Part shown: positions 1 through 64,000 of the stretch, piece by piece
How positions within the stretch are numbered: position 1 is the stretch's first letter
Layout of the letters: each line of letters starts with the position of its first letter
Assembly (NCBI GenBank): GCA_949878435.1
Contig: CATLAK010000019.1
Location: forward strand, 1-64,000
Reading direction: 5' to 3'
Origin: an uncultured Lachnospiraceae bacterium
GTDB lineage: Bacteria; Bacillota; Clostridia; Lachnospirales; Lachnospiraceae
DNA length: 64,000 nt
Notes under the pieces: generated by a model
Told to the model about the DNA's origin: nothing
The model's input: only the letters and a program-made list of their open reading frames with translations
The model's database searches: none
Translations under genes and position numbers: made by a program

Positions 1-7
1 TCTCCTT
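1..7 (-). promoter_or_regulatory. Ribosome binding site of a minus-strand gene beyond the left edge
   Basis: Read on the minus strand, the first bases give AAGGAGA at the very edge of the window. A minus-strand gene therefore probably starts just outside. About 30 bases upstream on that strand is TATAAT (plus positions about 37-42), a plausible -10 element. The gene itself is not visible. Confidence 0.45.
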
Positions 8-134
8 GCTGTATGATTGTTATTCGCAATTCAATTATACCATCAAGTGCAGGTTTGTGCCTTTTTTATGGGCTACAGTATTGATTTTTCAAGGTTCAGC
101 ACACCAACTGGTGTGGGAAGTTTGAGTAAGTAAG

Positions 135-179
135 AAAAGTAAGCTGCCGGGGCGGATGCTCCGACAGCTTTGTACTTTT
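135..179. repeat. Long imperfect inverted repeat, possible terminator
   Basis: The arms AAGCTGCCGGGGC and GCTCCGACAGCTT pair around a GGAT loop. An outer AAAAGT/ACTTTT pair extends the stem. A T-rich stretch follows on the plus strand. No gene in the window ends here, so it is either a terminator for something outside or a structural insulator before the carboxypeptidase gene. Nothing else is visible in bases 60-220. Confidence 0.5.
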
Positions 180-220
180 GTAAAGCTTAAAATGAATTTT
201 CCAGCAAAATTCGATGGAAT

Positions 221-243
221 ACCATGCCCATACATGGTATAAT
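221..243 (+). promoter_or_regulatory. Extended -10 promoter overlapping an inverted repeat
   Basis: TGGTATAAT is an extended -10 element at 235-243, with no good -35. ACCATG (221-226) and CATGGT (233-238) form an inverted repeat that overlaps the start of the -10, so a repressor could bind there. It would drive the carboxypeptidase gene that starts at 306. Confidence 0.45.
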
Positions 244-305
244 ATTCTTCTGTTATGCAGTTTCAAATGTAAAAGTGGGATTTAGAAGTTAAGGAGTATT
301 TGTAA

Positions 306-1571
306 GTGAATGAGCAATTAAATGACGAGGAAGCAGTAAGGGCAAGGCACAGGCAGCGGATCGAGCAGATGCGGCGGGAAAAGGAAAGGCAGATGCTGCA
401 TCGCAGGTATATTAAAAAGTATGCGCCGCTTGCCGCAGGTGGTGCAGTTGTCCTCTTCATTTTGATTTTGGCGGGAATAAAGTTTTGGCATAGACCTTCT
501 CCTGGAGATACAGGCAGGGAAGTGCAGGGAACGGAAAGTGATGTTGATACAACAAGAACTGATACGACAGGAGACGATACAGATTCTTCTGTCACAGGTG
601 CAAACCAGTCTGACGGTCAAAATCTGTCTGACAATCAGAACCCGTCTGGCAGCCATAATCTGCCTTGCGGTCAGGGAATTGTAGGTTTGATGAATATTGA
701 AGCGGCGGCAGACCAGCTCAGGGAGGATATGCACCCCAAGGTTTATACAGCCAGTGCCACACCCGATACCCTGCAGCTGGGAAGCACCCTTGCGTCGGGA
801 GAGGATTTTTTCAGCAATTATGCAATTTTGGTGGATATGGATACGGACACGATTCTTGCGGAAAAGTACGCGCGGACAAGAATCAACCCGGCATCTATGA
901 CGAAGGTCCTTACGGCGCTGGTTGCGGCGGAACATGTGGAGAATCTGGACGATACCTTTACAATGACCCTTGAAATCACGGACTACGGTTATGTCAATGA
1001 CTGCAGCGCCGCCGGGTTTGTGAAGGATGAGGTGATCACCATCAGGGATTTATTTTACGGAACCATCCTGCCCTCCGGCGCAGATGCGGCGGTGGGACTG
1101 GCGACGTACGTGGCAGGCAGTCAGGAAGCCTTTGTGGAGCTGATGAATGAAAAGCTAAAGGAACTGGGATTGTCAGACACGGCGCATTTTACCAATTGCG
1201 TGGGAATCTACGAGGAGGATCATTACTGTACTGTGTATGATATGGCAATGATCATGGAAGCTGCCATGGACAATGAACTTTGCAGGGAAGTGATGGCGGC
1301 GCACACTTATACCACATCTTCCACCGCCCAGCACCCGGACGGGATAGTGCTTTCCAACTGGTTTTTGCGCCGTATCGAGGATAAGGACTGCGGCGGAGAG
1401 GTAATCTGCGGAAAGACGGGATATGTGGTACAGTCGGGAAGCTGTGCGGTAAGCTATGCGGAAGATGAAAACGGAAAGCGTTACGTCTGTGCCAGCGCCG
1501 ATGCGGGCAACAAGTGGCGGTGCACCTTAGACCACGCCCGGCTTTATAAACAGTTTTTAGACCCGGCATAG
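306..1571 (+). CDS. D-alanyl-D-alanine carboxypeptidase (peptidase S11)
   Basis: Membrane-anchored penicillin-binding protein that trims the terminal D-Ala from peptidoglycan stem peptides outside the cell. Translation starts at GTG 306, nine bases after AAGGAG. The 421 residues comprise a charged cytoplasmic N-terminus, one membrane segment (about 40-60), a Ser/Thr/Asp/Asn-rich linker (about 65-120) and an S11 domain. SMTK (197-200) supplies the catalytic serine and lysine, and KTG is at 370-372. The second motif reads SGA (257-259) where the family usually has SxN, so the asparagine is replaced. The domain is otherwise intact. It is monocistronic or co-transcribed with rarA, which begins 23 bases later. 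Confidence 0.9.
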   Translation: MNEQLNDEEAVRARHRQRIEQMRREKERQMLHRRYIKKYAPLAAGGAVVLFILILAGIKFWHRPSPGDTGREVQGTESDVDTTRTDTTGDDTDSSVTGANQSDGQNLSDNQNPSGSHNLPCGQGIVGLMNIEAAADQLREDMHPKVYTASATPDTLQLGSTLASGEDFFSNYAILVDMDTDTILAEKYARTRINPASMTKVLTALVAAEHVENLDDTFTMTLEITDYGYVNDCSAAGFVKDEVITIRDLFYGTILPSGADAAVGLATYVAGSQEAFVELMNEKLKELGLSDTAHFTNCVGIYEEDHYCTVYDMAMIMEAAMDNELCREVMAAHTYTTSSTAQHPDGIVLSNWFLRRIEDKDCGGEVICGKTGYVVQSGSCAVSYAEDENGKRYVCASADAGNKWRCTLDHARLYKQFLDPA

Positions 1572-1594
1572 ACAAGCTTAAAACGGAGGAAAAC

Positions 1595-2953
1595 ATGGAT
1601 TTATTTACCTATATGCGGTCCGCAAATATGGAAAAAGAGTCTCCCTTAGCGGCAAGGATCCGTCCAGCCACGTTAGAAGAGGTGGTCGGTCAGCAGCATA
1701 TCATCGGGAAGGACAAGCTGCTATACCGTGCCATCAAAGCGGATAAAATCAGTTCCATCATTTTTTACGGACCTCCCGGCACGGGAAAGACCACCCTTGC
1801 AAAGGTGATTGCCAATACCACCAGTGCAGAATTCACCCAGATCAACGCCACCGTGGCAGGAAAGAAAGACATGGAAGAGGTGGTGAAGGCGGCAAAGGAT
1901 ACGCTGGGGATGTACGGCAAAAGAACGATTCTCTTTATCGATGAGATACACCGTTTCAATAAAGGACAGCAGGACTATCTGCTGCCTTTTGTGGAGGACG
2001 GCACCATTATACTGATCGGTGCCACTACGGAAAATCCGTATTTTGAGGTTAACAGTGCGCTTATTTCCCGGTCGGTCATTTTTGAACTGAAACCCCTTTC
2101 CAGAGAGGATATCAAAGAACTTTTGCGCAGGGCAGTGTATGATACGGAAAAGGGAATGGGCGCCTATGATGCAGTGATAGAGGAGGACGCCATGGAATTT
2201 CTGGCGGATCTTTCCGGCGGAGATGCAAGGCATGCCTTAAATGCCATAGAACTGGGCGTAATGACCACCAACCGCAGCGAGGATGGAAAGATACATATCA
2301 CATTGGAGGTGGCGCAGGAGTGCATCCAGAAACGGGCGGTGCGCTATGATAAGACGGGCGATAACCACTATGACACCGTCTCGGCTTTTATCAAGAGCAT
2401 GAGAGGGTCAGACCCGGATGCGGCAGTCTATTATTTGGCGCGGATGCTCTATGCAGGGGAAAGTGTCACCTTTATCGCGAGAAGAATCATGATCTGTGCA
2501 TCGGAGGACGTGGGGATTGCAGACCCCAATGCCCTTACCGTGGCAGTGAATGCGTCCTTAGCGGTGGAAAGAGTGGGAATGCCGGAGGCACAGATTATTT
2601 TGTCCCAGGCAGTGCTGTATGTGGCATGTGCGCCCAAGAGCAATGCCTGTGTGAATGCCATAGGAGAAGCGATGAAGACAGTGGAAGAGACGGGGAATCT
2701 GCCGATTCCTACTCATTTACAGGATGCCCATTATAAAGGCGCGGCAAAGCTGGGGCATGGTACCGGCTATCTGTACGCCCATGATTATCCCAATCATTAC
2801 GTAAAGCAGCAGTACTTGCCCTATGAACTGAGTGGCAGGGAATTTTATCATCCATCGGGCAATGGGTATGAGATCAAGGTAAAAGAGCATATGAAGAGAA
2901 TCAAGAATCAGAAGGAAACAGGAAACAATGAGCTTGGAAACCGGAAAGAATAA
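1595..2953 (+). CDS. rarA: Replication-associated recombination protein A (AAA+ ATPase)
   Basis: RarA/MgsA/WRNIP1 family clamp-loader-like ATPase that acts at stalled replication forks. The 452 residues are typical for the family. Walker A GPPGTGKTT is at 59-67 and the Walker B DEIHRF region follows at about 116-121. The family then has a helical lid and a C-terminal tetramerisation domain, and the motif PTHLQDAHYKGA near the end is typical. The ATG at 1595 follows GGAGG. The last 26 bases overlap the start of the DUF5722 gene, suggesting translational coupling, although no functional link is known. Confidence 0.93.
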   Translation: MDLFTYMRSANMEKESPLAARIRPATLEEVVGQQHIIGKDKLLYRAIKADKISSIIFYGPPGTGKTTLAKVIANTTSAEFTQINATVAGKKDMEEVVKAAKDTLGMYGKRTILFIDEIHRFNKGQQDYLLPFVEDGTIILIGATTENPYFEVNSALISRSVIFELKPLSREDIKELLRRAVYDTEKGMGAYDAVIEEDAMEFLADLSGGDARHALNAIELGVMTTNRSEDGKIHITLEVAQECIQKRAVRYDKTGDNHYDTVSAFIKSMRGSDPDAAVYYLARMLYAGESVTFIARRIMICASEDVGIADPNALTVAVNASLAVERVGMPEAQIILSQAVLYVACAPKSNACVNAIGEAMKTVEETGNLPIPTHLQDAHYKGAAKLGHGTGYLYAHDYPNHYVKQQYLPYELSGREFYHPSGNGYEIKVKEHMKRIKNQKETGNNELGNRKE

Positions 2954-4829
2954 GGAACCGGCAGAAAATAAATCTGTTAAAAACAAAAAAAGAAAAAGGC
3001 GCGCCATAAAGAAGGCAGAAAAAACCGGCATGCGGAAACTGTTGATTGGTCTATGTATTCTTCTTGCTGTTGTATTAGCAGCAGCTGTTGCAGCTGTGGT
3101 CTTCTTTTTTGCATCCGGCAAGAAAGAGAGGCAGGATGAGGAGCAGGTGCAAGGACCGAATCTGTCTGAAATTACAGAGGAAATTGTGGATGATATGACG
3201 CAGGAAGATATGGGAGAGGGCGTGGTGGATCACATCATAACGGCGGGAGGCGCAGTGTGGGAGTCCTTTCACAAAAGACCCGAGAGCCATGAGCTGACGC
3301 CGGAAGAGGCGGCGGATTTTGCGTCCATCTCCCAGTGCATCATCGACCCCGATACGAAGCGGATTTCGGTGACGGTAGAGGGGGACGGCGTACCCAAAAG
3401 CGACGACAAATACTATTATCTTTTTGCCCTGAATACCTATGACAGCGGTATTGCCGAAGGAAGCGATTACATAGCCCGGGATTATAAGGACAATACCACC
3501 AGCTTCGGCGTGGCGCTCAACTATAATCTCTCAAACAGCCGCCTTTATAAAAAATTCGTGGTTGCCGTAAAGAAAGACGGACAATATGTGCAGGTGAGCA
3601 GCCCAAGCTATATCACCAACCCCGAGGCAATCGCCAGATATAGTTCCGTCTATCAGCCGGCAGCCTCCAAGAAGGGGCTTTTGGTGGATCCCAACAGGCT
3701 GCGGGGAAACGAGCTGGATGATCTGGGGGTAAAGCAGGCTGCTTATAATATTCCCGTTGCAAGGCTTTTAGGTCCCACCACCAGCGCGGCTTATCCCACC
3801 ATTCACTATACGTACAATGGAAAAACCTATGCATTTAACGGACAAGTGGTGGCGGAATATGATATTGTCTTTAGCACCCTCACGGCAAAGGGCATTACCA
3901 CCACGGCAATTATCCTGAATAATTATTCCTCTTCCTATAGCCAGTTGATTCATCCAAGGGCAAGAGGCGGAGGCTCGGCGCCTTATTACATGTTCAACGG
4001 TGCGGAGGAATCCGGCGTGGAATACATGGCGGCAATCGGCTCTTTTCTGGCGGAACGCTATTCGGACAACAAGCACGGCAAGATTTCCAACTGGATTATT
4101 GCCAATGAAGTTAATGCCCGCAAAGAATGGAATCATATGGAGTACACGGACATTGAAACCTACGTGGAGGAGTATGCCAAGGCATTCCGGGTGTTTTATA
4201 CGGCAATCAAGAGTGTGAGCGGAAGCGCAAGGGTCTATATCTCGCTGGATCAGCAATGGGATAGAAATATTAAGAACAATACCAATTATGACGGCAGGGA
4301 CATTCTGGATGTGTTCAACCGGAATATCACTTCCAAGGGAAATATCGACTGGGGAGTGGCGCAGCATCCATATAACGTGCCGCTGACGGAGGCAAGGACC
4401 TGGAAGGGATCTAAATATGTGGAGCATGGCGCAGGGACATCCATGCTTACCATGGCAAACATAGAAGTGTTAATTAATTATCTGCGGCAGGAGCAGTTCC
4501 TCACCGACACCGGGGAGGTGCGCAGCATCCTGATCAGCGAGCTTGGGTACACCTCCCACGCAGGGGAGGCATATCAGGCAGCAGCGTTTGCTTATGCTTA
4601 TTACAAAATAGCTGCCTATGATGAAATTGATGGATTCCTTTTGAACCGCGAGACGGATGCGGGAGAAGAAGTGGCGCAGGGACTTGCTTTTGGACTTACC
4701 GATGCAGGAGGAAGGCATAAACAGATTTATGATGTGTTTAAATACATCGACACGCCTAACCACGCTGCTTATACGGACTTTGCAAAGGGAATCATTGGAA
4801 TTTCAAATTGGAATGAAATCATCAGATAA
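2928..4829 (+). CDS. Membrane-anchored DUF5722 protein, glycosidase-like
   Basis: 633 residues. A lysine/arginine-rich cytoplasmic start is followed by one membrane segment (about 39-61) and a large extracellular part. The region from about residue 250 onward matches what I recall of DUF5722, a family with a predicted TIM-barrel glycosidase-like fold. Within it, NWIIANEVN and the later ISELGYTS resemble the acid/base and nucleophile strands of clan A glycosidases. That is inference and the substrate is unknown. The ATG at 2928 lies inside rarA after AAGGAAA. A possible role is cell-wall or polysaccharide processing at the surface. Confidence 0.72.
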   Translation: MSLETGKNKEPAENKSVKNKKRKRRAIKKAEKTGMRKLLIGLCILLAVVLAAAVAAVVFFFASGKKERQDEEQVQGPNLSEITEEIVDDMTQEDMGEGVVDHIITAGGAVWESFHKRPESHELTPEEAADFASISQCIIDPDTKRISVTVEGDGVPKSDDKYYYLFALNTYDSGIAEGSDYIARDYKDNTTSFGVALNYNLSNSRLYKKFVVAVKKDGQYVQVSSPSYITNPEAIARYSSVYQPAASKKGLLVDPNRLRGNELDDLGVKQAAYNIPVARLLGPTTSAAYPTIHYTYNGKTYAFNGQVVAEYDIVFSTLTAKGITTTAIILNNYSSSYSQLIHPRARGGGSAPYYMFNGAEESGVEYMAAIGSFLAERYSDNKHGKISNWIIANEVNARKEWNHMEYTDIETYVEEYAKAFRVFYTAIKSVSGSARVYISLDQQWDRNIKNNTNYDGRDILDVFNRNITSKGNIDWGVAQHPYNVPLTEARTWKGSKYVEHGAGTSMLTMANIEVLINYLRQEQFLTDTGEVRSILISELGYTSHAGEAYQAAAFAYAYYKIAAYDEIDGFLLNRETDAGEEVAQGLAFGLTDAGGRHKQIYDVFKYIDTPNHAAYTDFAKGIIGISNWNEIIR

Positions 4830-4834
4830 TACAT

Positions 4835-4865
4835 AAGGAAGCGTTGAAGAAATCATCGCTTCCTT
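4835..4865. terminator. Hairpin between convergent genes
   Basis: AAGGAAGCG pairs perfectly with CGCTTCCTT across a 13-base loop. It sits between the DUF5722 stop and the DUF4364 stop, and the latter (TAA on the minus strand) falls inside the right arm. There is no long T-run on either exit side, so it may work as a weak bidirectional terminator or protect 3' ends. Confidence 0.5.
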
Positions 4866-5382
4866 AAAAAAGCTGACCAATCAGATATTGATAGATTTCC
4901 TGATTCTTCTTCTGCCAGTTATCGCAGATAGAAGAGGCGGTTTCCTCTGAGGGGACAGATATTGTTATGTCAACCAAATTGACGCCTTTTTCTTTTGCCA
5001 CCAGATGAGCCTCAAATTCGCCGGAGGTGGATTTGTAATAATCCGATAAAATGGACACCTCGTTGCGCAGATGGATTTCATTTTCCCTGAAAAAGGCATC
5101 AATATCTGCTTTGATGCTGTCATTTATTTGATTCTCGAAAAAATTCAGCGTTTCTTTGCCTTCATTTGTGATGGCAAGGTGCGTGCGGTTGCGGATGGAC
5201 TGTGCAGTGACAAGACCGGCGTCGGTCAGTTCACCGATTACCTGCCCCAGGGTGAGGAAATTAGTGTATTCTTTGCCTAAGATAAAGTCGCTGATCTGCG
5301 CTTTGGTGATAGGAAAATCCACCCGTTCCAGCATGTAAAGTACGATTAATTTGTATAAAGTCAATGGGTCATGCATATTCAT
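4864..5382 (-). CDS. DUF4364 family protein, winged-helix-like
   Basis: 172 residues, close to the usual size of DUF4364. The N-terminal 70 residues (for example LTLYKLIVLYMLERV and the LGQVIGELTDAGLV helix) look like a PadR/MarR-type winged helix. The C-terminal half is a separate alpha/beta region of unknown role. It is encoded just downstream of the radical SAM gene on the same strand, 26 bases away, and may be co-transcribed with it. Its function is not established; DNA binding is an inference from the fold. Confidence 0.75.
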   Translation of the reverse strand: MNMHDPLTLYKLIVLYMLERVDFPITKAQISDFILGKEYTNFLTLGQVIGELTDAGLVTAQSIRNRTHLAITNEGKETLNFFENQINDSIKADIDAFFRENEIHLRNEVSILSDYYKSTSGEFEAHLVAKEKGVNLVDITISVPSEETASSICDNWQKKNQEIYQYLIGQLF

Positions 5383-5408
5383 CCATCCTTTTACAAAATA
5401 AAAATGTT

Positions 5409-6389
5409 TTATGGTGTTTCGTTCCAGAATCTGCCCTGATAAGAACCGTGTTCCTTCATCTGCTTATGCAGGGTGTTGAGCACCCGACGCTTGTCGGCGC
5501 TCCAGAGAGGGAACAGAAGCAGATTTTTCGGCGCGTCACCGGTGAGGCGGTGCACCACCATGTCCGGCCGCAGATGCTCCAGGGCATTTATTAAAATCGT
5601 CAGATATTGCTCCAGAGTGGCAAAGGAACCGCAGGACTTTGGCGACTTCTCCCAGAGCAATCCCAAATCAGTTCCCTTTAAAACATGAAGAAGCTGCAGC
5701 TTGATCCCCCAGATAGGCTGTGTGTTCAGGTAGCGGATAGTGGAGAGCATTCTTTCCGTATCTTCCCCCGGCAGTCCAAGTATGACATGGACGATTACGG
5801 GGATTTTGGCGTGCTGCAGCAATTTAACGCTTTCTTCAAAACACGACAGAGGATATCCCCGTCTGATGAAAGCGGCGGTATCTTCGTGAATGGTCTGAAG
5901 CCCTAATTCAATCCAGATAAACTTGGAAGGATATTCTTCTTTCAGCTTCCGCAAAAGTTCGATGACAGGCGCCGAAAGACAGTCCGGTCTTGTGGCGATG
6001 GAAATGCCTGCCGTAAGAGCAGCATCAAGGGCAAGGCGGTAAACCTTTTCCAGATAGGAAATAGGACCGTAGGTGTTGGTGTATGCCTGAAAATAAGCGA
6101 TAAAGCGCTGCCCCGTCTTTTTGCCGGACAAAGCGGCAATACCCCGCTCAAATGCATCCCCTTCCTTTAAGGAAACCGCAAAATCACCGCTGCCTCCTGC
6201 GCTGCAGAAGATGCAGCCCCTGCCGCTTTTCGTACCGTCCCTGTTAGGGCAGGTCATACCGGCATCCAGCGCAACCTTGTATAATTTTTCGCCGTAGGTA
6301 TTTTTGCAGTAAGCGTCCAGAGAGTAATAGGGCTTTCCGTGCCAGTTCTTTTCTATGAAATTCACAGACGGTTTGGCAGAGCGTTCCAT
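5409..6389 (-). CDS. TIGR01212-type radical SAM protein (YhcC family)
   Basis: 326 residues. The N-terminal cysteines occur in CPNRDGTKSGRGCIFC, a CX11CX2C arrangement that replaces the usual CX3CX2C and is characteristic of the YhcC/TIGR01212 group. A 4Fe-4S cluster and S-adenosylmethionine binding are expected. The rest carries the typical ATRPDCL and ELGLQT strands. The substrate in this family is not well defined, although a role in RNA modification has been suggested for relatives. It follows malic enzyme with a 5-base gap, so both are probably on one transcript. Confidence 0.85.
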   Translation of the reverse strand: MERSAKPSVNFIEKNWHGKPYYSLDAYCKNTYGEKLYKVALDAGMTCPNRDGTKSGRGCIFCSAGGSGDFAVSLKEGDAFERGIAALSGKKTGQRFIAYFQAYTNTYGPISYLEKVYRLALDAALTAGISIATRPDCLSAPVIELLRKLKEEYPSKFIWIELGLQTIHEDTAAFIRRGYPLSCFEESVKLLQHAKIPVIVHVILGLPGEDTERMLSTIRYLNTQPIWGIKLQLLHVLKGTDLGLLWEKSPKSCGSFATLEQYLTILINALEHLRPDMVVHRLTGDAPKNLLLFPLWSADKRRVLNTLHKQMKEHGSYQGRFWNETP

Positions 6390-6394
6390 ACGGG

Positions 6395-7546
6395 TTATTT
6401 AATATGAGATTTCACGGCCTCGGCAACCAGTTCGGCAACCTTGGGATTGAAAGCCTCGGGCATGATATTGTCTTCATTTAGTTCATCCTCAGGAACCAGG
6501 GAGGCGATTGCATTGGCGGCAGCCAGTTTCATTTCCTCTGTGATCTGCGTGGCGCGTCCCTCAAGCGCTCCCTTAAAAATACCGGGGAAGGCTACCACAT
6601 TGTTGACCTGATTCGGAAAATCGCTGCGCCCCGTTCCGACCACCCGGGCGCCTGCAGCCTTTGCAAGATCCGGCATGATCTCCGGCACGGGATTTGCCAT
6701 GGCAAAGAGGATGGCATCCTGATTCATGGAAGAAACCATTTCCGGGGTGACGATGTTAGGTGCGGAGACGCCCACAAAAATATCTGCGCCCTTAAGCGCA
6801 TCCGCCAGAGAACCGGTCTCATTGTGCGGATTGGTGACTTCCGTCATCTTCTGCTGCATCCAGTTAAGCCCCTCTGTGTCCTTTGAAACAATCCCCACCT
6901 TGTCGCACATAATAATGTTAGGGAAGCCGTAAGTCAGAAGCAGCTTGGTGATTGCAATGCCGGCGCTTCCGGCTCCGTTCACCACTACCTTACATTCTTC
7001 TTTTGCTTTATGTACCACCTTTAATGCATTGATGATGCCGGCAAGGACCACGATGGCGGTTCCGTGCTGGTCGTCGTGAAAGACGGGAATATCCAAAATT
7101 TCTTTTAATCGCTCTTCGATTTCAAAGCACCGGGGAGCGCTGATGTCTTCTAAATTGATGCCGCCGAAGCCGGGGGCAAGATAAGTGACTGCCTTAATGA
7201 TTTCCTCCGTATCCTGTGTATCCAGACAGATGGGGACGGCATTGACACCGCCGAACTCCTTAAAGAGAACTGCCTTTCCCTCCATGACAGGCATTGCGGC
7301 ATAAGGACCGATATTTCCAAGCCCTAAGACGGCGCTCCCGTCGGATACGACAGCAACGGTATTGGCTTTCATGGTATATTTGTAAGCCGCTTCCTTGTCT
7401 TTGGCGATGACCTTGCAAGGTTCTGCAACGCCCGGCGTGTAAGCTAAGGACAAATCCTCCCTGGATTTGACTGGGGTTTTTGATATGGTTTCAAGCTTCC
7501 CGTTCCACTCTTCATGGAGCATCAATGCTTTTTCGTTTGTAGTCAT
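6395..7546 (-). CDS. NAD(P)-dependent malic enzyme
   Basis: Oxidatively decarboxylates malate to pyruvate in the cytoplasm. The 383 residues match the short bacterial malic enzymes that lack a phosphotransacetylase tail. The catalytic tyrosine lies in SLAYTPGVAEPC (about 34-45) and the catalytic lysine in the GKAVLFKEFGGV region. The metal-binding aspartates are in FHDDQHGTA and the nucleotide fold in VVNGAGSAG. NAD versus NADP preference cannot be read with confidence. The ATG follows GTGAGGT. A promoter of the form TTGCGC-17-TATGAT lies about 50 bases upstream. Confidence 0.93.
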   Translation of the reverse strand: MTTNEKALMLHEEWNGKLETISKTPVKSREDLSLAYTPGVAEPCKVIAKDKEAAYKYTMKANTVAVVSDGSAVLGLGNIGPYAAMPVMEGKAVLFKEFGGVNAVPICLDTQDTEEIIKAVTYLAPGFGGINLEDISAPRCFEIEERLKEILDIPVFHDDQHGTAIVVLAGIINALKVVHKAKEECKVVVNGAGSAGIAITKLLLTYGFPNIIMCDKVGIVSKDTEGLNWMQQKMTEVTNPHNETGSLADALKGADIFVGVSAPNIVTPEMVSSMNQDAILFAMANPVPEIMPDLAKAAGARVVGTGRSDFPNQVNNVVAFPGIFKGALEGRATQITEEMKLAAANAIASLVPEDELNEDNIMPEAFNPKVAELVAEAVKSHIK

Positions 7547-7594
7547 AATGATACCTCACTTTTTGTTTGATTCAATGCTTTGACATCTTTATCT

Positions 7595-7623
7595 ATCATA
7601 TAATATTTCTTCGGTTGGCGCAA
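7595..7623 (-). promoter_or_regulatory. Promoter of malic enzyme operon
   Basis: On the minus strand TTGCGC (7618-7623) and TATGAT (7595-7600) are separated by 17 bases, giving a leader of about 45 bases before the malic enzyme ATG. The -35 box matches poorly at its last positions. Confidence 0.4.
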
Positions 7624-7797
7624 GGAGTAACAGTGGCGGAAGGGAGGACCGCAGATAGGAGGCGGTAAGGACCCGCACCGGAAGGATGGCTGGTCAGCAG
7701 CGCCCCAGGCTTAACGGCAGGCTGTGTCCGGCGGACGGAACATCCTATCGTTTCCAGTCTCTTCTCAAAATCGGATTTCACTACATTATGCTCCATA
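7624..7797 (+). repeat. Copy A of a dispersed intergenic repeat
   Basis: The segment TTTCCAGTCT...AAAATCGG...ATTTCACT (about 7751-7782) recurs in inverted orientation near 57.7 kb. The flanking GC-rich parts are more diverged. ORFs here (66 aa on minus, 76 aa on plus) have no proper ribosome binding sites and look spurious. However, the minus reading DFEKRLETIGC resembles DFSKRLEKIWC read from the other copy. I infer a Lachnospiraceae-type interspersed element. Its boundaries are uncertain. Confidence 0.5.
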
Positions 7798-7800
7798 CTC

Positions 7801-7829
7801 TTGACAAATCCTTCCCCACGTTATACCTT
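7801..7829 (+). promoter_or_regulatory. Promoter of the TPP riboswitch/thiT transcript
   Basis: TTGACA (7801-7806) is followed by TATACC at 15 bases or TACCTT at 17 bases. Transcription would begin shortly before the riboswitch. The promoter lies directly after the repeat copy A. Confidence 0.5.
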
Positions 7830-7847
7830 TATCTATGGAAAAAGAAT

Positions 7848-7947
7848 AAATCGCTAGGGGAGCAAGAGCTGAGATTGCATATGTCCCAAAAGCATATGCT
7901 AACCCTCATTACCTGACCCGGATAATACCGGCGTAGGGAAGCTGATT
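7848..7947 (+). ncRNA. TPP riboswitch (THI element)
   Basis: The thiamine pyrophosphate aptamer core is clear: GGGGAGC, then GCTGAGATTGC, ACCC, ACCTGA and GGATAATACCGGCGTAGGGAA in the canonical order. P1 can form between AATCGCT (about 7847-7853) and AGCTGATT (7940-7947). P3 contains a long variable hairpin (GCATATG/CATATGC). It controls the thiT gene 130 bases downstream, where high thiamine pyrophosphate should switch expression off. Confidence 0.95.
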
Positions 7948-8071
7948 TTCATAACCGCCGCAATCACAAATGACATGGCGATGTCCAAACAACATTTTCC
8001 TATCATTTGAGTGAAAATGCGATGCGCGCATGAAAATCTCCACTCTCCTCCTGTGATCAAAAAAAGGAGGT
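7944..8071 (+). promoter_or_regulatory. Expression platform with Shine-Dalgarno-sequestering hairpin
   Basis: GATTTTCAT (7944-7952) is perfectly complementary to ATGAAAATC (8030-8038) and overlaps the 3' strand of P1, so the two pairings exclude each other. Further down, CCTCCT (8047-8052) pairs with AGGAGG (8065-8070), which is the ribosome binding site of thiT. Seven T residues follow, then the ATG. The hairpin could act as a translation block, as an intrinsic terminator, or as both. The pairing scheme is inferred by eye. Confidence 0.65.
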
Positions 8072-8077
8072 TTTTTT

Positions 8078-8758
8078 ATGTCTTATTTTGCAACACAACT
8101 CATGGATGAAGAAGGCAACATTTCTTATGCGTTGACCGGGGCAGGCTACGGCGCTTTGATTGCCGTGATGCTTGGAGTGCTTTTGCTGGGGTGCATGGTC
8201 AGCGGCGGTCACGGCAGGAAGATCGGCACGAAACAGCTGGTATTTTCTGCAATGGCAATGGCACTGGGAATGGTGACCAGCATGGTCAAATTAGTTGATA
8301 TGCCGATGGGCGGATCCGTTACGCTGTGCAGCATGCTGTTCATCTGTCTGATCGGGTACTTGTACGGTCTGCGCACGGGACTTACGACGGCGATTGCATA
8401 TGGATTTTTGCAGTTGATTATAGACCCGTACATCATCAGCATTCCCCAGATGCTTACAGACTACATCCTTGCCTTTGGGGCGCTGGGACTTTCCGGTATG
8501 TTTAAAGACAAAAAGCATGGATTGGTGCTGGGGTATATTGCCGGCGTCCTGGGGAGATATTTCTTCACCTTTTTATCTGGAATGATCTTTTTTGGGAGTT
8601 ATGGGGCTTATTATAATATGTCAGCGCCTGTCTATTCGCTGGCGTATAATGGAGCATACTTAGGACCCGAGGCACTGATCACAGTGGTGATTCTACTGCT
8701 CCCGCCGGTTTCGTCAGGGCTGTTAAAAGTGAGGAATATGGCAGATAACGGGTCATAA
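8078..8758 (+). CDS. thiT: ECF transporter S component ThiT (thiamine uptake)
   Basis: Membrane substrate-binding subunit that captures thiamine for an energy-coupling factor transporter. 226 residues with about six membrane segments; the GTKQLVFSAMAMALGMVTS helix matches the ThiT-type opening after an extra N-terminal segment of about 45 residues. That segment, including one membrane helix, is longer than in the classic 190-residue ThiT. The TPP riboswitch upstream supports thiamine as the ligand. The shared EcfA/EcfT module is not in the window. A strong terminator follows. Confidence 0.9.
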   Translation: MSYFATQLMDEEGNISYALTGAGYGALIAVMLGVLLLGCMVSGGHGRKIGTKQLVFSAMAMALGMVTSMVKLVDMPMGGSVTLCSMLFICLIGYLYGLRTGLTTAIAYGFLQLIIDPYIISIPQMLTDYILAFGALGLSGMFKDKKHGLVLGYIAGVLGRYFFTFLSGMIFFGSYGAYYNMSAPVYSLAYNGAYLGPEALITVVILLLPPVSSGLLKVRNMADNGS

Positions 8759-8824
8759 AATAATTGCATGATACGCTTTGCTCAGGCAATTAATTTCTTA
8801 AGCGAAGATTTAAGTGAAATTGGA

Positions 8825-8865
8825 AATACCACTTGTAAATTACCATTGCAAGTGGTATTCTTTTA
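8825..8865 (+). terminator. Rho-independent terminator after thiT
   Basis: AATACCACTTG (8825-8835) pairs perfectly with CAAGTGGTATT (8849-8859), followed by CTTTT. An 11-bp stem with a T-run ends the thiT transcript. Confidence 0.88.
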
Positions 8866-8922
8866 ATAGTTTGTATAATTGCCCGGGAGCGTTGCCGGGG
8901 ATAAAAAAATGGGAGAAAGAAT

Positions 8923-10404
8923 ATGAGAGCAAGCGGCATTTTATTACCGATATCCAGCATTCCGTCGGCATATGGAATCGGTACCTTTTCAAAAGAAGCG
9001 TATGAATTTGTGGACTTTCTTAAGGAGGCTGGACAGAGTTATTGGCAGATACTGCCGTTAGGACCTACTGGTTATGGGGATTCTCCTTATCAGTCTTTTT
9101 CTACTTTTGCAGGAAATCCGTATTATATAGATCTGGAAGAACTGATCAAAGAGGGTATGCTTACCGCGAAAGCATGTGAAGAATGTGATTGGGGCGGAAG
9201 CGAGGGATATGTTGACTATGAAAAGATTTATCTTTCACGCTCTAAGATGCTGAAAGAGGCATTTGAAAACAGCAGTGTCAAGGACAGCAAGGCGTTTAAG
9301 GACTTCGTAAAGGAAAATGATTTTTGGCTTCCTGACTATGCTCTTTATATGGCAGTGAAGGATTCCTATGAGGGGAATAGTTGGGCAGAGTGGGATGATG
9401 ATATTCGCTTAAGGAAGGCGGATGCAATTGCCAGATATAGGGAAGAATTAAAAGAAGAGATTCAATTTTATGAGTTCCAGCAGTACTTGTTCGCATCCCA
9501 GTGGGCAAAACTTAAAAAATATGCCAATGACAATGGCATCATGATTATAGGCGATATCCCCATTTATGTTGCTTTTGACAGTGCGGATGCATGGGCAAAT
9601 CCGGAATTGTTCCAGTTTGATGAAAATTGTATGCCTACCGGTGTGGCAGGATGCCCGCCAGATGCATTTTCTGCTACCGGACAGCTGTGGGGAAATCCGC
9701 TATACCGCTGGGAGTATCACAAGGAAACAGGATATGCATGGTGGATGCAGAGAATTGCATATTGCTATAAGCTTTACGATGTGATCCGTATCGACCATTT
9801 TAGAGGCTTTGATGAATATTACAACATTCCATTCGGAGATGACACGGCTGAGTTCGGCAAGTGGGAGAAGGGACCTGGATATGATCTGTTCAAAGTCATG
9901 AAGGAAAAATTAGGTGACAAACCTGTCATTGCAGAAGACTTAGGCTTCTTGACTCCATCAGTCATCAAGCTGGTGAAGAGAACCGGTTATCCGGGAATGA
10001 AAATTTTGCAGTTTGCATTTGACTCCAGAGAAGAAAGTGATTACCTTCCCCATAATTATATTGCAAATTCGGTGGTCTACACAGGCACTCATGACAATGA
10101 TACGACAGTTGGCTGGTATAGCGCCATTAACCGAAAGGATCGCAGCTTTGCGAGAAGGTATTTGAATATCAAGGGAAGCAAAGATATTGAATGGAATTTC
10201 ATCCGTGCAGCTATAGCCAGCGTATCGGACACAGCCATCATTCCCATGCAGGATTATCTTGGACTTGGAACAGAGGCAAGAATCAATGTACCCTCTACGC
10301 TGGGGACGAATTGGAAGTGGAGAATGGTGAAGGGACAGCTTAGTGATGAACTTGCAGGAAGAATTTTTGATTTGTGTAAATTATATGGAAGAGCAAAACA
10401 GTAA
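8923..10404 (+). CDS. malQ: 4-alpha-glucanotransferase (amylomaltase, GH77)
   Basis: Transfers alpha-1,4-glucan segments between maltodextrins in the cytoplasm during starch or glycogen breakdown. The 493 residues are normal for the short bacterial form. The catalytic nucleophile aspartate lies in VIRIDHFRGF and the acid/base glutamate in VIAEDLGFL. A third conserved aspartate is in GTHDNDT. The 5' end GSxLLPISSIPS-like opening is also typical. The ATG follows GGAGAAAG. A TATAAT at 8874-8879 may be its -10. It is followed 45 bases later by a LacI regulator, a likely local controller. Confidence 0.96.
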   Translation: MRASGILLPISSIPSAYGIGTFSKEAYEFVDFLKEAGQSYWQILPLGPTGYGDSPYQSFSTFAGNPYYIDLEELIKEGMLTAKACEECDWGGSEGYVDYEKIYLSRSKMLKEAFENSSVKDSKAFKDFVKENDFWLPDYALYMAVKDSYEGNSWAEWDDDIRLRKADAIARYREELKEEIQFYEFQQYLFASQWAKLKKYANDNGIMIIGDIPIYVAFDSADAWANPELFQFDENCMPTGVAGCPPDAFSATGQLWGNPLYRWEYHKETGYAWWMQRIAYCYKLYDVIRIDHFRGFDEYYNIPFGDDTAEFGKWEKGPGYDLFKVMKEKLGDKPVIAEDLGFLTPSVIKLVKRTGYPGMKILQFAFDSREESDYLPHNYIANSVVYTGTHDNDTTVGWYSAINRKDRSFARRYLNIKGSKDIEWNFIRAAIASVSDTAIIPMQDYLGLGTEARINVPSTLGTNWKWRMVKGQLSDELAGRIFDLCKLYGRAKQ

Positions 10405-10449
10405 GGCGCAGTACGCAGAAGAACATACAGAAGTAAGGGGAACTTGTTA

Positions 10450-11490
10450 GTGGATGAATTGACAATTAAAGATATAGCAAGAAAGTGCGGAGTAGGAATC
10501 AGCACGGTATCCAGAGCCATTAATAATCACCCCGACATTAGTCCGGAAACCAGAAAAATGGTCATGGAAGTAATTAAAGAAACAGGATTTATACCGAACA
10601 ACAGCGCTAGGAACTTAAAGCGTGTGGATGCAAAGTGTATCGCCGTTCTGATTAAAGGAATCACCAATCCATTTTTTGGTCCGGCGATACAGATTATTGA
10701 AAAGCAGGCGCAGAAAAAGAAATATGCGCTGGTCATACAGCACGTGGATGCATATGGGAATGAACTGGAGGTCGCCCTGCATCTGGTGAAAGAAAAGCGG
10801 CTCAGAGGGATTATCTTTTTGGGAGGCTCTTATCAGCATGACCCCGTTCAGATTGCAAAATTGAAGGTTCCGTTTGTATTCTGCACGATAGGCAAAGTAA
10901 AGGATACGGAAGAAAAGGTGTACTCCAATATTGCGGTGGATGACAGGGCGGAGAGCTGCAAAATGACCAACTATCTGCTGGATTTAGGGCATAAAAGAAT
11001 TGCAATCATCACAGAAGGTACAGGGGCGGAATCCGTGGGACAGCTTCGTCTGGAAGGGTATAAGGATGCCTTGACTGCAAGAGGAATTGAAATCGATGAG
11101 AAACTCATCTATGAGGTAAAAGACGTGGAAGACCCTTATTCCATGGAGAGCGGATATGCCTTAGCCAAAAAACTTCTGGATTCAGGGGTAGATTTTACGG
11201 CAGTATTTGCTATTGCAGATTTCCTCGCAGTTGGCGCCTGCAGGGCGTTGCATGAGGCGGGAAAGAGAATCCCTGAGGACGTTTCTGTAGCGGGATATGA
11301 TGGTCTTGATATAGGGGAATATTATACGCCTCAGCTGACCACGATCAGACAGCCCATGGAAGCGATGGCAGAAAGGACAGCGCAGCTTCTTTTGGACATC
11401 ATAGACGGCAAAAGTAAACATGAATATATCAGCTTCCCGGCAGAGCTGGTGGAGAGGGAATCCACAGCAAAGCTAGGAAATCAGGATTAG
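10450..11490 (+). CDS. LacI family transcriptional regulator
   Basis: 346 residues from GTG 10450. The ORF track starts at TTG 10444, but AAGGGG ends at 10440 and gives a spacing of nine bases only to the GTG. An N-terminal helix-turn-helix (TIKDIARKCGVGISTVSRAIN) is followed by the LacI hinge region (NNSARNLK) and a periplasmic-binding-protein-like sugar-sensing domain. Position directly behind malQ suggests control of maltodextrin use, with a sugar as effector. Its stop overlaps the end of the convergent CYTH gene by four bases. No operator was identified. Confidence 0.9.
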   Translation: MDELTIKDIARKCGVGISTVSRAINNHPDISPETRKMVMEVIKETGFIPNNSARNLKRVDAKCIAVLIKGITNPFFGPAIQIIEKQAQKKKYALVIQHVDAYGNELEVALHLVKEKRLRGIIFLGGSYQHDPVQIAKLKVPFVFCTIGKVKDTEEKVYSNIAVDDRAESCKMTNYLLDLGHKRIAIITEGTGAESVGQLRLEGYKDALTARGIEIDEKLIYEVKDVEDPYSMESGYALAKKLLDSGVDFTAVFAIADFLAVGACRALHEAGKRIPEDVSVAGYDGLDIGEYYTPQLTTIRQPMEAMAERTAQLLLDIIDGKSKHEYISFPAELVERESTAKLGNQD

Positions 11491-11984
11491 CGTTTGAAAA
11501 CTCTTCGAGATAGATTGGAGTTGTGATATTCCGGATTGTTTGTCACGTCTTCCCCCAACCACTTCGGGGGAATAAAGGCGGCAGCCATCTCTTCATTTGG
11601 AAACTCGACTTCCGCTATGACTAAAGGGGCAAAGGGCGGATCAAAAACGTCTAGTTCTATTTTTAACCCAATTGGCTCTTTGGGGGCAGGATAGTCTGCT
11701 GTAAAGCAAGGGTGCTCAAGGGGAATCAAAAAACGTTTTTTGGAAATAATGTTGCCGTCCGCTTTGGTTAGAAGGTGTGTATAGGCAGCTGGGTTCAAGG
11801 GGAGGTTATATTCTTCTCTTGCCATAAGTCCCTTTCCTTTATAAGTCATATAGTATTCATCATCCTGCCGGCGGATTCGTATGACCGGATCGGTGCAAAG
11901 ATATGCCTGCTCAATGAAAAGGCAGGGGTGGGAGGAAATTTCGGCAGGTATTTTCTTTGGTTCAAATTTTCGTTCGATTTCCAT
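11487..11984 (-). CDS. CYTH domain protein (triphosphate tunnel enzyme family)
   Basis: 165 residues. EIERKF at residues 2-7 is the signature ExExK motif at the first strand of the triphosphate tunnel fold. RIRR and YYMTYKGKG supply the basic residues that bind polyphosphate. Relatives include inorganic triphosphatases, thiamine triphosphatases and class IV adenylate cyclases, and the exact substrate cannot be told from sequence. It is convergent with the LacI gene and shares four bases with it. Confidence 0.85.
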   Translation of the reverse strand: MEIERKFEPKKIPAEISSHPCLFIEQAYLCTDPVIRIRRQDDEYYMTYKGKGLMAREEYNLPLNPAAYTHLLTKADGNIISKKRFLIPLEHPCFTADYPAPKEPIGLKIELDVFDPPFAPLVIAEVEFPNEEMAAAFIPPKWLGEDVTNNPEYHNSNLSRRVFKR

Positions 11985-12071
11985 TTCATTTAATCCTTTC
12001 TCTATTTCTTCGATTTGTCATAAACTTATTCAATATTATATCTTTCCTTAAGAAAGTTTACAAATCATTTA

Positions 12072-12101
12072 TTGGTAATTCATTGTATTTAATGGTAAAA
12101 T
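12072..12101 (+). promoter_or_regulatory. Promoter of the DJ-1/CBS/greA cluster
   Basis: TTGGTA (12072-12077), an 18-base spacer and TGGTAAAAT with TG extension (-10 at 12096-12101). Transcription would start about 30 bases before the DJ-1 ATG. The whole stretch 11985-12137 is AT-rich. Confidence 0.55.
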
Positions 12102-12137
12102 ATTTAAAGAAATGAAATAAAAAGTTGGGGGATAACT

Positions 12138-12683
12138 ATGAGTAAAGTATGTGTTTTTTTTGGCACAGGCTATGAGGAAATTGAAGCGCTTACCGTGGTG
12201 GATATTCTGCGCAGGCAGGGAATAGACACAAAGATGGTCTCAATCATGGGTGAAAAGACGGTAATCGGCTCCCATCAGATTCCTGTTGTCATGGACAGCC
12301 TTATTGAAGAGGTAGATTTTGGAAAAGTGGATGTGCTGGTCTTGCCGGGCGGACTTGCGGGAACTAAGAATCTGGAAGATAGTGCGCTTTTAATGGAGCA
12401 GGTGGATGCCTTTGCAAAAGAGGGAAAGACGGTGTGTGCAATCTGCGCAGCGCCTTCTATACTAGGGCATCGCGGAATTTTAAAAGGGAAAAAAGCGATT
12501 GCTTATCCGGGATTCGAGGATCAGCTTGACGGGGCAATTGTTACTTATGAACCAGCTGTACAGGATGGAAACATCATTACGGGACGTGGCATGGGGTGCT
12601 CCATTCCCTTTGCATTGAAGATTGTTGAACATCTTTCGGGCAGTGATGCCAGTGATGCAATGGCAGAAAAAATCGTATATTGA
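12138..12683 (+). CDS. DJ-1/PfpI family protein
   Basis: 181 residues with the flavodoxin-like DJ-1/ThiJ fold. The reactive cysteine is at 103 in CAICAAPS at the nucleophile elbow, and the partner glutamate is near residue 14 in GYEEIEA. Members act as deglycases, chaperones or stress proteins; the precise activity is debated and not deducible here. The ATG follows GGGGGAT. The next gene, a CBS protein, begins 24 bases later, so they may be co-expressed. Confidence 0.9.
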   Translation: MSKVCVFFGTGYEEIEALTVVDILRRQGIDTKMVSIMGEKTVIGSHQIPVVMDSLIEEVDFGKVDVLVLPGGLAGTKNLEDSALLMEQVDAFAKEGKTVCAICAAPSILGHRGILKGKKAIAYPGFEDQLDGAIVTYEPAVQDGNIITGRGMGCSIPFALKIVEHLSGSDASDAMAEKIVY

Positions 12684-12707
12684 AAGTAAGGTAAGGATAG
12701 AAAAGGA

Positions 12708-13148
12708 ATGAACATATTATTTTTTTTGACGCCCAAGAGCGAAGTGGCTTATGTCTATGACACGGACACAGTCCGCCAGGTTTTGGAAAAAATGGAAAAT
12801 CACAGGTATGCGGCAATTCCGGTGATTAGAAAGGAGGACGGGCGGTACATAGGCACATTGACAGAAGGCGATATGCTCTGGTACATCAAGGAGCAGGGCG
12901 ATCTTTCTCTGCGCAAGGCGGAGGACATGCCTATGACGGCAATTGCGCGTAAGCGAGACAATGAGCCGGTTGATGTGGATGTCAATATGGAAGATCTGCT
13001 GAATGTGGCAATGAACCAGAATTTTGTTCCCGTCATTGATGACAGGGAGCGGTTTATCGGAATCATCACCAGAAAGGATTTGATTCAATATCTTTGCAGA
13101 AAGCTGGTGACAGTCCAGCTCGAGGCAGGCGGGATGAGCATCAGGTAG
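12708..13148 (+). CDS. CBS-domain pair protein
   Basis: 146 residues made of two CBS motifs. The first covers about residues 8-65 (YAAIPVIRKEDGRYIGTLTEGD) and the second about 75-135 (FVPVIDDRERFIGIITRKD). CBS pairs usually bind adenine nucleotides and regulate an attached or partner protein. No catalytic domain is attached, so it is a stand-alone sensor of unknown target. It lies between the DJ-1 and greA genes with short gaps. Confidence 0.88.
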   Translation: MNILFFLTPKSEVAYVYDTDTVRQVLEKMENHRYAAIPVIRKEDGRYIGTLTEGDMLWYIKEQGDLSLRKAEDMPMTAIARKRDNEPVDVDVNMEDLLNVAMNQNFVPVIDDRERFIGIITRKDLIQYLCRKLVTVQLEAGGMSIR

Positions 13149-13172
13149 AGGGGATTTTGCAGGGGGAACGGT

Positions 13173-13676
13173 ATGTTTAATCAATTGACGCAAAAAGACA
13201 TTGACGCGATGGAGGCGGAGATAGAAGAAAGAAAACTTGTGATACGCCCGAAATTATTAGAAGCGGTGAAGGAAGCACGGGCACACGGAGATTTAAGCGA
13301 GAACTTCGAGTATTATGCCGCCAAAAGAGAAAAAAATAAAAATGAAAGCCGTATTCGTTTTTTAGAGCGCATGATCAAGACGGCAGAAGTGATACCGGAC
13401 GATTCCAAGGAAGATGAGATTGGAATGAACAATACGGTGGAAGTAGAATTTGAAGAGGACGGTTCTGTGGAAACCTACAAGATTGTGACGACTATGCGGG
13501 GAAATTCGCTGGCGGGACTTGTCAGCGTGGAGTCACCGATTGGAAAAGCGCTGATTGGGCACAAGGTGGGAGACCGCGTTTATGTGCAGGTCAATGCAGA
13601 TTACGGTTATTATCTGATGGTTAAATCAATTGAAAATACGAAGGATGACGGAAGCGATAAGATACGTAGTTTTTAA
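13173..13676 (+). CDS. greA: Transcription elongation factor GreA
   Basis: Rescues backtracked RNA polymerase by stimulating transcript cleavage. The 167 residues comprise an N-terminal coiled coil (about 1-75), with DLSENFEYYAAKREK carrying the acidic tip, and a C-terminal FKBP-like domain (VSVESPIGKALIGHKVGD). A GreA fold is clear. The tip residues match the acidic DLSEN motif. The gene follows the CBS protein by 24 bases. No evident terminator follows. Confidence 0.92.
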   Translation: MFNQLTQKDIDAMEAEIEERKLVIRPKLLEAVKEARAHGDLSENFEYYAAKREKNKNESRIRFLERMIKTAEVIPDDSKEDEIGMNNTVEVEFEEDGSVETYKIVTTMRGNSLAGLVSVESPIGKALIGHKVGDRVYVQVNADYGYYLMVKSIENTKDDGSDKIRSF

Positions 13677-13764
13677 ACGGAAAAACTTACCATAATATTT
13701 TCACGAACACCGTTAATACTATGAACAAGATAAGTGATAAAGAAACGCTTTGAACGGAGAGAAA

Positions 13765-13805
13765 TCTTCAGGATAAGCGGAATCTTGAAACGCTTATCTT
13801 GAAGA
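13765..13805 (+). repeat. 15-bp stem-loop in the SASP leader
   Basis: TCTTCAGGATAAGCG (13765-13779) pairs with CGCTTATCTTGAAGA (13791-13805) over 15 positions with a single G-U pair and an 11-base loop. There is no T-run. GAAACGCTT occurs at 13742-13750 and again at 13787-13795, which allows an alternative pairing. It lies about 45 bases before the SASP start. A spore-specific promoter of sigma-G type was not clearly seen. Confidence 0.6.
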
Positions 13806-13849
13806 AGACTGCAACAGACAGTCAAAAATAATAACGGAGGTGAATGAAG

Positions 13850-14050
13850 ATGGCAAGCAGCAAATCTAATAGAGTAGAAGTTCCTGAAGCTAAGGCAGCT
13901 ATGGATCGTTTCAAAACAGAAGTTGCTTCTGAACTTGGTGTTAACTTAAAAGAAGGCTACAACGGCGATTTAACATCCAAGGAAGCCGGTTCCATCGGCG
14001 GTGAAATGGTTCGTAGAATGATCAAGAAGCAAGAAGAAATGATGAAATAA
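13850..14050 (+). CDS. Small acid-soluble spore protein, alpha/beta type
   Basis: 66 residues that coat and protect DNA in the dormant spore. Start is the ATG at 13850, nine bases after GGAGG; the track start at 13844 is too close to it. The germination protease cleavage region appears as TEVASELGV (about 22-30). The C-terminal block GDLTSKEAGSIGGEMVRRMI is the conserved SASP helix. Expression is expected in the forespore late in sporulation. Its presence indicates a spore-forming host. Confidence 0.93.
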   Translation: MASSKSNRVEVPEAKAAMDRFKTEVASELGVNLKEGYNGDLTSKEAGSIGGEMVRRMIKKQEEMMK

Positions 14051-14073
14051 CGAAACCAGGATCAAAAAGAATG

Positions 14074-14103
14074 ACCCGTCTGCATCAGCAGGCGGGTTGT
14101 TTT
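14074..14103. terminator. Bidirectional terminator between SASP and ECF genes
   Basis: ACCCGTCTGC (14074-14083) pairs with GCAGGCGGGT (14088-14097) with one G-T pair, followed by TGTTTTTG on the plus strand. On the minus strand the stem is followed by CATTCTTTTTG. The stop codon of the convergent ECF gene lies in the loop. Confidence 0.85.
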
Positions 14104-14657
14104 TGTAAGTATTTCTGCAACGGGAGCCATATGAGATAGGCGAGGACGCTGCCTGTCAAGGCGGTAATGAGCTGCGTGACAGAAAAGGTGATTTTAGCCG
14201 TTGCCAGCACTGCAGGCAGAGCTTCCGGTTTGGGAAGTTTGGATGCAATGCTGTTTCCAAAGTTTGGAAGCAGGATCAGCACAATGGTAATCCCCATAAA
14301 AGCTGACTTTAAAACAGAGCCGGCAGCCAAACCGACAGGAAGATTTCCTTTAAAGTGGAGTTTTTCGTGAAAGTACCATGTGCAGGCTGCCAGAATCGCA
14401 TTTCCCAGGATGACGGCGGGGAACATAAGGGGAATGGCAGCCATGATGGGTGAGCCTGTGATGAAAAAGGCGGTGACGGGGGCAATGATGCTGATGAAAA
14501 GCCCGCTCCATAAGCCGACTGCCAGTACGGCAATGATGATCGTCGTGTTTACGATAGGACCTGTGATGTATACGGAAAAGTTTTTAAAGAACTGGCTTGC
14601 AATACATATGGCAAGCAACAGCGCTGTCTGAACCAGCTGCCTTGTCGATAATTTCAT
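14085..14657 (-). CDS. ECF transporter S component, ligand unknown
   Basis: 190 residues, about six membrane helices, hydrophobic throughout. The pattern LVQTALLLAICIASQFFK followed by glycine-rich helices fits substrate-capture subunits of energy-coupling factor vitamin transporters. No riboswitch is visible in its leader, so the vitamin or metal cannot be named. The ATG follows AAGGAGGATATCC. A good promoter (TTGCAT-17-TATACT) precedes it. It is the second S component in the window and shares the ECF module, which is encoded elsewhere. Confidence 0.8.
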   Translation of the reverse strand: MKLSTRQLVQTALLLAICIASQFFKNFSVYITGPIVNTTIIIAVLAVGLWSGLFISIIAPVTAFFITGSPIMAAIPLMFPAVILGNAILAACTWYFHEKLHFKGNLPVGLAAGSVLKSAFMGITIVLILLPNFGNSIASKLPKPEALPAVLATAKITFSVTQLITALTGSVLAYLIWLPLQKYLQKQPAC

Positions 14658-14707
14658 TGGATATCCTCCTTAAGTCGTAGTTGTTAAATTTTTGTCATAC
14701 GAGTATT

Positions 14708-14736
14708 AGTATAAGGGAAAAAGGCGGAAAATGCAA
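14708..14736 (-). promoter_or_regulatory. Promoter of the ECF S-component gene
   Basis: On the minus strand TTGCAT (14731-14736), 17 bases and TATACT (14708-14713). Just upstream on that strand is an inverted repeat, GTTTGTC-ACCA-GACAAAAC (14745-14763 on plus), which may be an operator site. Confidence 0.65.
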
Positions 14737-14770
14737 AAAAATTTGTTTGTCACCAGACAAAACGAAATGA

Positions 14771-14799
14771 TTGTATCTGATTTTCATTTATGATACGAT
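14771..14799 (+). promoter_or_regulatory. Promoter of the AAA/nuclease-like gene
   Basis: TTGTAT (14771-14776), 17 bases, then TGATACGAT with an extended TG (-10 at 14794-14799). It is divergent from the ECF promoter, with about 35 bases between the -35 boxes. Confidence 0.5.
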
Positions 14800-14868
14800 A
14801 AAAAAGTACCAATCAGCTCTAGGCAGATTCGTATAAAATTCATATAGTGGCAAAGGGGCAGAAAAGCG

Positions 14869-16563
14869 ATGGCAAGGACGGTCAGCATAGGAAATCAGGA
14901 TTTCGAGTCGATTCAAAAAGAAGGGTATTTCTATATTGATAAGACGAACTTCATAAAAGAATGGTGGGAAAGCGGGGACAGCGTAACGCTGATTACACGC
15001 CCGAGGCGTTTTGGAAAGACACTGAACATGAGTATGCTGGAAAAATTCTTTTCTGTCAATTATAAAGACAGAGGGGATTTGTTTGAGGGCTTGTCCATAT
15101 GGGAGCAGGAAAAATACCGCCGCCTGCAGGGAACTTATCCTGTCCTTTTTCTAAGCTTTGCGGGAATCAAGGAGAATGATTATGAGGAAGCCAGGCAGAG
15201 TATCTGCCGCACGATAGAGGAACAATATAATAAGCATGATTACCTGTTGGAAGGAAATCTGCTTAACGAGAAGGAAAAAGCATTTTATCAGGAAGTTTCT
15301 GCAAATATGCAGGATAATATAGCGGCGGCAGCATTGCGCTCCTTATCGGATTTTCTTTACAGATATTATGGAAAGAAGGTCATTATACTTCTGGATGAGT
15401 ATGACACGCCCATGCAGGAAGCATATGTAAATGGATACTGGAAGAAGTTAGTCTTTTTTACTAGAAATTTGTTCAACTCAACATTTAAGACGAATCCTTA
15501 TCTGGAACGTGCTGTTATGACGGGGATTACGCGGGTCAGTAAGGAATCAATTTTTTCAGACTTAAATAATCTTGAGGTAATAACAACTACTTCCGATAAG
15601 TATGCTGATTGCTTTGGGTTTACGGAAGGAGAGGTTTTTGCGGTACTGGATGAATTTGATTTATCTAATCAGACTCAGCAAGTGAAAGAGTGGTATGATG
15701 GGTTTACATTTGGAAGCAGGACGGATATTTACAATCCCTGGTCTATTATAAACTTCCTTGATAAAAAGAGAGTGGGCACCTACTGGGCAAACACAAGTTC
15801 CAACAGTCTTGTAGGAAAGCTGGTGCGCGAGGGAAGCAGAAATATCAAGGAAACCTTTGAGAGTCTTCTCCGGGGCGAATCCATCTGTACAGAGATAGAT
15901 GAGCAGATCGTTTATGACCTGCTGGATAGCGATGAACAGGCAATCTGGAGCCTTTTGCTTGCCAGCGGTTATTTGAAGGTGAAAAGATATGAAGTGTACA
16001 CTTCGGAATTTGGAGAGTGGAAGCAGGATTACGAACTGGAACTGACCAACTTTGAGGTGAAAGCTATGTTCCGCAATATGGTGCGGAAATGGTTCGGCAG
16101 TGTGAAGGCGGATTACAATGATTTTATCCGGGCGCTGCTTTTAGATGATTTAAAGGCAATGAATGTCTATATGAATAGAGTCACATCGGAAGTGTTTAGT
16201 TACTTTGATACAGGGAGGAAACCTTCCGGGGAGGAACCGGAACGGTTTTATCATGGATTTGTCCTTGGGCTGATGGTGGAACTGACTGACAAGTATCTTA
16301 TCACGTCAAACAGGGAAAGCGGTTTTGGAAGATATGATGTGATGCTGGAACCAAGGCAAAAGGATAATAACGCAATTATCCTGGAATTTAAAGTGCAGGA
16401 TACGGACGAGAAGGAGCTTGCAGATACCGTGCAGGACGCCCTGCGGCAGATTGACGAAAAGAATTACCAGGCGAACCTTGTGGCAAAAGGAATACCAAAG
16501 GAACGTATCCGCAAATATGGATTTGCTTTTTGCGGGAAAAAAGTGTTGATTGGCGGAGAATAA
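14869..16563 (+). CDS. AAA-ATPase-like protein with PD-(D/E)XK nuclease-type C-terminus
   Basis: 564 residues of the family common in gut Clostridia and Bacteroides (AAA-ATPase-like PF09820 plus DUF1703-type nuclease domain, named from memory). The nucleotide-binding loop is RPRRFGKTLNMSM (about 44-56) and the Walker B strand is VIILLDEYDTPM. The C-terminal GRYDVMLEP...AIILEFKV supplies the D...ExK nuclease-type triad. Function is unestablished; defence, conflict or mobile roles have been suggested. It is alone here, without phage or toxin neighbours. Its own promoter precedes it. Confidence 0.85.
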   Translation: MARTVSIGNQDFESIQKEGYFYIDKTNFIKEWWESGDSVTLITRPRRFGKTLNMSMLEKFFSVNYKDRGDLFEGLSIWEQEKYRRLQGTYPVLFLSFAGIKENDYEEARQSICRTIEEQYNKHDYLLEGNLLNEKEKAFYQEVSANMQDNIAAAALRSLSDFLYRYYGKKVIILLDEYDTPMQEAYVNGYWKKLVFFTRNLFNSTFKTNPYLERAVMTGITRVSKESIFSDLNNLEVITTTSDKYADCFGFTEGEVFAVLDEFDLSNQTQQVKEWYDGFTFGSRTDIYNPWSIINFLDKKRVGTYWANTSSNSLVGKLVREGSRNIKETFESLLRGESICTEIDEQIVYDLLDSDEQAIWSLLLASGYLKVKRYEVYTSEFGEWKQDYELELTNFEVKAMFRNMVRKWFGSVKADYNDFIRALLLDDLKAMNVYMNRVTSEVFSYFDTGRKPSGEEPERFYHGFVLGLMVELTDKYLITSNRESGFGRYDVMLEPRQKDNNAIILEFKVQDTDEKELADTVQDALRQIDEKNYQANLVAKGIPKERIRKYGFAFCGKKVLIGGE

Positions 16564-16620
16564 TACAGAAATCGAAATAGGAAATCAAAGTGTCAGGAAG
16601 GCGCTGGGAGCAGAAAAGAT

Positions 16621-17043
16621 ATGAGCAAAATGCAGAATCAGGATACGCGGCGGTCACTAGCGGCGTCGCAGATATATATTGAAGTTCTTGAGGCAGAAAT
16701 GTCCATTTGCAAAGTACAGGACCTCTCCTTGGCAGATTGGAAGTCCGATTTGTGTTTTACGGCAAAGACGGATGAAGAAAATTCATTGGTCTGTCAAACG
16801 AAAGCCGTGCCGGAGAATACATCCAAAAGAGATGACGGGTGGAAGATCATGAGAATCAGGGGAGTTTTAGATTTTTCGTTGATTGGAATACTCGCTGGCA
16901 TTTCAACGGAACTGGCAGACCATGAAATTGGGATTTTCGTCATTTCCACTTACAATACGGACTATATTCTTGTGAAAAGAAAGGATATGGGAAAAGCTCT
17001 GGAGGTTCTTGGCAAAAAGGGGTATCAGATCACTTCCAATTAA
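16621..17043 (+). CDS. ACT domain protein
   Basis: 140 residues. The second half (about 75-138) has the arrangement ILAGISTELADHEIGIFVISTYNTDYILVKR of the ACT/CASTOR-like amino-acid-binding fold. The N-terminal half is less conserved but could be a second degenerate ACT module. Small proteins of this type are thought to bind amino acids, with unknown downstream partners. It starts 57 bases after the AAA gene and its stop overlaps the convergent permease gene by four bases. Confidence 0.75.
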   Translation: MSKMQNQDTRRSLAASQIYIEVLEAEMSICKVQDLSLADWKSDLCFTAKTDEENSLVCQTKAVPENTSKRDDGWKIMRIRGVLDFSLIGILAGISTELADHEIGIFVISTYNTDYILVKRKDMGKALEVLGKKGYQITSN

Positions 17044-17696
17044 TATTCCTTTTTCACAAAAATAAGTACCGTCAGCGGATAGGACAACACAAATGCCAGC
17101 AGTGCGCATGCAAGCAAAATTCCAGCGGTTAAAATCAGCTGCAAGGTAGTCAGACCTGAACCAAGAAGCAGGTTGATTAGATTTACGATTACCATGAAAA
17201 TCGCTGTGGCGGAAAGGATGCTGATTATTATGATTGCTTCGCTTTTTTCCTCACCTCCCAGATAAAAAGAGGGGAAGAAAACGGCGCCCATAAAGAGGCT
17301 CAGACTGATGCCGGCGGTAAACAGCATGAGAATATCGGTGCTGCGGTCAAAGGGAAATCCGTGCAGGAGAATGGACAGGGTCACACAGATTCCGGCAAAT
17401 ACTATGCCGGTCAAAAGCCATGCCAGCAGGCTGATATAATAGCTTTTAATGATATCCGTTCTTTTTACGGGGACGGTCAGTTTATATTTTGCCCATTTGG
17501 AGGAATATTCTTTGCCAAGCCCGCTTATGGCATTGACGGAAAATCCCACCATGACTGACAGGGCATATCCAATCAAAAGGGATGGAATAGCGTTGTCTAC
17601 AGCAATCACGAAAATTCCCAGCAGAAACATGATGATTGAAAACAGTCCTGTATTAGCACGTACAGCGTAAAAATTGTTTTTGAGAAGTCCTTTCAT
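17040..17696 (-). CDS. ABC-2 type transporter permease
   Basis: 218 residues with about six membrane helices in the ABC-2 pattern. The segment SKWAKYKLTVPVKRTDIIKSYY is the amphipathic region found in YtrC/BcrB-like exporters. It starts within the last codons of the ATPase gene and pairs with it to form an exporter. The substrate is unknown. Homologous GntR-controlled systems respond to cell-envelope antibiotics in some Firmicutes, but nothing here shows that. It is the last gene of a three-gene operon on the minus strand. Confidence 0.85.
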   Translation of the reverse strand: MKGLLKNNFYAVRANTGLFSIIMFLLGIFVIAVDNAIPSLLIGYALSVMVGFSVNAISGLGKEYSSKWAKYKLTVPVKRTDIIKSYYISLLAWLLTGIVFAGICVTLSILLHGFPFDRSTDILMLFTAGISLSLFMGAVFFPSFYLGGEEKSEAIIIISILSATAIFMVIVNLINLLLGSGLTTLQLILTAGILLACALLAFVLSYPLTVLIFVKKEY

Positions 17697-18559
17697 ACTC
17701 GTTCCCCCTTTACCAGCAATAAAATCGTCTCATCAATTGAAACATGGTCTATGACGGCATCTTTATATTTCTTCCGGGCGGCGTTTCCGTCAGCCACCAG
17801 TACATCAATCTGAAAATCCCTTTTCCGGTAAGCAAGAATATCTGCGCGGTCCAGCGCAAGAAACTCTCTTTCCCTACAGCGCATGACAGCATAATGATAG
17901 ACCAGATCATTTCTGGAAACCGTCATAATCACTTTCCCGTCATGAATAAAGGTGATGTAATCCGCAATTTTTTCCAGGTCGCTTGTGATGTGGGAGGAGA
18001 GCAGGATAGAGTGGTCTTCTTCCTGCACAAATTCAAGAAATACATCCAACATCTCGTCCCGCATGATGGGATCTAAGCCGCTGGTCGCCTCGTCTAAAAT
18101 CAGCAGCTTCGGTCTGTGTGCCAAAGCGGCGGAAATTGCCAGCTTCATAGTCATACCTTTAGAATAGCTTTTGATCTTCTGGCGGGGAGGAAGATGGAAA
18201 TCATTTAAATATTTCCGGAACAAGGCATTGTCCCAGCTTTCATAAAAACCTTCCATGATTTTAGCCAGCTTTTCCGCAGTTAAATATCCGGGGAAATTGT
18301 CTCCGTCATAAACGATTCCGATTTTTTCCCGCATCTGTGTGTCGGCATCTGTCATTTCCGTGCCGAACAGCCGGACGGTGCCGCTGTCGCTGGCTATTGT
18401 ATTAAGGATACATCCAATCGTCGTGGTCTTGCCTGCGCCGTTTTCGCCGACGAATCCCATAATCGCTCCATAGGGCAAAGAGAAAGAGACGTTATCCAGC
18501 CTAAAATCTGATTTGGAAAATGATTTGCAAACGTCTTTTAATTCCAGAATAGGTTCCAT
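17693..18559 (-). CDS. ABC transporter ATP-binding protein
   Basis: 288 residues from the ATG that follows AGGAGG by nine bases. The longer track ORF begins inside the GntR gene without a site. Walker A is GENGAGKTT, the signature is SYSKGMTMKLAIS and Walker B is LLILDEATSGLDP; the H-loop histidine is in LLSSHITSD. It powers the adjacent permease. A C-terminal extension of about 75 residues, ending in LLLVKGERV, is typical of the YtrB/BcrA group. The start lies one base after the GntR stop, indicating tight coupling. Confidence 0.92.
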   Translation of the reverse strand: MEPILELKDVCKSFSKSDFRLDNVSFSLPYGAIMGFVGENGAGKTTTIGCILNTIASDSGTVRLFGTEMTDADTQMREKIGIVYDGDNFPGYLTAEKLAKIMEGFYESWDNALFRKYLNDFHLPPRQKIKSYSKGMTMKLAISAALAHRPKLLILDEATSGLDPIMRDEMLDVFLEFVQEEDHSILLSSHITSDLEKIADYITFIHDGKVIMTVSRNDLVYHYAVMRCREREFLALDRADILAYRKRDFQIDVLVADGNAARKKYKDAVIDHVSIDETILLLVKGERV

Positions 18560-18560
18560 C

Positions 18561-18938
18561 TTATTCATCCTCCTGATAAAATAAGGATAGCAGCTCAATC
18601 AGCTTTGCAAGCGGAATGTTACTCATGCGTCCGATTTCTGCGGCGGACTGTAAATGTTCCTCTGCGATACGCTGCTGCTGCTCCTGATAAAATTCTTTGT
18701 TCTGTGCGGATACGAAGCTGCCTCTGCCCACCGTTGTCTCGATAAATCCATCCCTTTGCAAGTCCTCGTAAGCCTTCTGAACAGTGATGACGCTTACGTG
18801 GATCGACTTTGCTAGGGCACGCATGGAGGGAATTGAGTCGCCGGCTTGTAATTCGCCGCTCATAATCATGGCTTTGATCTGTGAAGTAATCTGTTCGTAG
18901 ATTGGTTTGCTTACATTGTTGCTTATGATGATTTCCAC
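18561..18938 (-). CDS. GntR family regulator, YtrA subfamily
   Basis: 125 residues: an N-terminal winged helix of the GntR class (YEQITSQIKAMIMSGELQAGDSIPSMRALAKSIHVSVITVQKAYEDL in the expected order) and a short C-terminal dimerisation tail. It lacks a large effector domain, as in YtrA. It is the first gene of an ABC exporter operon and probably represses it. The promoter carries an obvious operator at its start point. The effector is unknown. Confidence 0.93.
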   Translation of the reverse strand: MEIIISNNVSKPIYEQITSQIKAMIMSGELQAGDSIPSMRALAKSIHVSVITVQKAYEDLQRDGFIETTVGRGSFVSAQNKEFYQEQQQRIAEEHLQSAAEIGRMSNIPLAKLIELLSLFYQEDE

Positions 18939-18961
18939 ACTTGTATACCTCTGACTTTTAA

Positions 18962-18986
18962 AATGTACTTAATGTACAAGTACATT
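18962..18986. promoter_or_regulatory. GntR/YtrA-type operator
   Basis: AATGTACTT (18962-18970), AATGTAC, then AAGTACATT (18978-18986): a perfect 9-bp inverted repeat around a 7-base spacer. It covers the transcription start region and touches the -10 of the GntR promoter. This is the expected position for autorepression. Confidence 0.8.
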
Positions 18987-19011
18987 ATATCAACTTTTTA
19001 TATAATGTCAA
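18984..19011 (-). promoter_or_regulatory. Consensus promoter of the GntR-ABC operon
   Basis: On the minus strand TTGACA (19006-19011), 16 bases and TATAAT (18984-18989), a perfect match in both boxes. The strong boxes together with the operator suggest tight repression. Confidence 0.88.
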
Positions 19012-19024
19012 GATATTAAAATTC

Positions 19025-19054
19025 TTGACACATGGAGTGAGAAAGCCACATAAT
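19025..19054 (+). promoter_or_regulatory. Promoter of the YD-like/Hsp70/J-domain operon
   Basis: TTGACA (19025-19030), 18 bases and CATAAT (19049-19054). The track starts an ORF at TTG 19025, but that codon is the -35 box. The promoter is back to back with the GntR promoter, with 13 bases between the -35 boxes, so the GntR operator could influence both. Confidence 0.6.
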
Positions 19055-19117
19055 AAAAAGCGAAAATGGTGCTCGGGGAAAAGGAGAGCAGTTTTTGATT
19101 TAAAGAACGTGGTGGGA

Positions 19118-20430
19118 ATGAGTAAGTTGAGAAGACATGATGAAGAATCGTCTGGGGAAAAGATAATAAAATATTTATCCCGTGTTGTGGTTGTTGCAGT
19201 GCTTTTAGCCGCAATGCGGCATCTGGGATGGTTGGACATGATGCAGGGAAAAGAAAAAGATACGGATACAGCAGTTCATTCACTGCCGGTAGATGCACAT
19301 GCATTTATAGATCCGCCTCAACGGGTCGAGATAGATGACAGGAGCATTTATGCTGAAGATGAGACGCTGGGTCTCTATCAATATACATGCTGCTATTATG
19401 ATGGGGATAAGCTCTTGGCGGAAGCGGATTATAATGCAGGGGGCAGGCTGACGGATTTTAAATGCTGGGAATATGATACAGCAGGAAATGTGTGCCTGGA
19501 GCAGACGCTTATACGGATGAAGGATGTGCGGGTGTCAAGTATTCCTATCTTAATGCTGAGTGGCGGGAAGAGAAAATTTCCTCTCACTACGTTTCACGCA
19601 TAGAATATCTAGCAGATGAGGCAGGCAATCCCCTGTGTGTTTTTAAACTGAAAGCTGCGGATGAAAATGTGCCGGATGAGGTTTGGAAAGTGCAGTGGGC
19701 AAAACGGAATGGTTATATGGTGAACTATGTTCAATATTATGATAGGTATATGCAGAACAGGGGTGATGATTATTGGTATCAATTTGCAGATAGACCGCAT
19801 ATGGAACAGATCAATTGGTATGAGTATAATTCCGAGACAGGCGAAAAAAATCATATTTTGCAGTTGAGTTATAGGTGGCAGAGAGACCAAGAAGCGTTCG
19901 TCGTATCGCCTCCCTTTTACCGGGTGTGGAACGAGGGGGATTTTCTTTTGCAGGAGATGAACTATTCAGATGGGGGGCTGGTATACTATAGTGCGCGTCA
20001 GTATGATGCTGATGGACGCCTGGCTGCCGAGATGGAATATGAGGTAAAGGAAGAAGAGATTTTCCGTACATTCCATCGTTATGAGTATCAAGAGGAAGAG
20101 AGAGTAGAGAAATATTCCTACCTCATACAAGGACAGGAATTTAGCCATTTGTTTGAAGAGGGCGAACGTATTTTGCTAGCTTTTTCATGTGAGGGCGTTC
20201 TTACGAAAATTAAAATGATGGATAGGTCGGGGGAATTATTGGAAAAGTATGAATTTTATGAAGCAGGTGAAAAAGAGGGGGAATTTAGAGGAATGTATGC
20301 AGGTACGGAAATGATTATAGGAGAAACAGCGATTTTACAGGAGCTTTCAAAGGAAGAAGAACGGATTAGATCGTCGGCAGGAATAGATTGGATGAGCTAT
20401 ATGTGGGAGGAGGGGTATTTATGGCAGTGA
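19118..20430 (+). pseudogene. YD-repeat-like membrane-anchored protein, frameshifted
   Basis: Two overlapping ORFs (19025-19603 and 19492-20430) form one protein interrupted by a -1 shift around 19490-19510. The likely start is ATG 19118. The first part has a membrane segment (about residues 20-37) and repeated motifs like YDTAGN and YNAGGR. The second continues with YLADEAGN and YDADGR, resembling Rhs/YD repeats. The reading frames join well at about NVCLEQ and DAYTDEG. No canonical slippery heptamer was seen, so mutation or sequence error is more likely than programmed shifting. The last codons overlap the Hsp70 start by ten bases. The function is not recognised; an extracellular role is inferred from the anchor. 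Confidence 0.65.
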
Positions 20431-22139
20431 TAGGAATTGACTTGGGAACGACAAACAGCCTTGCCAGTATCTGGCGGAATGGAAAGATTGAATTGATCCC
20501 CAATATCTTTGGGGAATATCTGACACCTTCCGTTGTCAGCTTCGGAGAAGATGGGGAAGTATATGTGGGCAAGGTGGCAAAGGAGCGGCTGATTACGGCG
20601 CCGTCCGTCACATTTGCAGAATTCAAGCGGAATATGGGGAGTAGTTATCGCTACGTTGCCAATGGGAAATATTATACGGCAGAAGATCTGTCTTCCTTTG
20701 TGCTGCGTCGGCTGAAAGAGGATGCGGAGGCTTATTTAGGAGAAGAAGTGACGGAGGCAGTTATAAGCGTTCCGGCATATTTTAACGATGACAAGAGGTG
20801 CGCTACCAAAAACGCGGGAAAGTTGGCGGGCTTAAACGTGGAGCGGCTGATCAATGAACCGTCTGCCGTGGCGTTGAAGCACCATATGGGAGTGGAAGAA
20901 ACAGAGACGTTTATTATCTTTGATTTCGGGGGCGGTACGCTGGATATTTCCCTTGTTGACGCTTTTGACAATCTGGTAGAGATTCAGGCGGTGTCGGGAG
21001 ACAATTATCTGGGCGGAAAAGATTTCAACGAAATCATAGCGGAGGATTTTTATAAAGAACATCATATGGTCAAGGATGATTTGACCAAAGAAGAGCAGGG
21101 GATTATTTTAAAGGAAGCGGAGATACTCAAGAGAGAGCTTACCAATCAAGATAAGGCGGAGCGAAAGGTATACATTCAGGATCGGGAATATGTAATGCAG
21201 ATGACGAACCAGCATTTGATACATATAAGTATGGAACTGTTTAAGCGCATGTCCATACCGATCAGGAGAGTCATCAATGACAGTGGCATGCAGATGGAGG
21301 ATATCGATAAGCTTATTCTGGTAGGCGGTTCTTCCAAAATGCCGGTGGTGGAGCAGTATCTGAAAAGTCTGGTTACTATTCCGGTGGTTAAGGATTTAAG
21401 CCCTGATGAAAGCATTGCTGCGGGGGTGGGGATCGCTGCCGCAATTAAGGAACGCGTTGGGGATGTGAAGGACATGATACTGGCGGATATTTGTCCATTT
21501 TCTCTGGGAACAGAGATTTATGATGGCAGTTTCTCCCCAATTATTGAGAGGAATGATACGCTGCCATGTAGTCACACTAGAGAATATGTTACTGTAGAGG
21601 ACTATCAGACGGTAATGAAGTTTCCTATTTATCAGGGAGACAATATGATTGCGAGGGAAAATCTGCTGCTTGGAACGATGCAGGTGGTGGGACTGCCGCA
21701 GGAGCCAAGAGGAAAAGTCAAGGCAAGGATCACCTTTATGTATGACATTAATGGCATATTGGATATCAAGATTGTCAGCGGAGAACAGACGCTTCATCGT
21801 GTGATTATGAATAAAAAAATGGGACTTAGCGAAGCAGAACTGGAAAAACGCCTTAAGCAGCTGCGGGAGATGACGCTAAGTTCAATGGAGGATGAAAATG
21901 TCCATTATTTATTGGAAAAGGCGCAGCGCCTTTATCAGGAAAGCACTCCTTTGGCGAGGGCGTATCTTGCTGAACAGATTGCCAGATTTCGGGCAGTTAT
22001 GATGAAAGAACGCAATGCACGTATGCGGAGAGAAGCATGTGTACAGTTATCTGTATATTTGGAGGCAGTGGAAAGGAATAAATTTGATTTCCATGGTTTT
22101 GACGAATCTTTTTTCGAGGATGACAATGAAGAGGAATAA
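20421..22139 (+). CDS. hscC: HscC-type Hsp70 chaperone
   Basis: 572 residues from ATG 20421, which follows GGAGG. The long ORF start in the track lies inside the upstream gene. The nucleotide-binding domain is complete: IGIDLGTTNS (4-13), NEPSAVAL and DFGGGTLDIS. The segment LADICPFSLGTEI and then FSPIIERNDTLP match E. coli HscC closely from memory. The substrate-binding part is short (about 200 residues) and ends in EEE, without a DnaK-like EEVD-type tail. HscC is a specialised Hsp70 that works with a dedicated membrane J-protein. The J-domain gene directly downstream fits this pairing. It is not the housekeeping DnaK. Confidence 0.88.
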   Translation: MAVIGIDLGTTNSLASIWRNGKIELIPNIFGEYLTPSVVSFGEDGEVYVGKVAKERLITAPSVTFAEFKRNMGSSYRYVANGKYYTAEDLSSFVLRRLKEDAEAYLGEEVTEAVISVPAYFNDDKRCATKNAGKLAGLNVERLINEPSAVALKHHMGVEETETFIIFDFGGGTLDISLVDAFDNLVEIQAVSGDNYLGGKDFNEIIAEDFYKEHHMVKDDLTKEEQGIILKEAEILKRELTNQDKAERKVYIQDREYVMQMTNQHLIHISMELFKRMSIPIRRVINDSGMQMEDIDKLILVGGSSKMPVVEQYLKSLVTIPVVKDLSPDESIAAGVGIAAAIKERVGDVKDMILADICPFSLGTEIYDGSFSPIIERNDTLPCSHTREYVTVEDYQTVMKFPIYQGDNMIARENLLLGTMQVVGLPQEPRGKVKARITFMYDINGILDIKIVSGEQTLHRVIMNKKMGLSEAELEKRLKQLREMTLSSMEDENVHYLLEKAQRLYQESTPLARAYLAEQIARFRAVMMKERNARMRREACVQLSVYLEAVERNKFDFHGFDESFFEDDNEEE

Positions 22140-22201
22140 TCAGGAGAAAGCCGGCAAAACGGCATAAGAAGCTACGGAATCAAGGTGTTTGGAGGAAAAA
22201 T

Positions 22202-23293
22202 ATGAACATATGGGAACTGCTCGGCATTGCGCCTACGGCAGATATTGATAAGATCAAATCAGCTTACGCGAGACAGGCAAAGCTGTATCACCCGGAGGAA
22301 CATCCGGAGGAATTTTCAGCTTTACAAAATGCATATAAATCTGCAGTGCGGATGGCAAAGCGCCGGAATATAACGGCAGCGATTCCCCCAATGCCTGAGG
22401 AGGCGCCCGTGGTTCCCCCAATGCTTGAGGAGGCGCCCGAGGTTCCTCCGCAGTCGCAGGCGGAGAGAACGTTTGATTTCAGCGGTATAGATGTGTACGG
22501 GGATAAGGAACACTTTTTCAAGCAGTTTCTGCTGATTGCGAAGAACCCATATCTTAGGAATAACCTGATTGCATGGGACTATTATCTGAATCGGAAGGAT
22601 TTTGAGCATTTATTTCACGATACGGATTTCCGGATGGAATTTGTGCGCACGATATGTAAGCTTCCAGGTTGGCGGAGGAAGACGGTTTTATTTTTTGATA
22701 AATATTTGAAGCAATATCATACAGACGAGAACAGACCGGGTGATGGGAAATGGGAGACCAGCCTTCGCAGCTTTCTTATAAGGAAATTGCCTTGGCCCAG
22801 ATTGCCTGCCTTTTGTACGGACAGGTTTTGTACCCGGGAGGGGAAGACCTTTCAGAAAAAGATTCATTCCCAAATTAGCCGGTCATTGGGGCGGGAACTG
22901 GATTATGAAATGAGATCTGATTTGATAAAGTATTTGAAGTTATACCTTCCATGTGCCGAGTCGAAGGAGGACTGCATTGAGCGTATCCACAGCGGATGGA
23001 AATTCCAGCAGCTTGTGCTTTGGGGGGTGGTTTTTCTGTTTTGGCTTATAATGGCGGTATCGGCAGTCCGTTTCACAAAGGAGAAACAGGAGACGGCAAA
23101 GAGGATGGCTTATCTTGGGGAATTGTATGGCTCTGAATGGGAAACCTATACCAAGGAGCAGCAGGAGGCGCTGTGGGCGGAATATAATTACGACTGGGAG
23201 TCTGCCAAGGAGCAGATCGATGATGCGATGCAGCGTTATGAAGACTGGATTATGTATGTAAGGGAAGAGAGATATCGTTTATTCAGCAGGTGA
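22202..23293 (+). CDS. Membrane-anchored J-domain protein with HPE motif
   Basis: 363 residues. The N-terminal J-domain (1-50) begins NIWELLGIAPTADIDKIKSAYARQAK. The essential HPD tripeptide reads HPE (30-32). A proline/glutamate linker with two near-identical 30-bp repeats (22383-22442) follows. A long helical region extends to about 265, one membrane segment covers about 271-291, and a charged C-tail of about 70 residues ends the protein. Relatives such as DjlB/DjlC are the partners of HscC. The gene starts 62 bases after hscC. I infer that the pair acts at the membrane, possibly on the YD-like protein upstream. Whether HPE still stimulates ATP hydrolysis is the open point. Confidence 0.8.
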   Translation: MNIWELLGIAPTADIDKIKSAYARQAKLYHPEEHPEEFSALQNAYKSAVRMAKRRNITAAIPPMPEEAPVVPPMLEEAPEVPPQSQAERTFDFSGIDVYGDKEHFFKQFLLIAKNPYLRNNLIAWDYYLNRKDFEHLFHDTDFRMEFVRTICKLPGWRRKTVLFFDKYLKQYHTDENRPGDGKWETSLRSFLIRKLPWPRLPAFCTDRFCTREGKTFQKKIHSQISRSLGRELDYEMRSDLIKYLKLYLPCAESKEDCIERIHSGWKFQQLVLWGVVFLFWLIMAVSAVRFTKEKQETAKRMAYLGELYGSEWETYTKEQQEALWAEYNYDWESAKEQIDDAMQRYEDWIMYVREERYRLFSR

Positions 23294-23298
23294 GAGGT

Positions 23299-23345
23299 TT
23301 TAAGTGCAGAAATTTCTGGTATTTTTTTTTTTTATATGCTATAAT
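23299..23345 (+). promoter_or_regulatory. Promoter of trigger factor with preceding T-tract
   Basis: Extended -10 TGCTATAAT (-10 at 23340-23345), no clear -35. It is preceded by a run of more than ten T residues and the palindrome CAGAAATTTCTG. The palindrome plus T-tract could be a weak terminator for the J-domain operon. Confidence 0.5.
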
Positions 23346-23433
23346 CGTAAAATGACTGTGAGTATGCTTACAATTTGCCCAGTAAGCGGCAGGTTCACAT
23401 AAAGACACAGACTTATAAGGAGGATGTACAAGG

Positions 23434-24720
23434 ATGAGTGTACAGGTAGAAAAGTTAGAAAAAAGCATGGCGAAACTTACAATCGAAGTTTCCGCAGAAG
23501 AACTGGAAAAGGCATTACAGAATGCATTCTTAAAGAACAAGAATAAAATCAGCGTTCCCGGATTCAGAAAGGGCAAAGTGCCCCGTCAGATGATAGAGAA
23601 GATGTACGGACCGGAAATCTTTTATGAGGATGCAGCCAATGAACTGATTCCCGATGCCTATGAAAAGGCAGTGGAAGAGTGCGGAGAGGATATCGTGTCT
23701 TCCCCCACCATCGATGTGACCCAGATCAAAAAGGGCGAGCCCTTTATTTTTACCGCTGAGGTTGCCCTTAAACCGCCGGTAAAATTAGGAAAGTACAAAG
23801 GCGTCAAGGTTGAAAAAGCAGACACAGAAGTGACAGAGGAAGAAGTTGACGCAAAGATAGACCAGGAAAGAGAAAATAATGCCAGAAACATTGAAGTCAC
23901 AGACAGAGCGGTGAAGGACGGCGATATGACCGTGCTCGATTTTGAGGGCTTTGTTGACGGAACGGCATTTGAAGGCGGCAAAGGTGAAAACTACCCCCTG
24001 ACCATCGGTTCCGGCGCATTTATCCCCGGCTTTGAAGAGCAGCTAGTGGGCGCGCAGATTGGCGAGGAAGTGGAAGTGAACGTTACCTTCCCCGAAGACT
24101 ATCAGGCAGAAGAATTAAAGGGAAAAGCAGCCGTATTTAAGTGTACAATCAAGGAAATCAAAGAAAAAGAACTTCCTGAACTTGATGACGAGTTCGCATC
24201 TGAAGTTTCAGAATTTGACACCTTGGAAGAATACAAAGCAGATATCAGGGCTAAACTGACAGAAGAGAAAGCCAAAGAGGCAAAGGATGCCAAGGAGGCA
24301 GCAGTAATTGAAGCGATCGTGAACGATTCTGAAATGGAGATTCCCGAAGCGATGCTTGCCACACAGCAGAGACAGATGGTAGATGAATTTGCCCAGAGAA
24401 TCCAGATGCAGGGCTTATCTCTTGACCAGTACTTCCAGTTCACAGGCTCCACTTATGACAAGATGTTCGAGCAGGTAAAACCCCAGGCGGAGAAGAGAAT
24501 CAAGTCCAGACTGGTGCTTGAAGAGATCGTGAAGGCAGAAAAGATCGAAGCATCCGAGGAAGACTACGAAGAAGAATTAAAGGTAATGGCGGAAGCTTAT
24601 CAGATGGAAGTAGACAAGGTAAAAGAAATGCTTCCTGAAAAGAGCGTGTCTCAGATTAAGGCAGATATTGCAGTGAGAAAAGCAGCTGAATTTGCAGTAG
24701 AAAACGCAAAAGAAAAATAA
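23434..24720 (+). CDS. tig: Trigger factor, ribosome-associated chaperone
   Basis: 428 residues, a typical length. The N-terminal ribosome-binding domain contains [18 protein letters not shown] (about 47-64, the GFRxGxxP signature). A central FKBP-type prolyl isomerase domain (about 150-250, with [20 protein letters not shown]) and a C-terminal helical cradle follow. It binds nascent chains at the exit tunnel. The ATG follows AAGGAGG. The clpP gene begins 38 bases later, the classic tig-clpP-clpX-lon order in Clostridia. Confidence 0.97.
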
Positions 24721-24758
24721 AAAATCATGTTTTGCAAGGCAGTAAGGAGGATGCAGCA

Positions 24759-25349
24759 ATGAGTTTAGTACCTTATGTCATTGAACAGACAAGTAGGGGA
24801 GAGCGTTCCTACGATATTTATTCAAGACTTTTAAAAGAAAGAATCATATTTTTGGGAGAAGAAGTCAATGAAGTGACAGCAAGCCTTATCGTAGCGCAGA
24901 TGCTGTTCTTAGAGGCGGAAGATCCGGAAAAGGATATCCAGTTTTATATCAACAGCCCCGGCGGAAGCGTAACGGCGGGGATGGCGATTTATGACACGAT
25001 GCAGTATATCAAATGTGACGTATCCACCAACTGTATCGGCATGGCAGCCAGCATGGGCGCATTCCTTCTGGCAGGAGGCGCTAAAGGCAAGAGGCTTGCG
25101 CTCCCCAATGCGGAAGTGATGATTCATCAGCCTTTAGGCGGCGCTCAGGGGCAGGCTACGGAAATTGAGATTGCAGCCAAACATATTCTGCATACAAAAG
25201 AAAAATTAAATAAGATATTGGCAGAAAACACAGGTAAAGACTATGATGTGATTGCGGCAGACACAGAAAGAGATAACTGGATGACTGCCGAGGAAGCGAT
25301 GGAATATGGTTTGATTGACAGAGTTCTTTACAAGCGTTCTGACAATTAA
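24759..25349 (+). CDS. clpP: ATP-dependent Clp protease proteolytic subunit
   Basis: 196 residues from ATG 24759, seven bases after AAGGAGG; the track start at 24732 is a TTG upstream of that site. Catalytic triad: Ser98 in GMAASMGAF, His123 in MIHQPLGG and Asp172 in TERDNW. It forms the tetradecameric chamber fed by ClpX. It lies 18 bases before clpX, with which it is surely co-transcribed. Confidence 0.97.
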
Positions 25350-25367
25350 CAGGTAAGAGGTAAGAAG

Positions 25368-26621
25368 ATGGCAGGAAAAAGTTCTGACAACATCAGGTGT
25401 TCTTTTTGTAATAAGACACAGGATCAGGTAAGAAAAATGATAGCAGGTCCCGCGGGCGTGTATATCTGTGATGAGTGCGTTGAAATATGTGCTGATATTG
25501 TAGAAGAAGAATATGAGGAAGAAATCGAAGAGACAGAACTTGATATTAATCTGTTAAAACCAGTGGAAATCAAGGATTTTCTGGATGACTATGTAATTGG
25601 TCAGGAGGATGCCAAAAAGGTTCTTGCGGTTGCCGTGTACAATCATTACAAGAGAGTCACAGCACCTAAGGATATGGATGATGTGGAACTTCAAAAGAGC
25701 AACATCATCATGATCGGACCTACCGGTTCGGGAAAGACCTACCTGGCACAGACCTTGGCGAAGATTATCAATGTGCCCTTTGCCATTGCGGACGCCACCA
25801 CACTTACCGAGGCGGGATATGTGGGGGAGGATGTGGAGAACATTCTTCTTAAGCTGATCCAGGCGGCGGATTATGATGTGGAACGTGCACAGTTAGGAAT
25901 CATTTACATCGATGAGATTGATAAAATCACTAAAAAGAGTGAGAATGTCTCTATCACCAGGGACGTATCCGGCGAAGGTGTACAGCAGGCGCTCCTTAAG
26001 ATTATTGAGGGGACGGTGGCAAGCGTACCGCCTCAGGGAGGCAGAAAGCATCCGCATCAGGAGCTGATTCAGGTGGATACTTCCAATATTTTATTCATCT
26101 GCGGCGGAGCCTTTGATGGTTTGGAAAAAATCGTTGAGAACAGGCTGAACCGTAATTCCATCGGTTTTGATGCGGAGATCGCAAGCAAAAACAATCGGGA
26201 GATCAGTGAGGTACTAAAAGAAGTGACCCCTCAGGACTTGGTGAAGTTTGGACTGATACCGGAATTTGTGGGGCGCGTGCCCATCAATGTATCACTGGAA
26301 GGACTGGATGAAAAGGCGCTTTACAGGATCCTTACGGAGCCAAGAAGCGCGCTGATCAAGCAGTACCAGAAGCTGTTTGACTTTGACGAAGTCAAGTTAA
26401 GCTTTGAAAAAGATGCAATTGAGTCTATTGCAAAGCAGGCATTTGAACGTAAGACGGGAGCCAGGGGACTTCGTTCCATCATGGAGAAAGCGATGATGGA
26501 TGTGATGTATCAGATCCCTTCGGATGAAACAATAGAAGAATGCGTTATTACAAAAGGAGCGGTAGAAGGTACAAGTAAACCTTTATTGATACATCGTGAA
26601 GTAATGCGTAAGGCCAGATAA
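25368..26621 (+). CDS. clpX: ATP-dependent Clp protease ATP-binding subunit ClpX
   Basis: 417 residues. An N-terminal C4 zinc-binding domain ([15 protein letters not shown]...CDEC, about 11-40) precedes the AAA+ unfoldase. Walker A is [12 protein letters not shown], Walker B is [10 protein letters not shown] and the pore loop is in GYVGEDVEN. The IGF-type ClpP-docking loop region is present as NSIGF. It unfolds tagged proteins into ClpP. A clear terminator follows immediately after the stop. Confidence 0.97.
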
Positions 26622-26623
26622 GA

Positions 26624-26648
26624 AATGCCGCCGACAGGCGGCATTTTG
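26624..26648 (+). terminator. Terminator after clpX
   Basis: AATGCCGCC (26624-26632) pairs with GGCGGCATT (26637-26645) over a GACA loop, followed by TTG. A 9-bp GC-rich stem, short T-run. It probably reduces readthrough into lon. Confidence 0.78.
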
Positions 26649-26689
26649 CGTAAGAGTGCTTTAAAGCATTGTGAGAGGAAATATAGTGA

Positions 26690-29050
26690 ATGAGTGAGAG
26701 AAATGAAGAAACGAGGCAGATTCTTACGATGCCAGTCATTCCCCTTCGCGGGATGACGATTCTTCCAGGAACGGTCATCCATTTTGACCTGAATAAGGAA
26801 AAATCCATGCAGGCATTAGAGTATGCAATGATAAAGGGCGGAAAACTTTTCCTGACAGCCCAGAAAGATCCGGGAGTTGAAACGCCGGGGGAAGAGCAGC
26901 TTTACAAAACAGGAACCATTGCGGCAGTTAAGCAGATCACAAAGCTTCCCAACCAGATTGTAAGAGTATTGGTGGAGGGAATCAGGCGGGGAATCCTGCT
27001 TAAGCTCAGTGGGGAAAACGGAAAATTCCTTGAAGCGGATCTGGAAGCAGTGGATGAGGAGAAGGAACGGGAACAGATAAGCGGGATTCAGGAGGAGGCA
27101 ATGCTCAGACAGATTAAGGAGCACTTTGCCATCTTTGCTGCCCATTACCCTAAGATTGACAAAAATGCAGTGCACAGATATGCCCAGATCAAGAACATCG
27201 GCAGTCTGCTGGATCAGATTGCAATGAATCTCCCCATGAATTATGAAAAAAAGCAGCAGGTTTTAGAAGCTGTTTCCATAAAAGAGCGGTATGATATCTT
27301 ATGTGAACATTTATTAAATGAGATTGAAATCGCTAAGGCAAGAGAGGAATTGACCCATAACGTTAAGGAGAGAGTGGATAAAAATCAAAGAACTTATCTT
27401 TTGAGAGAGCAGCTCCATTATATCAGGCAGGAACTGGGGGAAGAGAGTTCCTTTTCAGATACCGACCAGTTTGAGGAGGCGTTAGAGAGCCTTATGGCGT
27501 CGGAAGAGGTGAAGGCAAAGATAAGAAAGGAGATCACACGGTTTAAAAATCTGTCGGGAAGCAGTTCGGAGAGCGCGGTGGAGCGTGCTTATATTGAAAC
27601 GCTTTTAGAACTGCCATGGGACAAGGCTTCTAAAGACAATGAAAGCATGAGTCGGGCGAAGGAGATTCTCAACAAGGACCACTATGGGCTGGATCAGGTG
27701 AAAGAACGGATCTTGGAGTTCTTGGCAGTGCGCTGCCTGACCAGCAAAGGGGAAAGCCCCATGATATGCCTGGTGGGACCGCCGGGAACCGGAAAGACGT
27801 CCATTGCAAAGAGCGTTGCCAAAGCGCTTGATAAGAAGTATATCAGAATCTGCCTAGGCGGCGTCAGGGATGAGGCGGAAATCAGGGGACACCGCAGGAC
27901 TTATGTTGGCGCGATGCCGGGGCGGATCGCTGCAGGAATCAAGCAGGCGGGGGTAAAAAATCCGCTGATGCTGTTAGATGAGATTGACAAGGTGAGCAAT
28001 GATTATAAGGGAGACACCTTCTCAGCGCTGCTAGAAGTGCTGGACGGGGAACAGAATGTGAGATTCCGGGATCATTATGTGGAAATTCCCCTTGACCTTT
28101 CGGAGGTTTTATTCATTGCAACCGCCAATACCACCCAGACGATTCCCAGACCTCTTTTGGACCGTATGGAAATCATCGAGGTGAACAGTTATACAGAAAA
28201 TGAGAAATTCCACATTGCAAAGGAACATCTCCTTGGCAAGCAGTTGGAAAAGAATGGTCTGGACAGACAGATGCTTTCGGTTCAGGATGGCGCCCTTAAG
28301 AATATCATCACCTATTACACAAAGGAAGCCGGCGTCAGAGAACTGGAGCGCAAGATCGGGGACATCTGCCGCAAGGCGGCAAAGGAAATTCTGGAGATAC
28401 GGGAAGCAGGAGATGCGCAGGAAAAAATCAAAGTGACTGCTTCCAATCTTGACAAATATTTAGGGAAAAGAAAGTATAGTCTGGATAAGGCAGATAAAGA
28501 GCCCCAGACAGGGATTGTGCGCGGACTTGCATGGACCAGCGTGGGCGGCGATACGCTGCAGATAGAAGTCAATGTGATGCCTGGAAAGGGGGAAATCGAG
28601 CTTACCGGGCAGATGGGTGACGTGATGAAGGAATCTGCCCTGATCGGCATCAGTTATGTGAGGTCCATTGGCAGGGAAAATCATATTGATCCTGAAATGT
28701 TCAAAGAGAATGATTTTCACTTACATATCCCTGAAGGCGCTGTTCCAAAGGATGGTCCGTCAGCCGGCGTGACCATGGCGACCGCTCTTTTTTCAGCTAT
28801 TACGGACCGGAAGGTGCGCAGCGATCTGGCAATGACTGGAGAGATCACGCTTAGGGGAAGGGTGCTGCCGGTTGGCGGATTGAAGGAGAAGATTCTGGCA
28901 GCCAAGATGGCAGGCATCAAAGAAGTGCTGGTGCCCTTTGAGAATAAGAAGGATATAGAAGAGATTTCCCAGGAAATTAAAGAAGGACTTACAATCACCC
29001 ATGTAAAGACGATGAAGGAAGTCTTAAAGCATGCGCTGCTTAAGGAGTGA
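26690..29050 (+). CDS. lon: ATP-dependent protease Lon
   Basis: 786 residues, standard LonA. An N-terminal substrate-binding domain (about 1-200) with MPVIPLRGMTILPGTV opens the protein. A coiled-coil, the AAA+ module (GPPGTGKTSIAK and LLDEIDKVSND) and the C-terminal serine-lysine protease (PKDGPSAGVTMATAL) follow. It degrades damaged and regulatory proteins in the cytoplasm. Its stop lies four bases before the engB start. Confidence 0.97.
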   Translation: MSERNEETRQILTMPVIPLRGMTILPGTVIHFDLNKEKSMQALEYAMIKGGKLFLTAQKDPGVETPGEEQLYKTGTIAAVKQITKLPNQIVRVLVEGIRRGILLKLSGENGKFLEADLEAVDEEKEREQISGIQEEAMLRQIKEHFAIFAAHYPKIDKNAVHRYAQIKNIGSLLDQIAMNLPMNYEKKQQVLEAVSIKERYDILCEHLLNEIEIAKAREELTHNVKERVDKNQRTYLLREQLHYIRQELGEESSFSDTDQFEEALESLMASEEVKAKIRKEITRFKNLSGSSSESAVERAYIETLLELPWDKASKDNESMSRAKEILNKDHYGLDQVKERILEFLAVRCLTSKGESPMICLVGPPGTGKTSIAKSVAKALDKKYIRICLGGVRDEAEIRGHRRTYVGAMPGRIAAGIKQAGVKNPLMLLDEIDKVSNDYKGDTFSALLEVLDGEQNVRFRDHYVEIPLDLSEVLFIATANTTQTIPRPLLDRMEIIEVNSYTENEKFHIAKEHLLGKQLEKNGLDRQMLSVQDGALKNIITYYTKEAGVRELERKIGDICRKAAKEILEIREAGDAQEKIKVTASNLDKYLGKRKYSLDKADKEPQTGIVRGLAWTSVGGDTLQIEVNVMPGKGEIELTGQMGDVMKESALIGISYVRSIGRENHIDPEMFKENDFHLHIPEGAVPKDGPSAGVTMATALFSAITDRKVRSDLAMTGEITLRGRVLPVGGLKEKILAAKMAGIKEVLVPFENKKDIEEISQEIKEGLTITHVKTMKEVLKHALLKE

Positions 29051-29054
29051 TGAA

Positions 29055-29663
29055 ATGGTAATTAAGAATGTAAATTTAGAGACTGTGTGCGGTATAACCA
29101 GCAAATTGCCGGACAATGCGTATATGGAGGTGGCTTTCGCAGGCAAGAGCAATGTGGGAAAGTCATCCCTGATCAACGGGCTGATGAACCGGAAGGCGCT
29201 GGCAAGGACCAGCGCACAGCCGGGCAAGACTCAGACCATCAACTTTTATAATATCAATGATCAGATGTATTTTGTGGATCTTCCCGGCTATGGCTACGCC
29301 AAGGCAAACGAGGCGGAGAAAGCAAAATGGGGACGAATGATTGAAAACTACCTTCACAGCTCGAAACAGCTGAGGGCAGTGTTCCTTTTGATCGACATCC
29401 GGCATGAGCCTTCCGGCAATGACAGGATGATGTATGATTGGATTTTAAGACAGGGATTTGAACCCATTATCATAGCCACCAAGCAGGACAAGATCAACAG
29501 AAGTCAGGTGCAAAAGCATGTTAAAATGATAAAGGACGGTCTTAAGGTAGTTAAAAACACCATAGTCATCCCCTATTCTGCACAGACGAAGCAGGGCAGA
29601 GAGGAAATCTATGAACTTCTAGATGCATATCTGGAAAATGAGGAACAGAAATATGAAGGATAA
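29055..29663 (+). CDS. engB: Ribosome biogenesis GTPase EngB/YsxC
   Basis: 202 residues from ATG 29055, after AAGGAG at the end of lon; the track start lies inside lon. GTPase motifs: G1 AGKSNVGKSS, G3 DLPGYG, G4 TKQDK and G5 PYSAQT. It helps assemble the large ribosomal subunit and is usually essential. It follows lon, as in Bacillus, and overlaps the next gene by 11 bases. Confidence 0.96.
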   Translation: MVIKNVNLETVCGITSKLPDNAYMEVAFAGKSNVGKSSLINGLMNRKALARTSAQPGKTQTINFYNINDQMYFVDLPGYGYAKANEAEKAKWGRMIENYLHSSKQLRAVFLLIDIRHEPSGNDRMMYDWILRQGFEPIIIATKQDKINRSQVQKHVKMIKDGLKVVKNTIVIPYSAQTKQGREEIYELLDAYLENEEQKYEG

Positions 29664-30894
29664 CGGATGGAATAAAACAACATATCTAAAGGTATTTGTC
29701 AATTTGGGAATTATGCTGATGCTTCTGCTTTTCTGCATTTTTGTGCTTCCCAGGATTGTTATTTATTTCATGCCATTTGTAGTTGGATGGATCATTGCGC
29801 TGATTGCAAATCCTCTGGTCAGATTTTTTGAAAAGAAATTAAGAGTGAAGAGAAAAGCCGGAACAGCATTTGTGATTATAACAGTCATAGCGCTTGTCGT
29901 TGTGGCGGGATATTTTCTTGGAGTGAAACTGGCAGAAGAGATGACAGAGTTTATCAGCGCGCTGCCGGAAATGTGGGAAAACACGCAGAAAGATTTTGCG
30001 GTAATCGGGCAGAAACTGGCGGCGGCAAGCAGATATCTTCCAAAGGAAGTGCAGACGACTTTTAAAAACATTTCTGCAAATGTGGGAGAATATCTGGGCG
30101 GTCTTTTTGGGGGCTTAAGTACGCCTACCATTGAAGCACTCAGCCGTTTTGCCAAAAATCTTCCGTCCATTTTGATTGGTATTATTATGAGTGTCCTGTC
30201 TGCATATTTCTTCGTTGCAGAAAAGGACTATGTGCCCCAGCTTCTCTCCAAGGTGCTGCCGGAGGCTATTACGGAACGTTTCAACATGATTAAACGAGGG
30301 TTAAAGCGTGCCGTAGGAGGCTATTTCAAGGCACAGCTCAAGATAGAATTGTGGATGTATGTCCTCTTGGCAATAGGGTTTACCATTTTAAAGGTTAGGT
30401 ATGCGTTCCTGATTGCCATCGGCGTGGCATTTCTTGATTTCCTTCCCTTTTTTGGAACAGGAACGGTGCTTGTGCCATGGGCAGTGGTGAGATTTTTGAG
30501 CGCGGATTATAAAATGGTGATAGGGCTGCTCATCATATGGGGAGTAGGGCAGCTTGCAAGACAGTTGATTCAGCCCAAAATCGTGGGAGAATCCATCGGT
30601 CTCTCCTCCATACCAACCCTGTTCTTATTGTTTATAGGTTTTAAGGCTGGGGGCGTGGTTGGGATGATTATTGCGGTACCAATCGGCATCATCGTCCTGA
30701 CGATGTATGAGGAAGGCGTTTTTGACACTACCTTGAATAGCCTTAAGATACTGTACGCCAGTGTCAGCAACTTCAGACACCTAAAGGAAGAGGATATGGT
30801 TGCCATACATATCTACCGGGAAGAAGAGAAAGCGCGCATAGAAGCAAGGAGAAAACAGCAGGAAATGGCAGATGAAAAGGGGAAGAAGAAATGA
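29653..30894 (+). CDS. AI-2E family membrane protein (YtvI-like)
   Basis: 413 residues from ATG 29653, which follows AGGAA and overlaps engB. About seven to eight membrane helices are arranged as in the PerM/AI-2E exporter family (FDUF20), with GTGTVLVPWAVV and LIQPKIVGESIGLSSIPTL as the conserved C-terminal motif. Sporulation protein YtvI is one relative; others export autoinducer-2 or ions. The substrate here is unknown. A basic tail of about 35 residues ends the protein. The next gene begins four bases inside it. Confidence 0.85.
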   Translation: MKDNGWNKTTYLKVFVNLGIMLMLLLFCIFVLPRIVIYFMPFVVGWIIALIANPLVRFFEKKLRVKRKAGTAFVIITVIALVVVAGYFLGVKLAEEMTEFISALPEMWENTQKDFAVIGQKLAAASRYLPKEVQTTFKNISANVGEYLGGLFGGLSTPTIEALSRFAKNLPSILIGIIMSVLSAYFFVAEKDYVPQLLSKVLPEAITERFNMIKRGLKRAVGGYFKAQLKIELWMYVLLAIGFTILKVRYAFLIAIGVAFLDFLPFFGTGTVLVPWAVVRFLSADYKMVIGLLIIWGVGQLARQLIQPKIVGESIGLSSIPTLFLLFIGFKAGGVVGMIIAVPIGIIVLTMYEEGVFDTTLNSLKILYASVSNFRHLKEEDMVAIHIYREEEKARIEARRKQQEMADEKGKKK

Positions 30895-31877
30895 GAGTGA
30901 CTGTATATAGCTGCAGACCCTTCGATGAAAAGGATTTATTTGAAAAACTTGGAAGGGAGTTTGGGATAGAGCTGATATTGTGTCCGGACGCGCCGGACGA
31001 GAAGAACGCGTCGCTTGCCAAGGGAAGCGAATGTATCGACATTCTTACATCCCAGATGACGGCAGGTCTGCTTAAAGTATTTGCGGATTACGGTGTGAAA
31101 TATGTGACTACAAGAACAATCGGTTATGACCACATTGATATAAAAGCGGCGAAAGAACTTGGGCTGACGGTTGCCAATGCGCCTTATGGTCCCTGCGGTG
31201 TGGCGGATTACACGGTGATGTTGCTGCTTATGACTATCCGCAGGATGAAACGGATCTTGGAGCGAACCAACATACAGGATTATACCATCAAAGGAATCCA
31301 GGGAAGGGAATTGAAAGATTTGACGGTAGGCATTATAGGAACGGGCAGGATTGGAAGGACGGTGCTAAAGGATCTGTCCGGTTTCGGCTGCCGTTTGATT
31401 GCCTATGATTTGTATGAAAGTGCGGAAGTAAAGGAATCAGGGGTGCCCTATGTAACATTGGAAGAAATGTGGAGACAGGCGGATGTAATCTCACTCCATA
31501 CGCCGCTCACCAGTGAAAATCGTCATATGATCAATGAGAAAACGATTTCACAAATGAAGGATGGTGTAATGATTATCAATACTGCAAGGGGCGCGCTGAT
31601 CGATTCACAGGCGCTGATTGCAGGCATTGAAAGCGGTAAAATAGGCGGCGCCGGTTTAGATGTGGTAGAAAATGAATTTGAACTGTATTATTATGACCGC
31701 AAATCAGATATACTGAATAATAGGGAACTGGCAATTCTAAGAGGGTTCCCCAATGTAACGGTAAGCCATCATATGGCTTTTTATACGGATGACTGTGTGG
31801 AGACGGTGGTCAGGGACTCTCTGCTTGGTTGTAAATACTTTGTGGAGGGAAAAGAAAATCCCTGGGAGGTACAATAG
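30891..31877 (+). CDS. D-isomer specific 2-hydroxyacid dehydrogenase (D-lactate dehydrogenase type)
   Basis: 328 residues. The nucleotide-binding motif is VGIIGTGRIG (about 146-155). Catalytic residues are the arginine in NTARGALID, the glutamate in VVENEFE and the histidine in VSHHMAFYTD. The aromatic active-site context and length match D-lactate dehydrogenase and its VanH relatives, and pyruvate to D-lactate is the likely reaction. NADH use is assumed. The gene is packed between the AI-2E gene and truA (4-base overlap, 0-base gap). Confidence 0.88.
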   Translation: MRVTVYSCRPFDEKDLFEKLGREFGIELILCPDAPDEKNASLAKGSECIDILTSQMTAGLLKVFADYGVKYVTTRTIGYDHIDIKAAKELGLTVANAPYGPCGVADYTVMLLLMTIRRMKRILERTNIQDYTIKGIQGRELKDLTVGIIGTGRIGRTVLKDLSGFGCRLIAYDLYESAEVKESGVPYVTLEEMWRQADVISLHTPLTSENRHMINEKTISQMKDGVMIINTARGALIDSQALIAGIESGKIGGAGLDVVENEFELYYYDRKSDILNNRELAILRGFPNVTVSHHMAFYTDDCVETVVRDSLLGCKYFVEGKENPWEVQ

Positions 31878-32645
31878 TTGCGAAATTTTAAGATGATACT
31901 GCAATATGAGGGGACCCGATATCAGGGATGGCAGAAGCAGGAAAGTACGGAGCGCACCATTCAGGGCAAATTAAATGCGCTGCTTACGAAGATGACAGGG
32001 CAGGAGATAGAAGTGCAAGGATCTGGCAGAACGGACGCAGGGGTACACGCGTTAGGTCAGACCGCCAATTTTCATGCAGATACGAATCTGAGTGCCGGGG
32101 AGATCATGGAGTATATGAACACCTATCTTCCGGAGGATATTGCAGTGATTTCCTTGGAGGAAGTGCCTGAGCGGTTTCACAGCAGGCTGAATGCAAAGGG
32201 GAAAACTTACTGTTACCGTGTACGGAACACGCATATTCCCCATGTGTTTGACAGAAGATATACTTATACGGTGCCTGAAAAGCTGGATCTTGAGGCGATG
32301 AGACAGGCGGCAGAATATCTGATCGGAACCCATGATTTCAAGGCTTTTACATCGGCTAAGAAGGGGAAAAAGTCTACCGTGAGGACTATTGAGTCTATCC
32401 GCATAGAAAAAGGGAAAAGTCTGTCCCCGCAGGCAGCGGGAACGGAAGATGAAATCCGGTTTTGGTACAGCGGCAATGGGTTTTTATACCATATGGTCCG
32501 TATCATGACAGGTACATTGTTGGAAGTGGGCGCACACAAGAGAAGACCGGAAGAGATTGCAGAAGTGTTGGCGCACGGGTGCAGAGAACAGGCAGGGGCG
32601 CTTGCGCCTGCTAAGGGGCTTACTTTGATGGAGGTTCGTTATTAG
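31878..32645 (+). CDS. truA: tRNA pseudouridine synthase A
   Basis: 255 residues, forming pseudouridine at positions 38-40 of tRNA. The catalytic aspartate lies in SGRTDAGVHALGQ (about 49-61). The C-terminal FLYHMVRIMTGTLLEVG motif is characteristic. It starts at TTG 31878, seven bases after GGAGGT and directly after the stop of the dehydrogenase gene. The next gene shares one base with its stop. Confidence 0.95.
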   Translation: MRNFKMILQYEGTRYQGWQKQESTERTIQGKLNALLTKMTGQEIEVQGSGRTDAGVHALGQTANFHADTNLSAGEIMEYMNTYLPEDIAVISLEEVPERFHSRLNAKGKTYCYRVRNTHIPHVFDRRYTYTVPEKLDLEAMRQAAEYLIGTHDFKAFTSAKKGKKSTVRTIESIRIEKGKSLSPQAAGTEDEIRFWYSGNGFLYHMVRIMTGTLLEVGAHKRRPEEIAEVLAHGCREQAGALAPAKGLTLMEVRY

Positions 32646-33139
32646 TGGAAAAGAGACAATTTCATAAGAAATATGTCAGATTAATTTTCTTTATATATTT
32701 ACTGATTGTGATTAAGGTGATTATTTTTAAGTATCCTCTGGAGCAATTAAGGGCAATTGCCGCCACCTGGGAAAAAGGGGTGATTCTGGAGGGACTGGAT
32801 ACGGCTAATTTCACGTTGTTTAAGACCATACGTATGTATATAGATTATTCCTATAAGCTCAACAGTTTTGAAAATCTGGTAGGGAATGTGGTGGTATTCA
32901 TTCCCTTTGGTTTTCTGCTGCCGTATGTCTTGAAGCATGGCAGGAACTTTCTGGTGATGCTGATCAATGCATTCCTTTTTGTTCTTGGAATTGAAGTCTT
33001 CCAGCTTTTCAGTGCATTCGGCGCTTTTGATGTGGATGATATCCTTTTGAACTGCTTCGGGGCAGTGCTTGGATATATCGCTTATCTGATTTATGAAGCC
33101 TTGAAAAAAAGATATTATGGTAAGAAAAGGAGAGAATGA
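32645..33139 (+). CDS. VanZ-like family protein
   Basis: 164 residues with about four membrane helices. The conserved ENLVGNVVVFIPFGFLLPY and the EVFQLFSAFGAFDVDDILLNCFGAVLGY motif define VanZ-like proteins. VanZ gives low-level teicoplanin resistance in enterococci, but most homologues have no known job. Translation starts at GTG 32645, overlapping the truA stop by one base, after GGAGG. The following gene begins two bases after its stop. Confidence 0.85.
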   Translation: MEKRQFHKKYVRLIFFIYLLIVIKVIIFKYPLEQLRAIAATWEKGVILEGLDTANFTLFKTIRMYIDYSYKLNSFENLVGNVVVFIPFGFLLPYVLKHGRNFLVMLINAFLFVLGIEVFQLFSAFGAFDVDDILLNCFGAVLGYIAYLIYEALKKRYYGKKRRE

Positions 33140-33140
33140 C

Positions 33141-33731
33141 ATGGCAGATTTTTTAAAGAGTTTAAAGGCAAATTATACGATATCGGCGGCGGTCTGTGCG
33201 CTGCTCGGGCTGGTGCTGGTCATCTGGCCGGGGGCTACAAGCCAGATCATCTGTATGCTGCTTGGGGGCGTGCTCTTAGCGTACGGCATTTTGCAGATTG
33301 CTATTTACTTGTTTAACAGAGAAAGGACCATTGTTCTGCAGGGAATGATGCTTCTGGGCATTGTCTTTGCGGTGATCGGGCTTTGGATTTTGCTGAAGCC
33401 GGAGATGATCATCGTGGCGGTGCCAGTGATCGTTGGAGTTTTGATCGTTATACATGGTTTACATAATGTTGTGCAGGCGCTTGCGCTGAAAAAGGACGGT
33501 TACGAAAACTGGTGGCTGGCATTTGTGCTGGGAATGCTCACGGTGATTTTCGGCGGTGTGCTGATTTTCAATCCTTTCAAGGCAATTGAGCTGGTGGTGA
33601 GGATCATCGGTGTATTTCTGATTTATGACGGGGTGTCAGATATATGGATCCTTTCAAGGGTGTTTAAGGTGAAAAGAGACAAAGAAAGAATCATCGATGC
33701 ATCCTTTGTGGATATTGAAGACGAGGATTAA
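33141..33731 (+). CDS. DUF308 / HdeD family membrane protein
   Basis: 196 residues from ATG 33141, after AAGGAGA; the track start lies in the preceding gene. Six membrane helices arranged as paired repeats (GLVLVIWPGATSQIICMLLGG then VIGLWILLKPEMIIVAVPVI then GMLTVIFGGVLIFNP) match DUF308. HdeD of E. coli links this fold to acid stress, but the role here is unknown. It ends with an acidic tail (DIEDED). The epimerase gene follows 14 bases later. Confidence 0.85.
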   Translation: MADFLKSLKANYTISAAVCALLGLVLVIWPGATSQIICMLLGGVLLAYGILQIAIYLFNRERTIVLQGMMLLGIVFAVIGLWILLKPEMIIVAVPVIVGVLIVIHGLHNVVQALALKKDGYENWWLAFVLGMLTVIFGGVLIFNPFKAIELVVRIIGVFLIYDGVSDIWILSRVFKVKRDKERIIDASFVDIEDED

Positions 33732-33745
33732 GGAAGGAGAGGGCG

Positions 33746-34624
33746 ATGGCAATTTACGGTTTGAAAAATGAGGCAGTGGAGATTCAGATCCAGTCAAAGG
33801 GGGCGGAACTAAAATCACTGAAAAGAAGAAGCGACGGGACGGAATATCTGTGGAATGCAGATCCGGCTTTCTGGGGAAGGACTTCACCGGTATTGTTCCC
33901 CTTTGTAGGGGGCGTGAAGAATAAGGAGTACAGGACCAAGGGAAAGACCTTTTCCATGGGTCAGCACGGCTTTGCCAGGGATATGGAATTGGAACTTTTA
34001 TCACAGGCGGAGGATGAGATCTGGTTGGTGTTAAAGGACAGTGAACAGACGAGGCAGAACTATCCATATGCATTTGTGTTAAAGCTGGGGTATCGTCTGC
34101 TGGAAGCAGGCGTAGAGGTGTGCTGGCAGGTGGAGAACCCGGGCGTAGAGGAACTGCCCTTTTCCATTGGCGGTCATCCTGCTTTTAACTGTCCGATTAA
34201 GGATGGAGAGAAACAGACGGACTATTTTCTTAGATTCGACGCGCAGGAAAAGGTGGTAAGCACCAGGGTCAGTGACAAGGGGATGGCGACGGATGAAAAG
34301 GATACTTATATGCTGGACCAAGGATACTTGCAGATCACGGAGCATATGTTCGACCATGATGCGCTGGTAATTGAACATGACCAGGCAAAAGAGGTGGCTT
34401 TTTGCAGACCGGACAAGACGGCATATCTTACGGTGAAGATGGAGGTTCCGCTATTTGGAATCTGGTCTCCGCCGCACAAAAATGCGCCCTTTATCTGCAT
34501 CGAACCATGGTATGGCAGGTGCGACCATGAAAATTTTGCGGGAGAATTGAAAGAACGGGAGTGGGAGAATCTGCTTGCGCCGGGAGGTGTGTGGAAGGCG
34601 TCTTATCAGATTTTGATTGGATAG
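33746..34624 (+). CDS. Aldose 1-epimerase family protein (LacX-like)
   Basis: 292 residues of the galactose mutarotase-like beta-sandwich fold. The motif SPVLFPFVGGVKNKEYR and the GQHGFARD and SIGGHPAFN histidines correspond to the active-site region of LacX/YeaD relatives. It may interconvert sugar anomers or handle phosphorylated sugars. No clear partner operon is present. The ATG follows AAGGAGAG. Confidence 0.85.
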   Translation: MAIYGLKNEAVEIQIQSKGAELKSLKRRSDGTEYLWNADPAFWGRTSPVLFPFVGGVKNKEYRTKGKTFSMGQHGFARDMELELLSQAEDEIWLVLKDSEQTRQNYPYAFVLKLGYRLLEAGVEVCWQVENPGVEELPFSIGGHPAFNCPIKDGEKQTDYFLRFDAQEKVVSTRVSDKGMATDEKDTYMLDQGYLQITEHMFDHDALVIEHDQAKEVAFCRPDKTAYLTVKMEVPLFGIWSPPHKNAPFICIEPWYGRCDHENFAGELKEREWENLLAPGGVWKASYQILIG

Positions 34625-34660
34625 AAAAATAGAAAAAGAAAGCAAATGAGGGAGCATAAG

Positions 34661-35239
34661 ATGGAAAGAATGATTCTTGCACGGGAAGAAGACCGTGGGA
34701 TGAAAGGCGAGTGTCTTCTGGTAGTATTTGTCCTAAGTCTTGTGACGGGATTTGTAGGTATACCCATAGGCGCCATATTGAGCGGCGTAATGCAGAGAGT
34801 ATTGAAAGATAGTTCTCCGCTGATTCAGTATGGATTTTTCCTGGGAGCAATTGCAGTTGCAATGTTAATAGGGCTTATTTACGGAATAAAATCAATTGAT
34901 ATGAAGAATCACACGATATGCAGCAAGTGTAAGGGGAAGATGCGTCCTATGACGGAGATGGACGGAATCTTTCAGATTCCAGCGGCGGGGGAGGAGTCTT
35001 ATCAAAATCCCCTCCCTTATCTCGCCGAGAATATGGTGAGGGTGCCTTCGGTAAGTGCGATTTCAGGCGGTCATAGAGGCTGTTATGTCTGTGGCTATAA
35101 GTGCGAAAAATGCGGGGACCGCATGGTAAGGATTAAGGACTTTCTTCCCAGAAGGGGATGTTGTGAAGATAAGGGAACCTATTATTTTTCTTATACAGAG
35201 TTTTCCCTTGCGCGCGGAAAAGAAGATTTTATCAATTGA
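34661..35239 (+). CDS. Unknown membrane protein with CxxC pairs
   Basis: 192 residues from ATG 34661, six bases after AGGGAG; the track start at 34646 leaves that site inside the gene. Two membrane helices (about 18-45 and 57-75) are followed by a domain with CSKC, CYVC-GYKCEKC and a later CC pair. A zinc-ribbon-like fold is likely. I do not recognise the family. It is followed 14 bases later by another unknown membrane protein, so the two may form a unit. Confidence 0.6.
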   Translation: MERMILAREEDRGMKGECLLVVFVLSLVTGFVGIPIGAILSGVMQRVLKDSSPLIQYGFFLGAIAVAMLIGLIYGIKSIDMKNHTICSKCKGKMRPMTEMDGIFQIPAAGEESYQNPLPYLAENMVRVPSVSAISGGHRGCYVCGYKCEKCGDRMVRIKDFLPRRGCCEDKGTYYFSYTEFSLARGKEDFIN

Positions 35240-35253
35240 TATGAGGAGGCATT

Positions 35254-36105
35254 ATGGCAAAGATACGGTTTGATTTTGCAGTCGCCATGGTGATGGCTTT
35301 TGGGGTTGGATCGCTGGTCAACTTCGGGGCAGGAAAGGTGATTGACGTTATGGAGGAAAAATCTAAGGAGGAGGTAGTCTCCGATGTGGAAATCGGCGCC
35401 GTGGCGGGCAGGGGGACACCGGTGGCAGACAGCATTTCAGATATGATGAAGGAAGATTATTTTACTGCCCATATAGAGCGTGAAAATGAACTTGACTCTG
35501 TATATTATGACAATGTTTTTTATAAGATTTATGAATTAGAATCAGGTGAGGTGGTATTGGCGGACGAGAATTTTTATAACGCCCAATATGACCACGATGA
35601 GGATGATACCGACCTGTTTCCGGATATCTATCGGGTACTGCCGGTGGGAAGAGTGGTTAGGGAACAGCTGGACGAGGGATTGATAGAAGCGGTAGAAGAG
35701 ACAGGACATACACTGACAGACACTTCCTTTTACATAGATATGCGGGGAGGATTTGAAGAGTTTTCCAGGGAGGAATGGGAAGGCAGGGCAGAATTTTTAA
35801 GCTTTGCCGTGGGATTTGCGGCGTTTTTATTGATTCGTTACCTGATGATTGCCAGCGGTCTCTTTTCGCCGGTATTCCCCTTACGCTTTTTAAAGTCCTG
35901 GAAACGGTTCGTAAACTATTACGGCATTATCTATTATGGGGATGAAGTAAAACAGATTGTAGAGCTGCGCAGAAAGGGAAAGATGGACGAAGCCGCGTAC
36001 GAATTTTCCAAACTGGTGGGTGTGGACGATGAGGAAGCACAGATGGCAATGAGATTCTGGCAGGATATTTACGGGGAAGGGATTTTGAAAGTAAAAGTGA
36101 AGTGA
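35254..36105 (+). CDS. Unknown two-helix membrane protein
   Basis: 283 residues. An N-terminal hydrophobic segment (about 5-28) and a second one (about 188-206) enclose an acidic middle region (DHDEDDTDLF). The C-terminal tail is helical, ending KVKVK. I recognise no domain. It is the last gene before the valS leader, with no obvious terminator. The ATG follows GAGGAG. Confidence 0.55.
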   Translation: MAKIRFDFAVAMVMAFGVGSLVNFGAGKVIDVMEEKSKEEVVSDVEIGAVAGRGTPVADSISDMMKEDYFTAHIERENELDSVYYDNVFYKIYELESGEVVLADENFYNAQYDHDEDDTDLFPDIYRVLPVGRVVREQLDEGLIEAVEETGHTLTDTSFYIDMRGGFEEFSREEWEGRAEFLSFAVGFAAFLLIRYLMIASGLFSPVFPLRFLKSWKRFVNYYGIIYYGDEVKQIVELRRKGKMDEAAYEFSKLVGVDDEEAQMAMRFWQDIYGEGILKVKVK

Positions 36106-36120
36106 AAATAAAATTCTTTC

Positions 36121-36149
36121 TTGACAAAGGCAAAGATGGCTACTAAGAT
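36121..36149 (+). promoter_or_regulatory. Promoter of the valS T-box transcript
   Basis: TTGACA (36121-36126), 17 bases and TAAGAT (36144-36149). Transcription would start just before Stem I of the T-box. Confidence 0.75.
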
Positions 36150-36154
36150 AAGAA

Positions 36155-36445
36155 TAACTTCACAGATAAAGGTAATGAAGAAGAGGAGTACGTACCCCCT
36201 GCCTGTCAGAGAAGAGACCCTGTGCTGACCTCTAAGCACAGTGCTGGAAGGTTTCAAGGAAAGGAATGCGGAAGGTAGCTTTGGAACCGGAGGACCGAAC
36301 AGAAGTAAGCCCTCACGCCTTATCCCCGTTAGCGGATAGGATTTTGAAAGAAATCGCTTAAGTGATAAATGAAGGTGGTACCGCGCAGCGAAAGAACATG
36401 CGCCCTTTGCAGATGAAATAAAAGTCTGTGAAGGGCGCTTTTTAT
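36155..36445 (+). ncRNA. T-box leader (valine)
   Basis: tRNA-sensing leader that raises valS expression when tRNA-Val is uncharged. The conserved T-box AAGGTGGTACCGCG is at about 36371-36384. A Stem I specifier loop contains AGTA on the 5' side (36187-36190), and GTA, a valine codon, sits on the 3' side in GAAGGTAGC (36275-36277), the proposed specifier. The terminator is GCGCCCTT...AAGGGCGC (36400-36438) with TTTTT. Stem III (TATCC/GGATA) is visible at about 36320-36338. Confidence 0.93.
36400..36443 (+). terminator. Regulated terminator of the valS T-box
   Basis: GCGCCCTT (36400-36407) pairs with AAGGGCGC (36431-36438), extended by GCAGA/TCTGT, and is followed by five T residues. The 5' arm competes with the antiterminator containing the T-box. 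Confidence 0.88.
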
Positions 36446-36474
36446 GCACAGATTTGAAGTAAAGGAGAATCGTT

Positions 36475-39156
36475 ATGAAGAAAGAACTTGCAAAGACCTA
36501 CGATCCTAAGGGAATCGAGGACAGAATTTATGAAAAATGGATGGAAAAGAAGTATTTCCACGCCGAAGTAGATCACGCAAAGACACCCTTTACCATCGTG
36601 ATCCCCCCTCCAAATATCACAGGGCAGCTTCACATGGGACATGCGCTGGACAATACCATGCAGGATATTCTCATCCGCTTTAAGCGGATGCAGGGTTACA
36701 ATGCCCTCTGGCAGCCGGGGACAGATCACGCCAGCATTGCGACGGAGGTCAAGATCATTGAAAAGCTGAAGGAAGAAGGCATCAGCAAGGAAGACTTAGG
36801 GCGCGACGGGTTTCTTGAACGGGCGTGGGAATGGAAAAAGGAGTACGGCAGCCGGATTATCAGCCAGCTTAAGAAAATGGGTTCCTCCTGCGACTGGGAC
36901 AGAGAGCGTTTTACCATGGATGAGGGCTGTAATAAGGCGGTAACGGAAGTGTTCTGCAAGATGCATGAAAAGGGCTGGATCTATAAAGGCAGCCGGATTA
37001 TCAACTGGTGTCCTGTGTGCAACACTTCCATATCGGATGCGGAGGTGGAGTATGCAGAGCAGGCAGGACATTTCTGGCACATTAAATATCCGGTGATTGA
37101 GGAGGAAGGCAGCGTGAGCGCCACCCGGTTCGTAGAGTTTGCCACCACCAGACCGGAGACTATGCTGGGGGATACTGCGGTAGCGGTCAACCCTGAGGAT
37201 GACAGGTATAAAGATATTATTGGAAAGAAGCTGATGCTGCCTTTTATCAACAGGGAAATTCCTGTGGTGGCAGATTCTTATGTAGATATGGAATTTGGTA
37301 CCGGCGTGGTAAAGATCACCCCTGCCCATGACCCTAACGATTTCGAGGTTGGAAAGCGTCATCAGCTGGCGGAAATCAACATCTTAAATGATGATGCAAC
37401 CATCAATGAAAATGGCGGCAAGTTCTGCGGCATGGACCGCTATGCGGCGAGAGAGGCGATTGTAAAAGAACTGGACGAGATGGGACTTTTGGTGAGAATT
37501 GAAGACTATTCTCATAATGTGGGAACCCATGACCGGTGCAAGACCACCATTGAGCCCATGATCAAACAGCAGTGGTTCGTGAAGATGGAAGAACTCATAA
37601 AGCCTGCTGTGGAGGCAGTCAAAAATGGCGATATCCAGCTGATTCCTAAGCGTATGGAAAAGACGTACTTTAACTGGACGGACAATATCCGCGACTGGTG
37701 TATTTCCAGACAGCTCTGGTGGGGACACCGGATTCCTGCATATTATTGCGATAAGTGCGGGGAAATCGTGGTAAGCGCCGATGCGCCTTCGGTATGCCCT
37801 AAATGCGGATGTGAACACTTTACCCAGGACTCGGATACGCTGGACACATGGTTCTCCTCTGCGCTCTGGCCTTTCTCCACATTAGGATGGCCTGATCAGA
37901 CAGAGGATCTGAAATACTTTTATCCCACAGACGTGTTGGTGACCGGATATGACATTATCTTTTTCTGGGTTATCCGCATGATCTTTTCCGGTTATGAGCA
38001 GATGGGTGAAAAACCCTTTAAGACCGTACTTTTTCATGGACTGGTAAGGGATTCCCAAGGACGGAAGATGAGCAAATCCTTAGGTAATGGTATCGATCCC
38101 CTTGAAATCATTGATCAGTACGGCGCCGACGCCCTGCGGCTTACCCTGATTACAGGAAATGCGCCGGGCAATGACATGCGTTTCTACTATGAGAGAGTGG
38201 AGGCAAGCAGGAATTTTGCAAACAAGATCTGGAACGCTTCCCGCTTCATCATGATGAACATGCCGGAAGAAGGACTAAAGGTAACAGAGCCTTCTCTTGA
38301 GCCGGTTGACAAATGGATCCTTTCTAAATTGAATACGCTGATCAAAGATGTAACCGACAATATGGACAGCTTTGAACTTGGCATTGCAGTCCAGAAGGTC
38401 TATGACTTTATCTGGGATGAATTTTGCGATTGGTATATTGAGATGGTAAAGCCGCGTCTTTACAATTCCGATGACCAGGCCAGCAAGGATGCCGCACTCT
38501 GGACCCTCCAGACGGTGTTGCTTAACGCCCTTAAGCTGCTCCATCCGTATATGCCCTTCCTCACGGAAGAAATCTTTTGTACCCTGCAGTCAGAAGAAGA
38601 ATCTATTATGATTTCCAGTTGGCCAAAGTACCGGAAGGAATGGTACTTTGAAAAAGAAGAAAAGGACATTGAAATCGTCAAGGAAGCGGTACGGGGTATC
38701 CGGAATGTTCGTACAGAAATGAACGTTGCGCCCAGCAGAAAGGCGCAGGTGTTCGTGGTTAGCAAAAAGGAAGAGATTATCAATGCTTTCACGGAAGGAA
38801 AGCTGTTCTTTCAGTCCCTTGCTTATGCATCGGAAGTGACTATTCAGAAGGATAAGGAAGGTATTGCAGAAGATGCAGTATCTGTAGTAATCGCCAACGC
38901 AACCCTTTATATCCCCTTTGCAGAGCTTGTGGACATTGCCCAGGAGACCCAGCGGCTTAAAAAGGAAGAAAAGCGGCTTGAGGGAGAACTTGCTCGTGTC
39001 AACGGCATGCTGAATAACGAAAGATTCTTATCTAAAGCGCCGGAAGCAAAAATTGCGGAAGAAAAAGAAAAATACACCAAATATACACAGATGATGGAAC
39101 AGGTCAAGATGCGGTTAGCACAGCTTTCGGGGAGGACGCATGAGATATCAGGATGA
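36475..39156 (+). CDS. valS: Valyl-tRNA synthetase
   Basis: 893 residues, class I synthetase charging tRNA-Val. The HIGH-type motif is HMGH (53-56) in [15 protein letters not shown], and the KMSKS loop is in [11 protein letters not shown]. The editing domain and a C-terminal coiled coil ([16 protein letters not shown]) are present. Its length matches the bacterial form. Expression is controlled by the T-box leader. The AraC gene overlaps its last 17 bases. Confidence 0.98.
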
Positions 39157-39913
39157 ATGGCTTCTTCTTGAAGCAGGAGATGATATTGATGAGATAGAGC
39201 ACAGACCGCCGTCAGAAGAGTTTTTATTTTATTGGGCGGTAGCCAATGGGGATGTAGATGCCGTGAGAAAAAACTGCGAGATGGGGAGATTTGTACAGAG
39301 TGATGGCGTGGGGGTGTTATCGCGTAATCCGGTTACGAATCTCAAATATCATTTTGTAATCACAACGGCTATGGTGACACGCTTGTGCCGGCAGAATGGC
39401 ATGGAGTCGGAGCAGGCGTTTCGGCTGAGTGATTTTTATATCCAGAAGCTGGATCACATTCACACCGTGGAGGAGGTGCGCACCCTACATGATGAAATGG
39501 TGATGGATTATACGGAGAAGATGCGCAGGTATTTTCGGAAGGATACGAACTCCAAGCATATTAATGCCTGCAAAGAGTACATTTATTCTCACATTAAGGA
39601 GCGGATCACGATTGAAGATCTGTCGGATGAGTTTGGCGTGTCTGCCAGCTATTTATCCCGATTGTTCAAGAAAGAGACGGGGGTATCTGTGAGCGCATAT
39701 ATTCGTGAACAGAAGATGAATATAGCCAAAAATCTTTTGCGGTTCAGTGACTATTCGCTGATTGAGATTGCCAATCGCCTTTCCTTTTCTTCCCAGAGCC
39801 ACTTTATCCAGCAGTTCAGGGAGACGGTGGGAATGACGCCTAAGAAATATCGGGATGAAAATTATATGGTTCAGTGGAATACAAAGGCGTCGGAGGATTC
39901 GGAACAACCTTAA
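39140..39913 (+). CDS. AraC family transcriptional regulator
   Basis: 257 residues. The C-terminal AraC/XylS DNA-binding domain (about 150-245) has both helix-turn-helix motifs ([25 protein letters not shown] and [20 protein letters not shown]) and ends with the [13 protein letters not shown] signature. The N-terminal part lacks a cupin motif and is a helical domain of about 130 residues. The ATG follows GGGGAGG and overlaps valS, so translation is coupled to it. Nearness to the GH94 genes makes it a candidate regulator of beta-glucoside use, which is inference. Confidence 0.88.
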
Positions 39914-39925
39914 ACATAAAGTAAC

Positions 39926-39970
39926 AAATATCCTGGGGATGGAAGATTTGCCATACCCAGGATATTTTTG
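39926..39970. terminator. Terminator between araC-type gene and GH94 genes
   Basis: AAATATCCTGGG (39926-39937) pairs with CCCAGGATATTT (39956-39967) followed by TT. A 12-bp stem with T-runs on both sides makes it a bidirectional terminator for the two convergent units. Confidence 0.85.
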
Positions 39971-39982
39971 TACTGCCGGGAA

Positions 39983-42394
39983 TTAAAGTGTCAAAATGAT
40001 TTCATTCTCTTCCTGCAGAAGCTCAGCAGAAATATAATTGGAGGCAAGAACTTTGCCGTTTAAGACCAGTTTTGTAAAGCCGCACTCCTTTGCATCGGGA
40101 TTCTCCACTACAATGTGGAGATGCTTTCCGCGAAAGCTTTTGTGTATTTCAAAGTGTTTCCAGGCGCGTGGAATGGACGGGGAAAGCAGCAGCCCGTTTA
40201 TATCAGGGCGGAGCCCCAAAATGCCTTCAACGCAGCCTACCATAATGGTCGAAGCGGTTCCGGTCAGCCAATGGACATGAGAGCGTCCGAAATGTTCGCT
40301 GGCTGGTCCCTCTGTGAATTGTCCATAACAGTAAGGTTCCAGATAACGGATGTCTGCATCGTTATTTTGCGCGGCGGGTGCATTTTCAATAAAGTAGGTA
40401 AAAGCGCGCTCACCGTGTCCAAGCAATGCTTCCGCCAAGATCAGCCATCCTTGGGACTGTGAGAATATGCCGGCATTTTCCTTTACGCCTTGGTTATAAA
40501 TGACGGCAAGGGCGCCGTCGAATGCGTGGGCATGGTAGGGCGGATTCATTAGGACAGCGCCGAAGGGTGTATTTAAATAATCATATACGTTATCCATGGC
40601 GGCTTTTGCCTGTTCTTCGGAAGCTAGTCTGCTGATGACGGACCAGCTCTGCGGATTCAGCCATATATTGGCTTCAGGATCCGTGGGGGCACCGATGCGT
40701 TCTCCATCTTCTGTATAACCGCGTATAAATCGGTCGTGGCTCCAGCATAATTTCTGGATCAGTGCGCCGATATGGGAAAGCTTTTCGTCTAAATAGCGGA
40801 TATAAGTTTCGTCGTTTTTGTATGTAGCAAAATTTTTAAGGATGATCATTGCATAATAGAACTGCATTGCTACAAAGGAAGATTCGCCGTCTGTGCCGAG
40901 GCGCAGGCAGTCGTTCCAGTCGGCATATAATCCGGCAGGCAGTCCATGAGGTCCTAAGTGATCAAAAGAAAATTGAATTGCACGCTTTAAATGCTCATAG
41001 ACACTTCCCACATCCTTGTTGGCGAAGGGAATCACCTCATCTAAAAATGCAGTATTTCCAGTTTCTGCAATATACTTATAAACGGTGGGAAAGAGCCACA
41101 GCGCGTCATCGGCGCGATAGGCAGGGTGCCCGGTCTCTTGTACATAGGAGGGGTCGTCAGGGGTATCTTCCTTTCCCGGATTGTGGGTGAACTTTACAAG
41201 CGGAAGACCGCCGCCGTTGTCCACTTGGGCGGAGAGCATGAAACGAATTTTCTCCAGCGCCATTTCAGGCGCCAAGTGAATGATTCCCTGAATGTCCTGT
41301 ACTGTGTCACGGTAGCCGTAACCGTTGCGCAGCCCGCAATAGATAAAAGAGGCGGCGCGGGACCAGATAAAGGTCATAAAGCAGTTGTATGCATTCCAGG
41401 TATTCACCATTGTGTTAAACTCCGCACTTGGCGTGTTGACCCGAAGGTTTTCAAGCTTCTGGTTCCAGTCATTTTTCAGGATCGCAAGTTCTCTGCCCAC
41501 GACTTGGGCTGGGTCGTCATAAGAACTAATCAGGGAAGAGGCATCGACGGAGGATTTTGCACCCAGAAGAAAGACGACCGTTTTCGTTTCGCCTGGAGAC
41601 AATGTAATGCTGCAGGAGAGGGCGCCGCAAGAGTTCTCGTTATAGCTGGTCACATTTCCAAGGTGTCCGGAAACGACGCCTTGGGGATTGCCATAGCCGT
41701 GATACCTTCCAAGGAAATGTTCTTTATCTCCGCAATAGGAGGATACTTCTACACCTGCAAGACCAAAAAAGCGTTCCGTTACGTTTTTGTGGTCCACTTG
41801 CTGGGCAGGGGGAAGTGCATCCAGATTGCCGTGGATCTGCTGCATGATACGATTCCCGGCAAAAAGTGTCCTAGTGACGAACAGGGAGTACTGGAGATTC
41901 ACCTGGTCCTGCTCATAGTTGCTGTGATTGGTAAATTCTGCGTATCCTGTCAAGGTGAGGCTTCGCGGACGTACGGACTGATTGGTAACGGAAAGGGACC
42001 ATACCTCATGGGTTTTTCCGAGGGGGACATAATAGAGAGCCTCAGAATGAATGTTCTCATAATCGGCTTTCATTTTGGTGTAGCCAATACCATGCCGGCA
42101 TTCGCTTTTATAGCGGTCAAGATTCTTTCCCACCGGTTGCCAGGAAGCTGACCAATAGTCTTGGGATTCATTATCCCTGATATACAAGTAGCGCCCGGGC
42201 TGGTCGAAACTGTTAAATACATAGCGGAGAATTCTGCCGTTGGCGCCTGACTTTGCAAAGCTATAGCCGCCGGCGTTATTGGAGATAATAGCGCCGTATT
42301 CTGGGGAACCTAAATAGTTTACCCATGGAGCGGGCGTGTCCGGTCGATCAATTACATATTCCCGGTTTTCATCATCAAAATATCCATAGTTCAT
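39983..42394 (-). CDS. Cellobiose phosphorylase-type GH94 enzyme
   Basis: 803 residues, the usual size of GH94 cellobiose phosphorylase. It cleaves cellobiose with phosphate to glucose 1-phosphate and glucose in the cytoplasm. The catalytic aspartate is in LYADWNDCLRLG (about 490). The beta-sandwich N-terminal part opens with MNYGYFDDENREYVI, as in Clostridium and Cellulomonas enzymes from memory. Chitobiose phosphorylase is the main alternative, but the active-site context favours cellobiose. It is the second gene of a minus-strand operon, 26 bases after the other GH94 gene. Confidence 0.88.
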   Translation of the reverse strand: MNYGYFDDENREYVIDRPDTPAPWVNYLGSPEYGAIISNNAGGYSFAKSGANGRILRYVFNSFDQPGRYLYIRDNESQDYWSASWQPVGKNLDRYKSECRHGIGYTKMKADYENIHSEALYYVPLGKTHEVWSLSVTNQSVRPRSLTLTGYAEFTNHSNYEQDQVNLQYSLFVTRTLFAGNRIMQQIHGNLDALPPAQQVDHKNVTERFFGLAGVEVSSYCGDKEHFLGRYHGYGNPQGVVSGHLGNVTSYNENSCGALSCSITLSPGETKTVVFLLGAKSSVDASSLISSYDDPAQVVGRELAILKNDWNQKLENLRVNTPSAEFNTMVNTWNAYNCFMTFIWSRAASFIYCGLRNGYGYRDTVQDIQGIIHLAPEMALEKIRFMLSAQVDNGGGLPLVKFTHNPGKEDTPDDPSYVQETGHPAYRADDALWLFPTVYKYIAETGNTAFLDEVIPFANKDVGSVYEHLKRAIQFSFDHLGPHGLPAGLYADWNDCLRLGTDGESSFVAMQFYYAMIILKNFATYKNDETYIRYLDEKLSHIGALIQKLCWSHDRFIRGYTEDGERIGAPTDPEANIWLNPQSWSVISRLASEEQAKAAMDNVYDYLNTPFGAVLMNPPYHAHAFDGALAVIYNQGVKENAGIFSQSQGWLILAEALLGHGERAFTYFIENAPAAQNNDADIRYLEPYCYGQFTEGPASEHFGRSHVHWLTGTASTIMVGCVEGILGLRPDINGLLLSPSIPRAWKHFEIHKSFRGKHLHIVVENPDAKECGFTKLVLNGKVLASNYISAELLQEENEIILTL

Positions 42395-42420
42395 TTTTTT
42401 TACCTGTCCTTTTTATGTTT

Positions 42421-45120
42421 TTATATGAGTGTTACAGTTATTTCAAGTATATCATTGGAGAAGGCAAGGAGTTCCTCTTTTGCAATCACGATATAGGATT
42501 GTTCGCACACTTCCAGTTCTGTCCCGTCGCAGAAGGCGGCGGATACGGTGTAGAAGCCGTAATCTTTACCGGATTCATTGGCATAGACGACATGCAGTGC
42601 CTTATTGGCAAATGTAAGGCGGATGGAAGCCATTCCTTTATCATCGAATTGCTCTGCCAAAAGTTTAGGGTGCAGTACCAGATTGCCGGCTGCTCCGTGT
42701 ATGCCGAATACTTCGGTGATCATGGTCAGCATATACCAGCTGGCGGCGCCTGTAAGGTAATGATACATGCCGCGCCCGTCACTTCGGAAATACTCAGGAA
42801 TGCCTGGATAGATATGGCTGACGTCGAAGTTAAGAGCTGTATCGGCAAGCGTTTTAAGCGCTTTCCAGCCTTCGGCAGCAAATCCGCGCTGATAAAGCGC
42901 ATTGGCATACATCACCGTCATGTGTGAGAAGACGGCTCCGTTTTCCTTTTCCCCGTAGGCAAAACCGAACATACGACCCATGTCAAATTTTCTTTCATGA
43001 AAATCTGTGTTCAGGCGGTAGCCGCCGATTTTGGGGGCATAGAGGTAGTGGTCAGCACTCTTCGTGATCTTGCGTATCTGTTCTTCTGTGGCAACCCGCC
43101 CCATGATAGAGAAGACTTGCCCGGTAAGCATCATGCGTACATGGTCAGGATAAAAGCCTTCTACAGCTTGCCCATGGTTGTCATAATAGCTATTGAACCA
43201 TCCTTCCCCGTGGGTGCCTTCAATCCATTCCTGATTCTGGATAAAACTGGTGAGCCAGACCGCTTTTTGCGTAAGATTGGCAGCTAGAGAGGCGGGAGTG
43301 ACGGTTATGTGTTTTCCGCTGATATGGTGGCGGCACCGATTTGTGTATTCTGCTAATAACTTATTCTTTTCAGAGATATTGTCGAAGCATTCAGGCGCTG
43401 CGTCCAGGAGGATCTTAATCTCTTCCATAAGCTCTAGGGGCTGCCCGGGATACTGGCTTTCTAACAGGCGCATCATGGCGGCAAGGTCTTTCAGATTGCC
43501 TGCATATGCGCAGGTAAATGCGACGCTTTCTCCCTGCTCTGATGCCATATCGAGAGCGTCATTCCAGTCGGCGCCCCGAAGACGATAGATGTTATGGCTG
43601 CCAACCTCATAAAAAGCGGTCAGCTGCTGGATTAAAAGATGTTCCAGAATGCTTCCCATATAGACAGAGCCGTCTTCTGACCGTTGTTTATTGCCGTAAT
43701 CATTGTTCCATTGGGTGTCAATAGATGTGCCGCGCATGGTCTGACCATCTTTAAAATAGGCTGCCTGCTTATATAGGATTCCGATATCTCCTGTCTGGTC
43801 GATGTATAGTTTGGTGGTCATCAAAGGCCAGAGGGCATGATCCATCCAAACCCGGGCAATACCGTTGCGGTCTGCAATAAAGTGACCGTCCCCATTGCCG
43901 ATAATGGTGGCATTTGTCCCGTCAATACGTACACCGCCGAAATTTTTGGCAATCATTTCACCTACATTTTCTGGATCCATAAGAAGCAGGGAGAGACAAT
44001 CCTGCCATAGGTCGCGCCAGCCCCTGCCGCCCCGTCCATAGTCGTGGTGAGGCAGGAAAGAACAGCCGAAAAGACGGCGCAGAAAAGGCTGGAAGCTGAC
44101 CCATTTCATGAAATTATCGAAATCAGGACTGTTTGTGTGGAAGCTGACATTTACCTTTCCTTTCCAGTAATTTTTTGTCTGCGCCAAGGCGGTAAGCACT
44201 TTGGTCGAAGTATTATATTTTTGCAAAATATTCTGAACATCTGTGTTGTTGTTTTCTGCGCCAGTAAGAATGATATATGCTGCGCTCTCATTTGGTCCAA
44301 GTGTGATTGGGCTGAAGCGAAAAGCACCCATAGCTTCTTTACCTTCTATATGGCTATGGGGAGGAAGACCCTCTAGGTGCTCATATATGGAACGGGGATG
44401 GGTGTAAGAGCCGCCTTCCCCGATAAAATCTTCTACTGTCGGGTAATAGCATTCAGGAACCTCTCCGGCTCCGGTACAGCCCAGCACATAGTAGATTAGA
44501 TGATTTTCCTGATGCCCGCGTTCATCAAAAGACATGGAAGGGCATACTAATACGCCGTTTTCAGAGGTATCTATGCGGTGCAGGAGGGATGTCACATGGC
44601 GGTGGTCTCTCAGATTGTCAGCGCTTCTTCCATAAATCGGAACAGCGGCGCAGGCACTCAAACTGCGGGGACGCTCCGCCCTATTTTGAATTACGATATA
44701 CATAATCTCCACGTTATCCTTTACGGGAGTAAAACAGGTGACGGAGGATGCAATCTGAAATTTGTTTGAGATCCGTTCTATTGTGTGATGCATGAAGCCT
44801 GCAGTTAGGGTACTGTTATCCTGTGCAGCAGAAAACTTATCCGCCTCCTGTTGCGGCGAAACACCGGCAACAGAGTAGATGTCTGTTCCATCGACGGTGC
44901 ACCAGAAATTACGGACAGAGCGGTTATTATGTAAATTCTCGGAACTTACGGGCTCCAAAATGAAGCTGTTCTGACTAAGAGAAGCATCGCCCCCGAGGTT
45001 AGGGGTGACAGAGCATTTTAATCCGGTTTCCGAAGCAAGCGGGAAATACAGATAACTGGTATTTTCGGATTTATCCAATGTAAAACCGCCATTTGTATCA
45101 ATAAAGTGCAAGTGTTTCAA
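42421..45120 (-). CDS. GH94 glycoside phosphorylase, beta-oligoglucan specificity unclear
   Basis: 899 residues from TTG 45120. GGAAGGAG lies eight bases before this TTG, while the ATG at 45138 has no site. The catalytic aspartate is in LRGADWNDALDMA. Large N-terminal sandwich and C-terminal sections surround the (alpha/alpha)6 barrel. The length (about 900) and the GGRGWRDLWQDCL motif resemble laminaribiose or cellodextrin phosphorylases; sequence alone does not decide. It is the first gene after the divergent control region. With the cellobiose phosphorylase it would turn longer beta-glucans into glucose 1-phosphate. Confidence 0.8.
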   Translation of the reverse strand: MKHLHFIDTNGGFTLDKSENTSYLYFPLASETGLKCSVTPNLGGDASLSQNSFILEPVSSENLHNNRSVRNFWCTVDGTDIYSVAGVSPQQEADKFSAAQDNSTLTAGFMHHTIERISNKFQIASSVTCFTPVKDNVEIMYIVIQNRAERPRSLSACAAVPIYGRSADNLRDHRHVTSLLHRIDTSENGVLVCPSMSFDERGHQENHLIYYVLGCTGAGEVPECYYPTVEDFIGEGGSYTHPRSIYEHLEGLPPHSHIEGKEAMGAFRFSPITLGPNESAAYIILTGAENNNTDVQNILQKYNTSTKVLTALAQTKNYWKGKVNVSFHTNSPDFDNFMKWVSFQPFLRRLFGCSFLPHHDYGRGGRGWRDLWQDCLSLLLMDPENVGEMIAKNFGGVRIDGTNATIIGNGDGHFIADRNGIARVWMDHALWPLMTTKLYIDQTGDIGILYKQAAYFKDGQTMRGTSIDTQWNNDYGNKQRSEDGSVYMGSILEHLLIQQLTAFYEVGSHNIYRLRGADWNDALDMASEQGESVAFTCAYAGNLKDLAAMMRLLESQYPGQPLELMEEIKILLDAAPECFDNISEKNKLLAEYTNRCRHHISGKHITVTPASLAANLTQKAVWLTSFIQNQEWIEGTHGEGWFNSYYDNHGQAVEGFYPDHVRMMLTGQVFSIMGRVATEEQIRKITKSADHYLYAPKIGGYRLNTDFHERKFDMGRMFGFAYGEKENGAVFSHMTVMYANALYQRGFAAEGWKALKTLADTALNFDVSHIYPGIPEYFRSDGRGMYHYLTGAASWYMLTMITEVFGIHGAAGNLVLHPKLLAEQFDDKGMASIRLTFANKALHVVYANESGKDYGFYTVSAAFCDGTELEVCEQSYIVIAKEELLAFSNDILEITVTLI

Positions 45121-45154
45121 GGTATCGTCTCCTTCCATTTTTACTTATGTAACC

Positions 45155-45160
45155 ATTATA
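45155..45160 (-). promoter_or_regulatory. -10 element of the GH94 operon promoter
   Basis: TATAAT on the minus strand, 35 bases upstream of the proposed TTG start. A matching -35 is weak (TTTCTT at 18 bases), which would suit activator control. Confidence 0.45.
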
Positions 45161-45197
45161 CAGGGGCATATATTTGGCAAGAAATAAGAAAAGCGTG

Positions 45198-45318
45198 AAA
45201 AATATCAGATTCATGACATGAAAACAAAATAGCGGCATCACTTCCTTAATATAAGCATCAATGCTATGAAAATCTGGTGAATCTGTATTTGAAACTCGTG
45301 TCATGAATCTGACATTTT
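45198..45318. promoter_or_regulatory. Paired operator-like inverted repeat in divergent region
   Basis: TCAGATTCATGACA (45205-45218) and TGTCATGAATCTGA (45299-45312) are perfect inverted repeats 80 bases apart. With flanking A/T tracts, 20 of 21 positions pair. A further GAATCTG at 45279-45285 repeats part of the right arm. The placement between the GH94 operon (minus) and the ABC genes (plus) suggests binding sites for a regulator that loops the DNA or controls both sides. Confidence 0.65.
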
Positions 45319-45355
45319 TTAGATATTTATAATATATCGATCAAAAAAAATGGAC

Positions 45356-45361
45356 TATACT
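45356..45361 (+). promoter_or_regulatory. -10 element of the ABC importer promoter
   Basis: TATACT (45356-45361), 51 bases before the substrate-binding protein ATG. There is no good -35, again suggesting an activator. Confidence 0.4.
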
Positions 45362-45411
45362 ACAGAAAAACGTGATAGCAAAATTCACAAATGTAAGGAG
45401 GAAAAGATAAA

Positions 45412-46791
45412 ATGAAGAAGAGAGTGATTGCTGTTCTGCTAGCTGCAGGTATGTGCGTCAGCGCATTAGCTGGGTGTGGAAATTCGAGTAAGCCTGATGG
45501 GGCAGGCGAAGAAGGAAAAGTAATCAATGTTTATTGTTGGAACAATGAGTTTTCGGATCGTGTGAATGCAATTTATCCTGAGGTAAAGGAAGTTTCTGAA
45601 GACGGGACGGTGACGATTTTGAACGATGGAACAGAGATTCATTGGATCATCAATCCGAATCAGGACGGCGTTTATCAGCAGAAGTTGGATGAAGCGCTTT
45701 TGAATCAGGCAAGTGCCGCAGCAGATGATAAGATAGATATTTTCTTATCAGAGACAGACTATGTGAACAAATATACGGACGCGGAGGCGGATGTTGCCAT
45801 GCCTCTTGCCGATCTCGGCATCAATCCTGATACAGACCTGAAAGATCAGTATGGTTTTACAAGGACCACTGCTTCTGATATGAATGGCGTCCAGAGAGGT
45901 TCTACATGGCAGTGCTGTCCCGGTCTTTTGGTATACCGCCGTGATATTGCCAAAGATGTATTTGGAACAGATGATCCTGCCGTTATCGGTGAAAAGGTAA
46001 AAGATTGGGATACGATAAAAGTAACGGCGGAAGAGCTGAAGGCAAAAGGATATTATACATTTGCATCTTATGCAGATACGTTCCGGCTTTATGGAAACAG
46101 CATTTCGGATTCATGGGTAAAGCAGGGCGAGACGACTATCAATGTTGATAAAAAGATTATTGACTGGATCAATGATTCTAAAGAATGGCTGGATGCAGGT
46201 TATCTAAATAAGACGGTAAAGGGACAGTGGAATGATGACTGGAACAAATCTATGGGATCAGACTCTAAAGTATTTGCATTCCTGCTTCCAGCATGGGGAA
46301 TCGATTTTGTCTTAAAGCCGAACTGGGATGGAGATGAAGGCATTTGGGCTGTTACCAATCCCCCACAGGAATACAACTGGGGAGGTTCTTACATACATGC
46401 ATGCACCGGGACAGATAACCCAGAGCATGTAAAAGATATTATCCTTGCGATGACAGCGACAGAAGATAATCTTTTGAAAATTTCCAAAGATTATTCTGAC
46501 TTTACGAATACGACAAACGGTATGAAAAAAGCAACCACAGATGCTTCCTTTGCATCGGCATTCTTAGGCGGTCAGAATCCTTTTGTATATTTTGCACCGG
46601 TTGCAGAGAACATAAAAATCGCGCCACTGTCTGCTTATGATCAGGGATGTGTTGAACTGATTCAGAATGCATTCAGCGATTACTTCCAGGGAAAGGTCGA
46701 CTATGATAAAGCCAAGACGAACTTTGAGACTGCAATAAAGGAGCGTTATCCTGATATTACAGAAATCAATTGGCAGGACCAAATGGAATAA
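45412..46791 (+). CDS. ABC sugar transporter substrate-binding lipoprotein
   Basis: 459 residues. A lipoprotein signal ends in LAGC at about residue 21, so the mature protein is lipid-anchored outside. The rest has the extracellular solute-binding protein family 1 layout. The locus suggests a beta-gluco-oligosaccharide ligand, though the sequence does not prove it. The ATG follows AAGGAGG. A 13-bp hairpin follows the stop and probably raises its yield relative to the permeases. Confidence 0.88.
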   Translation: MKKRVIAVLLAAGMCVSALAGCGNSSKPDGAGEEGKVINVYCWNNEFSDRVNAIYPEVKEVSEDGTVTILNDGTEIHWIINPNQDGVYQQKLDEALLNQASAAADDKIDIFLSETDYVNKYTDAEADVAMPLADLGINPDTDLKDQYGFTRTTASDMNGVQRGSTWQCCPGLLVYRRDIAKDVFGTDDPAVIGEKVKDWDTIKVTAEELKAKGYYTFASYADTFRLYGNSISDSWVKQGETTINVDKKIIDWINDSKEWLDAGYLNKTVKGQWNDDWNKSMGSDSKVFAFLLPAWGIDFVLKPNWDGDEGIWAVTNPPQEYNWGGSYIHACTGTDNPEHVKDIILAMTATEDNLLKISKDYSDFTNTTNGMKKATTDASFASAFLGGQNPFVYFAPVAENIKIAPLSAYDQGCVELIQNAFSDYFQGKVDYDKAKTNFETAIKERYPDITEINWQDQME

Positions 46792-46807
46792 GAAAAGAAA
46801 AATCAAT

Positions 46808-46835
46808 CTGTCGCGCACTTTTAAGTGCGTGACAG
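46808..46835 (+). repeat. Intercistronic hairpin after the binding-protein gene
   Basis: CTGTCGCGCACTT (46808-46820) pairs with AAGTGCGTGACAG (46823-46835) with one G-U. No T-run. It probably shields the upstream message from 3' decay and sets a higher level of binding protein. Confidence 0.7.
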
Positions 46836-46860
46836 ACTGTGCGGAAAGGAAGGGTGTTTT

Positions 46861-47820
46861 ATGAAGAAAAGGCAGAAAAGTATCAGCTATGCAAAATGGG
46901 GATATTACTTTATTCTTCCGTTTTTTCTATGTTATTTTATCTTTTCATTGATTCCATTAGTGGATACGGTCCGCTACAGCTTTTTTGAATATTACCGCTC
47001 GGGAATCAAAGAAATCGGACCGACCTTCATTGGGCTGGACAATTATGTAAGTCTGTTGGAATCCGATATGTTAAGATATGGGGCAAACACCCTGATTTTG
47101 TGGGTGATTGGATTTATCCCGCAGATTGGGATAGCCCTGCTTCTTGCAGTGTGGTTTACAGATATAAGGCTGAAGATTCATGGAAAGCAATTTTTTAAGG
47201 TAGTCATCTACCTGCCTAATCTGATCATGGCGTCAGCCTTTGCAATGTTGTTCTTTACTATGTTCTCTACCAATGGTCCAGTCAATTCCATCTTGATGTC
47301 CATGGGGGTCATCAAAGAAAAAATTGACTTTATGGGATCTACATTTGGAACCCGGTCGCTGGTGGGCTTTATGAATTTCCTGATGTGGTTCGGCAACACG
47401 ACCATTATGCTGATGGCGGCAATTATGGGAATCAGCGTAGATGTGTTTGAGGCAGCTGAAATAGATGGATGCAGGGGAATCAAGAGATTTTGGTATATCA
47501 TTCTGCCCTTGATCCGTCCAATCCTTGCTTATACATTGATTACAGCAATCATCGGCGGATTACAGATGTTCGATGTTCCGCAGATTTTGACCAACGGACA
47601 GGGGGCGCCGGACCGTACGTCCATGACGCTGATCATGTTCCTCAACAGCCATTTAAAGAGCAAGAACTATGGTATGGCGGGCGCATTGTCGGTTTATCTG
47701 TTTATTGTCAGCGGCATTTTGTGCTTCATCGTTTATAGAATGACCAACCGCAACGATTCGGATGAGGCGAAGACAGCGGCAAAGCGACGTGCAAGGGAAG
47801 AAAGAAGAAGGAGGAAATAG
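46861..47820 (+). CDS. ABC sugar transporter permease (MalF type)
   Basis: 319 residues from ATG 46861, after AAGGAAGGG; the track start at 46825 has no site. Six membrane helices with the EAA loop seen as EAAEIDGCRGIKRFWYIILPLIRP near residue 200. It pairs with the next gene. The locus encodes no ATPase, so a shared MsmX-type ATPase must power it. The ligand is presumed a beta-linked oligosaccharide. Confidence 0.93.
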   Translation: MKKRQKSISYAKWGYYFILPFFLCYFIFSLIPLVDTVRYSFFEYYRSGIKEIGPTFIGLDNYVSLLESDMLRYGANTLILWVIGFIPQIGIALLLAVWFTDIRLKIHGKQFFKVVIYLPNLIMASAFAMLFFTMFSTNGPVNSILMSMGVIKEKIDFMGSTFGTRSLVGFMNFLMWFGNTTIMLMAAIMGISVDVFEAAEIDGCRGIKRFWYIILPLIRPILAYTLITAIIGGLQMFDVPQILTNGQGAPDRTSMTLIMFLNSHLKSKNYGMAGALSVYLFIVSGILCFIVYRMTNRNDSDEAKTAAKRRAREERRRRK

Positions 47821-47824
47821 TGGT

Positions 47825-48670
47825 ATGAAATCAAAAAAACCAAGCGTAATAAGAAGTATCATTGTGCATTCCGTGCTGATTATCCTGGCATTTATGTGCC
47901 TGTTCTTCTTCTATATTTTGATTGTTAATGCGACCCGTTCACACGCAGACTTACAGAAGGGTTTTTCGGCACTGCCGGGAAAAGAATTTCTGACAAACTT
48001 AAATAAGGTGGCAAATGATGGAACTTTCCCTATGTTCCGGGGAATCCTGAACAGTCTGATCGTGTCCGGCGCTTCCGCAGCAATCTGTACCTATTTTTCT
48101 TCACTGACAGCGTATGGGCTTTATGCCTATGACTTTAAATTAAAGAAAATTGCATTTACTTTTATCATGGCGATCCTTGTAATGCCGACACAGGTTACGG
48201 CAATGGGCTTTTTGCGGTTGATTACGAAGATGGGAATGTATGATTCGCTGCTTCCACTCATTATCCCATCAATCGCTTCGCCGGCGGTATTCTACTTTAT
48301 GTTCAGTTATCTGCAGTCATCTCTTCCGCTGTCATTGGTGGAGGCTGCAAGAATCGATGGAAGCGGGGAATTCAGGACGTTTAACCAGATTGTCCTTCCA
48401 ATTATGAAACCGGCTATTGCGGTGCAGGCAATCTTTACTTTTGTGGGTTCATGGAATAATTACTTCGTGCCTGCGCTGGTGATTCAGTCAAAAGACAAAA
48501 TGACGGTGCCGATTCTGATCGCAACGCTCCGCGGTGCGGATTATATGAACTTTGACAGTGCAAAGATTTATATGATGATAATGGTGGCTATCGTTCCCAT
48601 CATCATAATTTATCTGCTTCTCTCAAAATATATTATTGCAGGAGTGACTCTTGGCGGTGTAAAAGAATAA
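47825..48670 (+). CDS. ABC sugar transporter permease (MalG type)
   Basis: 281 residues from ATG 47825, after AAGGAGG; the track start lies within the preceding gene. Six membrane helices, with the EAA loop as VEAARIDGSGEFRTFNQIVLPIMKP. It starts four bases after the MalF-type stop and completes the permease heterodimer. Confidence 0.93.
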   Translation: MKSKKPSVIRSIIVHSVLIILAFMCLFFFYILIVNATRSHADLQKGFSALPGKEFLTNLNKVANDGTFPMFRGILNSLIVSGASAAICTYFSSLTAYGLYAYDFKLKKIAFTFIMAILVMPTQVTAMGFLRLITKMGMYDSLLPLIIPSIASPAVFYFMFSYLQSSLPLSLVEAARIDGSGEFRTFNQIVLPIMKPAIAVQAIFTFVGSWNNYFVPALVIQSKDKMTVPILIATLRGADYMNFDSAKIYMMIMVAIVPIIIIYLLLSKYIIAGVTLGGVKE

Positions 48671-48703
48671 AAGGATATGTTGATGGTCCATGAAATCTGA
48701 TGA

Positions 48704-48776
48704 ACGCCTTCGGTGCGCTTTGGGCATATATGCCAGTAAAAGGAATGTATATGCCGCGGGGATGCGCTGAAGGCGT
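48704..48776. repeat. Large imperfect palindrome before the GH3 gene
   Basis: Outer arms ACGCCTTC (48704-48711) and GAAGGCGT (48769-48776) enclose inner arms GGCATATA (48723-48730) and TATATGCC (48748-48755), with GCGC pairs in between. It has no T-run. It may control the drop or stability of the message between transporter and glycosidase. Confidence 0.6.
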
Positions 48777-48821
48777 AATTGTGTATAAAATAAGGGATAA
48801 AAAAGGAGGAAAACAAAGTTT

Positions 48822-51272
48822 ATGAGTAATCAGGGTCGGGTTCACAGCGGGTCGAAGAACAGAGAGATTTCAGATAGAGAGACCTGTCATGGTCGTCTGG
48901 CAAGGGAGATTGCTGTGGAAGGAATGGTTCTTCTGAAAAATGCCGGAATACTGCCGCTTAATCCCAAAACGCCCATCGCGCTGCTTGGCAGCGGCGCTAT
49001 GCAGACAGTTAAAGGCGGCACGGGCTCCGGGGATGTTAATAACAGGGAGAGCTTTTCAATTTATCAGGGAATGAAGGAGAAGGGAGCAGTTCTGGTAAGC
49101 GAAGCGTGGCTTGAAGAATATGGGGAGTGCTATAGAAAAGCCAGAAATGTGTGGAAGGAAAAGGTACTTAAGGCGGCGGAATATATGGAGAATCCATTTG
49201 ACGCTTATGCAGCTAACCCGTTTGCGCTGCCTCAGGGACGTGAAATCAGAAAGGGGGATGTGCAGGGAGCAGAGGCAGCCGTTTACGTCTTAAGCCGCAT
49301 TTCGGGAGAGGGAAAAGACCGGCGTAAAACAAAAGGAGATTACTATTTAAGCGACAAGGAGGAAAAAGAACTACTTTTCTTAAATGAGCGGCAAATCCCA
49401 ATTGTTTTAATCTTAAATTCAGGAGGTCCCGTAGAACTCACAGATATTTTGGAAAAGGCAGAGCACATTAAGGCTGTCGTGTTGATTTCTCAGCCTGGAC
49501 AGGAGGGGGGACGCGCTGTGGCGGATGTATTATTCGGTCATGCAGCTCCCGGCGGAAGGCTGACGTCGACATGGGCGTGCAGGTATGAGGATTATCCCTG
49601 CGCAAATGCCTTTGGTTATTTGAATGGCAATCTTGAGAATGATGAATACAGGGAAGGCATCTATGTTGGCTATCGGTATTTTGACAGTTTTGATGTGAAA
49701 CCTTTGTTTCCCTTTGGATATGGGCTTTCTTACACCTTGTTTGAGATCAGATTTGACAGATTGAGAATCGAAAAGAATAAGCTGGAAGTAGATGTGACGG
49801 TGAAGAACATCGGAGAACGCTATGCGGGCAGGGAGGTGGTCCAGGTCTATCTGACTTTGCCACAGGAGGGAGAAGAAAAAGAGTATCAGCGCCTGGCAGG
49901 ATTCTGCAAAACAAAGCTTCTTTTTCCGGGACAGTCCCAAAAGGTGGTGGTCCGTATAGAACAGAAGCAGATGGCAAGTTTTTATGAAAAAGAATGTGCA
50001 TGGATCGTCGAGAAAGGCGCATATGGCGTGTGGATAGGAGAACACTCCGCCTCCCTGCATCTTGCCGCGTTGGTGTATGTGCCGGAGAAAGCAGTAATTG
50101 AGCATACGCATCCGGTTTTCCAAGGTCGGAAGGGCTTAAAGGAGTTGAGCAGGAAAGCGCAGCTAAAGAACAGGGAAAAAAACTGGCTTGCAGATGCAAA
50201 GAGGAAAGGGATATGCGAATATACATTCATTGCTGGTAAAGAAGCACGCAGAGAGTGCAAACCCTATCCAAAACCGGACCAGCCTGTGGAAGACCTGATT
50301 TCGCTTTTATACGGCAATATTACCAAGGGGGCGAGCACCCTCGGTTCTTCGGGCAAGCGGGTTCCCGGCTCCGCAGGGGAGACTTCCGAGTTTTTGGAAG
50401 AAAAATATGGCATCCGCTCATTGATCATGGCGGATGGTCCTGCAGGACTTAGGCTGCGGCAAAGCTATGAGGTGGATCGGAAGGACGGCAGTATCTATGG
50501 AACAGGGGTGCTGGGAAGTTTGGAAAATGGATTTCTGGAACCTATGGTTTATCATGAAAATACGGACGTCTATTATCAGTTCTGTACGGCGTTTCCTGTG
50601 GGGACTATGATGGCGCAGACATGGGATGAAGTGCTTATGGAAAGATTTGGAGAAGCTGTAGCGGCGGAAATGAAGGAATTTCACGTAGATTTATGGCTAG
50701 CGCCAGGAATGAATATTCACAGGAATCCGCTGTGCGGGCGCAACTTTGAATATTATTCAGAAGATCCCTTTTTATCTGGTGTGATGGCAGCGGCAGTGAC
50801 AAAGGGGGTGCAGAGCCAAAGGGGATGCGGTGTGACCATCAAACACTTTGCCTGCAATAATCAGGAGGATAACCGCACAGGGGTAGACGTGCGTGTGTCT
50901 GAACGTGCGCTTAGGGAAATCTATCTGCGCGGATTTGAAATAGCAGTCAAGACAAGCGCGCCGGCAGCTATGATGACCTCCTACAATCTGCTTAACGGAA
51001 CACATACCGCCAACAGCAGAGAACTATGCACAGTCATTGCCCGCAAGGAGTGGGGATTTGACGGTGTGATCATGTCCGATTGGAATACCACCGTACCTGA
51101 GGACGGAAGCATTCCATGGAAATGCCCGGCAGCCGGAAACGACATTATCATGCCCGGAAACCCACAGGATCATCAGAACATTTGCGAGGCATATGCACAA
51201 GGATTGCTCTCCGAGGAAGACATTAGAACCTGTGCCAGCCGTATCATAAACCTAATCCGCAAATTCACCTGA
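48822..51272 (+). CDS. GH3 beta-glucosidase with swapped domain order
   Basis: 816 residues without a signal peptide, so cytoplasmic. The order is reversed relative to classical GH3. The alpha/beta sandwich (GH3 C-domain) comes first (about 25-260), then a fibronectin-III-like region (about 300-400), and the TIM-barrel GH3 N-domain last (about 500-816). The nucleophile is Asp753 in VIMSDWN. KHFACNNQEDNR and NIHRNPLCGRNFEYYSEDP are its substrate-site motifs. Such permuted GH3 enzymes are known from rumen clostridia. It probably removes glucose from imported beta-glucosides. The ATG follows AAGGAGG. Confidence 0.88.
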   Translation: MSNQGRVHSGSKNREISDRETCHGRLAREIAVEGMVLLKNAGILPLNPKTPIALLGSGAMQTVKGGTGSGDVNNRESFSIYQGMKEKGAVLVSEAWLEEYGECYRKARNVWKEKVLKAAEYMENPFDAYAANPFALPQGREIRKGDVQGAEAAVYVLSRISGEGKDRRKTKGDYYLSDKEEKELLFLNERQIPIVLILNSGGPVELTDILEKAEHIKAVVLISQPGQEGGRAVADVLFGHAAPGGRLTSTWACRYEDYPCANAFGYLNGNLENDEYREGIYVGYRYFDSFDVKPLFPFGYGLSYTLFEIRFDRLRIEKNKLEVDVTVKNIGERYAGREVVQVYLTLPQEGEEKEYQRLAGFCKTKLLFPGQSQKVVVRIEQKQMASFYEKECAWIVEKGAYGVWIGEHSASLHLAALVYVPEKAVIEHTHPVFQGRKGLKELSRKAQLKNREKNWLADAKRKGICEYTFIAGKEARRECKPYPKPDQPVEDLISLLYGNITKGASTLGSSGKRVPGSAGETSEFLEEKYGIRSLIMADGPAGLRLRQSYEVDRKDGSIYGTGVLGSLENGFLEPMVYHENTDVYYQFCTAFPVGTMMAQTWDEVLMERFGEAVAAEMKEFHVDLWLAPGMNIHRNPLCGRNFEYYSEDPFLSGVMAAAVTKGVQSQRGCGVTIKHFACNNQEDNRTGVDVRVSERALREIYLRGFEIAVKTSAPAAMMTSYNLLNGTHTANSRELCTVIARKEWGFDGVIMSDWNTTVPEDGSIPWKCPAAGNDIIMPGNPQDHQNICEAYAQGLLSEEDIRTCASRIINLIRKFT

Positions 51273-51315
51273 CACAACGGGCAGCCCCCACATCCCCTTC
51301 CCTATAGTACTCCGG

Positions 51316-51365
51316 GAAATAATTGCGGTCTGAACTGCCACAATTATTTCACTAGTTTTTCTTTT
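51316..51365 (+). terminator. Terminator of the ABC/GH3 operon
   Basis: GAAATAATTG (51316-51325) pairs with CAATTATTTC (51341-51350), with inner GG/CC pairs, followed by a T-rich run from 51355. Confidence 0.83.
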
Positions 51366-51370
51366 TATGT

Positions 51371-51415
51371 TTGCAACAATGATGGTAATGATGTTACAAT
51401 AGTAATGATATTACT
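51371..51415 (+). promoter_or_regulatory. FapA-gene promoter with tandem operator
   Basis: TTGCAA (51371-51376), 18 bases and TACAAT (51395-51400). Two copies of a 13-bp palindrome, GTAATGATGTTAC (51385-51397) and GTAATGATATTAC (51402-51414), differ at one base and lie 17 bases apart, flanking the start point. This looks like a repressor-bound promoter, with the regulator unknown. Confidence 0.65.
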
Positions 51416-51465
51416 GATTGCCATATGCATAATATTACAGACAGGAAAAGAAGGGAGGGCATACG

Positions 51466-53040
51466 ATGGGCGGTAAAGCAGATTTTTTATCTGAAGATGA
51501 AATCGCGGAACTCAAGAAGGAAATGGAAGCGCTGATTAAGGAAGATGGAGGTCAGGGTGCCAAGCGTGAGGAACCGATATCAGAGCCGATCCCGGAAGGG
51601 CAGATTTTAAGTGATATTATAGACGAGACCAATACCAACGCCCTTAGTATTGAAGAAAATGGTTCTTATATAAAGATAGCAGAGGATGACATGACAGCAT
51701 GGCTGTATTTGACTGTACCCGGAAAGGGAAAAGAAAAGTACACGATGGAAGAGCTCATGGATTTTCTCAAAAAGAATGGAATTACAACAGGATTTCATAA
51801 CTCCAATCTGGCAGCCATGATCAAAAAGAAGGTATATGAGCGTGAAATCGTGGTCGCAAAGGGGCAGCCGGTGATCGAGGGGAAGGATGGATACTATGAG
51901 TACAAATTCGATCCCGACCAGCACCGGGCGCCTAAAGTATTGGCAGACGGCAGTGTGGATTATACCAGTATGAGCGTGCTGCAGAATGTCAGAAAGGATG
52001 AAGTGATCGCCATTTATCATCACGCGGAGGAAGGCGAGAATGGCTATGATGTGAGAGGAAGAGTCCTGCCGGTCAAAAAGGTCAAAGAGGCAGCGCCGCT
52101 TCGGGGGCAGGTGGTGTGCAGCCCGGAGAATCCGGATGTCTATCTTGCACAGAAGGATGGAAAGATTGAATTTAAAAATGGAAAGATAGATATCCAGTCT
52201 CTGCACGAAATCAACGGGGATGTCACTTTGATAACCGGAAAAATTGAGTTTTACGGAGATATCGTCATCAATGGCAATGTGGAAGCCGGCGTGGTGATAA
52301 GGGCTGGAAGGAACATCGAGATTCAGGGAACGGTGGAAGCCGTCAATCTGTTTGCCGGCGGCGATGTGATCTTAAAAAAGGGCATTCAGGGAGCCCAGAG
52401 AGCCAAGGTTTCTGCAAGAGGCAATGTTTTTGCTGATTTCATCGAGCACGCGGTGGTAAATGCAGGCGGCAATGTACAGGCAAATACAATCTTAAATTCC
52501 AGAATTGCATCCGATGGAGAGGTTATTTTAACAGGAAATAAGGGTGCCATCATTGGCGGATATACCCATGCGATGCTGGGAATCTCCGCAACAGAGATCG
52601 GAAACCCGGCAGAGGTCAGAACGGTCGTCCATGTAGGCAGTGAAAAGGAAGTTTACACCAGACTGCAGACGGCAAAAGCTGCAGAGGTGGAGCAGAGCGA
52701 GGAATTGCAGGAACTTACCGAAAAGGCATCTGAGCTTCTGCGGAAAAAGAAAGCGGCAAATGGGAAGATTCCGGATATCATGGAAGGACGAATCAAGGAT
52801 CTTGAATATAAGATCAACTCCCTGAAGAAAGAACTTGGGGAAAACATAGAAGAGCGCAAGAAATGCGAAGCGACCATTGCCAGAGGAAAGCAGGCAGAGA
52901 TTGTAGTAAACGGCAACGTTTACCGCGGCACGGTGGTGTGCCTTGCGCAGATTCAGATGCCCATAGAGCGCAGTACCTGCTTTATGAAGTATTTCCAGGA
53001 AAGAGGTATGATTGAAAGCAGCGTCATCGCATATTCTTAA
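51466..53040 (+). CDS. FapA family protein (DUF342)
   Basis: 524 residues. A DUF342/FapA core (about 65-390) has an N-terminal helical module and a right-handed beta-helix with repeated VINGNVEAG / IEIQGTVEAV / FAGGDVILKKGIQG steps. A coiled coil follows (about 400-470). Members are called flagellar assembly proteins, but many non-flagellar ones exist and the function is unclear. No motility genes are visible near it. The ATG follows GGGAGGG. Confidence 0.85.
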   Translation: MGGKADFLSEDEIAELKKEMEALIKEDGGQGAKREEPISEPIPEGQILSDIIDETNTNALSIEENGSYIKIAEDDMTAWLYLTVPGKGKEKYTMEELMDFLKKNGITTGFHNSNLAAMIKKKVYEREIVVAKGQPVIEGKDGYYEYKFDPDQHRAPKVLADGSVDYTSMSVLQNVRKDEVIAIYHHAEEGENGYDVRGRVLPVKKVKEAAPLRGQVVCSPENPDVYLAQKDGKIEFKNGKIDIQSLHEINGDVTLITGKIEFYGDIVINGNVEAGVVIRAGRNIEIQGTVEAVNLFAGGDVILKKGIQGAQRAKVSARGNVFADFIEHAVVNAGGNVQANTILNSRIASDGEVILTGNKGAIIGGYTHAMLGISATEIGNPAEVRTVVHVGSEKEVYTRLQTAKAAEVEQSEELQELTEKASELLRKKKAANGKIPDIMEGRIKDLEYKINSLKKELGENIEERKKCEATIARGKQAEIVVNGNVYRGTVVCLAQIQMPIERSTCFMKYFQERGMIESSVIAYS

Positions 53041-53049
53041 GGTAAAAGC

Positions 53050-54336
53050 ATGAAAACATATAAAGAAGCAGAACAATATATTCTTGATATCCCCAAGTTT
53101 GCCGGAAAGCATACTCTGGAGGATACCAAAAGGCTGCTGGAACAGATTTCAGGCAGCAAAATAAGAAGCAGAATCGTTCATGTTGCAGGCACAAACGGAA
53201 AAGGTTCCGTTTGTGCTTATTTGCGTTCTATCTTGATGGAGAGCGGGTACAGTGTAGGCATGTTCATCTCCCCCCACCTGGAATCCATGCGGGAACGAAT
53301 CAGTATCAACTGTGAAATGATTTCGGAGGAGGAATTTGCAGGCTGCTTTGAAAAAATCAAAAAAATGGCAGACGAAAAAGACCATCCCTCTTTTTTTGAG
53401 TTTCTTTTTCTGATGGCGATGGATTATTTCGCAGGCAAGCAGCCTCAGTATATTATTTTAGAAACCGGGCTTGGCGGAAGGCTTGACGCCACCAATTCTA
53501 TTGAAAAGCCGGATGTATGTATTATCACGGAAATCGGCTATGATCACATGGAGTACCTGGGGAATAGCATTTCCGAAATAGCCGCCGAAAAAGCTGGCAT
53601 AATGAAACCGGGCGTGCCGGTAGTTTTTATGGATAAAAGACCGGAGAGCACGGAGGTTTTGACTGAATATGCCAAAAAAGTAAAAAGCCCCGCGATAAAA
53701 ATCGGAAAAGACAATATTTTGAATGTGAATATAAACAATAAAAGCATTGATTTTTCGTTCCATACTGGTTATTATAATTATGTTAGCCTTTTACTTGATA
53801 CCGTGGCACTGTATCAGACAGAAAATGCCGCGCTGGCAGTTGCGGCGGCAGAAGTGTTAAAGGATAAAGGCATTACAGAGGCTTCCATCAGAAAAGGTCT
53901 GCGTCTTGCAAAGTGGCAGGGCAGGATGGAAGAAGTCATGCCGGATATTTATCTGGATGGCGCGCATAATGAAGATGGTATAGAGGCATTTCTGCATACC
54001 GTCCAAAGAGACGGGTGTAAAGGAAAACGTTTTTTACTATTTGGGGTCGTCCGGGACAAGCGTTATGACGGCATGATTTGGCAAATCATACAATCCGGAC
54101 TTTTTAATCAGGCAGCGATAACCCTTTTGGAGACAGACAGAAGTGCATCCATAGAAGAACTGAAAACAATTTGGGCGCAATATACGGAAATAATATGCAG
54201 CTTTCATGTTGACGCAGGGGAGGCATATGAGCACCTGTTATCCCTAAAGGAGGATGGGGATCTGATTTATATTGCCGGCTCAATCTATTTGATAGGACAG
54301 ATGAAGTCCCTGATGAGGAGAAAACAGAATGATTGA
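53050..54336 (+). CDS. folC: Bifunctional folylpolyglutamate/dihydrofolate synthase
   Basis: 428 residues. Adds glutamates to folates and may also make dihydrofolate. The ATP loop is VAGTNGKGSVCAY (about 45-57). The ligase motifs LETGLGGRLDATNSI and YLDGAHNEDGI match the Mur-ligase-like FolC fold. It starts nine bases after the FapA stop. The 48-residue small ORF overlaps its last eight bases. Confidence 0.95.
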   Translation: MKTYKEAEQYILDIPKFAGKHTLEDTKRLLEQISGSKIRSRIVHVAGTNGKGSVCAYLRSILMESGYSVGMFISPHLESMRERISINCEMISEEEFAGCFEKIKKMADEKDHPSFFEFLFLMAMDYFAGKQPQYIILETGLGGRLDATNSIEKPDVCIITEIGYDHMEYLGNSISEIAAEKAGIMKPGVPVVFMDKRPESTEVLTEYAKKVKSPAIKIGKDNILNVNINNKSIDFSFHTGYYNYVSLLLDTVALYQTENAALAVAAAEVLKDKGITEASIRKGLRLAKWQGRMEEVMPDIYLDGAHNEDGIEAFLHTVQRDGCKGKRFLLFGVVRDKRYDGMIWQIIQSGLFNQAAITLLETDRSASIEELKTIWAQYTEIICSFHVDAGEAYEHLLSLKEDGDLIYIAGSIYLIGQMKSLMRRKQND

Positions 54337-54475
54337 TTTCGAAGAGGAATTGAAGAAATTCCATCCAAGTCTTGAAGTGGAGGATGCGGAAGAGGCGATT
54401 TATAACCAGGATTTGACGGATATGGCAGATATATTGATTAAAATGATAGAAAAGGCAAAACCCGAAGAAGAGTGA
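54329..54475 (+). CDS. 48-residue acidic small protein
   Basis: A small ORF missing from the track: ATG 54329 (overlapping the folC stop) to TGA 54475. It begins MIDFEEELKKFHPSLEVED and is acidic, helical and ends EEE. GAGGAG lies upstream in folC at a workable spacing (54315-54320). The next gene starts 11 bases after its stop. It is not recognised. Tight packing between folC and the TPR gene suggests that it is real. Confidence 0.6.
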   Translation: MIDFEEELKKFHPSLEVEDAEEAIYNQDLTDMADILIKMIEKAKPEEE

Positions 54476-54486
54476 GGAGTGACGGC

Positions 54487-55917
54487 ATGATTTGTTATAA
54501 GTGTGGGTGCCGTTTGTCAGAACACGATTTTTGTACGGGCTGTGGTGCGGATGTAGGTCTCTATAAGAGAATTATGTTCATGTCTAACCGTTTTTATAAT
54601 GATGGACTGGAAAAGGCCACGGTAAGAGATTTATCCGGAGCAATTGTCAGCTTACGGCAGAGTTTAAAATTTAATAAGAATAATATCGATGCAAGAAATC
54701 TCCTTGGTCTTGTTTATTTTGAGATGGGCGAAGTGGTTTCTGCATTAGGCGAGTGGGTCATCAGCAAAAATCTGCGTCCCCAAAAGAACATTGCAGATGA
54801 CTACATTGATATGATACAGACGAATCAGGCAAGGCTTGACACGATTAACCAGACGATCAAAAAGTACAATCAAGCATTGCTTTACTGCTATCAGGACAGT
54901 CAGGATCTGGCTGTGATACAGCTGAAAAAGGTACTTTCCTACAATCCAAAATATGTAAGGGCGCATCAGCTCCTTGCGCTTTTGTATATTGTGGCGGAGG
55001 AGTGGGAGAAGGCGCGTAGGGAATTGGAGAAATGCTGTCAGATCGATACGAACAACACCACTACGCTCCGCTACATGAAAGAAGTAGAACACATGCTGAT
55101 GCCGGAGGAGGCTGTCAAAAGCGCTCCGAAGAAGAAGGCGGTGCGGGAAAATGTGGTGCGCTATCAAAGCGGCAACGAAACCATTATTCAGCCGGTAAAT
55201 ATGAAGGAATCCAAAGGCGTTTCCACTTTGCTGAACTTAGGGCTGGGGGTGATTATCGGTGTTGCGATTGCCTGCTTTCTGATTCTTCCTGGACAGATCC
55301 AGAACGCAAAAGCGGATATCAATAACGAACTGCGGGCGGTCAGCGAACAGTCCGATGCCAAGACAGCAACCATTGATGAGCTGGAACAAAAGGTACAAAA
55401 GCTTACCGATGAGAATGCAGCACTTACTGCGGAGCTTGCCTCTTATCAGGGAACGGACGGCACGCTCAAGGCGACGGATGGGCTTATGATGGCGGTTGAC
55501 GCATATTTGAAGAATCCTGACGATATTGAGTCGATTGCCTTATACCTGGAAGCACTGGATGAGGAAGAAGGGGAGGACAAGACGGAAGGCATTCAGGATA
55601 AGACAGAGGCATTCACAGCGTTGTATGATGATTTCTTGGGACTGATTGGAGAAAGACTGGTGGATTACTATTATAATGCCGGTTATGCGGCATACCGGGC
55701 GGATGATTACGAGACGGCAATTCCTAATCTGGCAAGGGCATATCAATACGATTCTGCCAACGGTGATGCATTATATCATCTTGCAAACAGTTACAGGAGA
55801 AACGGCGACGAGGACAAGGCAAAAGAGTTGTATGCGGAGGTAATCGACAACTTCCCCGATACAGAAATTGCAAATCGGTCGGAGACTTATCTGGCTGAAA
55901 TCAATAATGCGGATTAA
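54487..55917 (+). CDS. Zinc-ribbon, TPR and membrane-helix protein
   Basis: 476 residues from ATG 54487, after GAGGAG. A zinc ribbon with CYKCGC and CTGCGA (about 3-21) opens the protein. TPR-type helices for about 45-210 come next. One membrane helix (about 248-270) and an extracellular coiled coil (about 280-325) follow, then more TPR repeats at the C-terminus (YNAGYAAYRADDYETAIPNLARA and the next unit). It probably scaffolds proteins at both membrane faces. The function is unknown. A terminator follows. Confidence 0.75.
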   Translation: MICYKCGCRLSEHDFCTGCGADVGLYKRIMFMSNRFYNDGLEKATVRDLSGAIVSLRQSLKFNKNNIDARNLLGLVYFEMGEVVSALGEWVISKNLRPQKNIADDYIDMIQTNQARLDTINQTIKKYNQALLYCYQDSQDLAVIQLKKVLSYNPKYVRAHQLLALLYIVAEEWEKARRELEKCCQIDTNNTTTLRYMKEVEHMLMPEEAVKSAPKKKAVRENVVRYQSGNETIIQPVNMKESKGVSTLLNLGLGVIIGVAIACFLILPGQIQNAKADINNELRAVSEQSDAKTATIDELEQKVQKLTDENAALTAELASYQGTDGTLKATDGLMMAVDAYLKNPDDIESIALYLEALDEEEGEDKTEGIQDKTEAFTALYDDFLGLIGERLVDYYYNAGYAAYRADDYETAIPNLARAYQYDSANGDALYHLANSYRRNGDEDKAKELYAEVIDNFPDTEIANRSETYLAEINNAD

Positions 55918-55946
55918 ATGATTAAAAATCAAATAACCAGTACACG

Positions 55947-55982
55947 AAAGAGAACAGATGCAAGTTTGTTCTCTTTTTTTGT
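55947..55982 (+). terminator. Terminator after the TPR gene
   Basis: AAAGAGAACA (55947-55956) pairs with TGTTCTCTTT (55967-55976) and continues in T residues. It isolates the sporulation operon, leaving only about 55 bases for that promoter. Confidence 0.88.
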
Positions 55983-56034
55983 TTTATAACAAAGTACACA
56001 CTTTTTTATATGGAAATCAGGAAGGGGAGTTTAT

Positions 56035-56343
56035 ATGGAAGAAAATTTTAAAGTAATTGATAATTATCTGATGGTCAGGATGCCCGAAGAGGTGGATCAT
56101 CACAAGTCGGTTTACATAAGTAAGACGGCTGACGAGTATATCATGAAGGAGGGAGTGGGGAATGTTGTCTTCGACTTTGAAGACACTCGTTTTATGGACA
56201 GCTCCGGAATAGGGATTATTATAGGAAGATATAAGAAAATATCTTATTTCGGAGGAAAGGTATTCGCCATCAATACGGACATGCGTATCAGGCGGACATT
56301 AATGATATGTGGTTTACATAAAGTTATTGAAATCATGGAATAA
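56035..56343 (+). CDS. spoIIAA: Anti-sigma F factor antagonist SpoIIAA
   Basis: 102 residues, a single STAS domain. The phosphorylatable serine is in MDSSGIG (about 55-60). It frees sigma F from SpoIIAB in the forespore when dephosphorylated. First gene of the spoIIA operon. A sigma-H or Spo0A box was not identified in the short upstream stretch, which holds only TATAAC-like and T-rich sequence. Confidence 0.95.
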   Translation: MEENFKVIDNYLMVRMPEEVDHHKSVYISKTADEYIMKEGVGNVVFDFEDTRFMDSSGIGIIIGRYKKISYFGGKVFAINTDMRIRRTLMICGLHKVIEIME

Positions 56344-56370
56344 AAAACTAATGCTTGAAAGGAAGAGAAT

Positions 56371-56889
56371 ATGGAGACAGGACACAGAATGGAAAATGGG
56401 ATGAGGAACAATACCATGCTGAAAAATGAAATGCATCTGACATTTGATGCCGTTTCAGTGAATGAAGCTTTTGCCAGAATAGCAGTGGCAGCTTTTGTAA
56501 CGCCCCTTAATCCCACAGTTGAAGAAATATCAGACATCAAAACGGCGGTTTCAGAGGCAGTGACCAATGCCATCATCCACGGATATGATCCAGAGTATGA
56601 AAATGATAATCTATCGGAAGAAAGGCATCAGATCTATATGCACTGCCTCATAGAGGAAGATGTTCTCCAAGTGGAGGTGAAGGATACGGGAAAGGGGATT
56701 GAAAATATCGAACAGGCGATGGAACCTCTTTTTACCACAAAGCCGGAAATGGACAGGTCAGGAATGGGGTTTGCCTTTATGGAGGCGTTCATGGACGACC
56801 TGGAGGTGATATCTGCCCCAGGCATGGGGACGACCGTGCAAATGAAGAAAAAATTAGGAACCACATCATGGATTAGGCAAGAGGACTGA
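56371..56889 (+). CDS. spoIIAB: Anti-sigma F factor SpoIIAB
   Basis: 172 residues of the GHKL kinase family. The N-box is EAVTNAIIHGY, the G1 box VKDTGKGI and the G2 box GMGFAFMEAF. It binds sigma F and phosphorylates SpoIIAA. The ATG follows AAAGGAAG. About 20 residues precede the usual SpoIIAB opening (which starts near NNTMLKNEMHLTF here), giving a longer N-terminus than in Bacillus (about 146 residues). It ends three bases before sigF. Confidence 0.95.
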   Translation: METGHRMENGMRNNTMLKNEMHLTFDAVSVNEAFARIAVAAFVTPLNPTVEEISDIKTAVSEAVTNAIIHGYDPEYENDNLSEERHQIYMHCLIEEDVLQVEVKDTGKGIENIEQAMEPLFTTKPEMDRSGMGFAFMEAFMDDLEVISAPGMGTTVQMKKKLGTTSWIRQED

Positions 56890-56892
56890 TCT

Positions 56893-57621
56893 ATGATAGA
56901 GAATGCAGTACTGATCGGGAGAGCACAGGCAGGAGAAAAGGAAGCAAGGGAAGTACTGATAGAGCAGAATCTGGGGCTGGTGCGCCATATCGTGAAGCGC
57001 TTTACCGGCAGGGGCTATGATGCGGAGGATCTGTTTCAGATTGGCGTGATAGGACTGATCAAGTCCATTGATAAATTTAATACAAGTTATGACGTTAAGT
57101 TCTCCACCTATGCGGTTCCGCTGATCACCGGTGAAATCAAGCGTTTTATTCGGGATGACGGGATGGTGAAGGTGTCCCGGACGCTAAAGGAAAATGCCAT
57201 GCGGGTGAAATATGCCAAGGAAAGGCTCGGCAATCAGCTGAACCGCGAACCCACGCTTGCGGAGGTGGCGGGGGAGGCAGCCCTTTCCGTGGAAGAAGTG
57301 GTGCTTGCCATGGACGCTTCCGTGCAGGTGGAATCCATCTATAAATCAGTCTATCAAAATGATGGCAGCGAAATATTTATGGTGGACCAGCTGGCAGATG
57401 AAAAGCAAAATGAACAGGAGGCTGTGTTGAATCATATGGTAGTGCGCCAGCTGATCAGCGGTCTGCCGCAAAAGGAACAGAAACTGATCAGGCTCAGATA
57501 CTATCAGGATAAGACGCAGACAGAGGTTGCAAAGGTCTTAGGCATCAGTCAGGTGCAGGTAAGCCGGCTGGAAAAGAAAATACTGCTGGGCATGAGACAG
57601 AAGATGGCGGATGTTCAGTAG
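56893..57621 (+). CDS. sigF: RNA polymerase sigma-F factor
   Basis: 242 residues, the first forespore-specific sigma factor. Region 2 (GYDAEDLFQIGVIGLIKSIDKF), region 3 and region 4 (QTEVAKVLGISQVQVSRLEKKIL) are complete. The order spoIIAA-spoIIAB-sigF is the classical operon. Together with the SASP gene it shows a sporulating host. Confidence 0.96.
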   Translation: MIENAVLIGRAQAGEKEAREVLIEQNLGLVRHIVKRFTGRGYDAEDLFQIGVIGLIKSIDKFNTSYDVKFSTYAVPLITGEIKRFIRDDGMVKVSRTLKENAMRVKYAKERLGNQLNREPTLAEVAGEAALSVEEVVLAMDASVQVESIYKSVYQNDGSEIFMVDQLADEKQNEQEAVLNHMVVRQLISGLPQKEQKLIRLRYYQDKTQTEVAKVLGISQVQVSRLEKKILLGMRQKMADVQ

Positions 57622-57688
57622 GAGTCAGCCGCATCCGTGCCGCGCGACTCCTGAAATCGCCATCCATGGCGATTCCTCCCTGGGAATC
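57621..57688. repeat. Cluster of three hairpins after sigF
   Basis: GGAGTC...GACTCC (57621-57652), AATCGCCAT-CC-ATGGCGATT (57655-57674) and GATTCC...GGAATC (57671-57687) follow one another directly. None has a T-run. The second is a perfect nine-base palindrome with a tiny loop. They border the repeat copy B and may belong to it, or may serve as transcript ends for sigF. Confidence 0.55.
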
Positions 57689-57689
57689 T

Positions 57690-57832
57690 AACATTCTGTA
57701 AGTGAAATTGCCGATTTTTCAAAAAGACTGGAAAAGATATGGTGTGCCGCCGTCTGCGCCGCCCCGTCCGTTCTCCAAGCTGCTCTCCTGAACCTGCAGG
57801 CTGGACAATTACAAGGAGTTGGATTTTGCCGG
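57690..57832 (-). repeat. Copy B of the dispersed intergenic repeat
   Basis: In reverse complement it shares TTTCCAGTCT...AAAATCGG...ATTTCACT (core 57691-57753) with the element near 7.75 kb. The plus-strand reading DFSKRLEKIWC mirrors DFEKRLETIGC of copy A. The ORFs here are not convincing genes. The remaining GC-rich part has more distant similarity, so the boundaries are uncertain. Confidence 0.5.
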
Positions 57833-57861
57833 TTGACATAATTTAGAGAATATAGTAAGGT
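57833..57861 (+). promoter_or_regulatory. Promoter of the glucosaminidase gene
   Basis: TTGACA (57833-57838), 17 bases and TAAGGT (57856-57861). The -35 is perfect and the -10 poor. It sits at the edge of repeat copy B. Confidence 0.45.
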
Positions 57862-57907
57862 ATATAGCGTCAAAGAATACCTTCATGTAAATCTCTGGGG
57901 AGCACTA

Positions 57908-60900
57908 ATGAGAAAAAATAAAGTCTTTTTAACGATTATGTTATGTATTACCATCTTTATGCAATCAGGTTTCGGCGCATGGGGAGCGGAACTGGATAAT
58001 GGCGCAGTGGAAAATGTGCAGGAAAATCCGCAGCCTGAGGCTGGGCAGACAGGTGGGTTAAATCCCAATGAAAATACTGCCCCTGCGGAGGGGATGCCGG
58101 CAGAGGGAGGAGCACAGGAAAATCCGGATGGAGCTGTGATGGAGACGCCGGTGGAAGCTATACCGGAAAATCCCGAGGGCGGTGCGCCTGGAAGTTCCGG
58201 AGAAAATACGCCAGAGAACCCGGAAGAAGTTACGCCAGAAGTCCCGGTGCAGACTACACAGGAGAGCACACCTAATGTGCAGGAACTCCCAGAGGAAGGG
58301 ATTCCGGGGCTGGATGAACTTGGAGAAGATCTGGAATTTGAGGAATATATACAGGAAGCGCAAAGTGCGCTCAGTGAAATCGCAGAGCAGGATCCGCTGA
58401 TGGCACTGATTTATCTGTGCGATTATTATGGACTGAAAAGGGAGCCTGATATAAACAGTGAAGACCTTGTATGGCTTCCTTCAGGTACCACGGTCCTGAT
58501 CAACGGTGTTGCGCTGGATCCGGACTATACCATTTGGTATAGGGTGAGTGTTGAACACAATGGAGATTCCTATACAGGTTATGTTGACCGGAATTATCTT
58601 GCCTATTCTAACGAAATATTTACGGCATGGGAAAATAATTATTTTGCAAGGATTGCCATGTATGCCGCCGACATGGGCGGGTATCCCGATATAGAGCAGT
58701 TCCCCGCATCGTACAGGGACAAGCTGGTGCAGCTAAAGCAGGCACATCCCAATTGGACGTTCGTAAGGCAGAACACAGGTCTTGATTGGGAGAAGGTGGT
58801 AAACAGTCAAAATTCCAAGGGCAGGAGTCTGATCAACAGCGTAATGGGACCTGCCTATCGTGCGGGCTATCACAGTCCGGGCTGGTATTATGCATCGGAA
58901 GCAGCCGTTAAGTATTATCTCGATCCGAGAAACTTCTTGGATGAAACCAGAATTTTTCAGTTTGAGCAGCTGACTTATAATTCATCTTATCACTCAAAGG
59001 CAGCAGTGCAGAACATTTTGAACAATACGTTTATGAGGGGAGAACTGCCGGGTGCAGGAATGACCTATGCAGACGCATTTTTCCAGGTGGGGGTATCTTT
59101 AAAGGTAAGCCCATTCCACTTAGCATGCCGCGTCTTTCAGGAGCAGGGCGATGGAAAGTCTGCATTGATTTCAGGAACCTATGATGCAGTTCCCGCATAC
59201 AGGGGGTATTATAATTATTTCAATATCGGTGCTTCGGGAACGACTACGAAGCAGGTGATAGAGTCGGGGCTTGCGAAAGCCGTTAAAGAAGGCTGGAATT
59301 CACCTTATGCTTCCATTAAAGGGGGATCCGGTATCTTATCGAAAAGTTATATTCTGAGAGGACAGGATACCCTATACCTTCAGAAATTTGACGTGGATGC
59401 CAGCGATGGTACTTTGTATACACATCAATATATGCAGAATATCATGGCGCCGTATACAGAATCCCAGATGGTGCGAACGGCTTATAGCAAGATTAACTCG
59501 CTGGATAACTCCTTTGTGTTCAAGATTCCGGTTTACGAAAATATGCCTCTCAGCGCATGTCCGGTGCCTGCACAGGTGACACCAACGGCAAAACCTACAG
59601 CTACGCCTACGGCAAAACCTACAGCTACGCCCACGGCAAAACCTACAGCTACGCCTACGGCAAAGCCCACGGCGAGACCAACGGCAACTCCTACGGTGAC
59701 GCCAACGCCTACGGTAGTGCCGACGCCAACGGCAGCTCCTTCTGAGAGACCTGCGGTAACGCCCACTGTTAAGCCCACACCTACGGTGAGACCCACGGCA
59801 GCGCCCACAGTGAAACCTGAGGCGACACCTACAAATAAACCGGCGGAAAGACCTACAGCAAAGCCCACAGCAACGGCAACACCAACGACAAGACCGGGGG
59901 CTTCGCCAACAGGAAAGCCTTCTGCAACAATAAAACCGACGTCAAAGCCTACGGCTGAACCCACGGCGAAACCTACAGCAGAACCGACGTTAAAGCCTAC
60001 GGCTGTGCCGACGCCAAAGCCCACGGCTGAACCCACGGCGAAGCCTACAGCAGAACCAACGGCGAAGCCTACGGCTGTGCCCACGCCAAAGCCTACGGCT
60101 GTGCCGACGTCAAAGCCTACGGCTGTGCCCACGCCAAAGCCTACGGCTGTGCCCACGACAAAGCCTACGGCTGTGCCGACGGAAAGACCTGTGGATCAGG
60201 AGGCAGCAGAGGCGGCAAATCAACCGACAGCTGAGCCGGCGGCAGCGCAGAATAATCCCACAGTGGCGCCAGCGCCTTCACAGCAGCCGGGGCTGATTGC
60301 ACAGGGAGAGGGCGGTGCGCCGGCAGATGGGAAATCTGTGGAAGCTGTATCGTCTTTAGTGACTGCGCCGGAAGATGGAAATACTGATTTGACCAATGTT
60401 CAGGAAAATACAAATTCTCAGGGATTGACGGTGACGGCAGCGACGCCTAAGCCGCAGACGACAGTTGAAGATGCATCGATTATAGATGCGGGACAGACCG
60501 GTATGGTCTATGCTGAAACCTTGAAGCAGATAAAGGAGCAGGGAACCAATGTGACGCTTCAGATGGATGATCACGTCAGTTGGACCATTGACGGAAGTAC
60601 CATAGCAAGTGATCCCAAGGAAGACGTGGATATGGGGGTTATGCTTGGAACAAGCCGGATTCCCAAGGAAATGCTGCATGCGCTGACAGAAAATGAGAAT
60701 TACATAGAAGTATCTCTTGCCTATGAAGGTGCTTTTGGATTTACGGCAAAGCTGTCTGTAAAATTAGATCAGGCACAGGCAGGGCAGTATGCAAATCTGT
60801 TCTATTACAACGAAGAAACATGCGCTTTTGAATTTATGTGTGCGACACAGGTGAGCAGTACGGGCAGGGCAAATTATGAATTTATGCATGCATCGGATTA

Positions 60901-61108
60901 TGTCATTATCATCAGCGACGACACCAAAGAGACGCTTTTAGCGGAGAGGGCGCAGGAGCTGGCAAAAGCCCAGAGCTATATTAAGGTAGAAATGCCGGCA
61001 AAGGAGCCGACTAAGGCGGCGGGTATCATTACCTTGATTCTCTTAATCAGTGCAGGTCTTGTCATCGGCGTATATCTGATTTTGAGAAGAATGATGGAGG
61101 AGGATTAA
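57908..61108 (+). CDS. Secreted membrane-anchored glucosaminidase with PT-rich repeat
   Basis: 1066 residues. A signal peptide (about 1-27, ending AWGA) is followed by an acidic Pro/Glu linker (30-150), an SH3-like region (about 170-235), and a GH73/LytD-type N-acetylglucosaminidase domain (about 265-545, with IFQFEQLTYN holding the probable catalytic glutamate). A low-complexity PTAKPTA region occupies about 555-760. A C-terminal beta-rich domain and a membrane helix (about 1038-1058) end the protein. It would hydrolyse peptidoglycan glycan strands near the cell surface. The repeat is probably a wall-spanning stalk. DNA repeats here leave other frames open, which explains the shadow ORFs. 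Confidence 0.85.
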   Translation: MRKNKVFLTIMLCITIFMQSGFGAWGAELDNGAVENVQENPQPEAGQTGGLNPNENTAPAEGMPAEGGAQENPDGAVMETPVEAIPENPEGGAPGSSGENTPENPEEVTPEVPVQTTQESTPNVQELPEEGIPGLDELGEDLEFEEYIQEAQSALSEIAEQDPLMALIYLCDYYGLKREPDINSEDLVWLPSGTTVLINGVALDPDYTIWYRVSVEHNGDSYTGYVDRNYLAYSNEIFTAWENNYFARIAMYAADMGGYPDIEQFPASYRDKLVQLKQAHPNWTFVRQNTGLDWEKVVNSQNSKGRSLINSVMGPAYRAGYHSPGWYYASEAAVKYYLDPRNFLDETRIFQFEQLTYNSSYHSKAAVQNILNNTFMRGELPGAGMTYADAFFQVGVSLKVSPFHLACRVFQEQGDGKSALISGTYDAVPAYRGYYNYFNIGASGTTTKQVIESGLAKAVKEGWNSPYASIKGGSGILSKSYILRGQDTLYLQKFDVDASDGTLYTHQYMQNIMAPYTESQMVRTAYSKINSLDNSFVFKIPVYENMPLSACPVPAQVTPTAKPTATPTAKPTATPTAKPTATPTAKPTARPTATPTVTPTPTVVPTPTAAPSERPAVTPTVKPTPTVRPTAAPTVKPEATPTNKPAERPTAKPTATATPTTRPGASPTGKPSATIKPTSKPTAEPTAKPTAEPTLKPTAVPTPKPTAEPTAKPTAEPTAKPTAVPTPKPTAVPTSKPTAVPTPKPTAVPTTKPTAVPTERPVDQEAAEAANQPTAEPAAAQNNPTVAPAPSQQPGLIAQGEGGAPADGKSVEAVSSLVTAPEDGNTDLTNVQENTNSQGLTVTAATPKPQTTVEDASIIDAGQTGMVYAETLKQIKEQGTNVTLQMDDHVSWTIDGSTIASDPKEDVDMGVMLGTSRIPKEMLHALTENENYIEVSLAYEGAFGFTAKLSVKLDQAQAGQYANLFYYNEETCAFEFMCATQVSSTGRANYEFMHASDYVIIISDDTKETLLAERAQELAKAQSYIKVEMPAKEPTKAAGIITLILLISAGLVIGVYLILRRMMEED
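59575..60190 (+). repeat. Tandem ACGGCAAAGCCTACG-like repeats inside the glucosaminidase gene
   Basis: About 600 bases of degenerate 6- to 24-bp units coding PT-x-KPTA. All three plus frames and one minus frame stay open over long stretches (the minus frame gives a Gly-Val-rich 207-residue ORF). Such tracts vary in copy number by slippage and may change stalk length between strains. Confidence 0.85.
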
Positions 61109-61120
61109 AGAAGCGGATCT

Positions 61121-61516
61121 ATGAGCAAAAATGACGAGGAAATCGTGCTTTTATTTGGATTTGAGGAGCAGCAGTTAAAAGCGGTACAGATGGTGCTCTA
61201 TCTGCAGCAGATTACAGGCAGATGTGTGGCAAAGCAGGCGTACGGCATGCCGCTTAAGCTATTAGCGGCAAAGGAAGAGCCGCTCTGCCTGGCACCTTCC
61301 GATATGCGGGAGTTAGATGGACAGATGATTGTGTTTGCAGGGCTAAGCGGGGAAAAGCTGGAAAGAACCCTGGCGCTTCTCCGGGCAAATCCGGCATGCG
61401 GGAAAATCCCGTATAAAGCTATTTTGACTCAGACCAATCAGGAATGGAATGCATATGCATTGCTTGATGAACTAAAGAGGGAGCATGCGGCAATGCATGG
61501 AACAACAGGAGATTGA
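61121..61516 (+). CDS. DUF3783 family protein
   Basis: 131 residues. The C-terminal region (ALLRANPACGKIPYKAILTQTNQEWNAYALLDELKREHAAM) is typical of DUF3783, a small cytoplasmic family of unknown role. It begins 12 bases after the glucosaminidase gene and its stop lies four bases before the next start, so all three are likely one operon. Confidence 0.78.
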   Translation: MSKNDEEIVLLFGFEEQQLKAVQMVLYLQQITGRCVAKQAYGMPLKLLAAKEEPLCLAPSDMRELDGQMIVFAGLSGEKLERTLALLRANPACGKIPYKAILTQTNQEWNAYALLDELKREHAAMHGTTGD

Positions 61517-61520
61517 CCAT

Positions 61521-62582
61521 ATGAAAAGGCAGGCAGGACATTTGGCGGCGATATGCATGCTGACGATGCTGCTGCTGTGTTCTTCCTGCACCTACAGGAA
61601 TCCTGCCGCTGGGGAGATGCCGGCAGAGAAGGTGCAGGAAGAAGCACAGAGCACATCAGGCAGGATGGAAGTGCATTTTATTGACGTAGGACAGGGGGAC
61701 GCCGCCCTGATCATTTGTGATGGTCAGACAATGCTGTTTGATGCGGGAGAAAACGATAAAGGTGTTTTCCTCCAGTTTTATCTGATGGAACAGGGAATCG
61801 ATCATTTAGACTATGTAATCGGGAGTCATCCGGAAGCGGACCATATCGGAGGAATGGACGTAGTCCTTCTAAAGTATGACTGCGGCAAAGTGATGCTCCC
61901 GAATCTTTCTGTGGAAACGGCGACTTATGCAGATGTATGTGATGCCATGGCATATAAGGATTATGTAAATACCGTCCCGCAGGTGGGAGAAACCTATGCG
62001 CTGGGAGAGGCTTTTTTTACAATTATTGCGCCCAACAGAATGGACTATGGGGAGGAAATCAATAATTATTCCATAGGGATCAAGCTGGTGCATGGAGAAA
62101 ATACGTTTCTATTTACCGGCGATGCGGAATCTTTGGCAGAGAAGGATATGCTGGATAATGGAATCTGTTTAGATTCCGACGTGTTAAAGGCAGGGCATCA
62201 TGGAAGCAGCGACGCGTCTTGTGCGGAATTTGTGGAGGCAGTATCTCCTGAATATGCCGTAATCAGCTGCGGAAAAGAAAATGATTACGGACATCCCCAT
62301 GAAGAGACGCTGGCTGTTTTAAAAGCTGCGGGGGCGAAAGTCTACAGGACAGATGAACAAGGAAGCATCATTGCCATATCAGACGGGACGGACCTTGTAT
62401 GGGAAACGAAGGCAGAAACGCTGTGGCAGGGCGTCTATTATGTGGGAAACAAAAATAACAGGAAACTGCATCGCAGTACCTGCAGCTCACTTCCAAAAGA
62501 ATGGAACCAAGTGATATTTGAATCAAAGGAAGAGGCGGCGCATGCCGGATTTACCGATACATGCAGCGGATGCAGACCATAG
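61521..62582 (+). CDS. MBL-fold lipoprotein with C-terminal metal-binding tail (ComEC-like hydrolase)
   Basis: 353 residues from ATG 61521, which follows AGGAG; the track start lies in the preceding gene. A lipoprotein-type signal ends in CSSC (about residue 23). The metallo-beta-lactamase fold is like the ComEC/Rec2 C-terminal domain (HFIDVGQGDAALI, GSHPEADHIGG, FTGDAE, KAGHHGSS). A C-terminal 50-residue motif VGNKNNRKLHRSTCS...TCSGCRP resembles an Ada-type metal-binding tail. It is probably an extracellular phosphodiesterase or nuclease. Its substrate is unknown. Confidence 0.85.
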   Translation: MKRQAGHLAAICMLTMLLLCSSCTYRNPAAGEMPAEKVQEEAQSTSGRMEVHFIDVGQGDAALIICDGQTMLFDAGENDKGVFLQFYLMEQGIDHLDYVIGSHPEADHIGGMDVVLLKYDCGKVMLPNLSVETATYADVCDAMAYKDYVNTVPQVGETYALGEAFFTIIAPNRMDYGEEINNYSIGIKLVHGENTFLFTGDAESLAEKDMLDNGICLDSDVLKAGHHGSSDASCAEFVEAVSPEYAVISCGKENDYGHPHEETLAVLKAAGAKVYRTDEQGSIIAISDGTDLVWETKAETLWQGVYYVGNKNNRKLHRSTCSSLPKEWNQVIFESKEEAAHAGFTDTCSGCRP

Positions 62583-62591
62583 GGGGAAGCC

Positions 62592-63529
62592 ATGCTTTAT
62601 GCAGTGTTTAAAAGAAGTTATTTTGTTGTAAAACGACTTATTGAGGCAAAAGACCAAAAGCGCATGAGAAGGGAAGTCCTGCCAAAGGAAATAACGCATA
62701 CGGAGTATGTTTATTTGGAGACGGGCATCATCTGCATCGATTTAATCTGTACAAAAATTTGAAGGTGAAGGACACAAAGCACCTGCCCCTTATCATCGAC
62801 ATTCATGGAGGAGGCTGGATCTGCGGCGATAAAGATACCAATAATCATTTCAATTATCACCTTGCACTAGGTGGAAACAATGTATCTTCCCTGTCCTACA
62901 GGACGATTGACCACTGTACCATCAGGGAACAGATACAGGATATTTTTGCATACCTCCATTTTTTGGAGGAACATGCTGATTGTCTGGGCATTTGTTTAAA
63001 TGACGTTTCGCTGACTGGAGATAGCGCAGGCGGTCAGCTTGCCCTGCTGGCACATTGCGTCAATCAGGATAAAAAGCTGCAAAAACTGTTTTCAGTATCG
63101 CCTGTGAAATTTTCAGCCAAGTGCCTGATTCTCAATCACAGCGTATGCTATATAAACGAGGCAGGAAAACTTCCGGGAAGACCGATTACATCCAGACTGC
63201 TTTGTATTCCAGGGTTACAGAGAATGATGTATGGAAAGAAATTTACACAGAATAAACTATATCAAAACACGTTCAGCCCCATAAGGTACATTCATGAAGG
63301 ATCAAAGATACCTCCCATCCTGCTGATTACCAGCAAGGGAGACAAAAACTACAGCTATCAGACGTTGAAGCTATACCGTGACCTTACAGCGGCAGGCAGG
63401 ATGTGCGAGCTGTATTACGAAAAAAATGCAAACGCGGGGCACGTATTCAACGTCGCATATCCCGACAGCGCAGCAGGCAAAAAATGTAATAGACACATAC
63501 TTAAATATATAAAAGATTTAGAAAAATGA
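62592..63529 (+). pseudogene. Alpha/beta hydrolase (HSL-like), frameshifted
   Basis: The start of this gene is ATG 62592, nine bases after AGGGGG, but the track begins at 62759. From 62592 the frame reads MLYAVFKRSYFVVKR... and ends at 62762. In the second frame the sequence DGHHLHRFNLYKNLKVKD leads smoothly into HGGGW. A single missing base near 62720-62725 (TTGGAGACGGG) would rejoin the two. The downstream part carries the oxyanion motif HGGGW, the nucleophile GDSAGG and the late GHVF histidine. Either decay or sequence error. If repaired it has about 312 residues, a carboxylesterase-type enzyme of unknown substrate. Confidence 0.75.
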
Positions 63530-63592
63530 AAAATTGTCCTGTACTTATAGGATGAATTGTTACCACATATTATAGAAGGTGAAATCATTTTA

Positions 63593-63621
63593 TTGTATTT
63601 GACAATAGAAATGTGTATAAT
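63593..63621 (+). promoter_or_regulatory. Promoter of the right-edge gene
   Basis: TTGTAT (63593-63598), 17 bases and TATAAT (63616-63621). About 80 bases of AT-rich leader precede the ATG. Nothing else is visible in 63530-63701. Confidence 0.6.
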
Positions 63622-63701
63622 AATGATACAATTTTGATTGACCTTGAAAAAAGTATACAAAATAGATAATTCAAGAAGATTATTTAGAAAGGAATAGCTG
63701 C

Positions 63702-63953
63702 ATGCTGGTGCTGGTTAAGACATCGGTCACGTGTCTTTTATTTGAATTATATATGATTGGTTTTTATTATCGGAAGCCGCATATTCCGGTTAAATCAACC
63801 AAAATATTTCAGTGTCTTATTGTCGCGGCACTGTTAAATTCCGTATTTGATCTTATTACAATCTGCACGGTAAACAACAGGGATACAGTTCCTGAGTTTG
63901 TGAATCTGACCGCCCATGTTATTTATTTGGCGTCTATCGTGGGATTTATTTAG
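63702..63953 (+). CDS. Membrane protein fragment, possible premature stop
   Basis: 83 residues with about three hydrophobic segments (about 1-22, 33-55 and 66-83), then TAG at 63951-63953. The same frame stays open for the last 15 codons of the window after this stop, so the gene may be longer with an in-frame nonsense codon. N-terminal membrane domains of this type often precede GGDEF or kinase domains, but that cannot be checked here. The ATG follows AAAGGAA with a usable spacing. Confidence 0.45.
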   Translation: MLVLVKTSVTCLLFELYMIGFYYRKPHIPVKSTKIFQCLIVAALLNSVFDLITICTVNNRDTVPEFVNLTAHVIYLASIVGFI

Positions 63954-64000
63954 TGTCTGCTGATTAATTCTACAACGCTTGATTTTACTGATTTGTGCCC

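Follow-up and report, generated by a model that had tools for sequence, protein, structure and literature searches.

Which clients the HscC-type Hsp70s serve is a question that has stood since 2002. For HscC itself the available review gives only Cd2+ and UV phenotypes, with membrane clients as a guess (PMC8215388). The DNA analysed here, a stretch of 64,000 nucleotides from an uncultured Lachnospiraceae bacterium to which we refer as the window, raises this question in a particular form: at 19118–23293 its plus strand carries a YD-like gene, an Hsp70 gene and a J gene, in that order. The original prediction for this locus was that the YD-like protein is a client of the two chaperones or that these serve its folding or export. 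We ask what holds the three genes together and what the YD-like protein may be to the chaperone pair.

The packing of the three genes in a single orientation is confirmed by the coordinates, and the Hsp70 start lies inside the end of the YD-like gene as had been described: the ATG at 20421 falls within the final codons of the YD frame, whose stop is at 20430. The Hsp70 gene (20421–22139, plus strand, 572 aa) keeps a strong Shine-Dalgarno sequence of its own, GGAGGAGG, and is followed by the gene for the membrane J-domain protein (22202–23293, plus strand, 363 aa). The claim of a promoter ahead of the three genes also holds, in that a putative sigma-70-type promoter (TTGACA-18-CATAAT, 11/12 consensus) is located at 19025–19054 on the plus strand, and in the alignment its -35 and -10 elements and near-equal spacing are retained in two congeners (loci L035 and L036). 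Immediately 3' of the cassette, at 23434–29050, the inspected translations correspond to trigger factor, clpP, clpX and lon; these genes are also found downstream in both congeners and not in the other cassette loci. On the minus strand, a promoter with 12/12 consensus (18984–19011) faces a GntR-type regulator and an ABC transporter (17040–18938), neither of which adjoins the cassette in either congener. No CIRCE heat-shock site was found within the window, and PADLOC returned no match to a known defence system.

The YD-like gene of the window is broken. Its 5' piece (19118–19603, plus strand) opens with the ATG at 19118, encodes the N-terminal membrane anchor and the first YD motifs according to its translation, and ends with a stop at 19603, while the 3' piece (from about 19510 to 20430, plus strand), recognized by homology to intact copies, is in a different frame and remains open to the stop that overlaps the Hsp70 start. 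Two congeneric genomes (G211, locus L035, and G209, locus L036) have the gene as a single intact frame of 474–478 aa that ends exactly at the Hsp70 start. The first piece is 51–56% identical to the N-termini of these intact homologues and the second is 54% identical to their residues ~166–470. A MAFFT alignment of the window with L035 and L036 places the junction at 19508/19509, where 118 nt are absent from the window copy compared with both congeners, which rules out a one-base frameshift as the cause. Compared with the congeners, dN/dS is ~0.22–0.28 after the break and 0.32–0.42 before it; the low ratio after the break indicates that the break could be either a recent real deletion or an assembly error. 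The original prediction mentioned a strain with an intact copy, which suggests that the break had been noticed, but left the break itself unstated.

The Hsp70 matches PF00012 with E=5e-123. In a tree that includes DnaK, HscA and HscC of E. coli together with the DnaK encoded by the genome itself, the Hsp70 of the window groups, as do its relatives, with E. coli HscC and apart from DnaK and HscA (100/100); the HscC branch holds 42 rows, E. coli HscC among them (100/100), and being a long branch it has to be read with caution. Diagnostic features of HscC were taken from a review (PMC8215388). The length of 572 aa is within the 550–580 aa of HscC-type proteins, the GrpE signature (DnaK 290–295) is deleted as in E. 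coli HscC and present in the genome's own DnaK, and lid helix B is 11 residues shorter than in DnaK and equal to that of E. coli HscC. The branch position and these two deletions are shared with E. coli HscC and uphold the HscC-type assignment. Two further segments, DnaK 76–101 and the D211 loop, are missing from the window Hsp70 and equally from the genome's own DnaK. In contrast to E. coli HscC, the window clade does not have the 4–8 residue L1,2 loop insertion of the substrate domain; this insertion is also absent in L097 and is present in L037 and L045. Because of its absence, the window Hsp70 is, as judged from sequence, a variant on the HscC branch and not a textbook HscC.

The J-protein (PF00226, E=1.3e-8) consists of a J domain (residues 3–54), a disordered linker (60–93), a helical domain (95–255), a span at ~271–289 and a 74-residue tail; by hydrophobicity there is a single span, near residue 271 of 363. 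An AlphaFold model (pLDDT 83) shows the J domain, a loose linker, the helical domain, a long helix that includes the span and a final helix, and its J domain matches J-domain folds in a structure search. HPEE is found in 13/13 J-proteins of the clade and HPE in DjlB and DjlC of E. coli, where it is already known (PMC13254874), so the motif can be ruled out as a novelty. Together with the single span, these results support the description of an HPE membrane J-protein. DjlB and DjlC share with it the HPE motif and a membrane anchor, and in both systems J and Hsp70 are gene neighbours (PMC8215388, PMC13254874), but only 1 residue follows the span in DjlC and 7 in DjlB, compared with 42–76 in the clade, whose J-protein is therefore not tail-anchored. 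That this tail lies on the outer side is a prediction. The one named locus without a YD gene, L091, has the shortest J tail of the clade, from which the conserved EEAIDDVxERY-like motif is absent. In the sister pairs across Lachnospiraceae (L097–L110), many J-proteins have one span followed by 105–422 residues, while others stop at or near the last span. The long outer parts are variable, for example in L101:4583–6565 and L108:7990–9837, as though one outer domain could be exchanged for another. No Pfam family scored above cut-off in the outer parts scanned, and we do not claim a YD domain concealed in these tails, the scores being very weak (E 0.3–0.7). The genus of the window bacterium also contains a second group of HscC type (L042–L046, for example L045:4211–7639), which has a giant J-protein of ~1,115 aa directly upstream of Hsp70, with tetratricopeptide repeats and NPE replacing HPE.

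With respect to the YD-like protein, the label is weakly supported at the level of sequence and more clearly by the predicted fold. The RHS_repeat model matches 7/9 relatives (best 1.2e-4; the L035 and L036 members are under the Pfam cut-off) and TIGR01643 matches 2/9 (7e-6). The N-terminus is positively charged and is followed by one membrane span, after which a structure model (mean pLDDT 79) has about 27 beta strands. The top PDB matches of this model in Foldseek are Rhs effectors, teneurins and TcB/TcC, with E down to 6e-9 and TM-scores of only 0.1–0.24; these low TM-scores mean that the Rhs fold class is supported and a closed-shell shape is not, the modelled structure likely being an open shell. 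YD motifs and a predicted beta-rich fold (Rhs, teneurin, TcC) are thus common to the cassette protein and the Rhs/YD-repeat and teneurin-like proteins, from which it differs in being only 430–500 aa long, in its single N-terminal anchor, and in that neither a toxin domain nor a core/cleavage module was detected in the nine members scanned. The L095 protein (L095:339–1826) ends in a LysM domain (2.1e-8), which would speak for a location at the cell wall. From the positive-inside bias, the single member with LysM and what is usual for proteins of this type, we infer a membrane-anchored surface protein. On the whole, the original description as a YD-like membrane protein is upheld.

Scanning a single genome from each species gave 11 loci at 64–90% Hsp70 identity, ten of which include upstream sequence (L092 ends at a contig edge and is outside the ten). 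The order YD–Hsp70–J is found in nine of these ten (L085–L090 and L093–L095); in L091 the chaperone pair is present and the YD gene is missing. The YD stop is 0 nt from the Hsp70 start in five loci, overlaps it by 10–71 nt in three and leaves a gap of 15 nt in one. The intact trio occupies about six unrelated neighbourhoods, with likeness of the flanks only within the sets {window, L085, L086} and {L091, L093, L094}. The clearest example is the comparison of L087 with L088, which are 94% identical over 4,334 bases, from just before the promoter region to 17 bases past the J stop, and carry different genes on both sides beyond this block. A tRNA-Asn-like stretch lies upstream in both, and ARAGORN calls a gene only in L087. 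Identity of the YD proteins drops to about 20–25% between the most distant members, and an HMM built from close YD proteins only recovers distant ones at 1e-25 to 1e-31. Conservation of gene order in such distant genomes is far beyond chance, and the three genes appear to form one co-inherited unit. Rank correlations among the divergences of YD, J and Hsp70 are 0.85–0.90, as expected from shared ancestry alone. YD and J are fast-evolving (dN/dS ~0.2–0.3) and Hsp70 is slow (0.05–0.1); the values for YD, about 0.11–0.32, indicate purifying selection. No relatives of the J gene were found in the viral or plasmid collections searched, and carriage of the cassette by a phage or plasmid is rejected on this ground.

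The functional linkage of the trio proposed for this locus is upheld by these data as a feature of the clade. Its description as a self-contained cassette is correct for the tight trio in nine relatives but not for genome G022, where the clade Hsp70 is solitary (L096:6009–7727) and a related J gene, located elsewhere, overlaps with a YD-like gene that has diverged (L050:8277–10369).

HscC-type Hsp70s occur in 88 of the 397 genomes of the family that were sampled. At 29 non-orthologous HscC-type loci examined, nearly all of which have a J gene beside Hsp70, the YD gene is present in none; for the contrast with nine of ten, Fisher's test without correction for relatedness yields p = 5e-8. A 2-row YD profile applied to the 397 genomes identified the window's own YD as the only true one, and a 9-row profile added one further full-length homologue only, with no Hsp70 beside it. 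This homologue (G375, L139:6878–8251) is 457 aa long and has a membrane anchor, and neither Hsp70 nor J was found in the 15 kb examined. These profile searches reject the notion of a trio common across Lachnospiraceae. That relatives of the pair almost never have a YD-like neighbour, which would have made the link accidental, is true of the more distant loci but not of the orthologous ones; the link is real and confined to one sub-clade. Since the YD gene is absent from the 29 distant loci and two lineages have the pair without an intact YD, the YD-like protein is an add-on to an Hsp70/J pair that has other work. L091 and the 29 loci, where the pair occurs and YD does not, show that YD is dispensable for the basic job of the pair. 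We found no description of the YD–Hsp70–J trio in the literature, of which our coverage is incomplete.

The explanation that we rate highest, tentatively and at a little less than an even chance, is a membrane-anchored HscC-type machine in which the YD-like protein partners the J-protein from outside. In the cytoplasm the J domain would act together with Hsp70, and the body of YD would lie outside. The J-protein would serve as a hinge: YD would be contacted at the membrane by the span and the short tail on the outer side, and the HPE J domain would recruit Hsp70 to the contact spot and trigger its ATPase at that point. J-proteins of sister pairs often bear a large outer domain of their own (105–422 aa); in the window clade this portion is short, and YD, encoded by a gene of its own, may fill the role of the outer domain, as an adaptor or receptor that sets where the chaperone acts. 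The window genome would have lost, or be losing, the YD partner while keeping the chaperone pair. We prefer this partnership because only the J-protein has parts able to meet YD (the span and the outer tail), because YD stays with J in G022, where Hsp70 is elsewhere, because sister J-proteins often own an outer domain, and because the YD-less L091 has the shortest J tail with the motif gone. Each of these pointers taken singly is suggestive only. This applies in particular to the tail motif, where a single YD-less locus carries the argument and G022 counts against it, since that genome keeps a diverged YD although the motif is absent from its J tail.

A model in which the YD-like protein is a dedicated client, which Hsp70 and J would keep unfolded on the inner side of the membrane before its export and folding outside, ranks close behind; we consider it a plausible minority view. 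YD is the first gene with its stop abutting the Hsp70 start, the three-gene order is conserved, a membrane-anchored J-protein would be well placed for catching an exported protein, and an Rhs-like beta structure is a large one for a cell to fold. There is also an analogy in the isc operon, where HscA and HscB, a specialised Hsp70 and its own J-protein, are encoded near their dedicated partner IscU. The likeness to the window cassette is in the specialised Hsp70 and J-protein beside a partner gene (the hscBA gene order was checked); the differences are that HscA belongs to another Hsp70 branch, HscB is soluble and has HPD, and the partner is cytosolic. What weighs against a dedicated client is that an intact pair persists in L091, which has no YD, and in the window, where YD is broken, that YD is absent at the 29 sister loci, and that the 15 kb examined in G375 hold a full-length YD homologue and neither Hsp70 nor J.

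It is improbable, in our view, that YD is a mere passenger, added to the Hsp70/J pair on a single occasion, placed under the same promoter and moved with the pair as a mobile block in which it does no joint work. The sharp cassette ends with different flanks (L087/L088), the lack of YD in all sister pairs and the two YD losses (window and L091) would be compatible with such an origin. This becomes less likely because YD is under purifying selection and has kept its tight place beside Hsp70 down to about 20–25% YD identity, a long retention for a neighbour of no use; in addition, the J gene left no trace in the viral and plasmid collections searched. Least probable of all is general membrane-protein quality control by the pair, with YD as a co-regulated, stress-exposed surface protein and not a direct partner, which would agree with pairs kept without YD and with the membrane clients proposed for HscC in the review (PMC8215388) but does not account for the translational packing of the three genes or for their joint transfer.

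The partnership of YD with the J-protein can be extended to a bolder and rather doubtful proposal, namely a trans-envelope device in which the extracellular YD, via the membrane J-protein, would steer or switch the cytosolic Hsp70. HscC-type J-proteins would then bear interchangeable outer domains, either fused, as in the sister pairs, or separate, as with YD, and the chaperones would be receptor-coupled. In E. coli the neighbours of djlB and djlC are DUF1266 genes, in contrast to the YD gene co-encoded in the window clade.

In some gut bacteria an Hsp70, a membrane J-protein and a surface protein with a YD/Rhs fold are thus inherited as one block. The YD-like protein, whose place is held through relocation and deep divergence, is a concrete candidate partner for a poorly understood HscC-type Hsp70, and the partner idea is testable since a cultured strain, Bacterium 0.1xD8-71 (L089), has the cassette. 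The outer domains on sister J-proteins suggest that HscC-type Hsp70s work across or at the membrane.
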